Shown here one piece after another: positions 1 through 64,000 of a stretch of 64,000 nt of DNA. Positions within the stretch are counted from its first letter, which is position 1, and each line of letters opens with the position of its first letter. A program made the translations under genes and the position numbers. Source of the DNA: Brachionus manjavacas (Eukaryota; Rotifera; Eurotatoria; Ploima; Brachionidae); assembly GCA_019054805.1 (NCBI GenBank), contig JAHQIY010000011.1, forward strand, positions 377,001 through 441,000. Reading direction: 5' to 3'. The notes under the pieces are model-generated. The model did no database searches, was not told the DNA's origin, and worked only from the letters and a program-made list of their open reading frames with translations.

Positions 1-1905
1 AAAGAGCAGAATCAAATTCTAAAAATAAAACAAATTTTTTGCTCTCCAAGTTCAAAATTCATAATTAAAGTGTAAAAAACACATTTACACCGTAAGGCCA
101 GCAAAAAGGGAGTTTTTTTTTAAATATTAAGCCTCGGACATTTTGCAAACATTATGCACATCATGAGAATACTTTAACAGCTGATTCGGAAATTTTTGTT
201 TCAGACACAAATCATGCTTTTTTCACTAAACTGATTTTTAAATCTTAGAAAAAAGACATTAATAATTAAAGTCAATGTGAATTTTGTAACTTAAAAAACT
301 TAAAAAATAAAAAATTTTTTATTCTAAAATTTTAATTTATCATCTAAGTAGGGTTTTTGCACAATTCTTTAAACAGCACACACATTAAAATGTCTGAAAT
401 TTACATTGATTGAGTATTTTCATGTTCTTATGTACTGAATTTCACGAAAACATTAAATTGACGAAGCTAGATTATTTACTAAAATTCATATATTCCATTT
501 AAATTGAATTCAATTTTTTTGTTACCTATTCAATGAATTCAAGAGAATTTAAATATCAAAATTTTGTTTTTCCTTCCATTTAGCTTAAGAAAATAAATTA
601 AAAAAATTATAATGTAATATTGATAATGTAACGATTAATCATTTTAGTATTTAATTTAAATTCAAAATTAATTTTTTTAAACCAATTTTCAAGAGTCCTT
701 CAACAACAAGTGCAAATCAAACGAAAAAAATACACTTCGTCACCCTATTCAGCATGAAAATAGAACAGCTAATGGCAAGTATACTGCGCTGTGATCTAAA
801 TAGAGTGTTTAAAATTCTACGTCAACTAGAAAATGGTAAATTAACTATTTCAAAATAAATCTTGTGAAATTAAGTGAAAAAAAGGAACAGAAAATAAATA
901 TTTATTCAATTTAGAATTAAAAAAATTCCTTTTTTTTTATAAAATTTAAGAAAATTTAGATGAAAGCGAACAGGAAAATGATGATAAATCTAAAAGTATT
1001 TAAGTTAAAAGCTAAATGTTGTGATTTCAGCATGGTGCAGAATGCATGATGAAGTAAATTTGGCATAAAGTTTATTGAATTTGAGAGTAGTTCATTTTGC
1101 AGAGATTTTGCACATCATTTGAAGACTTTGATAGTTGATGCAACTAAGCCTGTTTTACCATGTTGAAATTAAAAAAAGTATATATCATTTTTTTCAGTTC
1201 TTTTTAACTGAACTTTGCAAAACTTTTTCAAAATCATTTAGGCAATGGCTCCGATTTCACACTGAATTACATGTAAGGTTCTACCAAATGTCTCATTTGT
1301 CATATCCATTTTCCAGCTATAAGATACTAGGTTCAGTTTACAAGTTTAGAAATTTGAACAAAAATATTCTGTATAAATAAACTACAAATTTCTAGAAGAA
1401 TATGCTATGATGCATATCTCTGAGTCCTTAAATTCCTATTGCTTTAACCGAGATCAGTCTAATTGATTAAGATTTACTTTACTGAAAAAAGTCCTGTTTA
1501 TTTTTCGAGACTTTTTGTTTAAATTTTTAATCTTAATTTTTCTAAAAAAGAAAATATCTTTGATTATGTTCAAATTGTTCACTTTATACAAAATTTCACA
1601 GAGCCAATTCGCCGGATTCATAAAGAAACTTAAATGATCATGTACAAAAATTATCTGACATGAAAAAAACTTCTAAGTATTTTTTATAAGATTAAATTGA
1701 AAGACATATTTTTGTGTGCAGAAAACCATGCAAAACCATATCTTTGTTGTATGCACTATTTCTGCATGCATTAAACTTTTTCAGAGATTTGCAGATTTAA
1801 AAAATTCGCTTTAACATTCAATGTTAACTTTGAAAATATGCTGCTGCGATAAAATTTAAAATCAAAATCATTGACTTTTAAAATTAAGCTAATTATTATA
1901 ATACG
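1..1905. other. AT-rich non-coding stretch
   Basis: No gene is recognised here on either strand. Base composition is very AT-rich, with many A and T runs. The one longer open frame (1135-1380, +) has no recognisable motif, and its composition is like its surroundings, so I treat it as chance. Composition changes sharply at about 1905, where GC-rich coding sequence begins. Confidence 0.6.
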
Positions 1906-4302
1906 GACGCAGCCAACATAAACTACTTGCTCGATTTGCTCACGCATCGAAACAGCGCCGGCGAAACACCGTTCATGTACGCGGTGAGTTTGCGCGCGTA
2001 CGACGCCGCCCTTCTCATTTTAGAGGTGGCGGTGCGAGTGCGCGTCGACATCACCAAAAGCTTACTGGACAACAAAAAGGACAAAGAAGCGGTCAACTTC
2101 TACAATCGGGACTTGCTCTTCACCAACTTGATTTGCCCGGTGGGGTCGCGCGCCGACCAGTCGCCTCTGTTTGTGTTGTGCGCCAATGACACGTGCAGTT
2201 TTACGTGGACGGGCGCCAACCGCATCACCCAGGACATATTCGAGTGCAGGACGTGCAGCCTAGTGGGCAATTTGTGCTGCTGCAGCGAGTGCGCGCGCAC
2301 GTGCCACAAGGGCCACGAGTGCCGCGTCAAAAAGAGCTCGCCAACCGCCTACTGCGACTGCTGGGAGAAGTGCAAGTGCAAGTCGTTGATTGGCGGCGAC
2401 CAGGACAAGCGGTTCGAGCTGTTCGACAAGCTGCTCAAGCAGACAAATTTGCTGCTCACGTCCACGGACAAAAGTGGCCAACATCTGCTGCTCACGTTGA
2501 TACACACTTGTGCCCGGCAATTGCAGGAGCAGAAAAACTATCGGCGTCACACCGGCGACTCCACGCCGACCACACCAACATCGGCATCGTCGCCACACTT
2601 TCACAATCACAAGCATTGGCATCAGTTTGTCGACCAGAGTTTGTATGTGGACGAGCAAAGTTGGTGCCAAGACTTGGACAAGTTTGTCTACTATCTGGTG
2701 CACAAGTGTCCCAATCAGCTGCTGTTGACGCTGGTCGATTCGCTGCGCTCCACGTTGGGAAAGGAGCAGGGCGAGAGAGAGGCCGAGTGCAACAGAGTGG
2801 TGCAACGGCTGGTGAACGCGACAGCGAGACTATTTGTGGCGCTGTGCATGGAGACTAGTGCGGCTGCGCTCAATCTAAACTTGGACTATTCGGTAAAGAA
2901 TTTTGCGGGCACCATCAAATTGATTAGACAATGTTTGAAGAGCGACAATCGTCAGATATCGCTGGTGAGCGTGTCCGCACTAACCAAATGCGAATTTGTA
3001 TTCAAAGAATTTGCCCAAGTGGCCTATGTGCAGCTGGCCGAAGCGGCCATTTCCTTGATCACACCAGTCATGCTCGGCACACTCATACCCACTAGCTTCA
3101 AGCTTGGCCACACTCAGCCAACAAGTTAAACAGCCACATCCGCACACTCCTCAGCCAATACTGCTGCTACTTTGGACTTAAGCGCACACGTTGCGTCGCA
3201 CACCGAGCAAATATTCAACGGTGAGGTGAGTGCGCACAGACAAAACAGCAATTGTGTGACCACTAGTTTAGTGTTGCCTTTGGCTGAGATCAGTGTGGCA
3301 TCGGCATCGGCACAGATGGTGTGCGACGTTGAGTTGACGGTGAGTGATGCCGCTGCCAATGACGATGATGATGATAAGTTAAATGATGAACAGGCCAAGT
3401 CGACCATTGAGCAGCATGACCAAGACGGCCAACATAATGATGATGGTGATGATGATGGTTTTTTTAAAATAGAGCAGCGATTCAAGCTGACCGACGAATT
3501 GATGGAGAGCGATGGCCACGAGGATAACGACAACGAGTTGGAGCTGGAGGATGAGTGCGACTTTGAGCTGTCGATTAGTCAAGACGAAAAGACCACTCTT
3601 CACCAAAAGCCACATAAAGACAACAAAAAAGCAATGGACATGCCTAAGACGACCAGTATTCCGATATCGACGCGCACCAGCCGAATAAACTCGCTAATCC
3701 AGCAGTACGGTGCCGCCGCCACCACCACCAATTCACCTCTGATCAACACAAACTACACATCGTTCTACACAGCCGACTCGAGTCAATCGAGCTCCACATT
3801 GCCCACCTCCAACACCCTCGCCATCAACAACACCGCCCTACCAGTCAACAACATCAACACAATGAACAACAGCAATCAATCGACTACGGACACAAAGCCG
3901 TGCGCTCAGAACACACCGTCCACCGTTCAAATAACCAAAAACACGCTCAGTCGCGTCTTCTCCATTCTAGTCAAGCAAGTACGCGACCTGCTCAATTCTT
4001 TCAACCACCGCAACAGCGGCACCAATTGCGACGAGCAACAGCGGCAGCAAATAAGGCGCCGAGTGAACGAGAGACTGATGCCAGTGTTCGAATGGATGAG
4101 TCGAATAATGGAGTCGAGCGAGGCCCAGGTCAGATTTGCCACCGCTTTCACTAGCATTCAACTGAACTCGTCGAAATCCACCGACTATTTGCGACACCTA
4201 GAAGAAAAAGCCCTGCTCAACAACTACTACATGAACAACTCGTTGCCATTTGGCACCACCAGTACATCGGCCTCCTCCGCCACCAACTCAAACACCGCTG
4301 TG
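1906..4302 (+). pseudogene. UBR5: UBR5 (EDD/hyd) E3 ubiquitin ligase, internal fragment with one in-frame stop
   Basis: UBR5 is a giant HECT-type E3 ubiquitin ligase. This fragment covers its middle. An ankyrin-like lead-in (motif TPFMYAV) is followed by the UBR-box zinc region, in which TGANRITQDIFECRTC, CCCSECARTCHKGHEC and YCDCWEKCKCKSL line up closely with animal UBR5. Next come an acidic, low-complexity stretch (about 3360-3600) and a helical segment containing RLMPVFEWMSRIMESSEAQ, also a UBR5 landmark. The frame is open from about 1906 to 4305 except for one TAA at 3127-3129; both sides are in the same frame, so no shift is needed. There is no start, no HECT domain and no natural end. 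At about 4302 the sequence switches to the inverted plexin-like segment, where TGA ends the frame. GC is far above the flanks. It is most likely a dead captured fragment. Identity is very secure; that it is non-functional is inference. Confidence 0.9.
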
Positions 4303-4553
4303 TGATCAAGGTCAATGGATTAGCATCGAACACTCGGACTATACCAATACGTGCACACTGCCTCAACTTGTTTACAACAAGTCACGTGATCATGTCTCGT
4401 GTGAACCAAAAGTGTATCGAGCACTGCTCGAGCAGTTGAACTCGCACGGCTCATTGCGCATGTACAACAACAACAATAACAGCACCTTTTCCTTGACTAA
4501 ATTTACTTTATTTAATTTTTTAAAATTAAAAAATTAAAAAAAGTAAAAAAGTT

Positions 4554-4917
4554 TCAATTTTGCTGTAATTTTTTCAGGCACGCTGCTTTGTGCCTTTCAA
4601 AATTCGACCGGTTTAACGACCTTGCTGGCCATTGTCTATTACAATGTTCACAGACCTTCTTTGGGCTTTCTTCCTGTGATGCAGCAACTGATGTTGCTGA
4701 TTTCTGTTGCTGATCCTTAAATTTTAAATTTTTTTTAAAAATATTTCTTATTTTAAAAGTTTTAACTTACAAGTTTAAGAATTAGTTCTTTCAGCTCTTT
4801 AATTTGATGAACCAATTCTTTATTCCAATCGACTAGCTCGGTTATTTTTTCGGAATGTATTCTGTCTTTTTCTTTCAGGACAGAAACATCATTTTTTAGT
4901 TCGATTATTTCCCTTTT
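4554..4917 (-). CDS. Coiled-coil/C2HC zinc-finger gene, left-arm copy (two exons)
   Basis: This is the inverted copy of the gene at 8142-8754. Exon 4771-4917 (147 bp) encodes a Lys/Glu-rich coiled coil that starts K-R-E-I-I-E-L-K. Exon 4554-4715 (162 bp) encodes the C-terminal finger with the C-x2-C and H-x4-C spacing and ends in TGA at 4554-4556. The intron between them (4716-4770) has GT and AG ends on the minus strand. Exon lengths equal those of the right-arm copy exactly, and the reading frame is kept despite several substitutions. That suggests the coding sequence was under constraint, or that the duplication is young. Function is unknown. The upstream exon lies in the rearranged block 4920-5812. 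Confidence 0.55.
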
Positions 4918-4919
4918 CT

Positions 4920-5812
4920 TTATATAAATTTAATGTTAAAGTTATATTTTAAATAAATAAAAATAAATTTCTTATTTGATCTTCAATTTTTTTTTCAAGA
5001 TCGAATTTTCGTGATAAGGTTAAGGTTTTTAAAAAGAAAATTTAGAATTTTTATTTAAAAATTTAAAACCGTCTTTTTTTAAGACTGGTTTTTGAATTTT
5101 GTCTTGTTTTGATTTTTAGATTAAATAAAAATGATTAATCTGTCAGTTGAGTGGTGCAATTACTCTTGATTTAACTAATTTAATAATTAAATTTTTTTTT
5201 CAATAAAAACTTAATGCTTAATTTTTCTTTTATTATTATTCTTTATCATAATCTTTTTTTTTATTTGGGCTATTTTTTACTGGTGATATGGAAAACACCA
5301 ATCCGTGCGTACTAGCCAAAATATCTTTCATTTTTTGAAATTAATTTAAAAAATGAAAGATATTTAAGCTTTGATTTAAATTTAAGGCGGTCAGCGTTCA
5401 TTTTTACGACATGACCGCACTCAGACTCTACCGCACGCTCAAGATAAATTTACTAGATGAAAATTTTATTTTTAGGTTAAGGTTTTTAAAAAGAAAATTT
5501 TGATTTTTTATTTAAAAATTTAAAACCGTCTTAATTTAAGACTGGTTTATTTTTTGAATTTTTTTGTGTTGGGATTTACAATTAAATTTTGTCTTGTTTT
5601 GATTTTTAGATTAAATAAAATCGAATAATCTGTCAGTTGAGTGGTGCAATTACTACTCCAGAGCGCACCAACAAAGAAGCCGGTCATCTGTCTTAGTCAA
5701 TGGCAGTAAGGGCTTTCCAGAAAGTCGTTCTTTGGTGAGACAATTTTCAAGGTCTTTGTCATCATCAAGAAAATTCGATCTTGAAAAAAAAATTGAAGAT
5801 CAAGTAAGTAAT
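4920..5812. repeat. 0.9 kb direct repeat, copy 1
   Basis: This block is nearly identical to 7430-8339. Its two ends are inverted copies of each other (about 35 bp around 4977-5010 and 5770-5805). Inside, the segment with the phrase GGTTAAGGTTTTTAAAAAG occurs twice. One internal copy keeps an ATG at 5131 that opens a 12-codon frame before TGA. The other has lost the ATG and leads into exon 5610-5803 of the coiled-coil/C2HC gene. Several hairpin-forming stretches lie inside. Confidence 0.75.
5319..5365. repeat. Perfect 18 bp hairpin in repeat block, copy 1
   Basis: Arm 5319-5336 (AAATATCTTTCATTTTTT) is perfectly complementary to 5348-5365, around an 11 nt loop. Smaller hairpins lie nearby: GCGGTCA/TGACCGC at 5387-5393 and 5412-5418, and an AACC-GTCTTAA / TTAAGAC-GGTT palindrome near 5525-5550. 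The same set recurs in the second copy of the block. Confidence 0.8.
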
Positions 5813-5927
5813 TCCAATAGTCTCAAATTGGTTTGCACTTGACCATTGGTCAGCAGTGTGTCAAGTCGAGAGAATATGTGTGTGAGTGTACAGCTTGAGT
5901 GGGTCTTGTTCAACACAGTGAATGGTA
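5813..5927 (-). pseudogene. 115 bp copy of part of the plexin-like fragment
   Basis: This stretch matches 10756-10870 base for base as far as I can read, in the same orientation. It encodes part of the plexin-like ectodomain on the minus strand. It begins immediately after the splice-donor end of the duplicated exon (CAAGTAAGTA) and ends at AATGGTA, where a transposase-like fragment takes over. It is therefore an isolated module with abrupt borders on both sides. Confidence 0.85.
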
Positions 5928-6657
5928 CCCCATGACTTTAAGTCTTCTCTTACCATAGTTTCAGATCTTATAAAAATGTTTTCTTGAAAAGTACTATTTG
6001 TAAGTTCACAGCATTTTTCATTTATATGCTTTGCTAAATTACAAATATTGAATGAACATTCTTTTTTGCTGGTCTCTTCTTCAACAAAAAGCTTAGCTTC
6101 AATTTCAAGCTCTGGAAAATAGTCATAAAAAGACGATTTTTTCTTGCCTTATAAATAAATTAGAAAAATACATAAAATATCTAAATTTTAATACCTCCAC
6201 GACCATCCAAAATAAAATAATCTAATCCAAATTTTTTTAGCCTAATAAGTTGTTCGTTTGCTGATTTAATAGTTAAACAATTTATTTCTGATAAAAATTT
6301 TTCAGCATCTCTATAATTTAAACCAAGTTTCCTAAGCAAATTTAAATATAATAATATAAAAGATATAATTTTATCAAACCAAAATTACTTTAAAACCGCC
6401 AAAATTAATACACTCAAAGATCTTCGAGTAGAATTCCCGTTTAAAATAAACTCTATTATATCAGAAATAAGTTTTGTATCTACACGTGTAATTTCTTCAG
6501 CATTTTCAAACTCTTTATCAGAATGATCATCAGTCGATGTTGTAACATTCAAATTTTGACCATTCGTACAATTTTCATTCCTTTTATTCGAGTTTTGAAA
6601 AGTTTTATTTCCAAGATTTGATAAAAGTTAAGAGACTCTTTCGGGTGTTTTAGGCAT
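5928..6657 (-). pseudogene. Transposase-like N-terminal fragment, three exons, truncated
   Basis: Reading the minus strand from ATG at 6655-6657 gives a short start (M-P-K-T-P-E-R-V-S), then TAA at 6628-6630, then an open frame. Two small introns restore one continuous frame: 6332-6388 (57 bp) and 6148-6194 (47 bp), both GT..AG and phase-consistent. The product includes LGLNYRDAEKFLSEINCL, FGLDYFILDGRGG, and a Cys-containing stretch ending REDLKSWG. This layout recalls the N-terminal part of DDE transposon proteins that have multiplied in some invertebrates, but I cannot name the family. The fragment stops at 5928, where plexin-derived sequence begins, so the catalytic part is missing. The early stop may mean translation began at a later codon, or that the copy is dead. 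Confidence 0.5.
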
Positions 6658-6906
6658 CTCAAAAAATATTAAGAAAAAAAAATTAGAAAACTAATTATTT
6701 AACAAAAATTAACTTAAGTATTGAAAACATTTTACTAATTTGACATTTAATTCTGACGTTTTACATAATAAAAAATTATGATTATTCAAAAATTAGTTTC
6801 AAACTCATTTTATTCAATATTTTTTTGGCTTTAAATTCAATAAATAAAAAAGTGGTCCCAACATTTAGTTCAGAATTTTCTCTAGTTTCGGAATCTTTAT
6901 AAAAAA

Positions 6907-6944
6907 GGGGTTAGGGTTTAGGGTTAGGGTTTAGGGTCGGGGGG
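6907..6944. repeat. Short telomere-like tract (TTAGGG/TTTAGGG mix)
   Basis: GGGG is followed by TTAGGGTTTAGGG units and then a degenerate TCGGGGGG end. It is G-rich on the plus strand, about 38 bp long, and embedded in AT-rich DNA between the two palindrome arms. It looks like an interstitial telomeric sequence. The plain repeat type of this organism is unknown to me, so the telomere reading is inference. Confidence 0.55.
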
Positions 6945-7429
6945 TAAACCTCGGACTAGATACAAAAACAGTGAAAAAATACCATTTTTTTACCATTTTA
7001 TGCCAAAATATCGATTTTTTGGTAAAATAAAAGATTAAATTAATACACCATTTTGTTGATGAGACTATTTGCTTTCAGAATATATATATATTAATAAGGT
7101 TATGTCTATTAGAATATGAGATATTTTAGCTCAAAGGTAACTAACTTTTTTTTTTTTTCGATCTTTGAGGGGGTGGGGTCAAAAAAATTTATTGACCCCA
7201 CCTAGAAAGCCTAGAAAAACGGTGAAAAAACCGTTTTTCTAGGATTTCAAGTATGCAGATTAATATTTAGACGCGAGTCGTCCAAGTCGGCACTATGCTA
7301 GAGATTTTGGAGAACCCGGTTGGCGACAAACTCTTTATTTAACTAATTTAATAATTTAATTTTTTTTTCAATAAAAACTTAATGCTTAATTTTTCTTTTA
7401 TTATTTTTCTTTATCATAATCTTTTTTTG

Positions 7430-8339
7430 ATTATTTCCCTTTTCTTTATATAAATTTAATGTTAAAGTTATATTTTAAATAATTAAAATAAATTTCTTAT
7501 TTGATCTTCAATTTTTTTTTCAAGATCGAATTTTCGTGATAAGGTTAAGGTTTTTAAAAAGAAAATTTTGATTTTTTATTTAAAAATTTAAAACCGTCTT
7601 TTTTTAAGACTGGTTTTTTTTTTTTGAATTTTGTCTTGTTTTGATTTTTAGATTAAATAAAAATGATTAATCTGTCAGTTGAGTGGTGCAATTACTCTTG
7701 ATTTAACTAATTTAATAATTTAATTTTTTTTTCAATAAAAACTTAATGCTTAATTTTTCTTCTATTATTATTCTTTATCATAATCTTTTTTTTTATTTGG
7801 GCTATTTTTTACTGGTGATATGGAAAACACCAATCCGTGCGTACTAGCCAAAATATCTTTCATTTTTTGAAATTAATTTAAAAAATGAAAGATATTTAAG
7901 CTTTGATTTAAATTTAAGGCGGTCAGCGTTCATTTTTACGACATGACCGCACTCAGACTCTACCGCACGCTCAAGATAAATTTACTAGATGAAAATTTTA
8001 TTTTTAGGTTAAGGTTTTTAAAAAGAAAATTTTGATTTTTTATTTAAAAATTTAAAACCGTCTTAATTTAAGACTGGTTTATTTTTTGAATTTTTTTGTG
8101 TTGGGATTTACAATTAAATTTTGTCTTGTTTTGATTTTTAGATTAAATAAAATCGAATAATCTGTCAGTTGAGTGGTGCAATTACTACTCCAGAGCGCAC
8201 CAACAAAGAAGCCGGTCATCTGTCTTAGTCAATGGCAGTAAGGGCTTTCCAGAAAGTCGTTCTTTGGTGAGACAATTTTCAAGGTCTTTGTCATCATCAA
8301 GAAAATTCGATCTTGAAAAAAAAATTGAAGATCAAGTAA
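7430..8339. repeat. 0.9 kb direct repeat, copy 2
   Basis: This is the second copy of 4920-5812, in the same orientation and with only scattered differences. A partial third copy (about 7330-7424) of its inner segment precedes it. It contains the same 18 bp hairpin (7851-7868 with 7880-7897) and leads without a break into the coiled-coil/C2HC gene. Confidence 0.75.
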
Positions 8340-8754
8340 GTAATTTATTCTTTTAATTAAAATATAACTTTAACATTAAATATATATAAAGAAAAAAGAA
8401 ATAATCGAACTAAAAAATGATGTTTCTGTCCTGAAAGAAAAAGACAGAATACATTCCGAAAAAATAACCGAGCTAGTCGATTGGAATAAAGAATTGGTTC
8501 ATCAAATTAAAGAGCTGAAAGAACTAATTCTTAAACCTGTAAGTTAAAACTTTTAAAATAAGAATTAGTTTTAAAAAAAATTAAAATTTAAGGATCAGCA
8601 ACAGAAATCAGCAACAGCAATTGCTGATTCCCAAGAAGAAAGCCCAAAGAAGGTGTGTGAACATTGTAAAAGACAATGGTCAGCAAGGTCGTTAAACCGG
8701 CCGAATTTCGAAAGACACAAAGCAGCGTGCCTGAAAAAATTACAGCAAAATTGA
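8142..8754 (+). CDS. Coiled-coil/C2HC zinc-finger gene, right-arm copy (three exons, start lost)
   Basis: Three exons are joined by small introns with GT..AG ends: 8142-8335, 8392-8538 and 8593-8754 (introns 8336-8391 and 8539-8592). Joined, they read through one frame. A Ser/Arg-rich segment (RSRSSVLVNG, FPESRSLVRQFSRSL) leads into a long Lys/Glu coiled coil (LEKKIEDQ, then KKEIIELKNDVSVLKEKD). A C-terminal finger follows, with CEHC...HKAAC spacing, and the gene ends at TGA 8752-8754. The ATG seen in the partial copies (5131, M-I-N-L-S-V-E-W-C-N-Y) has become a non-start codon in this exon, so this copy may not be translated as annotated. It is not recognised as a named family; a DNA-binding or chromatin role is only a guess from the finger. 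Confidence 0.55.
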
Positions 8755-8840
8755 AACTTTTTTACTTTTTTTAATTTTTTAATTTTAAAAAATTAAATAA
8801 AGTAAATTTAGTCAAGGAAAAGGTGCTGTTATTGTTGTTG

Positions 8841-11220
8841 AAAAACGGTTTTTAGTATTTAGGTTTTCAAGTATGCAGATTAATATTTTAAAGTCGGTTT
8901 GCCGAAATTCAGATAGTGCTGTAGTTTTGCTCCGCGCGAACCTTTCTTGTCCACAATGTCGTGTAGAACACTTGCTGCACCCTGTTCACTCTCTTGAACA
9001 CTTTGCTCTTGAGCCAATCGTTCCACTACTTGCACAAAATTGTGCACATTTTTCAACTGGTAGCTTTGAGTGTACAGACGAATGTTTTGGTTGCTTAGCA
9101 ACGCGTCTCCTAGATCCAACTCGAACCAACTATTGCCAACAAACATGTTGAACATGCGCAATGAGCCGTGCGAGTTCAACTGCTCGAGCAGTGCTCGATA
9201 CACTTTTGGTTCACACGAGACATGATCACGTGACTTGTTGTAAGCAAGTTGAGGCAGTTTGCACGTATAGGTATAATCCGAGTGTTCGTTGCTAATCCAT
9301 TGACCTTGATCACACAGCGAACAACCAATGTACAGCTGAAAATTACGCTTGACCAAATCGATGTACTGAACACGGGTTGCCATGGCAACGCCAAGCTTAA
9401 TAGTGTACAAATCGTTCAATTTAAGCAAATCGAGCGAGAGTGCTTGTAGACTAGTGGGTTGCAGATTGGGCACGCTTGTAGACTAATGTGCTGATCGGTT
9501 AGAGTGACATTGAAGCCGTCCTTTAGAAAGCCGACTTGAAGAAGATGCCGTGTGGACGACGACGACGTAGATTGAGTGAGCGCAAAAAAGGCATCGCTCA
9601 ACGCCGGCGTCTCGAACTCAATTTTTTCGTTTGAGATTCGACGCGTAGCACTCACCGGCTCCGATTACCACATGTCGCCGTAATTAACAAACGTGTACAC
9701 GCTCTGCACCGAGTCAAAATTAAAACCGGTCAATTGTAACGCGGCACCGCCATCGTAAAAACTAGTCGTATGGTCAATCGATTTGACCAATCGATTTGAG
9801 ATGCGAATTGATGGTCGTGTACTCGTCGATGCTCAGACGCAAGTTTTTTTTGCCCAAAGTGGAAAAAAAACTTTGTTTCAAAAAAAGAAAATGATGACTT
9901 TGTCGCCAAGTCGTCATCGAATGGCGTGCTCAGTCACATTCTTAATTTCGCACGTGACAACCCGTTGCCTAAACTCGCTCACATTGTCCACTATGCTCAA
10001 TTGACGCTGGCCACCCGAGTCAAGGTCAACACCACTAATGGTGAACCACACAAAACTAGCCGACTGAATGACCTGCCACGGCTGCACACTCGTTATAATC
10101 GGATCGACCAAGCGAACTAGCTGACTAGCGCGCACCAACACACTCTGCTCGCCACCATTGCCCAATGCAACCGCCCCGCCTATCACCACACTCGACTTTA
10201 GTCGCACGTTCACCGAGCACTCGTCGTTTGACTTTGTTGTGAACGCGCGCAATTTGCACACTATTTGTGTGGACGCGATGTACTTTGGCTTAATGAGATC
10301 ACATTGGGTTGTGCTGTGCTCATTTTGTCCTCATTTTGTCGCGTTCATCGCGTCCATTGGGTCCATTGGGTGTATTGTGAGCGCCACACGTGAGCACTAC
10401 ACTGATCAGGTCGTCGAACGAATTGCCCAGATTGACTTCTTTAATGGTGAGTATGGAGCCGCCCGAGTACGGCACTTTGACCGAACTAATCGATTCAATG
10501 TGCGGCTTTTGGCATTGATTGAGCGGCACGAACGCACTGTTCGCCAATGATAAGGACGATCCGATGCATTGAGAGAGTGCGGCTAGTTTTGACTGCGGAT
10601 TCATGAATCTGCACGATTTGCCCACTCCGCATCACATACAACTCAGCTGTCGATTAATTGACAAACACGACGAGCAATCGCTTGCCTTCTCCTCACACTT
10701 GTAGAACAACAAACTGAGCTTGCCGTTCGACACCGAGTCTATATAGTGATCGCCGTCCAATAGTCTCAAATTGGTTTGCACTTGACCATTGGTCAGCAGT
10801 GTGTCAAGTCGAGAGAATATGTGTGTGAGTGTACAGCTTGAGTGGGTCTTGTTCAACACAGTGAATGGTATGTGTATGGGCTGGTCGAGTGGTGAGCCGT
10901 CCGCAATTGTGATCACACATTGCAAATTGGTGCTGACCACGTTGTTTAGTGTGAATGTCAATGGAGCTTGTGGACGATGAGCTGTGTACGGAATGAGCAG
11001 TTTGTTTGTGGCCGGATCAAATGAGCTGCACATATGGCTCTGTTTGGTGCATTGTGAAAAGGTGCCATGCTGCTGCTGCTGTTGTTGTTGTTGTTGTTGT
11101 TGTTGTTGAGTTATTGAGGACACACATTTGTTGTTGCACCACGAGCAATCGTTGTCACTGGCACAACTAATGCACGAGTCATACGTGCCACAATTGATCA
11201 GACTTGGACTTGGACTACTT
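8841..11220 (-). pseudogene. Plexin-like PSI and IPT/TIG ectodomain fragment, frame broken
   Basis: Plexins are semaphorin receptors with PSI and IPT/TIG repeats outside the membrane. On the minus strand the piece begins at about 11220 with a PSI domain (CGTYDSCISC, then DNDCSWCNNKC). A poly-Gln run and a second Cys cluster (SDCSSCLSI) follow. Next come TIG-type modules: SGGSILTIKEVNLGNSFDD near 10470-10540, ISGVDLDSGGQRQLSI near 10000-10060, and an FQLYIGCSLCD-containing module near 9300-9350. The frame is broken between about 10300 and 10345, again near 9900, and near 9450-9480. Short tandem duplications accompany the first break. There is no signal peptide, Sema domain, membrane segment or cytoplasmic GAP domain. 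A MET/RON-type receptor also has PSI and TIG modules, so plexin-like is as far as I go. The downstream end is fused to the palindrome. Confidence 0.65.
11070..11109 (-). repeat. CAG/CAA repeat coding poly-Gln
   Basis: A run of CTG and then TTG triplets on + encodes 13 consecutive glutamines on the minus-strand plexin-like frame, between the PSI domain and the next Cys cluster. Confidence 0.9.
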
Positions 11221-12345
11221 TGCCTCAGCGTTTCAAAGTAGTCCAAGTGATGGTCGTCGTTGCGGCTTATTTTGTTCACTTGTGCACCAATAAAGTCCAC
11301 GATGAGAAATTTGCGCTCGTCGTTCGCACAGCCCGCCGTCGAGTACAACGAGAACAAATTTTGAATTAGAGCGGCAGTTAGCTGACGCACAGAGCGATTG
11401 CTCGCACAAAACAAACACATTTGCAGCCGATTTAAATCGGCCGCGAGCACACTCGCCTCTTTCGCTCGTTTCCATGACAACAAGCATTTGAGTTTCAAAA
11501 GTGACTCGTCACTCAATTTGTCTGCGTGCTCACGATTGCTCAACAAAATGCACGGATCGAGCAGCGAGGCCAAGTCGATTTTTTTGTTGTTGTTAACTAT
11601 GGATGTGGATGTGAATGTGGATGTGGACGACTTGACCAAATGGCTCAAAATTCTCATACAAGGCAGAGTGAGCTCGTTGACTAGGCGACAATTGGCACGG
11701 AGTAAACTTTGCATTAGAATGTGAAGCACTAGCTTGAAGCGAAGTAGCCAACACGAGTCGTCGCACTTTTGCACCAGACTGGACAAGATGAGCAGCTCGT
11801 GTTTCAGAGACTTGTGAGCGGTGGCCGCGTTCACATGCGACTCGGCCAACATCTGCTCGAGCTTTTGCTTGACAATTTTGTCGAATGTGAGCGACGCGTC
11901 CACATTGTCCTTGAGAATCAAGTACACCGTGTTGATCAGGTCTCGGTCGACCAGCTTTTGCGACTGCTGATTCTGGGCCGCATTTGTCACGCTCAAATTT
12001 CGTCTCAGATTAAAATTGAGAATGGACTCGAGCAGTTGGCCATTGGCAAAGTGAATTTTGAACAAGGCGACCAGTTGAGCGTTGCCCGAGCACAGAACGA
12101 CGCGGAAAGCGTTAAAGCAATGCTCGAGGCAAGCGCACGCGCAGCCATAGCACTTTTGTGCGCTTCTCTTTTGGTGCAGAGAGGCGCAGGTGGTGGAAGA
12201 GGCTGAGGCTGTGGCTGAGTTGGCGTAAACTTGTCCATGAGCGTTTGTTCGTCCTGCTTTACGATCATGGCCTCGATTAGCGGCTTGGTCTCGTGCGCTA
12301 TCTGAGTGTGTAATTTGTCGGCCCGGTCCAGCAGAAAATTTTAAC
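11221..12345 (-). pseudogene. UBR4: UBR4 (pushover/p600) fragment B
   Basis: UBR4 is a giant E3 ubiquitin ligase component with extended helical repeats. Read on -, this piece starts with LLDRADKLHTQIAHETKPL (the LDKADR-type segment of UBR4). After one frame change near 12165-12180 it continues through KCYGCACACLEHC and LNFNLRRN. It then runs through a DSCWLLRFKLVLHILMQSLL segment, LPCMRILSHLVK, and a segment starting CLFCASNRSVRQLTAA. All of these align in order with animal UBR4. It stops at DYFETLRQ, then switches in frame to the plexin-like PSI domain. GC is high, like the neighbouring fragments. No splice acceptor precedes the first codon, so the upstream edge is a breakpoint rather than an exon border. 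Confidence 0.85.
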
Positions 12346-12744
12346 ATAAACAAGTTTTAAATATAATTTTCTCTTAAAAAAAAATATCAAATCTACTTTG
12401 ATACATAACGGTGTCTTTTAGGAAAAAAATCATGCGATTTTTAAAATAAGATAAATTTTCAAAGTCTTTATCATTAAACGAACCATAATTTTCTAAATAT
12501 TTACAAAACAACTTAAAACAACTTTTCTTTTGTTCTAAAGTTTAATTTGATTTTTAGACATTTTTATTTTTTCATAGAAAAAAATAATAATTTAATGCAT
12601 ATAAAAACTGAAAAAAAATTAAAAAATTATGATAAAATGAATTAAATTAATGAACAAAAATATGAATAAATAATAATAAAAAATAGAATGTTGAATCTAA
12701 TTAGAATAATTTGCTATTTTGAAATGACCAAATTCTTAGAACTC
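12346..12744. other. AT-rich insert between the two UBR4 pieces
   Basis: About 0.4 kb of very AT-rich DNA replaces the coding sequence that should join fragments A and B of UBR4. Its ends do not look like clean splice sites on the minus strand. It contains no recognisable gene. It could be the remains of an intron, or filler joined during rearrangement. Confidence 0.5.
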
Positions 12745-13790
12745 GATATGCTTTGAACAAGCTGTGAACTAGAGTGTGCATGGACCATCTAATCTGAGCT
12801 TGAAAGGCTTCTAGCAGAAATGTGCGCACAAATTTGACAATGATGTGGCGGCTAGTTTGTTGGAAAAAAATGGCGACTAGCGTTTGCGACTGCAGCTGGT
12901 CCGAGTCGCACTTGGAGCCGTTTTTGACGGCGAAAAGACTTTGCAAAATTTGCAGAATAGTCGGCGGTATGACGGACGTGGACGCCGGACAACTAGAGCT
13001 CGAATTGTTCAAACTAGACGAATCGGTGCCCGAGCCATTCGCGTCAATACCCATCATCAAACACATCTCGATCAAATAGCAAACTGTGCATGGATTTTGG
13101 ATGCAGAACTTTTGCCAATTGGCGCCGCGACTGCTCGCCACTTCGTCTATCAGCTTCAAGTTGTCGACCACCTTGACCAAGCTCAAGTAGGGCAGAGTGG
13201 ATATTTTGGCGGGAGAAGCGTGCTCAAACGACGACTGAATTGTGTTGATGGCGTAGAGTGCTTGGGCGATCGAGCAGCCCATGTGCAGCATGCTAGTCGG
13301 CTTGGGGTTGACGGTGAGCGCGCAAATCGACACCAACTGCGTCAAACAACTGGACAATATGTGCTGATCTTTGAACTTTCGATACTTGTCCTTGGAGCCG
13401 CACAAAATTTGCAGCAATTTTTTGATCAGCCTCTTCAAATAGTTGCACTGAGCCAACAGAAGATACTCGCACAAGTAGTAGGTCCAGTGCGAAAAGCTAA
13501 ACTGACCATTTATCTGGATGAGCATGTCGGACGGACTGGAGCCCAGACACAGCTTTTTCATTTGATACGGCAACCGAATCAACAACTCGGTGAACAGCTC
13601 GATGTAGTTGTCGAACAGCTTGATGTGCAAATTGGCCTCCGGACTGGCGTTCTCGTTGAGCAGAGCCAAATTGGGCGGAGGCACCACAAACGAGTCCTTG
13701 TTCAACGGGTCCGTTTTGACAAAAAAGGGCGCAGCGCCTTGGTTTTGGTGCGACCTTGGTGGCCTTCGTGTGCTGTTTGGATCGATCAAC
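12745..13790 (-). pseudogene. UBR4: UBR4 (pushover/p600) fragment A
   Basis: This open minus-strand frame of about 350 codons aligns with UBR4 just upstream of fragment B in protein order. Landmarks are LLIRLPYQMKKL, YYLCEYLLLAQCNYLKRL, LQILCGSKDKYRKFKDQHIL, NWQKFCIQNPCTVCYL and the terminal FLLEAFQAQIRWSMHTLVHS. A Ser/Asn-rich variable loop lies in the middle, as in relatives. Fragments A and B are colinear, but a few hundred residues of UBR4 (the zinc-rich region) are absent between them. The upstream edge at about 13790 is fused to a gypsy reverse transcriptase piece in a different frame. There is no promoter or start of its own. Confidence 0.88.
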
Positions 13791-14165
13791 AGTTACCTCG
13801 GTGTGCCAGTCGGTGTCGAAGAACGCGAACGCTTCGCGCCTGAATGCCGATTTGATCTCCTTGATAGCCTGATCATGCTTCGGGAGCCATTCGAATCGAG
13901 CGTCAGCTTTTAAGAGCTCCCACAAGGGCTCTCCGAGTGTGGCGAGGTTCGGGATGGTACAATACACTGCTAGGCCCAGGAAACTTCGAAGCTCACTTGG
14001 TGTTCCTGGCATTGCCGCTTTGAGCAGTGAGTCGGCCTTTTCCTCGCCGATAGCGATGCCTTCAGGCGAAACTTTCAGCTCGAAGAAGGTCAGCTCTTTC
14101 TTTCCGAGCTGACGGATACTGTCTAAGCCAACAGTCATGCCTAGACGACGGAGGCGCAAAAGCAA
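13791..14165 (-). mobile_element. Ty3/gypsy retrotransposon fragment (end of RT, start of RNase H)
   Basis: The minus-strand frame reads ELTFFELKVSPEGIAIGEEK, then GTPSELRSFLGLAVYC, then a WELLKADARFEW stretch followed by AFRREAFAFFDTDWHTEVTV. This is the thumb/connection of a Ty3/gypsy polymerase and the first strand of its RNase H domain. The YxDD core and the rest of the element are missing, and no long terminal repeats are seen. Both edges are abrupt. The lower edge lies within a GATCGATCC stretch, where UBR4 sequence begins. Confidence 0.85.
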
Positions 14166-14355
14166 TGTAAATCAAAAAGGACAGACTCTAGGGTATTATG
14201 AAAAAAATTTCCTAATGAAATTGGGGAAATAAAAAGTAAGTATTTTAATGGAACAGCTTTAATTTTAATTGTTTTTACTAAAGAGGATTTGTTGAAGCTT
14301 GTGTCAAAAAATTCTAGCTTCAAAGAATCATGGAGAAAAGCTGGTGACTGCATAA
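14166..14355 (-). other. Short ORF, possibly retroelement gag/ORF1-like
   Basis: An open minus-strand frame of about 60 codons (SPAFLHDSLKLEFFDTSF...) follows the gypsy piece. It has the general look of the N-terminal region of a LINE ORF1, but the match is weak, and it could be chance. Confidence 0.25.
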
Positions 14356-14449
14356 AAAATGATAAAAATAGGAAAATAAACTTGTGTAAAAATTTTTCAA
14401 AAAATTAAACATTTTACTTTTTTTTTCTATAAATTACCATTTTCAAACA

Positions 14450-14662
14450 AAATTCCACGTAAAATTACGTAAAAAAGAGTATTTTTTTTTCCGAATTCAG
14501 GCTCAAAAAATTTCAAATAAGTCAATAAATGTCAAAATTCTCAAAAAGTTAGTATTTTTTGGAATTTTTACTTTTTTCTAAAATTTACGTAAAATTACCG
14601 GATATTACGTAATTTCACGTAAAATTACGTAAAAACAGAAAATCATAGCAGTACTGTAAGAG
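14450..14662. repeat. MITE-like repeat with TTTACGTAAA motifs, copy 1
   Basis: It contains several TTACGTAAAATTACGTAAA-type motifs and ends in CAGTACTGTA, which read inversely is TACAGTACTG. Related sequence recurs at 25690-25760, 27765-27835 and 28620-28975. This end motif is typical of Tc1/mariner-derived elements. Confidence 0.5.
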
Positions 14663-14733
14663 CAGAAAAGAAGTAAAAATAATTTGATTAAATTTAAGGA
14701 AAAGTCATTGTATTAAGTCCATAGAGCTATTGA

Positions 14734-15100
14734 TTAACTTGTTATTTCCTGTTTAACATTTTGGAATTCTACACAAAGAGTCTGGAATTTGTTGTTTGAT
14801 GCAAACTTGTCGCATAAATATTCTTCGTTTATAAAAGAAATTTTTAACAACTCTTTTTTCCTTGTGTCTAAAGTGTCAATTTTTAATTTTTCATGAAAAG
14901 ATGTACTTTTCGTTTTTAGAGGAAAAAACTTAATGTATCTCAAAAAAAAAACTCCAATATTTCAAAAACTTGTTTTTGAATTTTTGTTGGTCAGTGGCTT
15001 TTTTTTGAGTCGAACTTGAAATAGGAATAAATGAGTAATCCAGATGAGGTTGGATGAAGTTTTTGTAGATAATTTTGCACAATTCGGGTCTAGTCCATTA
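14734..15100 (-). mobile_element. Non-LTR retrotransposon (LINE), 3' end of ORF2
   Basis: On the minus strand the phrases QPHLDYSFIPISSSTQKK and, after a frame change near 14950, RYIKFFPLKTKSTSFHEKL mark the thumb and C-terminus of a Jockey-like LINE polymerase. The phrase IKYFPLKTPIRSMHK at 45751-45975 is a relative. The copy is truncated upstream and frame-broken. Confidence 0.6.
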
Positions 15101-15499
15101 GGTGATTCGGGTCGGGTCTAGTCCACAATTCATGCTCACGGTTCTAATTTTTTTTACCCTCATAGGTGAACAAGAAAATTCAAAAAATTTAGGTGAGCAA
15201 TTTTTTAAATAGGTGAACAATATTGATAATAGGTAATCATTTGAAAAAAATCATACAATTAGCCTTAGAAAGATTGACATCTTTTTTATTAAAATTACAC
15301 CATTCATTTAGATTTTTTGCTGTATGTGATATAGCGACATTTTTATCGATATCACTGGAAAGTTCATTAACTTATCCATGAGCGGTTAACAAGGAGCATA
15401 AATAGCTGCTCCATTACAATTTAAACATTACACTGTAAAATTTAAATTCATCAGAATATTTTCAAGATCTTTATCAGAGTTGCCTAATGTTGTATCATC

Positions 15500-16160
15500 T
15501 GTAAACATTTTGATATTAAAATTGTTGAAAACAAATGGTAAATCATTCACAAATATAAGAAAAAAAATAGACATGAGGTACACCTAATTTTTGTTTTGCA
15601 GTTTTGTAAATTTCACTGCCTATTCTATCTGAGATCTATTTTCAAAATAGTTTGGAAGAAGGCCAAGAGAAGAATTATCAAAACCATAATGAAAAAGTTT
15701 TAAAAGTAACAAATTTGAGTCTATTACATCGAAAGCTTTTTTAAAGTCAATAAAAAAAGAAGCAGTTGTTAGTTCTTTTTCTTTTGCTTTGTTTATTTCA
15801 CTTATATACTCATGGATCACAGTTTGACAAGAATGTTCAGGTCTAAAACCATGTTGTTCATTAAATAAAATATTATTCGACACAAAATAAAAACCAATCT
15901 TTTTGGATAAAAGCTTCTCAAATATTTTTGCTACTGGAGAAAGAACTGATATACCACAATAGTTGTTTTTATCTAAACTTTTCCCTTTATTTTTAAATTA
16001 AGGATTAACAGAAGCGAGTTTCAACTCATCAGATATTTTCTTTTAGATTAACAGCTATTAAAAAAATCACAAGGCAATGGAACAAGAAATTCTTCAAGAT
16101 TTTGAATAATTTTAGTATGAATTCCTATGAAACCAGGAGTCAATACTCATTGTTTTTTAA
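15500..16160 (-). mobile_element. Non-LTR retrotransposon (CR1/RTE-like) reverse transcriptase fragment
   Basis: The minus strand carries FNEQHGFRPEHSCQTVI, SFFIDFKKAFDVIDSNLL and NYFENRSQ, which are classic fingers and palm motifs of a LINE polymerase. Upstream, with shifts and stops, there are traces of YCGISVLSPVAKIFEKL. The catalytic FADD motif has not survived in frame. It is a dead partial copy. Confidence 0.8.
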
Positions 16161-16234
16161 ATCCATCCGAAATATGTCGTATGTGCTTATGAGTCGGAGT
16201 ATTTATATTACATATTATTAAATGTATTTAGCGA

Positions 16235-16505
16235 TTAAATTAAAAAATAATAATAATAAGCTACAGCAGACTAACTGCGGAGCAAGAAAACAAGTAGCCT
16301 CGCTATGGTAGCTGTCTGGTTTTTACATAAAACTTTATAATGACGAAATTTTGTTAATAGAAAAAAATTAATATTTTAGTTTCAAATTTTTATCAAGTTT
16401 GTTTTTAAATTCATTTTTGGATTTTGCATTAGCAACTCTAACTGGTAATTTGTTCCACTCATTTACCACTCGATTAGTCGAGAAACTATTCCTTACAATT
16501 TTGAA
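16235..16505 (-). mobile_element. 3' end of another LINE copy, with ATT-rich tail
   Basis: The minus strand reads SFSTNRVVNEWNKLPVRVAN, a C-terminal signature of many LINE polymerases. An untranslated tail follows, containing CTACCATAGCGAGGCTACTT and ending in TTATTATTATTATT. The same tail architecture is seen at 29640-29705 and 51430-51500, so it defines one LINE family with a trinucleotide end. Confidence 0.7.
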
Positions 16506-17092
16506 TTTTAAAATAATAAAATAAAAGAAATTAAATTAAAATTAAATTAAAGTAAAATTAGACTAAAATATTTATTTTACAAAAGACCTTAGTTAAAAAA
16601 AATATTAAAAATATTAAAAATAAAACTTAAAACAAAAAATGGCAATTGAAAATGAAACCAGAATTTGACCATCAAAACCATAAATGGAAAATTTGAAAAT
16701 ATTTTTTTTCAATCTAAATAACCAATATTTCCATTCAGTTATTTTGATATTTTAACTTTTCAATCTGTCAAATCTTTATTGCTGACATCACACTTGCCTC
16801 AGAAGACATCAATTTTTCAAATGACCGAAAAATCGATTTAAAATCGATTATGGAGCTATGGTGGACGTTTTGAATTAGCTGAACTTTAATAGATTTATGT
16901 TACCGATTTGATTAGAACAATTATATTATTTACCAAAAACCTTAATAATTTTTAATTCAATGTTTATAAAATAACTTAAAATTACCTGAATTTCCATCAC
17001 TTTAAAAAAACTCAATTATCGAATCCATAAAAATTGACTAACTTTCAAACAATTTAGAGTTTAAAATTAAAGAAAAACTTAATCAAAAAAAA
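16506..17092. other. AT-rich intergenic stretch
   Basis: No coding pattern is recognised. It should contain the promoter of the Ly6-like gene, but no specific element stands out. Confidence 0.5.
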
Positions 17093-17504
17093 ATGAAAAT
17101 CCCAGCATTAATAATTTTAATTTTAAGTAATCTCAAAAATAATTTATAATTATTTAAATTAAAAATTTTATTAAGCCATTTATATCAAGAACATTAATGC
17201 AATTAAATGCTATGTGTGCAATGGTCAACCAGACTGCAATGATCCATTTCCAGAAAATGCTCTCTACAAGACCAATTGTGACAGCGCGATCAGCTGCAAA
17301 AAGCTAGTTTACACAAAATCGGGTATAAATTATGCAATTAGATCGTGCGAAACAGCGTGTCGTCAGATCACCACTGAGTACTCTGGCAATCCAGCGACAT
17401 CTTACTGCTGCCTTAGCGACTACTGCAACCATGCACCCCTAAAATTCACCAACCACTTTCTGCTTATTTTCATTTTCATATTTAACCTAAACTTTTTTCA
17501 ATAA
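17093..17504 (+). CDS. Ly6/uPAR-type three-finger protein, probably GPI-anchored
   Basis: There are two exons, 17093-17126 and 17176-17504, split by a 49 bp intron (GTAATC...TTAAG) that restores one 120-residue frame. The start M-K-I-P-A-L-I-I-L begins a signal peptide. The mature part opens with KCYVCNGQPDC and ends its finger domain with SYCCLSDYCNH, the CC-x2-D-x-CN signature of Ly6/uPAR proteins. Ten cysteines fit five disulfides. The last 20 or so residues are hydrophobic (LLIFIFIFNLNFF), as expected for a GPI-attachment signal. It should be a small cell-surface or secreted protein; the ligand is unknown. It sits only 56 bp upstream of PUS1 on the same strand. Confidence 0.8.
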
Positions 17505-17560
17505 AAATCTTCCATACATATAGAAAAATTTGAATTTTTTTGAATAAAATTTAAAAAAAA

Positions 17561-18652
17561 ATGATAACTCGATTTAGTTCAATTTTAAGAAAAAATTTTC
17601 CCATCAGAAAAATGTCCTCAGAGGTAGAAAAACTAGTGGAAAAAACGGAATGTAGCGATGAGACTGAGCTGGCTCCTGCGAGCAAAAAAATCAAGGCTGA
17701 AGAAGAAGAAGGACAGACAGAGACAAAAATTGGCCTGAAGCGCAAATACGCGCTGTGTGTAGGCTACTGCGGTGAGGGCTACTACGGACTACAGCGCAAT
17801 CCGACCATCAAGGACAAATTTCGCACTATTGAGGACGAAATAGTGGATGCTTTGGTCAAAATAAACTCAATACCTCAGGCTCATGCGGACGAAATGTACA
17901 AGATGTCATTTCAGCGCGCTGCCCGCACAGACAAAGGCGTCTCAGCGGCCGAGAACCTTCTAAGCCTTAAGATGGAATTTTCCCAAGAGCATTTGCAAAA
18001 ACTAAACCAAACATTACCAGAACAGATCAGAGTCTTTGGCTACAAAAAAGTGACCAAATCATTTGATTCAAAGAACAGCTGTGACGGACGCACTTATGTT
18101 TACATCTTGCCCACATTCGCTTTTTGTCCTATTGAAGAACTGTGCAACGAGAATTACCGTGTGAGTGAGCAAATAATTGACCAAGTGAATGAAACACTGA
18201 GATGTTTGTGTGGCACCCACAATTTTCATAATTTTACCGCGGGCAGAAAATACACCGATCCAAGTTCAAAGCGCTACATTATTTCTTTTGAGTGTAGCAA
18301 GCCATTTATGAAAGAGGGATTTGAATATGCGGTCATTAAAGTTCGCGGGCAAAGTTTTATGCTGCATCAGATTAGAAAAATGGTCGGAATGGTGATTGCG
18401 ATTGTACGAGGCTTTGCCAATGCGGAAACATTGAGCTTGTGCTGGACAGCGAACAAGGTTGATGTTCCAACAGCACCACCCCTGGGTCTAATGCTCGACA
18501 AGCTTCATTATGATAAGTATAACAAAAAATTTGGTGCTGATGGGCTTCATGAGCCGCTGGACTGGTCCAATTTGCAGGAGGAGATTGAAAATTTTAAGCA
18601 TGACCACATTTTTTCCAATATTATTCAAAAAGAAAGAGAACAAAAATCGTAA
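17561..18652 (+). CDS. PUS1: tRNA pseudouridine synthase PUS1 (TruA family)
   Basis: PUS1 isomerises uridine to pseudouridine in tRNA and other RNAs. The 363-residue intronless ORF has the TruA fold. YALCVGYCGEGYYGLQ opens the domain, and RAARTDKGVSA carries the catalytic Asp124. The FHNFTAGRKY and GQSFMLHQIRKMVGM motifs follow in order. Two in-frame starts are plausible: Met1 gives an Arg/Lys-rich, acid-free N-terminus (MITRFSSILRKNFPIRK) like a mitochondrial presequence, and Met18 gives a cytosolic or nuclear form. A basic SKKIK patch near residue 41 could aid nuclear entry. The gene is intact. It lies 56 bp after the Ly6-like gene and 52 bp before a small ORF, so the three may be co-transcribed. 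Confidence 0.93.
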   Translation: MITRFSSILRKNFPIRKMSSEVEKLVEKTECSDETELAPASKKIKAEEEEGQTETKIGLKRKYALCVGYCGEGYYGLQRNPTIKDKFRTIEDEIVDALVKINSIPQAHADEMYKMSFQRAARTDKGVSAAENLLSLKMEFSQEHLQKLNQTLPEQIRVFGYKKVTKSFDSKNSCDGRTYVYILPTFAFCPIEELCNENYRVSEQIIDQVNETLRCLCGTHNFHNFTAGRKYTDPSSKRYIISFECSKPFMKEGFEYAVIKVRGQSFMLHQIRKMVGMVIAIVRGFANAETLSLCWTANKVDVPTAPPLGLMLDKLHYDKYNKKFGADGLHEPLDWSNLQEEIENFKHDHIFSNIIQKEREQKS

Positions 18653-18704
18653 TAAAAACTTTATTTTTATTTTATTTTATTTTTTAAGAAAAGAAAATTT
18701 TAGA

Positions 18705-18866
18705 ATGTTCAACTGGTTGTCCAGATTGCCGATTAGCCATTTTGGGGTCATGGATCCCAAGTACAGACGCGGCTTTTACACTGGTATTGGCAAGGCGCTG
18801 TTTAACATTGATACTGTCAATAACGAAATGACTAAAATAGCCGAAGGCGACTATTCATCTGATTAA
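18705..18866 (+). CDS. Small ORF of 53 residues downstream of PUS1
   Basis: ATG at 18705 opens MFNWLSRLPISHFGVMDPKY and the ORF ends at 18866 with an acidic tail. An AATAAA overlaps the PUS1 stop. After it, a T-rich stretch ends in TTTTTTAAG and then TTTTAG, just before the ATG. That arrangement would suit polyadenylation of the first gene and trans-splicing of the second. The composition (aromatic, basic start and a GIGKALFN motif) would suit a tiny mitochondrial or membrane-associated subunit, but I do not recognise it. Coding status rests on composition and position only. Confidence 0.5.
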   Translation: MFNWLSRLPISHFGVMDPKYRRGFYTGIGKALFNIDTVNNEMTKIAEGDYSSD

Positions 18867-19184
18867 ATTTTTAGTTTAGCTTAATTTTTGATTGCAAAAT
18901 AAATGTAATTTCAGCAAGCTTTTTATTTATTTTAAAGTTCCATGGTAAAAAGACAAACAATAATTAAAAGTAAACAGAAAAGGGTTTTACATTTTTATTT
19001 ACAAAATTTATATTTTTTTTGAACAAGTATGCACCACAGGTAACTGATACTTTTTTTATTATATAAATACTATTAGTATTTAATTTGTTTCCATTATGGA
19101 AAATCATGAAAAATTCTGACAGTTTAGTCTCATTTATTTACGTAGTGTAGCATTGCTTGTTGATCTTACTTTCACATCTAAAAT

Positions 19185-19345
19185 TTATTGTTTAAATGAT
19201 TCATATTCGGTATTTGTTTGATTTGGTGTTACTATTTCTTCTTCAAAATCCTTATCAAAGTTTTGATTACCTTCAATATCATTATAATTATCATCAGAGA
19301 CTTCTTGTTGAGTATAATCCGCATTTCTTAGAAATCCAAGAGCCT
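19185..19345 (-). pseudogene. Acidic C-terminal coding remnant
   Basis: The minus-strand frame ALGFLRNADYTQQEVSDD continues about 35 acidic codons to TAA at 19185-19187. It looks like the end of a larger, lost gene, perhaps a transposon protein. No upstream exon is recognisable. Confidence 0.3.
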
Positions 19346-20720
19346 GTAAGGTAGCTTTTATCGAGATTTAGTTCAAAAAGTTTTTGTTTATTAAAGGAAT
19401 TGGCAACATCGCTTTTTTTCACGTTTTTTTCACTATTTTATAACTCCTCCCAAACATAATTTTTTGCGGTACTTTATTAGATTAAGACGTGAAATAATTA
19501 TAAATGCAGCTTAAAAAAAATTAATTTTAATAGGTTTAAAAATCAGAAAATTAGTTGACTTGACTAAACTTCACTAAAAAAATGAAAAAATTTTTAAGAC
19601 ATTGGCCGTTACTTGACTTAAGACTTGTGACTTAAAAACAAGTCTCTAAAAATCGTGATAATTTGGAATAGAATTTTGAAAATTTTTTAAGTCTTTTTAA
19701 AAATGCACGCATATAAATTTATGCATAGCAAACAATCAATGTCAAATTGACGTTTTTGATCAAATTTTAATGACTATGCTCAAAAATTATCTTAAAAAAA
19801 GATTTTTAAGGATTTTTAATTGAAGAATGGAGGATATAGAGAAAAGTAAATTGATAAGAAAAAAATATTAATAAAAATTTGATAAGTAAAATTGTTGATA
19901 TTATTCTGAAATAAAAAAAAATTAGTAATTAATTATGCTCATGGTTATCATAAATATTTTTTTATAAAAAGAGATTATACACAAAGAATGGCAATAAATT
20001 TCAAAATACTTAAATTAGCAGTTTAAGTTTTTAGAATTGAAAATTCATAGCAAATTTTTATAGAACCACTTGCATCAATTTTAAATCATTTCTTTTTATT
20101 CATTTTCTGTTCCTTTTATTGCTATATATGTTCTAAATAATTCAAAAGACAAATTTATTTGAAGCTTTGTTTTATGATGTAAATTTAAATTAATATTAGG
20201 CAAGATTTGACATATCTTAGCAGGAAAAGTAATTTTAAGCAAAATCTATCAAAGGCTTTCTTGAAGTCAACGAAGTTAAGATACAAAGGGCTCCCAGTCA
20301 CAAAGAAAACGATGATTAATCGGTGCAAATTAAAAGACAAATCATTAATGAGTTAGGAATCATTTCATTTAAATTCATCGATAAAAATGAGTATATTTCA
20401 TTGGAAAAAATCGATGAGAAATTTTTTTAATACATTATAATTTATTTAATTATTAAATGATATTTTTTAAATTTTTAGGATAAAAAATAAAAATAAAATT
20501 TTCTTTCACTCATTTATGTTCTAATTACACTAAAATAAGTTTGTAAACATAAGATTTAATTGTTAAAGGATACCGATTAGGATATCTGCTCAAAAAGCCC
20601 TTGAATTTCCAAGGAACGCTATAATACCCAGTCAAAAAGAATCATGGATAGACAATGAGATCGAACTTTAAAAACCATTTTCCTTTCTGTAATTTTTGTA
20701 CTTTTTCAGAATATTATTTT
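19346..20720. other. AT-rich intergenic stretch
   Basis: There is no supported gene on either strand. Around 20230-20330 a phrase encoding KAFLKSTKL-like residues might be LINE debris, but it is too weak to call. Confidence 0.4.
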
Positions 20721-20724
20721 ATTT

Positions 20725-21020
20725 GTCCCTGTTCCTTTTTGTACTTTTTGTACTTTTTCATAATTTTAATTTATTTTAGTGTTGGGATCCGTTCAAGCGG
20801 ACACTTAACCGGCCAAAATTTTCAGAAACCGTGACCGTGTCCGCATTAGCCCGACAACCTTTAAGCGGGCGGTCATTTGGCCGGTCAGCTAGGCGGTCAA
20901 ATTTTTGGACCGCCAAAAAACCGGTCAACTTTTTTCATAAAGCAAGACAAAAAGTACAAAAAGGGACAGTGCCAAATAAATTAATTAGAAAAAGTACAAA
21001 AAGTACAGAAAAGTTTTTTA
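20725..21020. mobile_element. Small non-autonomous element with inverted ends
   Basis: The left side has GTCCCTGTTCCTTTTTGTAC with a repeated GTACTTTTT phrase. The right side has the inverse (AAAAAGTACAAAAAGGGACA at about 20951-20970, and AAAAAGTACAAAAAGTACAG at about 20993-21012). The core is unusually GC-rich, with repeated CCGGTC and GCGGTC words. I infer a MITE. The exact ends and target-site duplication are not clear. Confidence 0.45.
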
Positions 21021-21471
21021 TTGTCTTTACTTCAAAAAAATCAATTAACAGTATATGCCAGGTTAGATTGTGCAATGAGAACAAGTCCAAATTTATTTAT
21101 GTAATGATTGCGGAAAAACGACTTGAGGGACATGTTTAAATGAGATGGTTGTAATAGCAATGTGTAAGAGATGTCATGATTCAAAATCAAAATAGTTTTT
21201 TTATGTTTTTGAATAAAATAACAAGAATTTAAACATTTAATCTTTTACTTTTAAAAAACAGGTCAGAAATGTATAAAAAAATCGGGCTTTCTAGTGTTAA
21301 AATCTTACTTTTTTCACATAATTTTTATTGAATTAAATTCTTATTTTTTCTCATAATTTATTCGCATATTAGTTTTCGCATAAAGTTTCCCATCTTAGCT
21401 ATCCAAAATTTGATTTTTATTTTTTAATTTATATTTTAATTTAGAACAAAATATTAACTTGACAATATAAT

Positions 21472-22782
21472 ATGAATGAAAAATGGCCCACGCTAATTGT
21501 TTATTATAATAGCTTAATTGCTGGGCACTTGACAAAAACAAAACACCAGAATTCAGACGAATACGCATTTACATACACTCAAGAATATGTTAAGTCCGAC
21601 CAAACTGTACCTTTGGGTGTCAATCTGCCTAAAAGATTCGAAGCTTATTCATGTAAAGATAAGCTGCCGCCATTTTTTGATAATTTAGTGTCCGAAGGCT
21701 GGTTAAAAGAAAATCAGTCAAAAGCATTGAATCTACAAGATTTCAAAGAAGGAGATAAATTCCATATTCTATCATATTTTGGATTTGACTTGATTGGCTC
21801 CGTTTCAATTAATCAAGATCTTAACGACAGTAAATTATTTCTCCCTCATTTTAATTATAATATAAGCTCATTATCAGACTCTCAGAGTTCCAATTCGTCT
21901 CAAGAGTCAAGTGTTTCTATTGACAGTAATTCAACTATTTCTGGGGTGCAAAAAAAAGTGCTGGTTAAGAAAATAAACGATGAGTTTTGGTTGACAACTG
22001 TTGATCAATTAAGCACGCATATTGGAAAACTAGATTCTGAAATATTTCCAGGTTTGATCGAGCTAGAGTATTTAAGTACCCGAGTAATGAAAATTCTACT
22101 CCCAAATGATCAAATTCATAATGTTCAAATAGGTTTTATTAAAGAATTGATGGAAAATGCATTGATTGTAGAAAGATTTGATAGATACCATTCAAATGAT
22201 TTAGTTAAACGGAAGCACTTTGAAGAATTCAATCAATTGTTGGATAAGCATTCAGAAGATAAATACAATTTCTCGTATGATGAAATGGGATTTTTTATGC
22301 GCAATTGTACACTTTGTTGGCATGAAGATTTGTTGAAGCTTTTTAAAAGAATACTTGCATGTATTATCATCGGAAACACTGACGCTCATTTGAAAAATTT
22401 CGCCATGTTCCACAATCATGATGGATCCTTATCGCTCACGCCAATGTATGATATTGTTGCTTCTTCTTTTTACCAACAGCTAAACACACTAGCGTTGACT
22501 ATAAATGGAAAAAAAGATGCCATAATCAATGACTTGAAGCCAAAACAGATTGTCGAATTCGCACTAAACCCCAAAGGCTTCGGATTAGACGCAGAATTAT
22601 TGATAGAGGTTATTGACGAATTCAATATTTATAAACAAAAAGCAATTGTGTTTCTCCAAAGCGAGAATACAAATGTGAATGTTCAAAAAAAACTAGTAGA
22701 AATGATACAGAAAAGATGGAATGGTTCTTTTGAGGGAGTCAAATCAAATTTAGTCAAGAGGAAAAAATTGAAAAACCTTTAA
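21472..22782 (+). CDS. HipA-family Ser/Thr kinase, intact, intronless (bacterial type)
   Basis: HipA kinases are the toxin partners of bacterial hipBA modules; the E. coli enzyme phosphorylates glutamyl-tRNA synthetase. This 436-residue ORF has an N-terminal HipA-N1-like part (about 5-115, with LPPFFDNLVSEGWL). A Ser-rich linker (132-156) and the ATP-site motif SGVQKK (157-162) follow, then VERFDR (233-238). The catalytic loop GNTDAHLKNF (301-310) has Asp304 and Asn309, and LTPMYDIVAS carries the metal-binding Asp327. All key kinase residues are present. No antitoxin gene (HTH type) lies beside it. The surrounding genes have introns and eukaryotic features, so this looks like horizontally acquired DNA kept intact, though contamination in assembly must be excluded. 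The Ser-rich linker and AT-rich codon use suggest long residence. Cellular role is unknown. Confidence 0.92.
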   Translation: MNEKWPTLIVYYNSLIAGHLTKTKHQNSDEYAFTYTQEYVKSDQTVPLGVNLPKRFEAYSCKDKLPPFFDNLVSEGWLKENQSKALNLQDFKEGDKFHILSYFGFDLIGSVSINQDLNDSKLFLPHFNYNISSLSDSQSSNSSQESSVSIDSNSTISGVQKKVLVKKINDEFWLTTVDQLSTHIGKLDSEIFPGLIELEYLSTRVMKILLPNDQIHNVQIGFIKELMENALIVERFDRYHSNDLVKRKHFEEFNQLLDKHSEDKYNFSYDEMGFFMRNCTLCWHEDLLKLFKRILACIIIGNTDAHLKNFAMFHNHDGSLSLTPMYDIVASSFYQQLNTLALTINGKKDAIINDLKPKQIVEFALNPKGFGLDAELLIEVIDEFNIYKQKAIVFLQSENTNVNVQKKLVEMIQKRWNGSFEGVKSNLVKRKKLKNL

Positions 22783-23955
22783 GTCACACAATTTATTAAT
22801 CCAAACACGTTTAGTAAAAACATGAATAAAATTTCAATCTCAGACAAGCTAATCTTATTTTTTGGTTAGCATTTTTCCTACTAATACTTCATGCTTATTT
22901 TTATTTTATTTTGTTTCTAAAATTTTTGAAAATAACTATATTTTATTAATCTTTTAGGTCTATAGCATTATGTGACCAGCAAATAGGTGAACTAGGAACA
23001 ATTTTATAAGGTACTATTTATTTTATAAATTAAATTTTAAAAATTATTTTTTAATTTTTTTAATAAAATTTTATTGCTTTAAAAAAATTGCTCATAATAT
23101 TTAAAAAAAAAAATTAAAATGGAACATTAAAATTCAGAAGAGTAGTTAATTTTTGTCGAGCTTTACAATAATTACCACATTCCCTTGTTTACGTTTATCG
23201 GCCTAGGCACATTTCGGGCGACTATTTCTTTTGCTTAAATTTTTAGCTTAGATTGTCAAACATTTGGTTTTTGAATAATAATATTTCTTTACGCTTGTTA
23301 TTATTAGCTGAGATTTTCCCATGGTTATATTTTATATAAAACATATTAAAACTAAAAAATTGAATTTAATTTAAAAAAAACGAACTGAAATTAATAAAAA
23401 AAAAGATGCATAAAATTGAATATATATTATTTATAATTAAAATTTACCGTTAAATTTTCACCTTTATTTTAAGAAAATTTTTCTAATTAACTTTGCATGA
23501 AATTTCAGCTTGGAATTTGCGAAAAAATTTCAACAAGTAATTTCTTGTTGAAAAACGAAAAAACGGCGCTTGAAAAACTAATTTTGATTTTTGATTTAAA
23601 TAAAGATTTTGGGGACAAATATAAATTATTTTACCTTCTATTTAAACAATTCTGAATGGACAACATCCTAAAATAAGATACTTTAAAATGATAAAATTAA
23701 TCGTTTCTGAAGGTAATTTTTATTTGAATCGAAATCTCAAGTTGTTCGTAATTTTGTGGCGATTTTTTTTCAAAAGTCAAAAGTTTGATGTATTGTTGCA
23801 TGATTCAGTTATTGATTTCATACAATTGTTGCATATTGCAGTCCGTCTAAAAATATTTCAATTCTAAATTTATAAATTGGTTAAAAAATTTAGATTTGAG
23901 ATAGAGTTTGATATTAAAGAAGGTCTGGTTGAAGTAAATCTTAGAGTACCAAAGG
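22783..23955. other. AT-rich intergenic stretch
   Basis: I recognise no gene or named repeat. The 3' end of the HipA-like gene has no strong AATAAA until about 22825 (GAATAAA). Confidence 0.4.
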
Positions 23956-24250
23956 TTTTTGGGCCATTAACTACTTGGTAGTTCTAAGGAAGGCTGTATG
24001 TGACCAGAAGGCGCTTAGTACCAGAACAAAAGTCAAGGTGTACAAGGCGACCGTGCTCTATGGAGCTAAGACAAGGACTCGCAACGATGATGATTATGAC
24101 AAACTCAGCCGTTTCCATCTCAGGAGATTGCAGCAGCTAGCGGGCCTTTTTTTTGCTAAACCTAAACCTTTTTTTGAGAAATCTGATTACAGTGTACTTA
24201 CTAACCCTAACCCATTGACTCTTAGAATTAAAATCAATGGTGAGCTTTAG
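23956..24250 (+). mobile_element. LINE polymerase C-terminal fragment
   Basis: The plus-strand frame includes STRTKVKVYKATVLYGAKT and FHLRRLQQLAGL, the well-known post-RT region of CR1/RTE-type LINEs (KVKVY.A.VL..LLYG.E.W; FH.R.LR). It is truncated at both ends. Confidence 0.7.
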
Positions 24251-24369
24251 AAAGCTAGATGTAGGGAGTTTTCTAATCTCTCTAAAAATGTATTTTTTTT
24301 TCCTTAAAAGACATTACATCGCCTCATTTGAAATTGTAGAAGAAGAATCTTGAAGTACCAGAACAAAAT

Positions 24370-24720
24370 ATTCCTAATATTTTATCCGAATTAACTTATG
24401 CCAATTTAGAAACTGTTATTAACTGTTAGAAACTTGGCAACTTATTCAGTTGAATTAGATTTGAGTGATAATAATGATTGCGTTAATATAATTGAGCTGC
24501 TTATCAATAATAAGAATTTTAAAAGAATGAGACAAGCCAAACGAGCTGAGCAAGAACGTGTTGAACGATTGCTGATTGCTGATAGAATAGCAGGTTAAAC
24601 AGATTCGGATATCAATAATGAAGCAAAGAGATATGAGCGAAAAATGGCTTTAATAAACAACGTGTATCAAAAATTGATCGGGAATTAGCAAAAGCAAGTT
24701 TGATCAAAAAATAAGAAGTA
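24370..24720 (+). pseudogene. Degenerate coding remnant, unidentified
   Basis: Broken frames contain coding-like text such as TYSVELDLSDNNDCVN and RMRQAKRAEQERVERLLIAD, interrupted by stops and shifts. The family is not recognised; a transposon origin is likely given its neighbours. Confidence 0.3.
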
Positions 24721-25689
24721 AGGAAAATTAAAGAAAAGACTTGGTTTTGTTGGACAGATATTCAAGTAATTCTAACTAATAAAATAATAATTATTCAATT
24801 AAAAAAATTTTTTATCAATTAATTTATTTCTTTATTTTTTATTTTCTATATTTTTTTTTATTTATTATTCTTTATTTTTTTTAATTATTTTTTTTTCTAT
24901 AATAAATCGTTTCTATATTTTTTTCCATCTTTTCAACGTTGACCGCGGCATTTGAATATTCATAAAATTATTTTTATTTTTACTTTTTAAAAAATTAAAT
25001 GAATAAAAAAAGAACTCAAGATTTAATAAATACTCCAACAACCTCAACTGCTCCAACACCACCATTAACTGTGAATCCACCAACTTTAATAACAAACTCT
25101 ACCAGAGCGCCAACCTTAGCATAAGATTCACCAACGATATCAACAGCTCTGACACCTCCGTTTTAAATTTGTTGAAATGAACAATCAGGTGAATTAAATA
25201 AATCTATCTTATATCTCAGATCTAATTGTTTTCCTTCTATTATAGCAGCTTATCCAAATATTGTGTCTCAAAGTATCTCAATGTAAATTTGTAGCCAAAT
25301 GTCTAGTCAAAAAAAATAATTTATCAACAAACTAAAGACAATTTCATCAAAATGCAACATTCAATCAAACTCGAAGCTTAGAAACTGTTGATATCGCCGG
25401 TAAATCTCAAATTCAAAAATCAAAAAAAAAAAGAGAGAAACCGCACTAAAACCTAAACTTTTTTATACCAAATTAAGTGCCAAAAAAGTTTTAAAAATAA
25501 AATTTAATAAAAATAATTTCTTATTTTTTTTGGAATTGTATAATAATAAAATAAAATTTATGTAAAAATTAGTAAAAAATAGTTAAAAAACTTTCAGTAA
25601 AATATAAACAAATAAATAGAAACTACTTTTTTCAAAATTTATTGGAAAATAATAAAAAATTACAAAAATTGATTTTTTTTTTCTGGCCT

Positions 25690-25762
25690 TTTCATTTTTA
25701 TCAATTTTACGTAAATTTACGTAAAATTACCAGAAATCCACGTGTCAAATCGGCACTGTATA
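25690..25762. repeat. MITE-like repeat with TTTACGTAAA motifs, copy 2
   Basis: TTTTACGTAAATTTACGTAA is followed by a short spacer and GGCACTGTATA. This is the end of the same family as 14450-14662. Confidence 0.45.
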
Positions 25763-26099
25763 TTTAATTCAAAAACTTGAAAAAACATAACTTTAATTTG
25801 TATTAAAAAAAACATGTTTCTCAAACAAACAAAGATATTGAACACCTTAAGTAAAAAAGCACTCATCATTCCATACAAGCTGAGATAAAGAAATCGACCA
25901 ACTTAATCTGAAATAAAAAATTAAAATTTGTGAAGTAGGCAATTAGACTCGATTTATGCCACCACTTTTTTAATTTTTTTAATTCGAAAAATTTATTAAC
26001 ATAGAGTTAAAAAATGAAGTAAAATAATTTTCATACTGTAAATTTATTTATGCAAAAAAATTTTTTTTTAACAATTTCAAATTTTTAAACTAAAATTAA

Positions 26100-26780
26100 A
26101 TGAAGCGTTTGCAGACAAATTCTACTAAAGGAGTCGGCAAGCTAACGAGTGAAAAAGCCAAGTCAGTATTAAATGATGAAACGGTCAAGTCAAGCATCAA
26201 AAAGCCAGCTCCATTTCTAAGCCTTGAGAGTTCAATGAAAGATGAAAAGCTTCAGGTTTTAAAAAATGATCGATTTATATGCATCAAAGACAAGTATCCC
26301 AAAGCCAAAGTACATTTTTTGCTAATACCTCACGGCAATGAGCTTCCTAAGATGATTCGTGTTGCTGACTTAATCAAATCAAACCAGTGCCTTGATTTAC
26401 TTAAGGAAATAAAGTCTTTATCAGAAAAAATAATAGCGGAAAATTTTCCCAGTGAACTCAAATCAAAGGCTATGTGCGGATTTCACTCGATTCAATCCAT
26501 GCAACCATTGCACATGCACATCATATCCAAAGACTTTGATTCTGACTGTTTAAAGAACAAAAAACACTGGAACTCGTTCAATACCAAATACTTCATCAAT
26601 CTGGACGATCTAATCGAATGTCTAAAAAATCAAAAAGATTATTTTAAAGATGATTTTTTTAATTTAAACAATCAAAAAATTCTAAAAGACTATTTGGACT
26701 ATCCGCTCAAGTGTAACGTGTGCAATGCTGTACAAAAGAATATGCCCTCTCTAAAACGCCATTTAGTCACTCATAAATAA
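26100..26780 (+). CDS. APTX: Aprataxin (DNA-adenylate hydrolase, HIT plus zinc finger)
   Basis: Aprataxin removes AMP from abortive DNA ligation ends during strand-break repair. The 226-residue intronless ORF has a basic N-terminus and a HIT domain (about 43-185). That domain includes KYPKAKVHFLLIPHG and the histidine motif MQPLHMHIISKDFDSD, where the central and last His are kept and the first position is Pro. A C-terminal C2H2 finger follows (CNVCN...LKRHLVTH). The N-terminal FHA domain of vertebrate aprataxin is absent, as in several invertebrates and in yeast Hnt3. It probably acts in the nucleus. The next gene starts 186 bp downstream on the same strand. Confidence 0.92.
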   Translation: MKRLQTNSTKGVGKLTSEKAKSVLNDETVKSSIKKPAPFLSLESSMKDEKLQVLKNDRFICIKDKYPKAKVHFLLIPHGNELPKMIRVADLIKSNQCLDLLKEIKSLSEKIIAENFPSELKSKAMCGFHSIQSMQPLHMHIISKDFDSDCLKNKKHWNSFNTKYFINLDDLIECLKNQKDYFKDDFFNLNNQKILKDYLDYPLKCNVCNAVQKNMPSLKRHLVTHK

Positions 26781-26966
26781 ATAAATTTTTTTCATTTTAT
26801 TTTTAGATTTTTTTTTGTATCTAAATTTAAAAATAAATTAAAATATTTTTCTTTTTTTTTGTAGAATTTAAATTTTAATAAAATTAATTCAAATGAATAG
26901 TAACTTTTAATTTTATAAAAATTTTTTAAATTTTCTTAAGTTCAAAAAGTGAAACCATTAAGTTCA

Positions 26967-27266
26967 ATGAGCAAATATTTGCCGGCATTATCAATTGCTT
27001 CTTATTCTCTAATAAGTTCATATTTATTGGCATCCTATTCGAATAAACACGAATACCGATATCAAAAGGAATCGCTGATGTATCGTCTCTCGTTGGCAAA
27101 TGGCGGTATGGGAGGCCTGTTTTTTTCCAAATATTTTGGCAAAACTTACCCAATTACGTTTGCCTATACAATATTTGGATTTATTCTTGGTGGTTCATAT
27201 TATCAGTTCAGTAGTTTTATCAAGGAAAGACAATTAGCAGCAATGAGAAAATCTAAAATTTTTTAA
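26967..27266 (+). CDS. Small two-pass membrane protein, 99 residues, unknown family
   Basis: The first true ATG is at 26967. The product has a hydrophobic stretch at the start (ALSIASYSLISSYLLASY). A conserved-looking Gly-rich turn (SLANGGMGGLFFSKYFGK) and a second hydrophobic stretch (TFAYTIFGFILGGSYY) follow, with a basic end. It looks like a small organelle or inner-membrane protein. Upstream, TTTTCTTAAG could act as a trans-splice acceptor, and the gene may be co-transcribed with aprataxin. I do not recognise the family. Confidence 0.6.
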   Translation: MSKYLPALSIASYSLISSYLLASYSNKHEYRYQKESLMYRLSLANGGMGGLFFSKYFGKTYPITFAYTIFGFILGGSYYQFSSFIKERQLAAMRKSKIF

Positions 27267-28619
27267 ATCTTGATTTTTCACATTACCACGTAAATAAATC
27301 AAGATAGATTTTTTTTTCAGAGTTTTAATAAAAATAAATTAAAAGTTGTGTCTTCATTTTCTTATTAAAAATAAAGAAATCGAAACCATTTTTTTATAGA
27401 CTTTGGAATGATTTTGCCATTCCTTTGAATTTGGTTTTCTTGCCATTTCATTCTACAACTATTTAATGGCATCTATTTCTTTCGTCAACTAATTATAGAT
27501 TATATATTTTTTTATCTGTGGCGAGCAAAAGATCCTTCAGACAAATAAAATAAAAAAAAATAATTTAAAAATTTAAAAGAATAAAATATGAAAAATAATG
27601 AAAATAGAAAAATTTAAATTAAAGAGAAACACATTCGCAAAGCTCTCATTTTAAATATTAAAATATAAAATTAATAAAAATCGTGAACGTTTAAGACTTT
27701 AACAGGCTTGCCTCATTTTTTGTCAGCTGTGTCTCAATAATTAGCTCGGTACCCCAAATTTCACCCTTTTACTCTGAAATATCGTGAATTTACCATAATT
27801 TACGTAAAATATGGTGAATTCAAGGTATCGTAGCAGCACTTTTTATTTTTTATTAATGAGTTTTTTTATAAGGTTTATCTTGAATTTTTTATTCAAAAAT
27901 ATTTGTATCTAGCATTTAAAAGTAAATTTAAAAAGGAAATATTAATTATTAAATTCCAAATAAGCAAAAAAATGAAAATAAACTTCACAAAAAATCAGTT
28001 TAATATCAAAAATCGATTATATCAATGAATTGGGAAAATGTTTTTCATTTAAGGAATAAATATTTAAGGATCAACTTTTAAAAGACTTCCCATATCGCAA
28101 TTGATCTAAAAGAATGTAATTAAAAAAATTTAGAGGTAAAATTTAGATAAAATTTAAGTTACACAGAAAAAACTGGAGCTCGGATCATATTAAAACTAAA
28201 TTAACTTTAAATTTTGTTCACTGTTCTTTTTTTTGTTGATTCCTGTTTGTTTTTTTGTTTGTTTTTGTGATATTTTGTTGAGCGGGTTGACCTACAAAAA
28301 CATGTCAGGTTTACAGAAACAGGTCAAAAAATAAAAAAAAAATAAAAAAACTATTAAATAATTTTTAAATCATTAATTTTTGAAGGAGCTTTAGAAATAG
28401 CTTAGAATTTTCTCTGATCTCTTTGACCTGGTATTTCTCTTTTAACAATTTCAAATACCCAAATGCGCTCTCTACTAAAATCTTTGCCTTTCAACAAAAA
28501 TTAAAAAATTTAAAGAAAATTAAAATTAATTTTTCACCCTTTAAGTGTTTGAAAAATTATAACCAACCTAATAAAAAAATTTTTTCAAATTAATTTTAAA
28601 TTTTAAATAATCATTTTTT
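27267..28619. repeat. AT-rich stretch with MITE fragment (about 27765-27835)
   Basis: There is no gene. A TTTACCATAATTTACGTAAA phrase followed by GTAGCAGCACTT is a degenerate member of the TTTACGTAAA family. At 27513-27550 a TATCTGTGGCGAGCAAAAGA phrase with TCCTTCAGA resembles phrases at 33620-33650 and 47890-47925, a second minor repeat family. Confidence 0.4.
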
Positions 28620-28977
28620 ACCATTTTTTATTATTTTTTACCATTAAATTGATTACATTTTACCAAAATTTACATAAATTATGGTAATTTTTTTTTTCAT
28701 AATTTTGGATATAAATATTGAAGGATAACAAAAATTCATTTTTTTTTAAAAAGTGCCAAATTATTTCAATTTTTTGGACTTATTTTTTTTTTACATAAAT
28801 TTACGTAAAATGATCGAAATCTACCAAATTTTACGTAAAATCAAGTAAATTTACGTTTTTTTACTTTTGTAAATCTACGTAAATTTACAATATTTTACGT
28901 AAAATTCGGTAAATTTACTGTTTTTTACGTAAATTATCGTAAATTACTAAATCCGGAACACCACTGTATATATATAA
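28620..28977. repeat. MITE-like repeat with TTTACGTAAA motifs, longest copy
   Basis: At least five palindromic TTTACGTAAA-type words are spread over 350 bp, and the stretch ends in GGAACACCACTGTATATATA. Read inversely, the end is TACAGTGGTGTTCC, followed by a TA-rich target. That fits a Tc1/mariner-derived element with TA target sites. Confidence 0.55.
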
Positions 28978-29019
28978 ACCAACCCAAAAAATAATTAATA
29001 ATTGTCCCTATTCTATCCT

Positions 29020-29275
29020 AGTGAATAATGGGCAGACGCTCATCTCCTTTTCAAAAACCTTTTTGAGCATCGGCTTCAATCTGACACAGAGGCTACTGCA
29101 TTAAGTAATTACTACCCAGTCGAAACTGGTCCACCTATATTTATGATGAAAGAGGTTTAAATATTCGACCCGTATTGCTGAGATATTTGAAGATTTTTTC
29201 ACTCTCAGCGGGTTTGAACCCTCTATCCTCTACTTGCATGACTAACACGAAAACCATCCGGCTATACGGGTTGTT
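29020..29275 (-). repeat. tRNA-derived SINE
   Basis: On the minus strand an A-box (TAGCCGGATGG at 29254-29264) and a perfect B-box (GGTTCAAACC at 29211-29220) lie about 33 bp apart, the spacing of an internal Pol III promoter. The bases around them do not fold into a good tRNA acceptor stem, and about 190 bp of non-tRNA body follow, ending near ATAGAATAGGGAC. This is a SINE rather than a working tRNA gene. Confidence 0.6.
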
Positions 29276-29366
29276 AACCAACACAAAGCTAAAGATTTAT
29301 AATTATATTTCTCTGTGTTTCTTGCTTTTCTTTCTGTTCCATAAGCTTATTTCACTTGGTCACTTA

Positions 29367-30250
29367 AAGGTAGAAGAAGTTTTGATTTTAATTAAAAAAA
29401 GACATGCATAAAATTTTTCAGAAGAAAAAGTTTAATTTTTATCGGGAACACTTTAGAACCCATTTGAAAAGTTCTCTAGAACGAAGGACAGCCATACGGT
29501 TTTTATATCTGGTTTGTTTCATGGTTAACTCCAACTCGTATAAGTCGAATCTTTTTACTCGAAAGAAAAATGTGTTAAAATTTTTTGTTTTCTACAATTA
29601 TGTTATTGATAAGTCTAAAAGAAATTTCTTGAATTAAAAATAAAAATCTAATAAAAATAATAATAAGCTACGGCAAGCAATGGAGATTGCCTATGGTACC
29701 ACAAAAAAAAAATTTCAGAAATAAGAGAACTGATAAGAGTATAGCGTCAATAGACATTATTGTTAATTTTGTTATACAATTCATTATACAAATAATAAGT
29801 GAAAAAAAATTTGAAGAAACTGAGAGGGGTATATAGTAAGCAATTAAAATGAAATTTAAATAAAAATTAAGACGTGGTAAAATGTTGGTGGCCGTTCATG
29901 AAAGCATCGTAATGATTCTTGAATTGATTGACTGAGTCGGAGTTTGTGACCGCACAGGACTCATCTTTATAATTAATTATATATTTCCTTTAAATTCATT
30001 TATTCGTCAAACCAATAATATCTTAAAAAATGAGTAATCCAAAAGGTTTTAATAGAAAACTTCAACAAAATTCAATTTAAATTAAATATGCAATACATTT
30101 TTTTAATATTTAAAAAAATGAATAGATAAGACACAAATCGATAACAATTTAAGAGTTGGAATGTGTAGTGGTTGGTTTAAGGAACAGAAAAAGGTAGAAG
30201 AAGTTTTGATTTTAATAAAAAAAGACATGCATAAAATTTTTAAAGAAATT
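29367..30250. repeat. Local duplicate phrase (29367-29420 and 30192-30245) and LINE tail (29640-29705)
   Basis: The phrase AGGTAGAAGAAGTTTTGATT plus about 30 more bases occurs twice, 825 bp apart. Between the copies, AATAATAATAAGCTACGGCA with GCCTATGGTACC is the 3' tail of the LINE family seen at 16235 and 51430. Open frames here look like chance. Confidence 0.5.
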
Positions 30251-31038
30251 CGCAGACAATATAAATTCAGTTAAACATTGATCGATTACTTCGAAAATAA
30301 ACTTCTTTAATAATATTTAAAACTTAAAATTTCCTGCGATTTATCATTTGAATTTGATTATAAACTTCAATTTGCCATATTACAGTTAATATTAGTTTAA
30401 TTTGAGCATTTCTTTAAAAAATTCAGCTATCATAAACCCCATCCTGTGAGGGATAATTTAATAAATTAAATTGATTTAAAAAATTTTTTCAACCCTGTCA
30501 CTTATAAAAATAGGAAAAATTATTTAATTTAAAAATATAATCCAATTAGTATTTTATCTTTTTCAAATAACATCTAGACTTAATTCAAAAAATTATTTAC
30601 AATTTCGCACTTTTTTCAAAGTCGTCAATTTTAACTCTGAAACATAATTTAAGATCGAATTCTTTTAAATAAATATAAAAAATTTTATTTTTTTTTCCAA
30701 ATTTTCTAGCCCTCTATTTTATTATAAAATACGCCAGAGCTTTAAATCAGACTGATTAAACATAGTCTGTAAATTGCAGCAACTGATAGATTCCTTGTAC
30801 TTCCATTATACTGATTCTGCAAAAATCAGAAAATTATGAATATGATTATGAACGGAAATAACATTAACTAAAATTTTATTTTTGTTTCTTGAAAAAAAAA
30901 AGGTTAAAGATTTGGAAAAAAACTAAAAATCCAAATTGAAGAATTAAAAATATTTTTTAATTTAAAAAAAATTAAACTTAAATTAACCATAATAAATTAA
31001 AAGATTCTATTAATCGAATTTTTTAGTATGAATATATT
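30251..31038. other. AT-rich intergenic stretch
   Basis: No feature is recognised. It contains the 3' flank of the minus-strand glycosyltransferase gene. Confidence 0.4.
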
Positions 31039-32067
31039 TCAATCAAATATTTTAAACTTTTGAAATATTCGACCAACAAATGTTTTGTTAAAATTTCCAA
31101 TACCAATATTTGATTTTCCAGCTCCGAGCATTTGAATTGTGTAACAATTATTAAGGGCATAGTTTAAATCTTTATTATTTTCACTCACAAGTTTTCTTGT
31201 CTTACGTAAATGATAAAAACAAATTAACTCTCGTTGTGGTATGAAGTTAATTTTATCAAAGCTATTTTCAATCAATTCCATCATCATTATTGCTCCAGCT
31301 GGTGCATAGCCTTGATGCCTAATCCACCATATATCATAATATTCAACACAGTCCTTCAAAAAAGGGTGATGTTTATCAAAGTGATAAACACTGTTCGATA
31401 TGCACGTAAAGTTTTTAGCCTTTGGTGCATTGAACACTTTGTTGGAGCACTTGTAACTAAAGTTGTCTGCAACACCAATACTGTTCTTTAGATTTTCTAG
31501 ATTTTTTATCACAAAACTATCTGTGTCGATGTAAAAGCCTCCATATTTGTAAACTAGAAAGTATCGCATAAAGTCAGACAGATGAACCCGGGTCAATTGA
31601 AGGCCTTGGTATTTTTTTCCATTTAGAATTTCATTTGCTTTGAAAATAAACTGATTGCCTGGTTCATTTTGGCCAAGTTTTGTCAAGTTAAATCGCACAA
31701 TGTGAACATTTGTGTAATTTTTTTTTCTAAAAGGATCTAGCAAAGAGTCTTTGAGTTCATTTGAAAATAAGAGAATGTCTGCTTTTGGATGATGATAGAC
31801 CACTGTTTGAAGACATTTGAGATATAAATCCGGAAATGTGTTACCAATCCATATGAGAAAAATGTTAAAGCGGTCTGCTTTTGGAATATACGATATTCCT
31901 TGCTCTTCTAAAAGATTCTCTGAGCCATCCAACAACGATTTATCTATCAAATTATTTTGTACTAGCAGAGATATTTTATTCAGTGATAAGAATCCATTTA
32001 TTGAAAGATAAACAAATGACAAAAGACAACAAATAATCAGCAATAAAACAACTTTAAAATAATTCAT
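31039..32067 (-). CDS. Golgi-type glycosyltransferase, Gly_transf_sug/A4GALT-like
   Basis: The 342-residue intact ORF is a type II membrane protein: a short N-tail, an anchor at about 5-27 (VVLLLIICCLLSFVYLSING), a stem, and a catalytic domain. The motif HLSDFMRYFLVYKYGGFYID followed by T-D gives the DTD metal/nucleotide-sugar site at 181-183, as in Gb3 synthase and alpha-1,4-GlcNAc transferases. WIGNTFPDLYLKCLQTVV and LLFSNE are the family's early strands. The product should transfer a sugar to glycolipid or glycoprotein in the Golgi; donor and acceptor are unknown. The first 50-60 codons and the upstream flank are duplicated at 35640-36003. Confidence 0.88.
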   Translation of the reverse strand: MNYFKVVLLLIICCLLSFVYLSINGFLSLNKISLLVQNNLIDKSLLDGSENLLEEQGISYIPKADRFNIFLIWIGNTFPDLYLKCLQTVVYHHPKADILLFSNELKDSLLDPFRKKNYTNVHIVRFNLTKLGQNEPGNQFIFKANEILNGKKYQGLQLTRVHLSDFMRYFLVYKYGGFYIDTDSFVIKNLENLKNSIGVADNFSYKCSNKVFNAPKAKNFTCISNSVYHFDKHHPFLKDCVEYYDIWWIRHQGYAPAGAIMMMELIENSFDKINFIPQRELICFYHLRKTRKLVSENNKDLNYALNNCYTIQMLGAGKSNIGIGNFNKTFVGRIFQKFKIFD

Positions 32068-32255
32068 CTTTTTTTTTTTTTTAAATTTTTGTTAAATTTT
32101 CGGAGAAATGAACAAAAATATATATTTTATTTTTTTAACTCACAAATATTTAATTTTCTAATTTTCGAACGATTGGCTTCTATTCAAAAATTAACACAAA
32201 TGCTTCTTTAAAGTTAGAAAATGCCCTAACCTATTTTAATCTTTTGGCAAATAAA

Positions 32256-33160
32256 TTTTAAAATTTGTGGTTCTTCACAATAATTAGTCAATTTTAAAAA
32301 TAAGCAGATTGATGAGCTTTTAAGAAAACTATAACCCAGCACTCAAGAATTTCAAATTCTTTAATCTAAAAATTTTTTTATCTAAAAAAAATGAAAATTT
32401 TAAAAAATCTAATGATTTTGAGATTTTTTTTTTAAATAAAGTCAAGTTGAAGACTTTGATAAATTTTTGATGCTTAAATTGACCAAAACAAGTTAATTAC
32501 GAAATCAATTGTTATTCCTGTTCATAAAGGTAAAATCTGCAATATCTGCTTAAATGATGTGCAAAAAATAACTCACTTAAATGGTGTGCAATGTGCATTT
32601 TGATAATGCAGACTCAATCTTTATATTTGACTCAAAATGTTAAATCCAAAAATGAACCTCTGCACTAATTCTATTAAAAATTAACAATTTTTTTCATGGT
32701 TAAAACTTGATTTGATCATTTTGAGTATCAGAAATTGATCATAAACTTCTAATTGTCAAAATAAAGTTTATGATCGAGAATATGAACATAAAGAGTCTTT
32801 GAAAAATTCAAAAATGTAAAATCATAGATTTGTTCAGAATTTTTTCTAGTTTACCAATAAAAAAAAGTGCTATAGTAAGGGATCCCTGAGACTACATACC
32901 ACTCAAGTGAAAAAAATTGTCTTTTTTTTAAGGGTGAGTTATTTTTAGACCCCTGGATTTAAAATTTTTTTATCTGAGTCTCACAAAAAAAATAAAGTTG
33001 AGGATTTCAAAGGACGTAGTCTATGAATTTCGAATAGCCTTAAGGTTTTGAATTTCTGGATCTATAAAATTAGAAATTGGATTTTTTTATTTGATAAAGA
33101 TTCAGTGAGAAGTGAAGATTCTAAATAAAGTGTATTTTATCATAAAAATTATAGTTTTAA
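32256..33160. other. AT-rich intergenic stretch
   Basis: No gene is recognised. The promoter of the glycosyltransferase is expected in 32068-32255, which is the part shared with the duplicate at 35816-36003. Confidence 0.4.
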
Positions 33161-33610
33161 TATTTGTTAAGCTTTTCCACACACCGTTTAAGAAATTCTT
33201 CGGATATGTAGATAATATTTATGTTGGATAAAAATGACCCTTATCATTTTAAAAATACAAAGAAATATAAATATCAAAGAAACATTATAAAAAATCTAAT
33301 AAGGTGTATAAGAACTGAAGTCAATCGATAACTAAATAAAAAGAGAAAAAAGTTTTTTACAAGCAAGTAATTACTTTTTTATATAATATTTAATATTTTA
33401 GTTATTTTCACCAAAAAAAAAATTATTATTTATTTGCCTATTTGTGCAAATAAATGTCGGATTTGTAGATAATATTTTTGTTAGATACAAATGACCCTTA
33501 TCATTTTAGAAATACAATATAATAATCAATCGATAATTTAATAAAATGAGAGGAAAGTTTTTCATTAAAAGTCTATATTTCAGTAATTTTCACTAAAATA
33601 AAATTTTTAT
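33161..33610. repeat. Diverged tandem duplication, about 257 bp period
   Basis: A unit beginning TCGGATATGTAGATAATATT (33199) recurs as TCGGATTTGTAGATAATATT (33457). In both, AATGACCCTTATCATTTTA and then a TCAATCGATAA phrase follow. The two copies differ at many sites. Confidence 0.6.
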
Positions 33611-33889
33611 TTATTTGTTTATCGAGATAAAGGTCCATCAGATAAAAAAAAATCAATAATTTAATTTAATTTAGCTTTTTAATTATTTTTCAAATTACGC
33701 TTACATAGTTTAGAACTAAATTTTTTTTATTTTTTACGTATTACTATCATTTAATCAAAATTTAGCTTTATAATAATTTTTTTATGAATTTTTTAATTCC
33801 GTGAAAAATTCCGTTGCAATCAATGAATGAAAAAATTTCAAAAAAAATTAGCTACGATGAAAAAATAAATAATATTTAAGGAGAGTACA

Positions 33890-34060
33890 CAGAATAGTAA
33901 GATAAAAGTGTGAGGAAGTTACAGGTGGTATTCCTCAAGGATTGTTTTTTTTCAATAATCTGGATCAATTCAGTTACAAGACAATATAAATGTTTTACGC
34001 ATTCGGAAAAAGATATGTCTACCCAACTGAATGTATCAAAATGAAAATGTCAATGTAGAT
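33890..34060 (+). mobile_element. Possible LINE remnant (GIPQG motif)
   Basis: The phrase VTGGIPQGLFFFNN on + resembles the GxPQG motif of LINE reverse transcriptases. Nothing else in frame supports it. Confidence 0.3.
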
Positions 34061-34157
34061 TGGGAAAAATAGAAACAGAAGGCAACACAATTTTGAAAAC
34101 TGAAGGTAAAAATTTTTTTTTAGAATCTCTTGAAGAAAAGGATCTTCTTACTACTTC

Positions 34158-34230
<73 letters not shown>
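34158..34230. repeat. (AAT)n microsatellite
   Basis: More than 20 AAT triplets with two AAA interruptions. The Asn- or Leu-rich open frames over it are by-products of the repeat. Confidence 0.95.
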
Positions 34231-34247
34231 GAGCAACAACAAGCGAG

Positions 34248-34285
34248 CTTGCGGAGATGGCTTCCGAGTAAGCCATCTCCGCAAG
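34248..34285. repeat. Perfect 16 bp hairpin next to the microsatellite
   Basis: CTTGCGGAGATGGCTT (34248-34263) and AAGCCATCTCCGCAAG (34270-34285) are exact inverse complements around a 6 nt loop. The stem is GC-rich in an AT-rich setting. No T-run follows that would make it a terminator. It may be an end of a small transposon or a tRNA-like leftover. Confidence 0.8.
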
Positions 34286-34289
34286 TTAC

Positions 34290-35620
34290 AAAGACGAAAC
34301 TTAGGTACAAGACGAATACGAGAGATTATACAGATTGATGAGTTAAGTAGATTTAAAGTAATTCAAAAAATTTTTCATTAATAAGAAATTAATAAAAAAA
34401 TAAATTAAATAATTGTACAATAGTAAAAAAAACTAATAAGAGATGAGTAATTTCATATATAAGTAAAATTGATTGAGAATAAAGAATTTATAGAGACATC
34501 ACAGATATTACATAAGATTAAAGAGAACATTACGGGTAAAGAAAAAGATAAATAGAAAATAATTTACAGATGAAATAGAATACGAAGACATATTGTATTG
34601 CTATTGTTTATAAACCTACTAATTCGGAACTTCTAATATAGCGGGAAAATAGTTAAAATGAGTAAAATAATCTTTTCTTAGTTAATTAATTTTTTGGATA
34701 CTTCTAGTCTAATGAAAAATACAATATATATGAAAGGAAAAGAAAGATTGTTAATAATAAAGATAACATGCTACAAAAACAACATGCTTTTATATAATAA
34801 ACTAAAAAATGCATATGAATCCTTTAAAGTCAAAATTAACTGACTTTTAAGTGAAAAGTTGATGTAGTTAATAAGAGAAATACATCACTAATAAAGAACA
34901 TAATTTACTGAAGAACAAAAACTAATAATTTTTTCAGTATTTTTATCTTTGGAATGTTTTTTTTCTATTTATTCAATCGTTGAGCATTTCAAAAAAATTT
35001 TGCTGTTATAAAATAAGTTTTTTATTTCAAAATTAAAATATTAATTTGAAGCAAAAATTGAACTTTTCTGATGACATTAACTCCATAATTTTTATTAACA
35101 CAAAAAGAGCTTTAGAAATAGAGTGTAAAATTTTTTAAGTAGGGTTAGGTAAAGCTAAATAGAGATATTTTGGAAAATTTTGGATTAAATATAAAATGCT
35201 TTATTTAATATAATAAATTTTTAATTAAAAATAAAAATTGCTTAATAATCAATTTATTTTATTTTTCTTGTTTTTTTCCCGAATAATAATACAAAAAAAT
35301 AACTAAATATCAAGCAATTCAAAATTGCTGCAAAAATTGTTAAAAAAGAAATAAAAATCAATTAAAATGCAAAAAATACTATGCGAATGGACATTACTGT
35401 AACCTAATTGAAGAATGGGCTGAATTTTAAAAATGGAAGCCTTGGTAAGAGGATTTGAACTAGTCATCATTTAAATATTTTTTCTTTTAATTTTTTTCTT
35501 AATAAAATTGAAAATTTTAGAATTAAAGCTTACTTTTTATGTTAATTTTAAGAATTAAGAAATTTCCTAAAATCTAAGTCAAGTCAAATGACTTAACTTT
35601 GACTTAGTGACTTACGCACA
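34290..35620. other. AT-rich intergenic stretch
   Basis: No feature is recognised. Confidence 0.4.
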
Positions 35621-35623
35621 AGT

Positions 35624-36003
35624 CTATTTTTGAAAATATGATATACCCTGGTCTTCTAAAAGATTCTCTGAGCCATCCAACAACGATTTATCTATCAAAT
35701 TATTTTGTACTAGCAGAGATATTTTATTCAGTGATAAGAATCCATTTATTGAAAGATAAACAAATGACAAAAGACAACAAATAATCAGCAATAAAACAAC
35801 TTTAAAATAATTCATCTTTTTTTTTTTTAAATTTTTGTTAAATTTTCGGAGAAATTAACAAAAATCTATATTTTATTTTTTTAACTCACAAATATTTAAT
35901 TTTCTAATTTTCGAACGATTGGCTTCTATTCAAAAATTTAGACAAATGCTTCTTTAAAGTTAGAAAATGCCCTAACCTATTTTAATCTTTTGGCAAATAA
36001 ATT
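35624..36003 (-). pseudogene. Truncated duplicate of the glycosyltransferase 5' end with upstream flank
   Basis: Bases 35640-35815 repeat the first 58 or so codons of the gene at 31039-32067, membrane anchor included, with one amino-acid change (EEQ to DQ). About 190 bp of upstream flank are also repeated, almost unchanged, to about 36003. The catalytic domain is absent; the copy ends at DQGISYFQK. The duplicated promoter-side sequence points away from, and lies about 420 bp before, the epimerase gene at 36424. Confidence 0.85.
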
Positions 36004-36423
36004 CTAAATTTACAGTTTTTATTTTGACATCGTATTATTATCTGATTATTTCGAGTTTTTGGAATAAATCTTGATAGAGCTAAAAATTTGTTCAATGAAA
36101 AAAAATTACATTAATTTTTTATTTTTCCAAAAAGAATACTCTTTAAATTTGGTCTTTATTTAAGAATTTACCCATTTTTATTTTAAATCATTATTCCATT
36201 TCTTAAAATAAAAATTCATTAATAGGATTTTTATTAATTTTTTCTTGTTTTTAATGTTTACCCATGGACTTTGCTTTCGAGCAAAATTTTTTGAAAATCA
36301 TTTTATAAACAAAAAAATTCCATTAGTAATAATTTAAACTTTTAAGATTAAATTCATTTTAAAAATTAAAAAATAAAATAAAATTTAGATAAGATAAAAT
36401 ATTGCTTTATTAAAAAATTTTAA
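36004..36423. other. AT-rich spacer upstream of the epimerase gene
   Basis: Presumed promoter region for the epimerase-glycosyltransferase gene. No element is clear enough to name. Confidence 0.35.
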
Positions 36424-38061
36424 ATGAAAATGGATTTATACAAATTTATTTTTTATTTCTTAATATTTGTTTCACTTTTATTATTAATATTTTTTCCGAA
36501 TAAACTAATACCAAAAATGGAAAACATTAACTTTCAAAATTCTAATTTACCAACTGTAATTCTAGTAATAGGCACCCGACCAGAGGTGGTCAAGTGTTCG
36601 CCTCTCATTTCAATGCTCAAAAACGACCATTTTAAATCAAGACTTGACTTGGTTATTTTGAGCACCGGGCAGCATCGAGAGATACTCAAAGAAACATTGA
36701 AGTCATTTAATCAATCAATTGATATCGATTTGAATTTGATGACTGCTAACCAGGATTTGAGTCGATTTTTTCAATTAGCTTTCACAAAAACCACAGACCA
36801 GTTTAAAAAAATCAAAAATATCAAGCTAGTTGTTGTACAGGGCGACACTACGACGGCTTTGGCAGCCAGTCTAGCTGCTGCCTATCTTCATATACCAGTG
36901 GCTCATGTCGAAGCAGGTCTAAGATCATATGACATGGAAAATCCATTTCCAGAAGAAGAAAATCGCCACATTATAGACTCAATTTCAACTCTTTTGTTTG
37001 CGCCAACTGCTTTTGCCAAAAAAGCACTGCAAAAAGAGTCCATTTGTGATTCAAATATTTTTGTGACAGGCAACACAGGCATTGATGCTTTTTTTCTATT
37101 TCAATCTAAAAAGAAAGCAGTCGAGTCACCAATTCTAAAAGAGCTAAACAATTTGGAGAAAAAATCAAAATCAAAAAAAATAATCATCCTAGCTACGATG
37201 CATAGGAGAGAAAATTATAAGAATGTAGAGTCTATGTGCTCGGCAATTAGGAACATAGGCACTAGATATTTAAATGATGTTGTGGTCATATTGCCTGTTC
37301 ATCCAAATCCAAATTTTAGGCACAAAATAAAAAAAATTTTGAAGGATTTATCAAACATTTTGTTAGTTGAGCCCATTGCTTATGACACATTTCCTCAAAT
37401 TTTGAATGCTTCAGACATTGTTCTAACTGACTCGGGCGGAATCCAAGAAGAAGCGTCAACTTTGGGAAAACCTATCATTTTGATGCGGGACACCACCGAA
37501 AGACCTGAGGGTATTTATCATGGAACGATACAACTTATTGGATCAGATACATCTAAAATTGAGCTAGCAGTTCAAAAATTAATCGAAAAAATTACAACTT
37601 CTGGTCTGAGTCATTTAAAAAGAGACATTTTTGGTGATGGTAAAGCCTCGGAAAGAATAGCTGGCATAATTGAACAATTTTTGTACAAAAAATTGCCACT
37701 TCAAAATCCACAATGTTCTACCAAAGCAAGACAAAATTTAATTGCAAAAGAAATTTATGAAAAATTTTCAAATTCTTCAAAAAATGAACTGTTCAATGAA
37801 GAATATAAAACTTTGTCAGAAAAAAATTTCAAACAAAATTTTCAACCTTACGAAATAAGAAAGAGTCAACTTAAAAGTGAGAGCATGCCACAGAAGCGTT
37901 TAACAATGGAGCAAATATTTTCATTGCCAAGCGAATATCACATATCCAAAAGAGATGAGGAGCAATTTTCAGTGACAAGTGTAGTCAGTTTGTACAGAAG
38001 AAAAGGCTTGGCAAAAAGATGGATCGATTCGTTGCTGAAGCAAACTCATCCTCCAAAATAA
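36424..38061 (+). CDS. Membrane-anchored UDP-GlcNAc 2-epimerase (non-hydrolysing, WecB/MnaA type), start of a fusion protein
   Basis: This enzyme interconverts UDP-GlcNAc and UDP-ManNAc. Animals normally use the unrelated hydrolysing branch (GNE) instead. The ORF begins with a hydrophobic anchor (7-25) and then a complete epimerase domain (about 44-422). Its motifs are IGTRPEVVK (49-57) and GQHREIL, VQGDTTTAL with Asp141, and HVEAGLRS with Glu163. PEEENR follows, then TMHRREN with His260, PVHPNPN, and TDSGGIQEEA with the nucleotide-binding Glu pair. All catalytic residues of the bacterial family are present. After a linker, a second domain begins (SVTSVVSLYRRKGLAKRWID) and breaks at TAA 38059-38061. 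The ORF at 38019 continues it in the next frame, so one polypeptide of about 930 residues was probably intended. Topology suggests a Golgi or ER type II protein. Confidence 0.92.
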   Translation: MKMDLYKFIFYFLIFVSLLLLIFFPNKLIPKMENINFQNSNLPTVILVIGTRPEVVKCSPLISMLKNDHFKSRLDLVILSTGQHREILKETLKSFNQSIDIDLNLMTANQDLSRFFQLAFTKTTDQFKKIKNIKLVVVQGDTTTALAASLAAAYLHIPVAHVEAGLRSYDMENPFPEEENRHIIDSISTLLFAPTAFAKKALQKESICDSNIFVTGNTGIDAFFLFQSKKKAVESPILKELNNLEKKSKSKKIIILATMHRRENYKNVESMCSAIRNIGTRYLNDVVVILPVHPNPNFRHKIKKILKDLSNILLVEPIAYDTFPQILNASDIVLTDSGGIQEEASTLGKPIILMRDTTERPEGIYHGTIQLIGSDTSKIELAVQKLIEKITTSGLSHLKRDIFGDGKASERIAGIIEQFLYKKLPLQNPQCSTKARQNLIAKEIYEKFSNSSKNELFNEEYKTLSEKNFKQNFQPYEIRKSQLKSESMPQKRLTMEQIFSLPSEYHISKRDEEQFSVTSVVSLYRRKGLAKRWIDSLLKQTHPPK

Positions 38062-39215
38062 TCTGGGTTGTCTATTTTGCTTCGCCAATTTCCAACGAAT
38101 TAGACCAAGAAATAGCCACAATCAGAAAAGAGTTGAATGAGAGTGGTGTCAAAATTCCAATCTATACCAATAGAGGTGACATGCAACTCAAGTATTTTGG
38201 ACGATTCCAACTGGCACTTCAAACAAAGACTAATTTTGTTGTTGTTTTTGACGATGACTCAATACCACAAAGTCGCTTCATAGAAGCATGTTTGCACACA
38301 ATTAACACTCAAAGCTACAGTGGAATTCTGGGCACAAAAGGAACGCCGTTCGAAGAGAACGCATTCTTTGGTCCCATTTCACAATCGAACACAATTGTGG
38401 AAGTGGACGTTGTTGGCGGAAGTTGGTTCATGAGAAACGAGTGGGTCAAATTGATGTTTAGAGATAAAATGTTCTCTTGGGATACTGGAGAAGATTGGCA
38501 TTTGTGTGCGAATGCGAGAAAGTATGCAAATGTTAGATGTTTTGTGATGCCGGTGAACAACTTAGACAAAGCTACAAATGGATTTTCAGATGATTATTTG
38601 CAAGTAAGTCACAGTGGAGACACAAATGGTTTTGTTCAAAACCAAAGAAGATTTATTCGCATGCAGCAAAACACCAGAGGAGATAGACACATGAATTCTT
38701 ACAAAAATGATGAAAAAAATTTACTAGTTTTTACTGAAGATAAAAGAGATGCAATTAATTTAATTTTACTCTTGGACAAGTTGCTTGACAAATCTGTCCA
38801 AATTGTGCTAGCTGTGCACAATAATGACGAGCTCAAGATCAAAGAGAGTGACTTGAAGAGAGTCAAAGTTGTAAAAGATTTCATGATTGCGAGAGACTAC
38901 AACTCGAATGTGACACTTCTTTCACGTTCAGCTGAGAGTTTTTATCATTTTGAAATGATTATTCAACAAACACAAAGCACTGGCCTCATAGTGGTTGGTT
39001 CGTCTGGAAGCGCGGCTACTGTTGGTGCTGCAACAGCTGCTCGTTTACTCCAATTTCCAATAATTAACTTTAGCTTCAAAGACCAAGTCAAAAATATATT
39101 TATTAATCAAATTATCAAGGACTTGTCATCTATTAATTTAGATTTAAGTGATGGATTTTATTTGGAGACAAAGATTATAAAAAATTTCCAAGATTTTCTC
39201 AAAGCTATTTTTTAA
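38019..39215 (+). CDS. GT-A glycosyltransferase plus unassigned C-terminal domain, continuation of the epimerase fusion
   Basis: This frame overlaps the end of the previous one. Meaningful sequence starts at about 38058 with IIWVVYFASPISNELDQE, which follows naturally from DSLLKQTHPP in the other frame; one extra base in the A run CCAAAATAAT would join them. The domain has NRGDMQLKYFGRFQLALQ and FVVVFDDDSIPQSRFIEA, whose DDDS is a typical metal/nucleotide-sugar motif. MFSWDTGEDWHLCANARKYA is also characteristic of family-2-like transferases that use an ED acid pair. From about 38700 a separate alpha/beta part follows (LLVFTEDKRDAINL, then GLIVVGSSGSAATVGAATAA) that I cannot assign. The product of the upstream epimerase, UDP-ManNAc, is the obvious candidate donor; that is inference. 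Confidence 0.8.
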   Translation: MDRFVAEANSSSKIIWVVYFASPISNELDQEIATIRKELNESGVKIPIYTNRGDMQLKYFGRFQLALQTKTNFVVVFDDDSIPQSRFIEACLHTINTQSYSGILGTKGTPFEENAFFGPISQSNTIVEVDVVGGSWFMRNEWVKLMFRDKMFSWDTGEDWHLCANARKYANVRCFVMPVNNLDKATNGFSDDYLQVSHSGDTNGFVQNQRRFIRMQQNTRGDRHMNSYKNDEKNLLVFTEDKRDAINLILLLDKLLDKSVQIVLAVHNNDELKIKESDLKRVKVVKDFMIARDYNSNVTLLSRSAESFYHFEMIIQQTQSTGLIVVGSSGSAATVGAATAARLLQFPIINFSFKDQVKNIFINQIIKDLSSINLDLSDGFYLETKIIKNFQDFLKAIF

Positions 39216-40591
39216 TCTTAATTCTTTTAAAAAAGAAAGACTAAAAAATCAAGAGTAATTTTAAAAAATGGCTTACATTTTCTAGTGACAGATTAATTTT
39301 TTTATTTTTATTTTTTGTATAAAAAAGTAGCCTTAGTTTATTAGTAGAAAATTTTAAACAGATACTAACTAATTGAAAAGAGATACTAAGAGATCGTCTA
39401 ACATTGCAGATTTTCTGAGAGCAATGGACTATTTAATCAAAAATTGGTTGCATTACACGACTGGTTGCACCAGAAAAAAGTAATTTCAAGGCTTTAAAAG
39501 AAAATAAAATATTCATGTAACTCCTCATAAAATTTTTTTTAGAATGAAATTTTTATGTTCGTTTTGTAAGAAAAATTATGTTTGCAAACAAGAAAATTAA
39601 ATTATTTCCTAGTTTTTATTAATGTTCATTTTTAATCAAGCTTTAAGAACTTTACCATAAATTGAAGCAACTTTTTGATTTATTTAATTTTTTTTATTAT
39701 AATTTATTCAATAAATATTTAAAAAACGAATTCGTTATTTTAAAATACGGTTAAAGTAGTAGCCAGACTTAAGTGTAAAAATACAATTATTGTAATTGCT
39801 AAAATTATTAAAAAAATTCTCTTGCTTTTAAAATTTACTGTAGATTTATTATTGCTGTCTAGAAAGTCCAGATTCGGACCTAAGAAGACGGATTATTTAA
39901 GACAAAATACATATTACTGTCGCACTGTGGTTAAATCACTTTGCACTTAAATAAAGTCTTATAATTGCCAAGTATTTGTCTCAGACATTCTAATTTATAT
40001 TTATAGATGATAATTTATTTTATACAATTTAACTATCATCAAATCAACTAATCAACTATTCATTTTTATAATTTTTCAGTTTTTTTAAATTATTCAATTT
40101 TTATTTTTATTTTTTTTTTGATCAAAATGATAATTTCAAAATTGAATAAAACAAAAATTTGTCCATTAAATTTGGAAAATTTTGTTCTATAAAAAATATT
40201 TTGATAAATTTAATAAATGAATAGTAACTCTGCAATTCATCTATTTCATTCAAATATTTAGCAATAAAAAATAAAGGTTTCGTTTAATTATTCACACAAA
40301 ATGAATCATCAGTTAAATAAAACAAAATTTTATTTCTCAATTTTACATAAAAAAACAATTTGGTTTGATCGTTATAGCCTAGTAATTTTGTTAAAATTTA
40401 TGAAAAAAACCTTAAAAATTTAAAAACTATTTTGTTTTTAAAATAAAGCCCTAAAATGCTTCAAGTTTAGTAATCTTTATTCTGAGTTGTGAAATTCGAA
40501 AAAAGTCTTGCGTCAAATAGCAGAATTTATTTTAACTCTTGCTTTTTTTTCTATTACATTTTAAATTAAAATTTTACTAATTTTTGACAAA
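39216..40591. other. AT-rich intergenic stretch
   Basis: No gene or named repeat is recognised. Confidence 0.4.
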
Positions 40592-41262
40592 ATGGACAAA
40601 ATACGAGATTTGAAAGACACCAATCCTATCCTTTACTTAGGTAAAAATGCAAAAAAAAAATTCAATGGTTATTAATTAATAATTTTAGTGTCTGGTGTTT
40701 TGATTATCGTTTTTTCTGTTATATTTAGTGCCTATCCGATAGCAATGATAGTAGTAGGTGCTACTAATTTGGATAAGTGTCCAATTGAGCCCTACATTCC
40801 TGTCTGGCTTGTTGTGTCCGGTTCGATTGCTATTTTTCTCCTGATTGTGATAATCATGTCAATAATATTTCAATTTATTAAGTAACTATGGAAATTTGAG
40901 AAACTTAATTTATTTGATTTTTTCTGTATAGGCCGAATGCAGTAGTAATTGGAATATTCAGCTTGATTATTGGGATAATAGGACTTTTTCAATTTGCTTG
41001 GTTCATTACAGGTAGCATTGATTTTAGCTTAAATTTTAGCATAAATTTAAAAAAAAATTTTCAAGGGAACGTGTGGGTTTATTCGAAGAATGGAAAAGTT
41101 GATTATGTCGATCCTACTTCAGTTTTTTATTGCGACCAAACTCTCTATCTATTCGCTTTTTGGTCAATCACAGTTTCTTATATTCTAATTGCCGTATCTA
41201 TTATAGCTTCTATCTTAATCAGTTGTTTTTGTTGTATATGTGCTTGTTGTATGGCAAGATAA
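40592..41262 (+). CDS. Tetraspan membrane protein A, TMEM272-like, four exons
   Basis: Exons are 40592-40640, 40689-40881, 40932-41011 and 41066-41262, with introns of 48, 50 and 54 bp, all GT..AG and phase-consistent, giving 172 residues. Four hydrophobic segments are evident. A short loop NLDKCPIEPYIPVWLVVSG links the first two, and GNVWVYSKNG...YCDQTLYLFAFW precedes the last. The tail is Cys-rich (CFCCICACCMAR) and may be lipidated. The YCD.TLYLFAFW.IT.SYI phrase recalls TMEM272-like proteins of invertebrates; function is unknown. The third intron is a multiple of three with no stop, so its retention would still give an open frame. A paralogue with identical exon sizes lies at 48914. Confidence 0.8.
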
Positions 41263-41699
41263 TTCTAAATGATGATTATAAAAAATTTATTCTTGGTTAA
41301 ATTTGTTCTCTTAGAAGCATAATCGATTTGAAGTAAATTCTTACACTTATAAAAAATGACAAAAAAATTTGATTAAATAAATATTTTCTAAAATACTTAT
41401 TATTTTTATTCTTTTATTAAAAAAATTTTCATTCAAATTTTCCAGCCCCATATTCGATAGTTTTAACTTTCTAAATATTTCATTAGTCTTAACCAGAATT
41501 TAGTAAAAGAATTATTCGAAAAGATTATTTTGTTGAGATATTTTATTGATAATTTGTTCTAAATAAATGACTGATTTAGTTCTTTTTAAATATCAATGTT
41601 TGATTTTAGTATTCTGCGAGTAATAATCAAATCATTGCTCATATTGCCACTTTGTTTTTTGCAAATGATTCCACAAATACTGAAAAACCTTTCAATAAA
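41263..41699. other. Intergenic stretch
   Basis: 3' flank of gene A with AATAAA-like words near 41370. The open frame at 41596-41820 overlaps the LINE tail and is not considered a gene. Confidence 0.4.
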
Positions 41700-42560
41700 A
41701 GCACTTTTTTTTTTTTTTTATTTAAATAATTTGGGGGTTACCCACAGGCTGTATAGAATGGGCCAAGTCCTCCTTTTCAGCCTTACGATACATAAAAGCT
41801 ATGAACGGATAAAAAAATAGTCAAGTAAAAAAGATGTCATAATAATATTAAAGGGGAGTCAGAAAAATAAAATTAGTTAATTTGGGTTATTGAAAGAGTT
41901 TTGAATTGGGTTTGAATCAAATTTATCTAATTCTTGGATAAGCATTTGGTGGTTTGATCTTTTAGCGAAGAATTTGGTTAATAATTCCTCGGATCGTGCT
42001 GGAATTAGGTCAATTTTGAACTTGTCGTGGATGCTGGTTATTGTGGTTTTTGATGGGCGAAATGTATATGTCTTAAAATGTTGTTTTGTATGATTTGAAG
42101 GTCTGTTGTAATTTTTTCAGTAGAGCATGACAACGGAATGAACGAGCAGTCAAACCGTGATCGCACGAAATTTCTAAACAAAGTTACACAAATTGTTGAG
42201 TTAGTAAGTTTTAAGCCTTTTATTCGGCGAATTAGGTTGATTTTGGTGGTGGTCATTTTGCGTAGACTTTCAAGTTGTGGCTTGAAGTTAAGTTTGGGGT
42301 CGAAATTAATGCCTAATAATGTGGGAAATGGATCTAGCCGAATTGGCCAGTTCTCGATTACTAATTTTAGTTGATATTTGGATTCAAAGCCGATGCGATA
42401 TCCTGCCGTTGTGAATACGCAATAACTGGTTTTATTTGAGTTGATAGTCAGGCCCAATTCTTCGCAAAAATTCAAAATGCATTTGACAGCGTGATTCAAA
42501 ACTTTTTTGATTTGTTTCAATGATTTACTAGTAAACCATATACAAAGATCGTCTGCGTAT
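41700..42560 (-). mobile_element. LINE (Jockey-like) copy 1, 3' half of ORF2 and poly-A tail
   Basis: The minus-strand frame 42038-42520 reads LNFCEELGLTINSNKTSYCV, FPTLLGINFDPKLNFKPQL and FVRSRFDCSFIPLSCST, the palm-thumb region of a Jockey-like polymerase. The plus-strand T run at 41705-41720 is its poly-A tail. The tail-proximal phrase TTTAAATAATTTGGGGG is shared with copies 2 and 3. The upstream end is cut by copy 2. Confidence 0.85.
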
Positions 42561-42614
42561 AGAACTGTTTGGATATTTTATTAAATGAACTATAATTTTA
42601 TATGGGATATTTTT

Positions 42615-45290
42615 GATTTTTTTTTTTTTTTTTTTTTAAATAATTTGGGCCGAGGCCCCAGGCAGTTCAGAACGGCGTAAACCTTCTTTTCAGCCTGCAT
42701 TCTTTAGATCATAATTTAGAATATAACTTACAATTGACTATAGAAAATATAAAATTGTGAATAAAAAAGTATTTATAGAAGTATAGAAAAAAAAAAAAAA
42801 AAAAAGTAAGTGATGTAAATAAATAGTTTTATTGTGTGATATTTTTGATGATATCGCTGAAAAAAACTAGAAATACAGCTTGGCGACAAACAGCTTCCTT
42901 GCGGAACGCCGCTCGAAATGTTAAATGTTTCAGGTGACACGTTGTCCACAGAGACTTTAAATTTCCTCTTTTTTAGAAATTGTTCAATCCAATTGAATAA
43001 GTACAGGTTGATACCCATGGCTTTAAGTTTGTGGAGTATACCTTTGTGAGACGCTTTACAAAATGCTTTTTCTAAATCGAAAAGGATCGCGCCAGTGTAT
43101 TCTTTTTTTTTAAACCCACATTTTATCGATTGACCAAAGCCAAAGATGTGATCTTGTGTGCCCATTTTTTTCTCTAAAGCCTGATTGTGCATTCGGGAGA
43201 AGAGAGTTGCGTTCGATCCAGCGTTTGAGCTTTTCATTGATGATTTTTTCTAAAAATTTGGCGAAACAATTTATTAGGAAAATTTAGGTTTAGCTACTTT
43301 TAATGCTTCAAACAAATCATCTTTCGTGATTAGAGGTTCGTTTGTGTTGGTGCTAAGATTGTAGTGAGTCTTTGGTAAATTGATTGGCTTCTCGTTGTTG
43401 AAGATTTTTTCTAAGTTCTGACCGAAGGCATTTGAAATTTCCCGTTTGTCCGAAGTGACCCTCGAGGATGATTTGATATTGAGAGCTTTTTTTCCAGGTA
43501 CCTGTACTTTAACATCCTTTAATTCTAGCTGTTTTAGAGTCTTCCAATATTTTGGTTCACTTGAGTTGAAGTTGGATAGGTGAAATCTTTTTCTAAGTTT
43601 TGTGCTTTTAGAATTGCCATTTTTTTGCGTAGTCGGTTGTTTAAAAAATGTTTAGATAGTATGGGCTAGTTGTTTTTTGATGTTAGTCTTTTGATTTTGT
43701 GCCTTAATTTCTAAGACGAATGAACTAGGAATGGGTGCCGGATTTAATGCTTTGGATGTAAATGTAATAGTTTCGGATGATTCTTCGTTGGCCGTTGTAT
43801 TCGTATTTCTGATTGAGTTCAGTTCAATATCTGGCCCTGGCAGTTTAGGTTAGGTCCGTTGACACACGCAGTCGAGATAATCTTATTAAGTTTAAGCCAG
43901 TTTATTTTTTTAAAGGTAAATTTCTTTATTTCACCGTTTATGTCATTAAATGTTGTAATTTTTGGTATGTGGTCACTGATCTTAATGTCAAGATTTGATG
44001 TGAGACGAACTAATTTCGCACAGAGTTAGAACAGATCGATATGTCGAGGACATTTTCCCACGCTCATATGTAACGCCATCGGAATTTAGAATGAGAAGAT
44101 TGTGTTCACTCTATAAATTCTCCAAGATTTCCCCTTTTGGGTCGTTTTACGGACAATGCCACATAATGTTCTCTGCATTGAGTCTCCTAGTAATACATTG
44201 TTTACGAAGCTGTTGCTTATAAATTCAAATACATCTGGGTTAATTCTCGTTGTGGGACTGAAATAAAATGAAAAAAAATATTAAGCTTTTCGTTATTTTT
44301 TAGGTCCATTTGGTTACCAATTCCGTCTTCTTGTTTTAAATAGTTTTTAGGTGAACAATTGGGCCGCATAATGAATAATTTACACACAAGGCCACATTAC
44401 CACCTTGGCGGTAGGGGTTGTAAAGTCTGTCAGAATGAAAAATATGGTAGTTTAGTAATCTGAAAGTGTGCTTTGATTTTAAATAAGTCTGGTTTAGGTT
44501 TTTATTCATGCTCAGAATAGAGTTCTACGTCGAAGTCATCTAGCCCTTCTGAGATTTCTGCTTGGTTAAAATTTTATTTGCGATTAATTTGTTCATTACT
44601 ACATTGGCAAGGTTCTTTTCGACGGGTCTTGTTAGGTTACTTGGTTCATCTTCGATTGACACGATGACTTGATTTAAATGAATAATTATATCTATTAGTT
44701 AGTTGAGCATTTTTTTGATAAAGTTGTCTTGAATTCATTAGAATTTGCTCTTTCGCTGAAAGTTGAATTTGACGCTGACTGCACTCGTGTTAAGGTCTCA
44801 CTTGCAGTTTTTTGATTTCAGCCTATTTTCTATTTGTTTCATTTGTAAGAATTTCACTTTTTTTACTACAAGATGGATGATTTTGGTACCAATTGACACT
44901 TTTGGAGAGGTTAGAGTTGTTTCCTGAACACATTGTCATGTGTGTGACTTATTCCTGCGCATCTTAAACACGTTGATGGATTGTTAGTTGAACAATTAAA
45001 CTTGTTGTGCTCTTTTCTCTGGCAGTGAAAGCATTGATCTGGTTGTACACCAAAGTTCCAAGGTTTGTCTCTGATGAAGATATTACCAATTTTTATTTTA
45101 GAAGATTTGATACTGCTTTCGTACGAGTCCTTATTGTTTATTTTGGCTTTAATAAGTTTTAGTGGTTCTTTTGTACTTTTTTTAATAATTCTTAATGCTT
45201 TGATAATATTAACGAATCTGTGTAGATACTCTAAATTATCCTGATCTTCTAGACCGAAATCAGTACTAACATTCAATAGAGCTATGTAGA
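42615..45290 (-). mobile_element. LINE (Jockey-like) copy 2, nearly full length but decayed
   Basis: From high to low coordinates on the minus strand there is an ORF1 piece with CCHC knuckles (CFHCQRKEHNKFNC, then CLRCAGISH; 44911-45276). Next come endonuclease traces with stops (GGNVALCVNYSL, NSDGVTYERGKMSSTYRSV; about 43950-44450). A polymerase piece (AILFDLEKAFCKASHKGIL and SSGVPQGSCLSPS; 42880-43130) follows, then the tail with a T run at 42618-42637 on +. Many stops and shifts are present. The order of parts is that of a complete element. Confidence 0.85.
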
Positions 45291-45649
45291 ACTTGGGATC
45301 TTATTTGTTTAACTAAGTTAACGAAGGCATTGTCTGGTCAGCTGTTTATGATCTTTTTCGTGTTCTTTTCTGAGTCTGTTTTAATTACAAGTTGGTTGTT
45401 ATGATTGATTTACACGCTCAAGATATTAATATCAGGAAGACATCTTTTCAGTACTTTGCTTAGCTTTAAATAACTTCTTGCTATGGTCGGAAATGGTTGG
45501 TTACTAATGAATTTAAGTATGTACCTTTTTTGTTTTCGTCATATTCTTTTTGGAAGGAATTATGATTTTTGAGATTAGATAAGTTTTCAGTTTCGTCAGT
45601 GCTGTATTTCGATTCTGACCTTGTCCGTTTAGTTAATTTATCTTGGTAT

Positions 45650-46690
45650 TTATTTTTAAATAATTTAGGGGGTGACCCCAGGGAACGTCCGAATGGTTCA
45701 AGACCTTCGTTTGAGCCCGCATTAAAAAGTAAAATCAGATAAAAAGTGATTCAATTAGAGCTAAGTTTATCGAATTGAGTTGAAAATCTTATCAAATTAG
45801 GGCGTTCTGACAGCAAGAATTGTTCGATCTCTTTTGCGATCAGCACTTGCTTTGATTTGTTAGACAAAAACTTAAGAAATAAGTTGTTGGCTCTTTCTTC
45901 AATGGTTTCTAGCTTAACTATTTTGTGCATGGAACGAATCGGTGTTTTGAGAGGAAAATACTTAATAATGCGCAAGAATTTGTTTTGAGTTTTTTGGAGA
46001 GAAGAACTTATTTTTTCGGTCCTGAAATAATTACCAATATGGTATTAAAATGTCAAATAGACTATTATATTTAATAAGCTTTTATTCTATGCAAATAGAT
46101 GAAAGTGGCCACTCTAAGTAACCACGCTAATTAGAGAACAAAATAAAAAGAAGAAGAAAGAGAGAGAAATATAATAAAAATAAAATAATGTTTTTTTCTT
46201 TCATTAGCTGGTAGCTAGTTTATAAATAAATTAATTATAGTGCCGTGTGCAAACTTATAAAACTACAAACAACTTCCAAAGGATTGCCAGTTGTTTGTTG
46301 TTTGATGATACATTTGTTTAATGATGTAAGTACGACGTTGCTGATGTAAGCTCCATGTTGTTGTTGATCTTATATCACGACACTTCAGGTCCCACTGTTT
46401 AGTATCACGAAGCAGTAATCGAATAAGGATCGGATGAGAAATTTGTACAGCACAAGATTGATTGATAGTGAGTTTGACCATTTGAAATTTTTGTTACGAC
46501 GGAGTATAGTTTTAGACGTTAGTTTGTTTTCAAGATCTTGTAGATGAGGCTTAAACGATAATTTGGGGCCAAGCTTGATACCAAGAAAGGTTGGATTTGC
46601 GTCTAAGGGAATCTCTGAGTTAAGTACTGTGAGCTTAAGTTTGTATTTTTTGTGGTAGTTTTTGCGTCGATGTCGAGATTTTGGGCTAAT
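45650..46690 (-). mobile_element. LINE (Jockey-like) copy 3, ORF2 3' part
   Basis: On the minus strand NPTFLGIKLGPKLSFKPHL and FLIRSLFDYCFVILNSGT (46400-46640) are followed, after a break, by RIIKYFPLKTPIRSMHKIV (45751-45975). The tail phrase TTTAAATAATTTAGGGGG is at 45653. It is decayed. Confidence 0.8.
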
Positions 46691-46974
46691 TTATCTTGGT
46701 ATTTAATAATGTTTAAAAGTGAAAGATGATGTGCATTTTGGTTTGAGTTCGAAATATTTAGTTGATTGATATATTTCTAGCCACTGTGCGAGTAATGCGG
46801 GGTTGGAAAAGGTTGGTATTTCCCCATTCCAGCATAGTTCTGAGTATTTCCTGTTGGATATTGTCATTTAGATGTTTTGACCAGAAAATAATATAAATTT
46901 AATCAGAGCTAGCACGTCGTTTTTCGAAAGAGTATCATCGGTTGAATATTTTGTTTCTTTATCAGGATTGATTT

Positions 46975-47035
46975 TTTTTTTTATGTATTTTTTTTTATTT
47001 TTTTTTTTTGAGTTAGAATGCTAATCAACGGGCTC
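46975..47035 (-). repeat. Poly-A tail of a further retroelement remnant
   Basis: Long T-rich run on +, then GAACGGGCTCGTGCCC-like sequence (46999-47040). It looks like another 3' end of a retroposon on the minus strand; the body is not recognisable. Confidence 0.4.
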
Positions 47036-47040
47036 GTGCC

Positions 47041-48913
47041 CTTTTTTTGAACAAAGCCGATTTTCTCAGTTTTAATACTTTTTGATCAAAAAATGGTTTA
47101 AAACAAGAAAAGAGGTTCATTTTTATCTGTTTTTTTGCTCTTTAAAATGAACCATTTAACATTTATTAACTATAGAAACATCAAAGGACACTCGTCATTT
47201 TTAGGAATAGGTGTTCCAGATGGGCTATTTCTATTAATAAAAATTGGAACAACTATTCGTTTTTTATATTTAAATTATTAGATGACAAAAAATAACTGAA
47301 CAAAGTGGAGTTAAATTTAGTCTATGGGAACATATTTTTTTACATCTAAAATTTTTATCATTCTTTTTTGAACACCCGTAATTAACACTTATTGTTTAAT
47401 AATCTTTTAGAAGCTCATTAATGAGTCTCCAACATTATCAGATCGATTCTCATTTGGTATTGACTCCATTAGACTCAGTTAATTCAGTATTTCTTCATAG
47501 AAAATTCAAATAAACTCATTTTAATGATCTTAGGCCATAAAATACAATGTTATAAAAGAATGATTAGTTAATCCTTAAATTAATCCTCCCGGTGTTCAAT
47601 AAAGAAGCTCCCTTTGATTAAAAATTAAATTTTGTTTTCATAATAAAAAAAAAAAAATTTCCCTGAATACTTCAGATTCAATTTGAAATCTATGCTCATA
47701 GGAAATTATTAGGACAGTAGCAAGTCGTTTTTCCTCTTTATCTAATTCCATTGTTACCCAGCTATAAATAATTCTAAATAAATTAGGGTTCAAAGTAGAT
47801 TTGTTATTAGGGTGATTGTTATTTTGGAAACTTATTGTAAAACTAAAAGCCGTTTGGAGAATTTGCATGATTATTTATTTATTTATTTGTATATCTGTAT
47901 CGAGCTCCTTCAGATTATATAAAAAATAAAAAATAAAAATTAAAATAAAGTTAAATAAATAAAATAAAAATTAAAAACTAAAAAGTAAGGTAAAATAAAT
48001 TCAAGAAATAAACATATGAAAAAAAATTGTGAGAGCTAAATTCGAAACGTGTTTATAAAAGAGGTTCGTTGTATCAAAGAAAATAAGCAATCTTTTTCCT
48101 TTATAAAAAATCGGTTCCTGGATTCTTATTCGTAATATAGAGGATTTCAATATATGGGGGTTCGTTATACAGAGAATCGACTGTAGTGAGAAATTTTGAT
48201 TTTTTGTGGAATTGTGTGACCGATTGTTTTTTCAATTAAAATTTTCAGCTCAAAATTTTTTTAAGATGTTTCAAACATCCAGTCAAACTCGGAGTTTTAC
48301 ATGGACATGGGACTGTGTATTCATGTTTGCCCAAAGCGAATCCTACATTTTTTTTGGCTTCAACGGTAGCTTAAGCTTCCATAGCTAAATTTTGATATTT
48401 GATAAACTTTTCATTATATCTGAAAATCTGATTGCTTGTGGATTCTCACTAATTGAATTAATCTTCTGCTTCTGCTTCATGCTTCTCACTATGTCATCCC
48501 CATTTCGAATAAGTTGATTTCCAATTTATTGCTGGTAGTGTTACCTTCCGTCACCCTTGAGTGTCTTTTATTGAATGACTCTGATTTAAAAAATTTATTA
48601 ATTTATAAATAGTCTCTAAATAATTTGCTCAGCATGAAAAATAAAGTATTTTCTAAATAAACCCTTTCTTTTATAAAATGTGCCGATCTATTTTTTCACC
48701 TAGATTCAAAATATTAAAAGATTATAATCATTAAAATGAGACATTTTCGATTTGGATTGAATTTTGTTTATAATTAAATAATTAAATTTAGAAAATGAAA
48801 ATAATTTGAATATTATTTTTTTACCTATAAACGTTACTAATTTACCTGTTTAAAAAACTTTACAAACTTTTTAGTTTAAAATTAAAACTGATTATTTGAA
48901 AGAAAAAAACAAA
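47041..48913. other. AT-rich intergenic stretch with minor repeat
   Basis: No supported gene. TATCTGTATCGAGCTCCTTC at 47890 belongs to the minor repeat family seen at 27513 and 33620. Confidence 0.4.
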
Positions 48914-49596
48914 ATGGAAAAAATTACTGATTTCAAAAATACAAAACCAAAACTTTATCTAGGTAAATATTATTAGTATAAAAAAAGAATGGTGAAAAAA
49001 ATTTTCTGTTTTAGCGTTGCTGGTATTCAGCGTGATTATTCTAATATTGATGACCATATTTCCAATTTCAATGATCGTAATCGGAGCCAAAAATATGGAA
49101 AAATGTCCAATAGAACCAAAGATTCCAATTTGGCTCATAGTCGCCGGTTCAGTTTCAATTGTACTAGCACTTATCTCATTTATAACCCTTGCCGTACCTT
49201 CTATTAAGTAAAAATTATTATTTGTTGAATGCGTATTTTTTTTCTAGTCAAAAATCTTAAAGGGTTAAACTAGTCTTGACGGTGGTATTTGGCATTTTTG
49301 GGGGTCTTTTGGGAATGTTTCAATTTGCATGGTTCATTACCGGTATTGATTTTTATTAATTAATCCCTAAAAGTCTATACTTGATTCATTTAGGCAATGT
49401 ATGGGTCTATTCCAAACATAGTACGGTTGTTTATGATGACCCGAACTCGGATTTATACTGTGACAGAACCCTCTATTTATTCACGTTTTGGACAATTACT
49501 GCTTCATACATAATGATGGGTGTTTCGTTTATTCTGAGTATTATAACAGCATGCTGTTCATGTCTTTGCTCAATATGTTTTTTTGGGAGATCATAG
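48914..49596 (+). CDS. Tetraspan membrane protein B, TMEM272-like, four exons
   Basis: Exons are 48914-48962, 49015-49207, 49263-49342 and 49394-49596 (49, 193, 80 and 203 bp). The first three lengths equal those of gene A exactly. Introns are 52, 55 and 51 bp. The 174-residue product has the same plan: MEKITDFKNTKPKLYL start, IGAKNMEKCPIEPKIPIWLI loop, GNVWVYSKHS...YCDRTLYLFTFW, and a Cys-rich tail (CCSCLCSICFFGRS). The pair arose by duplication, after which LINEs filled the gap between them. The acceptor of exon 3 (AAAG before GTTAAA) is chosen because it keeps phase and similarity. Confidence 0.8.
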
Positions 49597-51145
49597 TCCA
49601 TCAGGTGCCAATTTATGATGATTTAATTTTAGAATAAAATTTATTCACAAATAATTTTTTCATGTAAGGTTTTATTAAAACTTATAACACAAGCTTTATT
49701 TTAAATAATTTTTGAAGATTTTATCAAAGCTATTTTTCAATTATTTTCCAAGTTTTAACAAGCCGCAAATTTATCTGAGTATATTTTTTTATGAAGTTGT
49801 TAAAATATTATTTTATTATAAATTTGTTTTAGTTTGTTTTTAAATACGAAGAAAAAGCTTTAATTTATAACATGCAAACTTTAAGAGTATACAAATCTTG
49901 ATTAAATTCTGAATTATTCAAAAGTATTTGTTTGTCTACTCTTACCTTGAAATTTTTGTGCCTCGCGAGACTAATTAGATTGAGTTGAAAATATTGCGTT
50001 TTTTTTTAATTTTTTAACAAGAAAAAAAAGTAAATCAGCAGAAAAATCTACCTATGAGAGAGTTTTGCTTTTATCAGAGATATCATAAGCTTTTGTAAAA
50101 TTAAAAAAAAAAAAATATGATATAACATAAATTTAGGCTATATTTTATTTAGTTTTTTTTTAAGTTATTACATTGTTTTTCCAGTTAATACTGTTAAATG
50201 TAAATAATTTATCATCTATTTTAACCTTATTATTTTTCAATAGAATAATTATTTATGCACCTAATATAATTTGGAATTTTATTTTTTGAATCTTCACAAA
50301 TTATTGATCAGAGATTCAAAAAAGGAAAAATAAATAACACTTAAAAAAAATTTTTTTTTGAAATCAAGTCGAAAAGATTTTTTCTTTGATTTATTTTTAT
50401 TAAATATTCAGACCATTAAAATTTCGTTATTATAATTTCATTAAGGCATCAAATTTTTCGAGTTGCAAAAATATTTTTTTACTTACAAAATTTAAAAATA
50501 AAATAAAAATAAAAATGTGTGAAAAGGGGAATCGTATTTCCTCACTTAATGTCCTATTGGCAATTAAATGAAACACCTTTTAATTTCCCTGAGAAATTAT
50601 ATTATGTGAAACTTTATAGGATATTATCCGAAACATAGTAAATTTACAATACGATTATTAAAAGAATTATTATCAAAAACTTTTTTCAAACATTTGAATT
50701 TGTCAATTTTCTTAGTGATTGTTATTTTTTAAATTTTGCTTAAAAAAGATTCTTTCGAAATTGGGTAACAAAATACTTGAATAGATTTTTTGAATTAGTC
50801 TCAAGATTGACTTCTGTTAGTCAGCATTGAGAAATTTTTAGTTGTTTACTGTATTAAGTCTAAATATCTTAAATGGAAATGTTAAATCATCAATGTAAAA
50901 AACAAAGCAGATCAAATGAAAGATCGCTTTTTCTAGCTGACTAAATATTACCTTATTGAAGAAATAATTACTTTTTTATAAAAAAAAATGTCACATTTCA
51001 ACTGACTAAAAATTTTTCAAAAAGTACCAATAAGTTCACCAGATATTTATGTAATGTATTAAATTGAGTCTTTTTTATGTTTCCTAATTGTTTTTTAATT
51101 GTATTTAAAATCTTGATCTGTGGAAAAACAAAACCAGACTTTAAA
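49597..51145. other. AT-rich intergenic stretch
   Basis: No feature is recognised apart from the AATAAA at 49633 that probably ends gene B. Confidence 0.4.
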
Positions 51146-51505
51146 AAGAAACTCACTTACAAGCGAAGGTCCAGCCGGTGGCATTCGAGGTCATCAGCAC
51201 AGGATAAATAAGCAGCTCACCAAGACAAAACAACAAAACAACTTTCTGACAAATAGAGTTGGAATGAGCTGCCTGCCAAATTAATCAACGCTCAATCGAA
51301 GCAGTGCTTTAAAAACCAGCTTGATAATTATTTAAAAATGAAATAACTGCAAATACTTTAGCTTATATTACTTTACCTTTATTTTATTAACTTTTTATTG
51401 TAAAACTACAAAATAAAATTATTATTTTGGTATATAAAAACCAGACAGGTACCATAGCGATATTACGCTAGCCTTGCTCCGCGGGTCTCCTGCTGTAGCT
51501 TAAAT
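51146..51505 (+). mobile_element. LINE 3' end with trinucleotide tail, + copy
   Basis: The phrase SEGPAGGIRGHQHRINKQLT, then NNFLTNRV and ELPAKLINAQSKQCFKNQL (one shift), ends at TGA near 51344. The untranslated tail has CAGGTACCATAGCG, CTTGCTCCGCG and GCTGTAGCTTAAATTATTAT. This is the same family as 16235-16505. Confidence 0.75.
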
Positions 51506-51589
51506 TATTATTATTATTTTTATCAAATTCGTTTCAATTTCGTTTATTTTATTCTATTTTATCATTTTTTTCTCTTTTCTATCCTTTTT

Positions 51590-51875
51590 TTTTTTAACTT
51601 CAGTATTCTATATTGCCGAACAAAATCATTAAGGACCTAGCATTAATTATTTCTCTTGGTAACTTATTCCAGCTCTTGACTATTCTTTTAGTTAAAAAAT
51701 TATCACGTTGTTTTGTCTTGGTCAGTTGTTCGCTAAATTTTAGTTTGTGTCCTCGAATATTGTTTGCAGGACCATCCGCTGTAAGGGAGTTGCGTTTAAG
51801 TACAGGATTCTGCAGTGGCGTATCTACCATTGGGCGAAAGTCGGCGAATGCCAAACCTAATAAATTAATCTAAGT
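51590..51875 (-). mobile_element. LINE 3' end, - copy, convergent with the previous
   Basis: The minus-strand frame reads GPANNIRGHKLKFSEQLTKT, DNFLTKRIVKSWNKLPREII and NARSLMILFGNIEY, the polymerase C-terminus of a related LINE. It faces the copy at 51146-51505 tail to tail. Confidence 0.75.
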
Positions 51876-52670
51876 CAAAAGAAGCGCGATCTAAAGACAA
51901 ATTGTTATTTTTTTCATTTAATTTTATCTATTTACATTCAATAACCCAATTACTTATAATATTCGAAATAAAATAAATTTTTTTTTTGCACCCTCTCCCA
52001 ACACCCCGGTACAGTCATTTGAGTTCGCCATACCTTTTTACAAATCCTCACTAAGTTCAGCCGTTTAATACATTTAAAAAACTGTATAAGGTTTCCCCTT
52101 TCTCGTCTCTCTAATAGAGATGTTAAACCAAGCACTACTAAATTCTGTTCATAGTTTAAGTTCCTTATTTCATGGACCAATTTAGTTGCACGTATTTTCT
52201 AATATTTCTATATTTTTTTTCAAAAATGGATTCCAAGCTGAAGCAGCGTACTCTAGGTGGGGCCTTACAAAAGTTATATAAGGCTGTCTAAAATGCTGAT
52301 TGACCAGCGCTGGGAATGAATCAAAACATAGAAGAATATAAAACATAGAAAAGACAAAAAACGTAGAATCATACCTTTAGAAAAAATTAAACATAGAATT
52401 AAATTAATTTATTCTATTTACATAGAAAATTTTAAAACATAGAATTAAAAAAATTCATTGCATGTACTTAGAAAAATAGAAATTGTAGCTTATTTTGGAA
52501 ATTCAAAAATTTAATATCAGCTCTCATTCAAATAAATTAAAATAAATTTAAACGTTCTTTTAAATTACTTGAATTAAATATAAATCATCTAGCTTTAGAA
52601 AAAAGTAGCATAGTCTCACTTTTTTTAAGCTTAAGAAATAGAAAAATAAAAAAAATCTTAATATATTAAA
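51876..52670. other. AT-rich stretch with retroelement debris
   Basis: Around 51990-52260 the minus strand has phrases such as TFVRPHLEYAAS(A)W, typical of LINE thumbs. They are too broken to annotate separately. Confidence 0.4.
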
Positions 52671-54309
52671 TGATTTTTCTGAAGATTTAAATAATGCTCT
52701 TTCGGAATCAAATCAGGATTTATTAGTTGAGTTTATTACTTTTGATTTAGATTTTTTTAACGCTAAGGAAAATGAATCTGATAATGAAAAAAATGATGAT
52801 GTATTTGAAATTATTCGACAGAAATTGTACAATGAAGTTTTTCAAGAATATTCTACTTTGACTTGGACCTTGACTAAAACACAAAAATAAGGCTTTAAAG
52901 TTATATCATGTGGATATGCTTAATCAGTTGACAAGCCATCATTATCCAAAATACTATCAGCTAAAACTATATACTGGAATTGTGAATTGCACAAAAATTG
53001 TACTAAACATGCTAAGTCAAGCGGACTTCAACCACCATTAGTACCAACAAAAAAGTATAACCACCTGCCTGATAAAAATCGCAAGGCCTCCCTTAAATTA
53101 ATAGAGGAAATTAAGCAAAAATCATTAAGCACAAATGAGCCACCTAGATCAATAATGATAGAAAGTCAAAAAGGGCTTAATGTTTCAGCAATTGGTGCTT
53201 TAAATAAACCAGATGCTTTAAGACAGATGATAAATAGGCTTAGAACTAAAAAGTTTTCTTTCAAAAAATTTAAAGCTACCTCTTTGGCTGAAATATCAAT
53301 TCCAAATGATTTATAAAAAAACTTTTAGAGGCGAAGAATTTTATTGGGATGATAGTAGTTCCGATCACAAAAGTCGAGTAGTCATATTTACAACCAAATT
53401 TAATTTATCAATTCTCAATGAAAATTTAGATTGGTATGCAGACGGAATTTTTGATATTTCCCCAACATTTTTCAAACAAGTTTATTAATTACATGTCATT
53501 AAAAAAAAAATAAAAATGGCACTACTGTTCCATGTCTTTCTGCAATGCTATCAAATAAAAAACAATCTACATTCAAAAAAATGTTTAAAATGATAGAATC
53601 CTATATTGAAAATAAACCAAAATCTATCAACATGGACTTTGAACAGGCAGCAATAAATGCAGGAATTAGTGTATTTAAATGCAAAATACATGCTTGCTTT
53701 TTTCATCTATCCCAGTCACTTTTCAGACGTGTCCAAGCAAAAGGTCTTAACAAAGAATATGCTCTGAATGAAAGTTTTAAATACAGTTTTAAGTTGCTAC
53801 CATCATTAGCATTTTTACTTGTTAAAGATATTATTTCAGGATTTAAATTGGTACAAAATAAGAGCCCTAAATCGTTTGATCCGATATTAGTTTATTTTGA
53901 AAAATCATATATCGGAAAACTAAAGCCAAATTCAAAATCACAAAGAGTATTTCCACGGTATCCAATGGAATTGTGGAGTGGTTTCGAAAGAGCCAAGCAA
54001 AGATTACCTCGTACCAATAATAATGTAGAAAGCTGGCATAGTCAAGTCCAAGCAGATGCAAGGAAAAAAATGAACATTTTAACTTTGATTGAAATTTTAC
54101 GGAATGTAAAGTCCAAAGCTGAACTTGATTATGCAAGGCTTGCTAAAGGTGAACTAATTAAACGTAAAATGTCAAAAAAAGAACTTGAATATGAAAATAA
54201 CGTTGAGAGACTAGTCGATGGTTATAGCGGAAATATTCTTGAACACTTTAATGGAATTGCATACAATTTTATTAAATTAAAAAATTATAAATATTTAAAT
54301 TTTTTTTAA
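52671..54309 (+). pseudogene. MULE-type transposase with FLYWCH-like lead-in, frame-broken, + copy
   Basis: The parts are in order. A Cys/His lead-in (YWNCELHKNCTKHAKSSG, near 52970-53030) is of FLYWCH type. A DNA-binding-like helical part follows (52990-53316), then WYADGIFDISPTFFKQVY (53430-53487), the first catalytic Asp region. Next are INMDFEQAAINAG with the second Asp, CKIHACFFHLSQSLFRR, and RTNNNVESWHSQVQADA with the catalytic Glu (53545-54309). Frame breaks occur at about 53310 (A run) and 53488, so no full protein is made. The last 254 codons are intact. No terminal inverted repeats were identified. Confidence 0.8.
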
Positions 54310-55599
54310 AGCTTTTATATTGTAATCAAAATAAAAAAATCTAGTTATCAAAACAAAAAACTTTTCTATGTTAATTGATTTTCTATGTTTATTCAGGAAA
54401 ATAATTCTAATTTTCTATTCTATGTTTTGATACACTCCCCCAGCGCTTGAAAACTTGTTTAAGTTGACCAAGAATAAATAATAAAAAATTAAAATGATAA
54501 ACATTTTGTGTTTAGTTAAAAAGTATTTTAGAAAAGCTTTTATTACCATTTTTATTAAAATTTTATTCTTTTATGTTTTGATCATCTGAACATGATCCTG
54601 AACTTCAAGTTGCCATGGAATTACGCTCTTATACGTAAATTTGTAAAAATGAATAAAAAAAAGAAATCTCAAAAGTTACTGAATTTTCATTTATTTTCTA
54701 AATTTACTAGAAATAATTCTATTTATGTTCAGCTGATTTTGTAAAATAAAATAAAATAAAATGTTAAAAAAAAATAGGTTTTAATTTATTTTTGCATGCC
54801 AGATTTGAATGACAACGAGTATTGCAAAGAAGATTGGATCTGTTACATGAGCCTCGTTTAGTTGAATACAGGGATGTACAGTTACACTAACAGATCGAAG
54901 CAATTTCTGGCGAACATATCACCAAAAACGCCCGCTTCACATGCTAGTTTATACAATTGAAATTGGTAATCAATGTCTATGACTCAACACATTAGGCTAG
55001 GAGTTTCAGTGAGCTCTTTATCAATCTCAGAGATTGGCAACAGTACATAATCTCAAATATTGAATTCAGGAAAGTATTTTTTACTCCTGGTTCTCATTTT
55101 CTCAGCTTGCTTTGCTTGATTGTCGTGAAAAGTCTCGCGGCTTCCAAGTAAAATATTAGAGTCACTTAAATTTGCTCATTTTACTGGTACTCCTTGGGAT
55201 CAAAAAGGTCATAAAGACCGTCAGCAAATTTCAAAAATGAATTATATAACTTATAAAATTCTGATTGACATTTATAAGTTATATTATAAAAAGAGTAATA
55301 ATGGCTAAAAGATCAATTTCGGTAAATCAAAAACAATTTCGATACTAATAAATTTTATTACCAGTTTTTAATTTTAATACTTTTTAAATTTATTTTTTGA
55401 CGAAATAAAATATTTTCGGAAGTGACAAAAAAATATGCAATTTCATTAGTAGACAAAACCTTAAAAATTAATTTGTCAATTTGATAAGGAAAAAATTGAA
55501 TCTTTAAAAGCCATTTTAAAGTTTCTGATTTCAATTCTGATTTTTTGATTTAATTCCTTCATATAAAAAGCTCTTGAAAATGCTTCAGCTTTAAACAAA
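54310..55599. other. AT-rich intergenic stretch
   Basis: No supported gene. The region 54780-55250 is less AT-rich and may hold degenerate coding sequence, but no family could be recognised. Confidence 0.35.
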
Positions 55600-57888
55600 A
55601 TGAGTTTACATTTTTTTTTAATTTTAATTTTATTTCAATGTATTGACGGCCAAAATAATGGATCAAATAATTCTGAATTGTGTGAAAAACTGAAAAAATA
55701 TTCTTCCTTTAAGACTGGATATATTTTTAATAGCTTGCAGTTAAGTGGATTTTCATCATTCAGCCAGCTAGAATTGAGTTGTCTAAGCAAAAAAACGTTT
55801 TTCTTTGCCCAAATATTTTTTGCTCCAAGTCAAAAAATTGCACTGACCAACAGTTTGGACTTGTCTTCAGCTGACTTTCAATTTTCTTATCTTTCAATTA
55901 AGTTTGTAGATATAATCTACTTGGATAATAACTTAAAAATTTTCAATGAATTAATCTATTCTAATAATATTCTAAGATTAGGCTTTTCATATTCAAATTT
56001 AAAATTAAAAGACAACTTGGCTCAAAATTCGTCAGCATCAATATTTGAAAATATATTTTGCATCACATTTTATGGAAATTGCAGATACACCCTAGACACA
56101 AATCCATTCATTTTTCACAATAGCTCAATTAACAATCTTTTTATATATGGACTGAGTGATGTTTTCTTAAAAAAACACTCTCGGCTTTAAACCGACTGAC
56201 AGTCATTTTAGAGCCAGTATTGATTCACTGGATATTCATTTTTACCACGGCGAGATCACTAGTAAATTTCTGTACAAGAAAATTTTCCAAAAACAAGGTC
56301 TATTTTTATATCTGGATACGTCAAACACACGTCACTAGACGCATTTAAGGATTTTGAAAGTCTCGAGTTTATTGAACTTGACTATGATGCCTTTAAGTCA
56401 ATGGGAGTCAAGTTTCTGCAAGGTTTGAACACAAAATTTAAAAATAGCTCGCATTTTTCGCCAAATCATACAATTCAAATTTATTTTGGCGTTTATTATT
56501 TTCCCGATGAGGATTTTTGTCTATTCAAAGATTTTCCAGCTAATCGTCTCATTCAAGTTGTTCCAACCAGTCCAAATGCGAACTGTTCATGTCTGCTGAT
56601 GTGGCTCCTAGGCTCCTTTTTCCATGAGCATGGCTTCAAGTTCCTAGAAAACGTTTCCTATTGTCTCAATTTGGGCGACATGCATTTATGTCAATTTGAG
56701 AACAAAATTCTTTCCTGTCAACTTGAAAAATCAAGGAAAAAAAAAGACAAAATTTTGATAGACTATGTTTACGAGTCGGAAGTAATAGTCCTTGTGACAG
56801 TTTACATGATTCCAATCATATGTCTTTTGAGCATGGTTCTGAATAGTTGTAATATAGCAGCGGTACTAAATATTCAAAATGAAAAAGCAAATAATTTCAA
56901 AGAAAATTCAAAATCATTTTATCAATGGATTTTGTTAAATTCTTCTATTTACATTTTGTACTCATTGATAAGCTTGTTTCATCCAATTAGTATTTGTATT
57001 TTCCAGAATGGAATCTATTGCCCATTTTTAAGCCGAAGAATTGCCATCCAGTACTACGAAATTTTTGTGTATGACTTTTTTGGCGGAATTTTAAAGACAC
57101 TGTCAAATATTTTGTCCATAAGTGTAGCCGTCCGGCGCTATTTGAACTTGGCGTCATACAAAAGAAATTACTTTGGAAAAATAAATGAAAAAATTTCATG
57201 TTTTGTTGTTTTTTGTTTAGCTTTACTAATTAATTTAGATAAAATTTTGACCAGTGAAGTGAACAGAGACATATTCGATGATAAACACCTTGAATCATAT
57301 CCACAATTTCCCTATAGAAACACATTCAAAGGTATTTTTGACATCGACATACCACATCAAGACAGAAGTTTGGATTTTAAACAAAAAAATCCTCTCTATT
57401 TTGCCATATTTTCCATTAATTTTGTAATAAATGATATCGTACTGCTTTTTGTTTTGTTGGTAGCAGACATTTTGCTAATGATTAGTTTCCGATCAAGCAT
57501 AAATCAAAAAAATTCAGCAATTTCTAATATATCTAGCATGAGTATGAAAAAAATAAAACAAAACAACAAGATTTTATCCAAAACTTTATTGATAATACTT
57601 GTTCATTCAAGTGTGTTGATTATTTTCCGGGCCATTGAGTGCACACTTAACTTTATGGTCTTTAAAATTCATTACCAAAATGGCATTTGTAATTCTGAAA
57701 ACAAAATTTGCAGTAATTATTATTTGATTGCTAATTTTATCTATTTGATTACGTCAACTTTCTCTTTTTTTATCTATTATTATCTCAACAACCATTTTCG
57801 AGATGGCCTTAAATTTTTTTTCACAGATTTAAAAGCTTTTTATCGCAAGTATGGCAACAACTTCTTAAATTATAGTTTAACAAATTGA
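55600..57888 (+). CDS. Seven-transmembrane receptor with large secreted-type N-terminus, two apparent frameshifts
   Basis: ATG 55600 opens a signal peptide (MSLHFFLILILFQCIDGQ), then an ectodomain with repeated Leu/Asn-rich stretches reminiscent of degenerate leucine-rich repeats. The frame stops at 56188-56190. It can be followed in another frame (PTDSHFRASIDSLDIHFYHG) and then in a third (SLDAFKDFESLEFIELDYDA), which runs into the long frame 56401-57888. That frame holds ectodomain cysteines (NCSCLLM, YCLNLGDMHLCQ) and seven hydrophobic segments. The first is VIVLVTVYMIPIICLLSMVL; ISVAVRRYLNLASYKR ends the third. The shifts lie at A runs near 56167-56173 and 56289-56296, so single missing or extra bases would explain them. 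It is a rhodopsin-like orphan receptor as far as can be told; ligand unknown. Confidence 0.7.
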
Positions 57889-59100
57889 ATAGAAAAATAA
57901 TATTTTGTTTTTTATTATTAATATAAAGAATAAAAAAGGATAGATAAAATTTAAACAAAAGCAAATTATGTTGTTTTTATTTTAATTTCATAAATAAAAT
58001 AATTAAAGTATTTTGAAAATTGTTTTAAAATAACTACTTTTACAAGCTAGCCACTTTTTAAAATCTACTTTTTCATCTTAACAACAAATTAGACATTCTT
58101 ACTTATTAATTCTTCTTCTTGATTAAATCAAGAATTTCTACCAATCTTTTCGGAACTAATTTTATCGTTTAAATTTTTAGCTAAAGTCTAGTGAATGATA
58201 TTTTAACATTCAGACTATTGAAAAGAGCTTAAAGAGCCTTATTTTTTTCTTTCAATGATATTTTTAATCGTGAATAGAAAATTTTTTTTTTTGAATAGTT
58301 TATAGATGAAAATTAATCAGAAATTTTAATTTCAGCTAAAAAAAAGGTCTCCCCGGTACTGTTACCATTTGATAGCATAAAACGTTATGAAGATGATAAA
58401 AAAATTTTATCAAAATACTTTGTTATCTGTAAGGATAATATAATTTCGTATTTGATAGCAAAATAAGAAATTGGTTCGGACCATCTTGATGACTTAGTTG
58501 AGCAAGAGTTAAAAAAGTAAATTATAGGATGGTGTTAGGATTATAGGATTTTAGATATTATAGTTAGGATTATAGATGATATAATTTACAGGAAAACTAA
58601 GTCCAATCAAAAACCGAAAAATTAAAGAAAAAAAAAACATCAAAAATGGCAAAATATTTTTGAAAATTTATCAAATATTATTCGTAGGGGAACAGAAAAA
58701 TTTCATAATACACTTAATTTTTTGTTCAGAAGAAAATTAAAAAATGATTGATAAATAAAAATATTTGTTTAAAATAAAAATTACTAATTGAAAATTTTAA
58801 AATTTGTTTATAAACAACTATTAATATTTTAAAAAAAATCAAGTTATTTCTTTTCTGTTTCAGTCTAACATTCCGAGCAAATGCCACGACGAACTAGTTT
58901 ATACATTGATTCTTTGAATCGTATTGTAGTACAGGCCGAGCGTGTGAATAATAAGCTTAGTATTAGTTAAACACTTTATTTTAAAATAAGTTTAGAAATA
59001 AAAACTGAATCTCTTTTCTATTTAAGTAACAAGTTATATTTATAATCTGATCAAGTCACCATACTACATTCCTCTCCCTTTGGTGGAAATTGTCCTCAAT
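57889..59100. other. Intergenic stretch with a coding-like remnant (58334-58520, +)
   Basis: Following TTTCAG at 58330, the phrase KKKVSPVLLPFDSIKRYEDD continues with one stop to DHLDDLVEQELKK. It may be an orphan exon of a decayed gene. A 29-codon ORF at 58881 (MPRRTSLYIDSLNRIVVQ) is also unassigned. Confidence 0.3.
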
Positions 59101-59339
59101 TTAATTAAATATCTGAAAAAGACAATTTTAGAACAAAACCAAATGTTAATTTAATTCTGTCCATTCTATTTTTTTTTAAATAAATTTCAAAATAATTTTC
59201 ATTTTTTTTTTTTGGCCGTCTTCTACTTGGAAATTTACTAGTGTTAGAGATCTTCCTTGGTCTTTTTCTCTTCTTCTTTTGTGTAGGCAGATTGTTATTG
59301 TTCCCTGCTCTCAGACTCTGCAAGCTGATTAAATTCTGA

Positions 59340-59985
59340 TGTACTTATGTTTTCAGAATTTGATCGAACCGGTAGGACTTGTGATGTCGGCAAAAGGCAT
59401 TCTGGAATGTGATAATAATTTTCCGCATTACATGATTGGAGACGCGTAAAAGCCAGGTGGATTTCATCACAATCTTGATTTATTGTAATGTTTTAGTCTT
59501 GAGGCAGAGAATTTTCTTCTTGCTGGGCGGCTAGCATAAAGCTTTATTTAATTATATTAATGTTGACAATCAGCTTCTTTTTACCGTTTATCAGTTTTGT
59601 TGATTGCATTTAGAATATCTCTTTCTAATAGGCAATCATGAAAAGACTTGTGATCTGTCACTAGAATTGAGACGTTTGTTAGAAATTATCTTTTGTTTGC
59701 GGTCATTTGGAAATTGAGGAGAAAAATTTCACCACAAATCTTTTATTTGGATCTGCAAGAATTGTTTCTATATCCTTTATATTTCAACAGTTCTGTATTA
59801 GGATCGCCCCGTTTTATCTGATTGAAAAGTTTCTTGTTTATTAACTTTCGGTCCGCACAAGTATCGTATAAGTATGAATTGTGTGTTTTATTAAAAATTA
59901 CTAAACCAACAATTCGATCCTTCGAGGGATCGTAGTTTATATTAGCTGAATTTGTTTCAGTTGAAGATTTGTAACGCTCTTGATA
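59340..59985 (-). mobile_element. Gypsy-type retropepsin remnant
   Basis: On the minus strand KDRIVGLVIFNKTHNSYLYD continues with TCADRKLI, where the catalytic DTGA is altered to DTCA. Downstream come VSILVTDHKSFHDCLLERD, the C-terminal LLGRD region of the protease, altered to LLERD. Several stops intervene. It is a dead piece of an LTR retrotransposon; no terminal repeats are recognised. Confidence 0.6.
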
Positions 59986-60054
59986 TCTTGATAACTAGGT
60001 TGTTTGTAGTTAAAGCTTTCTTGTCTAAAGTTTTTATGGCTTCAGAACGTTTCA

Positions 60055-60105
60055 TTACAAGAAAAATCATAGCAACATGTTTCATCGCAAGAAAAATCAT
60101 AGCAA
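60055..60105. repeat. Short tandem duplication
   Basis: CAAGAAAAATCATAGCAA occurs twice, 28 bp apart. Confidence 0.8.
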
Positions 60106-60229
60106 GGTAAATTTCAAAACAAAATTTACCTGGATTAACTGATTGTAAATAAAGTTAATTTAAAAAAGAAAATGTTTTATTGTTAATCGAATAAAAAATA
60201 AGATAATTAAATTAAATTTAATGTCTAAT

Positions 60230-61281
60230 CTTCAAAATTCAAAATTAAATCTTCAATATATTGACACAATCCTTTTTATTATACAATTTACACAAACTTA
60301 GCAAAAGTGAATCTTTTTTTACTTGATCAGCCCGTCTATTAAACATTTCTCAAGCTCTTACTTTGACCAAATTACATTCCATAATTGATTGCTCTACTCG
60401 TAACTTCTGTACTAACTCATTTATTTTTAAATTTTTTTTTCATCAATAGTTAAAGCATTGTGCCACGCTTTAACAGCATTAGCTGTTCTCGGCTGTCTAT
60501 TCATTATTCGATCATACAAATTCCAACTTCTAATTGGAAAACGTGGAACGACTCGTACTTTTTTGGATTTTTTTTAAATTACCAATATAAGTTTTTTCAA
60601 AATAATTCAAAATTGGCTTGAAGTTTGCATTACTTTTTTTTTTTGGATCAAATCAAACCCCTCGATCACATCCTCCGATTTGACAAAAGCTAAAGCCTGA
60701 AGCATTTTATATGAATGTCTATCTTTAAAATAGTCAATCAAATGCTTATGTTTAACTCTTTTAAACATATTGCTGGACAAATGAAAAAAACATCCATATA
60801 TATTACAATCTTTCCACACTTTACTCGTCGCATTGAAAACGGCTTTTTCAAAATCAATATTAATTGAAAGCGGAGTCTTCTTAATAAACCCATTTATCAT
60901 TTTAAATAGTTTAACATAAATACATTGGTTTTTATTAGGAAAGAAAGCATACAACACTGGAAAGTCTTTATTGTTAATAATCACGTGTATTGAATAGAGT
61001 TGAGTGAACAATGTGGGAATGATGTCAAAAGTCCCATCACAAAACCAATCTCTTTCTTTATTAAAAAGTTTCAAATTTTCTTTTGTTGTGAATACTAAAA
61101 TGCGTTCCGGGTCATCTGATCCACTATCACCCCACAAAAACTTTTCATTGCTAAAAGTTACTTTCAATTCTTCTTTAATTTCAACTTTAGATAATTCATC
61201 AAATTCTTTACCAGCACGAGCTTTATTCGATCTTGCTCTTTTTATTTTTGCTCTACTGGCATCATAATTTTGCAATTTCAT
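60230..61281 (-). pseudogene. MULE-type transposase, - copy, decayed
   Basis: The frame 60607-61281 reads NEKFLWGDSGSDDPERILVF, FCDGTFDIIPTLFTQLYSIH (first Asp), INIDFEKAVFNATSKVW (second Asp) and CNIYGCFFHLSSNMFKRV. After a shift, further C-terminal parts follow at lower coordinates: NRQPRTANAVKAWHNALTID, in which the third catalytic residue Glu is Lys, and QSIMECNLVKVRA. It is a diverged relative of the + copy at 52671-54309 and could not be active. Confidence 0.8.
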
Positions 61282-61826
61282 TACTGCCCAGTCATTTAAA
61301 AAAACGAAAAAAAATCAAAAATTTTACGAAAACAGCCATCGAAAAAAAAACTTTGAAGATTGACAACTTTTTCTTCGTTTTTTCGAAACATATTTTTGAA
61401 TAGATTTCGCAAAAAATTTTTGAAAAAATACCAAAAATATTTTCCGAATAATGTTCGAATTTTTTTTCGTTTTTGTTTCGAAAATTTGTTATAATTTTAA
61501 ATATTTATTATTTCAGCTAATAAAAAATAAATTTATAAATCATTCATTTATTAACAAAAGAATAAAATAATCGAAATTTAAAGTTACAGGTAAAAACTAG
61601 TGGCATTTATACAATTATTTTACAAAATTTTTTAATTAAAAAAAAATTATTAATTACAATAATATTTTATATCGTATAATCTAATTGAATTTTTTTAAAT
61701 TTTTTTTTCAAGTGACTCATGGGTGATATAAAAATAAAAAACAGTATAAAATTTAATAGAAAAAATACAAAAAAAAATACAAAATAAAGATAGTATAAAA
61801 TTTTAGTATATTTAAGTAAATTTTTT
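61282..61826. other. AT-rich stretch with repeated CGAAAAA words
   Basis: No gene. Between 61300 and 61490 the words TTTTCG and CGAAAA recur many times on both strands, probably a decayed simple repeat. Confidence 0.4.
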
Positions 61827-63237
61827 TTATTTAATTTTTGATTTACATTCAGAGCAGAGTCCTCTCATAACGGTCTTGAATTTTGATTCAGTTAGACTGA
61901 CATTTTTTGAACGTAAGAAATCTTTAAAAAACATTAGATGAATAGTTTAATAAAAATGTAAATTTTGTTAATACCTCGAGCTGCACTTAACTCGGTAAAT
62001 TTTTCAATCATTGTTTTTCCATTGCTTTTAGCCCATATATCTACATCAGAAACGAGTGCTTTTGCCATAGTTCGAAATATAAACTCAGGATTTTTTTGCT
62101 CACCTATCATTATTACTACTCTATTATTCAAATTCAAGCTCATAAATTTTCCAGGATAGTCTTCATGTATTAGAATTTTTCCCGAAGTGTTTCCAAACAT
62201 CTTACCTCGTCACGGTCTTTTTCTGAGCCAATATATTTCAAAACTTGAATTGACAACTTTGTCAAATTGTTGAACAAAGTTTGATCTAATTTTAAATTTG
62301 TGTCATCATCTTTTTTTTAATTTTAATTTTTTTTTTGCTTTTAATTTTGGACTTGTGCATTAAATAAAATGACTAAATAATGAATAAATTAACATTCTAA
62401 ATAGTTAATTTAATTAGTTTAAACTATATATTATATTTTTTTTTTATTTTTGCTAAATTTATTTTGTTTTTATTTTATTCAAAAACAAATCTTTGCTTAT
62501 CAAAAATATTTTGATTTTAATGGAAATAGCTAAAGAGATGAGATTTTTCTTTTTTCTTCCTAAATTAAAAGCATCAATAAAGTTAACTAAAAATTTTACC
62601 CTAAAAATAAATTTTTTTCTTGTTAATTCAACCGTTGAAAATAGGCATGTTTAATACCACCAATCCAAAATTTAAATCTTTCTTTAAATTAAAAATAATA
62701 TTTTAATAAACAAAAATTCACTTGAAAATTCTTTGAACATTTCTATTTGCTGTTCCAGGTTTAAATTTTTTTCCTTTTCATCTCTTAGTTGGTTCTTTAA
62801 ATCCAAAATTTAAGAATCCCTTTCGGACAACTTTCTTTCTGTGTCTTTAAAATTTTCGTGATCGTCGATTTCTTTTTGGGTTCTGGATACTTCAAAACAC
62901 TGATTTGCCTCAATTTTATTTTTTTGATCATTTAAAGATTTTTTTTTAACTCCTTTAGTACACTCATTGCTGACATTTTTTATAATTTTTGTTTTTTTAC
63001 CAATTGATGAATTGGATTTGTCAGGAAAAATTTTTTTAATTCGGACTCACACTTTTCTTTAGTACCTAATAATTTTACAGTTCCTTTCAAAGCTCTTTTT
63101 TCATATTTAAATTCATAATCCTCTTCTATTTCTATTTCTTCATCTTTGTCATTCAAAAATATATCATTTGTCTTAATTACAGCGAATTCCTGTTTGTTTC
63201 CATTAATCCAAAACACAATGGCATAGGTTTCTGGCAT
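61827..63237 (-). CDS. BEN-domain-like protein gene, several exons, probably damaged
   Basis: On the minus strand ATG 63235-63237 opens MPETYAIVFWINGNKQEFAV, a start seen in invertebrate BEN-type proteins, then an acidic stretch and a basic one to about 62990. After a shift at an A run, a coiled coil follows (KEIDDHENFKDTERKLSERD, one in-frame TAA, then LRDEKEKNLNLEQQIEMFKE). Further down, 61976-62200 encodes EFIFRTMAKALVSDVDIWAK, which resembles the helical BEN core. A 54 bp intron (61922-61975) leads to the last exon 61827-61921, which reads LTESKFKTVMRGLCSECKSK. BEN proteins bind DNA or chromatin. Breaks suggest a pseudogene, or homopolymer sequencing errors. The BEN assignment is tentative. 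Confidence 0.5.
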
Positions 63238-63314
63238 TTCACGTTGAATTATTTCTTATCAGGTTAAAAATGAAAAATTTGTAGTTAAAGATTTCGATTT
63301 TAAAATTTCAGTAT

Positions 63315-64000
63315 TCAGCTAAACAGATGAGAGACGCTAAAATCTGATATATAAATTGTGTTATTTGCATTAATATATACACATTTCTGTAGCTCTGAAA
63401 CTGGAGCAAAAAAAATTGAATCTGTTTTGACACAAATATGGATTGATGACTTTAAATTTGGAAACTTTGGATTAAAAAATAGATTTTGAAGTTTAGTAAT
63501 AAGGAAGCATACTGCATAAACTGATTTAGAATCTGAAATAAAATATTTGACAAAACCAAATTTTTTTTTGAATTTTATACAATAATCACATCTCAGTGTC
63601 TGCTTGTAAAATAGAGATGTAAAAAAATATTATTTCTTTTGTAATTTTTTAATAAGTTGTAATGATTTCTTGATACTAAGTCACAAATCTGATTATGTTC
63701 ATAAGAAGATATCATATTATTATTATTAACCTTCATTTTTAGATAGAAATCCTTACTTTGTATATCTTGATGAATGATTTCGTCATTTTTTATTTTATAA
63801 TACGATTTTATTGAATTAAATGAATTAATTATTTCGATTCCAACAGAACTCTTACCTTTACAATTTTGAATGAGTATCCTATTAAAATTTTCATACTGGA
63901 AACAACAAAATTCATTTTAGTTACCTATATTTCTTATATCACTAACAATATGAATAAGCTCATGTACACCTGAAAGCATGGAATTTGGACCATAAAAAAA
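63315..64000 (-). pseudogene. Transposase-domain protein C-terminal part, runs off the right edge
   Basis: On the minus strand MLSGVHELIHIVSDIRNIGN is followed by a TAA where a Leu codon is expected, then NEFCCFQYENFNRILIQNCK. This pattern is familiar from the C-terminal part of large transposase-domain proteins of invertebrates. After a shift at a T run near 63630 it continues YKQTLRCDYCIKFKKKFGFV and ends VYINANNTIYISDFSVSHLF before TGA at 63315-63317. It lies 77 bp upstream of the BEN-like gene start, in the same orientation. The N-terminal part is outside the window. Confidence 0.55.

What the first reader, a model, noticed from the sequence alone, without database searches (positions are those of the whole stretch)
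36424..39215. Bacterial-type UDP-GlcNAc 2-epimerase fused to a glycosyltransferase behind a membrane anchor
The epimerase has every catalytic motif, and would yield UDP-ManNAc. It is followed by a GT-A transferase with a DDDS motif, and preceded by a signal-anchor. Such an architecture would make and use UDP-ManNAc in one Golgi-type protein, a route not known to me in animals. It suggests an unusual surface glycan.
Basis: partly seen in the sequence, partly recalled or inferred. Interest (0 to 1): 0.87.

Follow-up and report, generated by a model that had tools for sequence, protein, structure and literature searches.

The report
Rotifer enzyme that makes and uses UDP-ManNAc
A small aquatic animal (a rotifer) carries a bacterial-style enzyme that turns a common sugar building block into N-acetylmannosamine, joined in one membrane-anchored protein to a sugar-transferring domain that probably attaches it to surface or secreted molecules, a use of this sugar that we could not find described in animals.

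Summary
The domains are real: N-terminal signal anchor, complete WecB-type (non-hydrolysing) UDP-GlcNAc 2-epimerase, then a GT-A glycosyltransferase with a DDDS motif. Two corrections. First, the window copy is not one open frame: one base missing from an A-run at about 38054 splits it. An intact 929-aa copy lies 135 kb away on the same contig, and the Brachionus plicatilis orthologue is unbroken. Second, a third, C-terminal domain was missed; its model folds like the N-lobe of the same epimerase but lacks the catalytic Asp. The fusion is not contamination and not unique: it occurs in monogonont and bdelloid rotifers and in Naegleria, with catalytic residues kept in 29 of 29 near-complete fusions compared. 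The transferase belongs to a subfamily whose viral (phage-like) and Helicobacter members sit beside a UDP-GlcNAc 2-epimerase gene (17 of 22 viral loci; 8 of 8 Helicobacter-family genomes that have it). This makes UDP-ManNAc its likeliest donor. Against strict coupling, two Brachionus paralogues keep the transferase with a decayed epimerase. Best reading: a secretory-pathway enzyme that converts UDP-GlcNAc to UDP-ManNAc and passes ManNAc to a glycan. Substrate, acceptor and expression are untested.

The parts
36424..38061 (+). ORF 1 (545 aa): signal anchor, UDP-GlcNAc 2-epimerase, linker and the first strand of the GT-A domain; ends at a stop created by the frameshift
36436..36492 (+). Signal-anchor-like hydrophobic stretch (residues 5-23, mean Kyte-Doolittle 2.48 over 19 residues)
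36550..37674 (+). WecB-type epimerase domain; Pfam match starts at 36637. Catalytic Asp of GDTTT at 36844-36846, then HVEAGLR, PEEENR and HRREN
   Evidence: family assignment and residue counts on the paralogue P0121:
38054..38061 (+). Single-base deletion in an A-run (4 A here, 5 A in the paralogue) that brings TAA into frame
38019..39215 (+). ORF 2 (398 aa): rest of the GT-A domain plus the C-terminal domain
37945..38649 (+). GT-A glycosyltransferase domain (spans the frameshift); DDDS 38250-38261, GED with GAA-GAT at 38490-38495
   Evidence: fold from the relative P0140; residue counts
38722..39215 (+). C-terminal domain that in the model of a relative folds like the N-lobe of the epimerase; GDT replaced by GSS (S at 39000-39002)
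36545..39142 (+). Tract 99.3% identical to the inverted paralogue; similarity at DNA level stops inside the coding sequence at both ends (likely gene conversion)

Best explanation
It is a rotifer gene for a type II membrane protein of the secretory pathway. The epimerase domain converts UDP-GlcNAc, imported into the lumen, to UDP-ManNAc. The attached GT-A domain uses the UDP-ManNAc at once to put ManNAc on an unidentified glycan acceptor. The coupled transfer would pull an epimerisation whose equilibrium favours UDP-GlcNAc (recalled), and making the donor inside the lumen would remove the need for a UDP-ManNAc transporter. The C-terminal domain is probably a dead half-epimerase that serves as scaffold, by standing in for the dimer partner or docking the two active domains. 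Shown by sequence or model: domain order, catalytic residues, conservation, linkage of this GT subfamily to the epimerase in viral contigs and bacteria. Inferred: activity, donor, luminal location, acceptor, role of the half-epimerase. The window copy is frameshifted (a real lesion or an assembly error); the paralogue 135 kb away is intact and would do the work.
Against: No transcript, protein, activity or glycan data. The window copy is broken. GT without a working epimerase exists: P0137 has the GT and C-terminal domain alone; B. calyciflorus P0123 keeps the GT behind a decayed half-epimerase (by eye); the C18 copy lost the catalytic middle of its epimerase. Neighbourhood linkage is indirect: the viral loci are related, 5 of 22 lack the epimerase, and in 3 of 8 Helicobacter-family loci the epimerase is split over two frames. 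The Cys insert is absent from Brachionus and Naegleria, and 14 of 29 fusions show no clear anchor. Half-epimerase homology rests mainly on one predicted model; profile comparison is weak (prob 46% at best; 12%; no epimerase hit).
Confidence: 0.6

Rival explanations
1. The transferase uses UDP-GlcNAc (or another UDP-HexNAc) and the epimerase domain only tunes donor supply, senses UDP-GlcNAc or has lost activity.
For: Structural neighbours of the GT are mostly GlcNAc/HexNAc transferases. P0137 has the GT and C-terminal domain without an epimerase; P0123 and the C18 copy keep the GT with a decayed epimerase.
Against: Catalytic epimerase residues are kept in 29 of 29 near-complete fusions; the same GT subfamily sits beside separate epimerase genes in viral contigs and Helicobacter relatives. 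Paralogues with a dead epimerase could use UDP-ManNAc made by the intact one.
Confidence: 0.22
2. The window copy is a pseudogene or carries an assembly error in one homopolymer, and only the inverted paralogue on the same contig is functional.
For: One-base deletion at 38054 against an otherwise 99.3% identical intact copy; B. plicatilis P0001, which matches the window copy at both ends, has no break.
Against: No further lesion: both halves stay open, and of 18 codons that differ from the paralogue inside the tract 12 are synonymous (which lists a 19th just outside the tract). Does not conflict with the main reading.
Confidence: 0.5
3. The protein feeds sialic acid synthesis, like the animal GNE enzyme or bacterial NeuC.
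For: Epimerase_2 superfamily is shared with GNE.
Against: NeuC model far under cut-off; a GT follows instead of a kinase; NeuB and CTP_transf_3 hits lie only on contig C21, which is bacterial in the two stretches read; no GT29 hit, but that search had no positive control.
Confidence: 0.04
4. Bacterial contamination or an endosymbiont sequence.
For: The epimerase is bacterial in type, and the assembly does contain a bacterial contig, C21.
Against: The gene lies on a 3.49-Mb contig among animal-type genes, 1.4 kb from a gene with two spliceable introns of 48 and 50 nt; relatives in Brachionus, Adineta and Rotaria records; the 23 eukaryotic-type epimerase rows form one clade with support 100/100.
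Confidence: 0.01

Closest known systems
Non-hydrolysing UDP-GlcNAc 2-epimerases WecB / MnaA / SacA (e.g. PDB 1f6d, 3beo, 6vlb)
   Same: Family model, fold, catalytic Asp/Glu/Glu/His and HRRE and QH motifs
   Different: Membrane-anchored, fused to a GT and to a probable dead half-lobe, in an animal
GT-A transferases: heparosan synthase GlcNAc-T domain, KfiA, EXTL2
   Same: GT-A fold, DxD, UDP-HexNAc donors
   Different: 11-20% identity; donor here inferred as UDP-ManNAc; own subfamily signature (RF.LAL, DDDxIP, GTxG, E.D.VG..W, ED)
Viral (phage-like) and Helicobacter-family GT-plus-epimerase gene pairs (L013, L016, L022-L043 in part, L054-L060)
   Same: Same GT subfamily near a WecB-type epimerase
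   Different: Separate genes; no C-terminal half-epimerase seen in the GT proteins read
Helicobacter-family GT-B - epimerase fusions (L062-L064)
   Same: Epimerase and glycosyltransferase in one protein
   Different: GT-B-like partner at the N-terminus; no GT-A, no half-epimerase
[quoted passage not shown]
   Same: Epimerase_2 superfamily in animals
   Different: Hydrolysing, kinase partner, cytosolic, makes free ManNAc for sialic acid (recalled)
WecG / TagA / TarA ManNAc transferases (GT26; recalled)
   Same: Would use UDP-ManNAc or its acid
   Different: Different GT family; no such Pfam hit here

Membership tests
Non-hydrolysing UDP-GlcNAc 2-epimerase (WecB) | TIGR00236 over its curated cut-off | tested here: met
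   363.3 bits against 210.15 for the paralogue P0121; 339.4 for Naegleria P0006
Non-hydrolysing UDP-GlcNAc 2-epimerase (WecB) | Catalytic Asp, two Glu and His (D95, E117, E131, H213 of WecB; numbers recalled) | tested here: met
   D138, E160, E174/E175 and H257 of P0121 in 29 of 29 near-complete fusions; same columns as 1f6d. P0123 and the C18 copy, outside that count, have lost them
Non-hydrolysing UDP-GlcNAc 2-epimerase (WecB) | Fold | tested here: met
Non-hydrolysing UDP-GlcNAc 2-epimerase (WecB) | UDP-GlcNAc to UDP-ManNAc activity | not testable with these tools
   needs protein
Hydrolysing NeuC / GNE | TIGR03568 over its cut-off | tested here: not met
   79.2 against 235.9
Hydrolysing NeuC / GNE | GNE: kinase domain after the epimerase | tested here: not met
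   GT-A follows; no kinase Pfam hit
GT-A glycosyltransferase of GT2 type | Pfam GT2 family over cut-off | tested here: inconclusive
   PF13641 28.9 against 27 for P0121 and 29 for P0003, but 26.9 for P0006, 22.8 for the window ORF 2 and lower in others; PF00535 over cut-off only in P0003 and P0010 of the ten
GT-A glycosyltransferase of GT2 type | GT-A fold with DxD | tested here: met
GT26 ManNAc transferase (WecG/TagA) | GT26 Pfam domain | tested here: not met
   none among hits up to E 1
Half-epimerase (C-terminal domain) | Epimerase N-lobe fold | tested here: met
Half-epimerase (C-terminal domain) | Sequence homology to the epimerase N-lobe | tested here: inconclusive
   hhalign prob 46%, P 2e-4 in register, controls at most 1.4%; 12%; no epimerase hit
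Half-epimerase (C-terminal domain) | Catalytic Asp of GDT | tested here: not met
   GSS in its place, S in 29 of 29, so it is a dead lobe if homologous

The most novel reading that the evidence does not exclude
Rotifers and Naegleria build ManNAc directly into luminal glycans with a self-contained UDP-ManNAc synthase-transferase. It makes its donor inside the Golgi, so that no nucleotide-sugar transporter for it is needed, and a dead half-epimerase shapes the assembly. The enzyme pair was taken from a bacterial or phage sugar cluster more than once in the rotifer lineage.
Probability: 0.4. Interest if true: 0.86.

Novelty: new variant of a known kind. Interest (0 to 1): 0.72.

Why it matters
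In animals ManNAc is known as a free precursor of sialic acid, not as a UDP-activated building block (recalled; the listings of the ten searches showed nothing to the contrary). If this enzyme works as read, an animal lineage has a ManNAc-containing glycan, a way to make a nucleotide sugar inside the organelle where it is used, and a case in which donor synthesis and transfer are fused. It also gives a testable donor assignment (UDP-ManNAc) for a GT-A subfamily of phage-like contigs and Helicobacter relatives for which no family model here named a donor.

Tried and rejected
Sialic-acid route: NeuB and CTP_transf_3 hits looked like a rotifer NeuB-NeuA pair until the ORFs around them (two stretches of 9-10 kb) showed contig C21 to be bacterial. 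GT29 search: no hit, but no control rang either, so it shows nothing.

C-terminal domain as an epimerase copy by sequence alone: weak. It is kept on the strength of the fold, where this part was covered as a whole by only two of the 50 rows shown.

Programmed frameshifting at 38054 considered and set aside: by eye, no slippery heptamer at the site, and orthologue and paralogue need no shift.

Viral relatives of the full GT and C-terminal module: a scan with the 33-row alignment found none; an earlier scan found phage-type GTs only, and one scan with L017 found only its own kind. The best viral fold match was a Homavirus GT (16% identity), not followed.

One clade of all rotifer fusions: rejected on GT plus C-terminal domain and on full length (p-AU 0.0059 and 0.0028), but the grouping was named after the tree was seen, unnamed rows were assigned by guess, and the tree of the epimerase C-lobe alone places the rows differently: there the B. 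plicatilis-type rows split off first and B. calyciflorus P0003 stands apart from them. So the history of transfer is left open.

The profile comparison is not independent, as both alignments contain the L004 sequence. The literature searches listed nothing on this protein; (26 papers, 20 listed) two were looked into. PMC5932028 and PMC4794789 were seen as passages only, the rest as listings. Protein searches were capped: one search scored 8000 candidates and listed 120; see only relatives that share short words.

Full report
What is there. The window lies on a 3.49-Mb contig of a 114-Mb assembly. The gene is closest to Brachionus plicatilis (P0001, 91% identity over 94%), so the organism is taken to be a Brachionus rotifer; no tool named it. 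The stretch 36424-39215 holds two overlapping ORFs in different frames. ORF 1 (545 aa) has a hydrophobic N-terminus (Kyte-Doolittle 2.48) and a complete Epimerase_2 domain. ORF 2 (398 aa) holds most of a GT-A domain with DDDS. The split is caused by one base: against a paralogue 135 kb away in opposite orientation, the window lacks an A at 38054. The paralogue is a single 929-aa frame, and P0001 is an unbroken 901-aa protein whose two ends match the window copy rather than the paralogue (by eye). So the fusion is real at family level, but the window copy itself carries a lesion or an assembly error.

The two copies are 99.3% identical over 2,599 alignment columns (18 mismatches, one gap), and DNA similarity stops inside the coding sequence at both ends, while the protein ends remain recognisably related (by eye). 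This points to gene conversion between old paralogues rather than a fresh duplication (inference).

Host, not contamination. Neighbouring ORFs carry PseudoU_synth_1, DcpS_C/HIT with zf-C2HE, and Gly_transf_sug domains. A gene 1.4 kb downstream gives an open frame after removal of two GT-AG introns of 48 and 50 nt. The assembly does contain a contig, C21 (1.22 Mb), that reads as bacterial in the two stretches examined, and the only NeuB and CTP_transf_3 hits lie there. PF02350 hits occur at three places in the whole assembly, all of them epimerase-GT loci. An exon-split GNE could be missed by a six-frame search.

Distribution. A search with the GT and C-terminal module found 33 proteins, 30 of which also carry PF02350. 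Named sources are Brachionus, Adineta, Rotaria and Naegleria gruberi; the rest are unnamed. A profile search gave 27 proteins up to E 10, none named as bacterial; these searches need shared 5-residue words. P0137 is the only clean case without an epimerase; P0136 and P0138 look like partial or mis-joined models. The epimerase parts of 23 eukaryotic-type rows form one clade (100/100) among the bacterial rows sampled (midpoint root). The GT tree and the full-length tree put Brachionus with Naegleria and apart from bdelloids, and one clade of all rotifer fusions is rejected (p-AU 0.0059 and 0.0028). The tree of the epimerase C-lobe alone does not repeat that grouping. Transfer between eukaryotes or sorting of old paralogues would explain the first pattern; I leave it open.

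Donor, from gene neighbourhood. The GT domain has relatives in viral contigs (30-35% identity, tblastn E 4e-27 at best) and in Helicobacter sp. MIT 00-7814 (27%, 4e-14). In 17 of 22 viral loci from one scan (the query's own locus included) a WecB-type epimerase frame follows on the same strand, directly in 16 and 1.3 kb away in one; 5 of 22 have none in the held DNA. These loci are related, so they are not 22 independent cases. In the family of G001 (the Helicobacter genome) the GT occurs in 8 of 121 genomes at E 1e-15. In all 8 an epimerase frame lies on the same strand within 3.2 kb, in three within 140 nt; in three of the 8 the epimerase is split over two frames. The epimerase is present in 50 of 121 at E 1e-40 and in 46 over the curated cut-off; 7 of the 8 GT genomes are among the 46. 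Co-occurrence of all 8 with the 50 has P 6e-4 by chance (related genomes not corrected for). Five of these genomes have epimerase frames of 766-860 aa; the three that I read carry a GT-B-like domain in front of the epimerase (by eye), so fusion of a transferase with this epimerase has happened in bacteria too, with another partner.

A second fusion in the same animal. The C18 locus (L005) joins an epimerase C-lobe to a GT of the viral/Helicobacter type. The middle of its epimerase, with the catalytic Asp and Glu residues, is missing and the frame is broken, so it is a degenerate copy or an inactive protein. In the GT tree it groups with Helicobacter (91/91, long branch, warned of by the program) and not with the main eukaryotic clade, and its C-lobe groups weakly with Helicobacter (82/50). 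The simplest reading is a separate acquisition; long-branch attraction is not excluded.

Location. Of 31 proteins scanned (29 fusions, P0137, P0002) 17 have an N-terminal 19-residue stretch of mean hydropathy 1.8 or more, 15 of the 29 fusions among them. Of the others several start late: P0015 lacks the anchor that its close relative P0135 has upstream of the same sequence. Bdelloid-type fusions carry 6 Cys (17) or 4 Cys (3) in the 90 residues before QLKYF, as expected in an oxidising lumen (inference); Brachionus and Naegleria fusions have none there.

Mechanism proposed. Luminal UDP-GlcNAc is epimerised and the GT-A domain transfers ManNAc. With a GT2-type ED base the reaction would be inverting and the product beta-linked, but structural neighbours include EXTL2, a retaining enzyme (recalled), so this is open. 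The acceptor is unknown.

Novelty. Each domain is of a known kind; the architecture and its place in an animal did not appear in the listings of ten searches. One diatom paper lists UDP-ManNAc in a figure legend of a pathway (PMC5932028, passages), so UDP-ManNAc has been suggested in a eukaryote before. Public records already name P0001 an epimerase.

Noticed in passing
G000:C21 (L010, L011): A 1.22-Mb contig that in two stretches holds densely packed bacterial genes (accC, accB, aroQ, nagZ, neuB, neuA, kdsB-like; names by eye) in the rotifer assembly: probably an associated or endosymbiotic bacterium.
   Followed up: partly
L005:3005-4865 (G000:C18): Second epimerase-GT fusion of viral/Helicobacter GT type, with the catalytic middle of the epimerase missing.
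   Followed up: yes
P0123 (Brachionus calyciflorus): Paralogue with anchor, GT and C-terminal domain whose N-terminal epimerase has decayed to a degenerate N-lobe.
   Followed up: partly
21472-22782 +: Intact single-frame HipA-like protein (HipA_C 128.5 bits, Couple_hipA 64.6 bits), a bacterial kinase family, on the animal contig.
   Followed up: no
31039-32067 -: Gly_transf_sug (DXD) glycosyltransferase, 342 aa, with a signal-anchor-like start (by eye), 4.4 kb upstream of the finding.
   Followed up: no
L062-L064 (Helicobacter-family genomes): Proteins of 760-854 aa that join a GT-B-like domain to a WecB-type epimerase in one frame.
   Followed up: partly
L012:2859-6410: In a record titled Verrucomicrobiaceae MAG: GT of this subfamily with an anchor-like start and a frame gap; looks like a mis-binned eukaryotic sequence.
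   Followed up: no
L016:4122-6739: Viral contig with a GT-A gene (behind a GT-B-like part) and a UDP-GlcNAc 2-epimerase gene in a row; phages seem to carry a UDP-ManNAc transfer module.
   Followed up: partly
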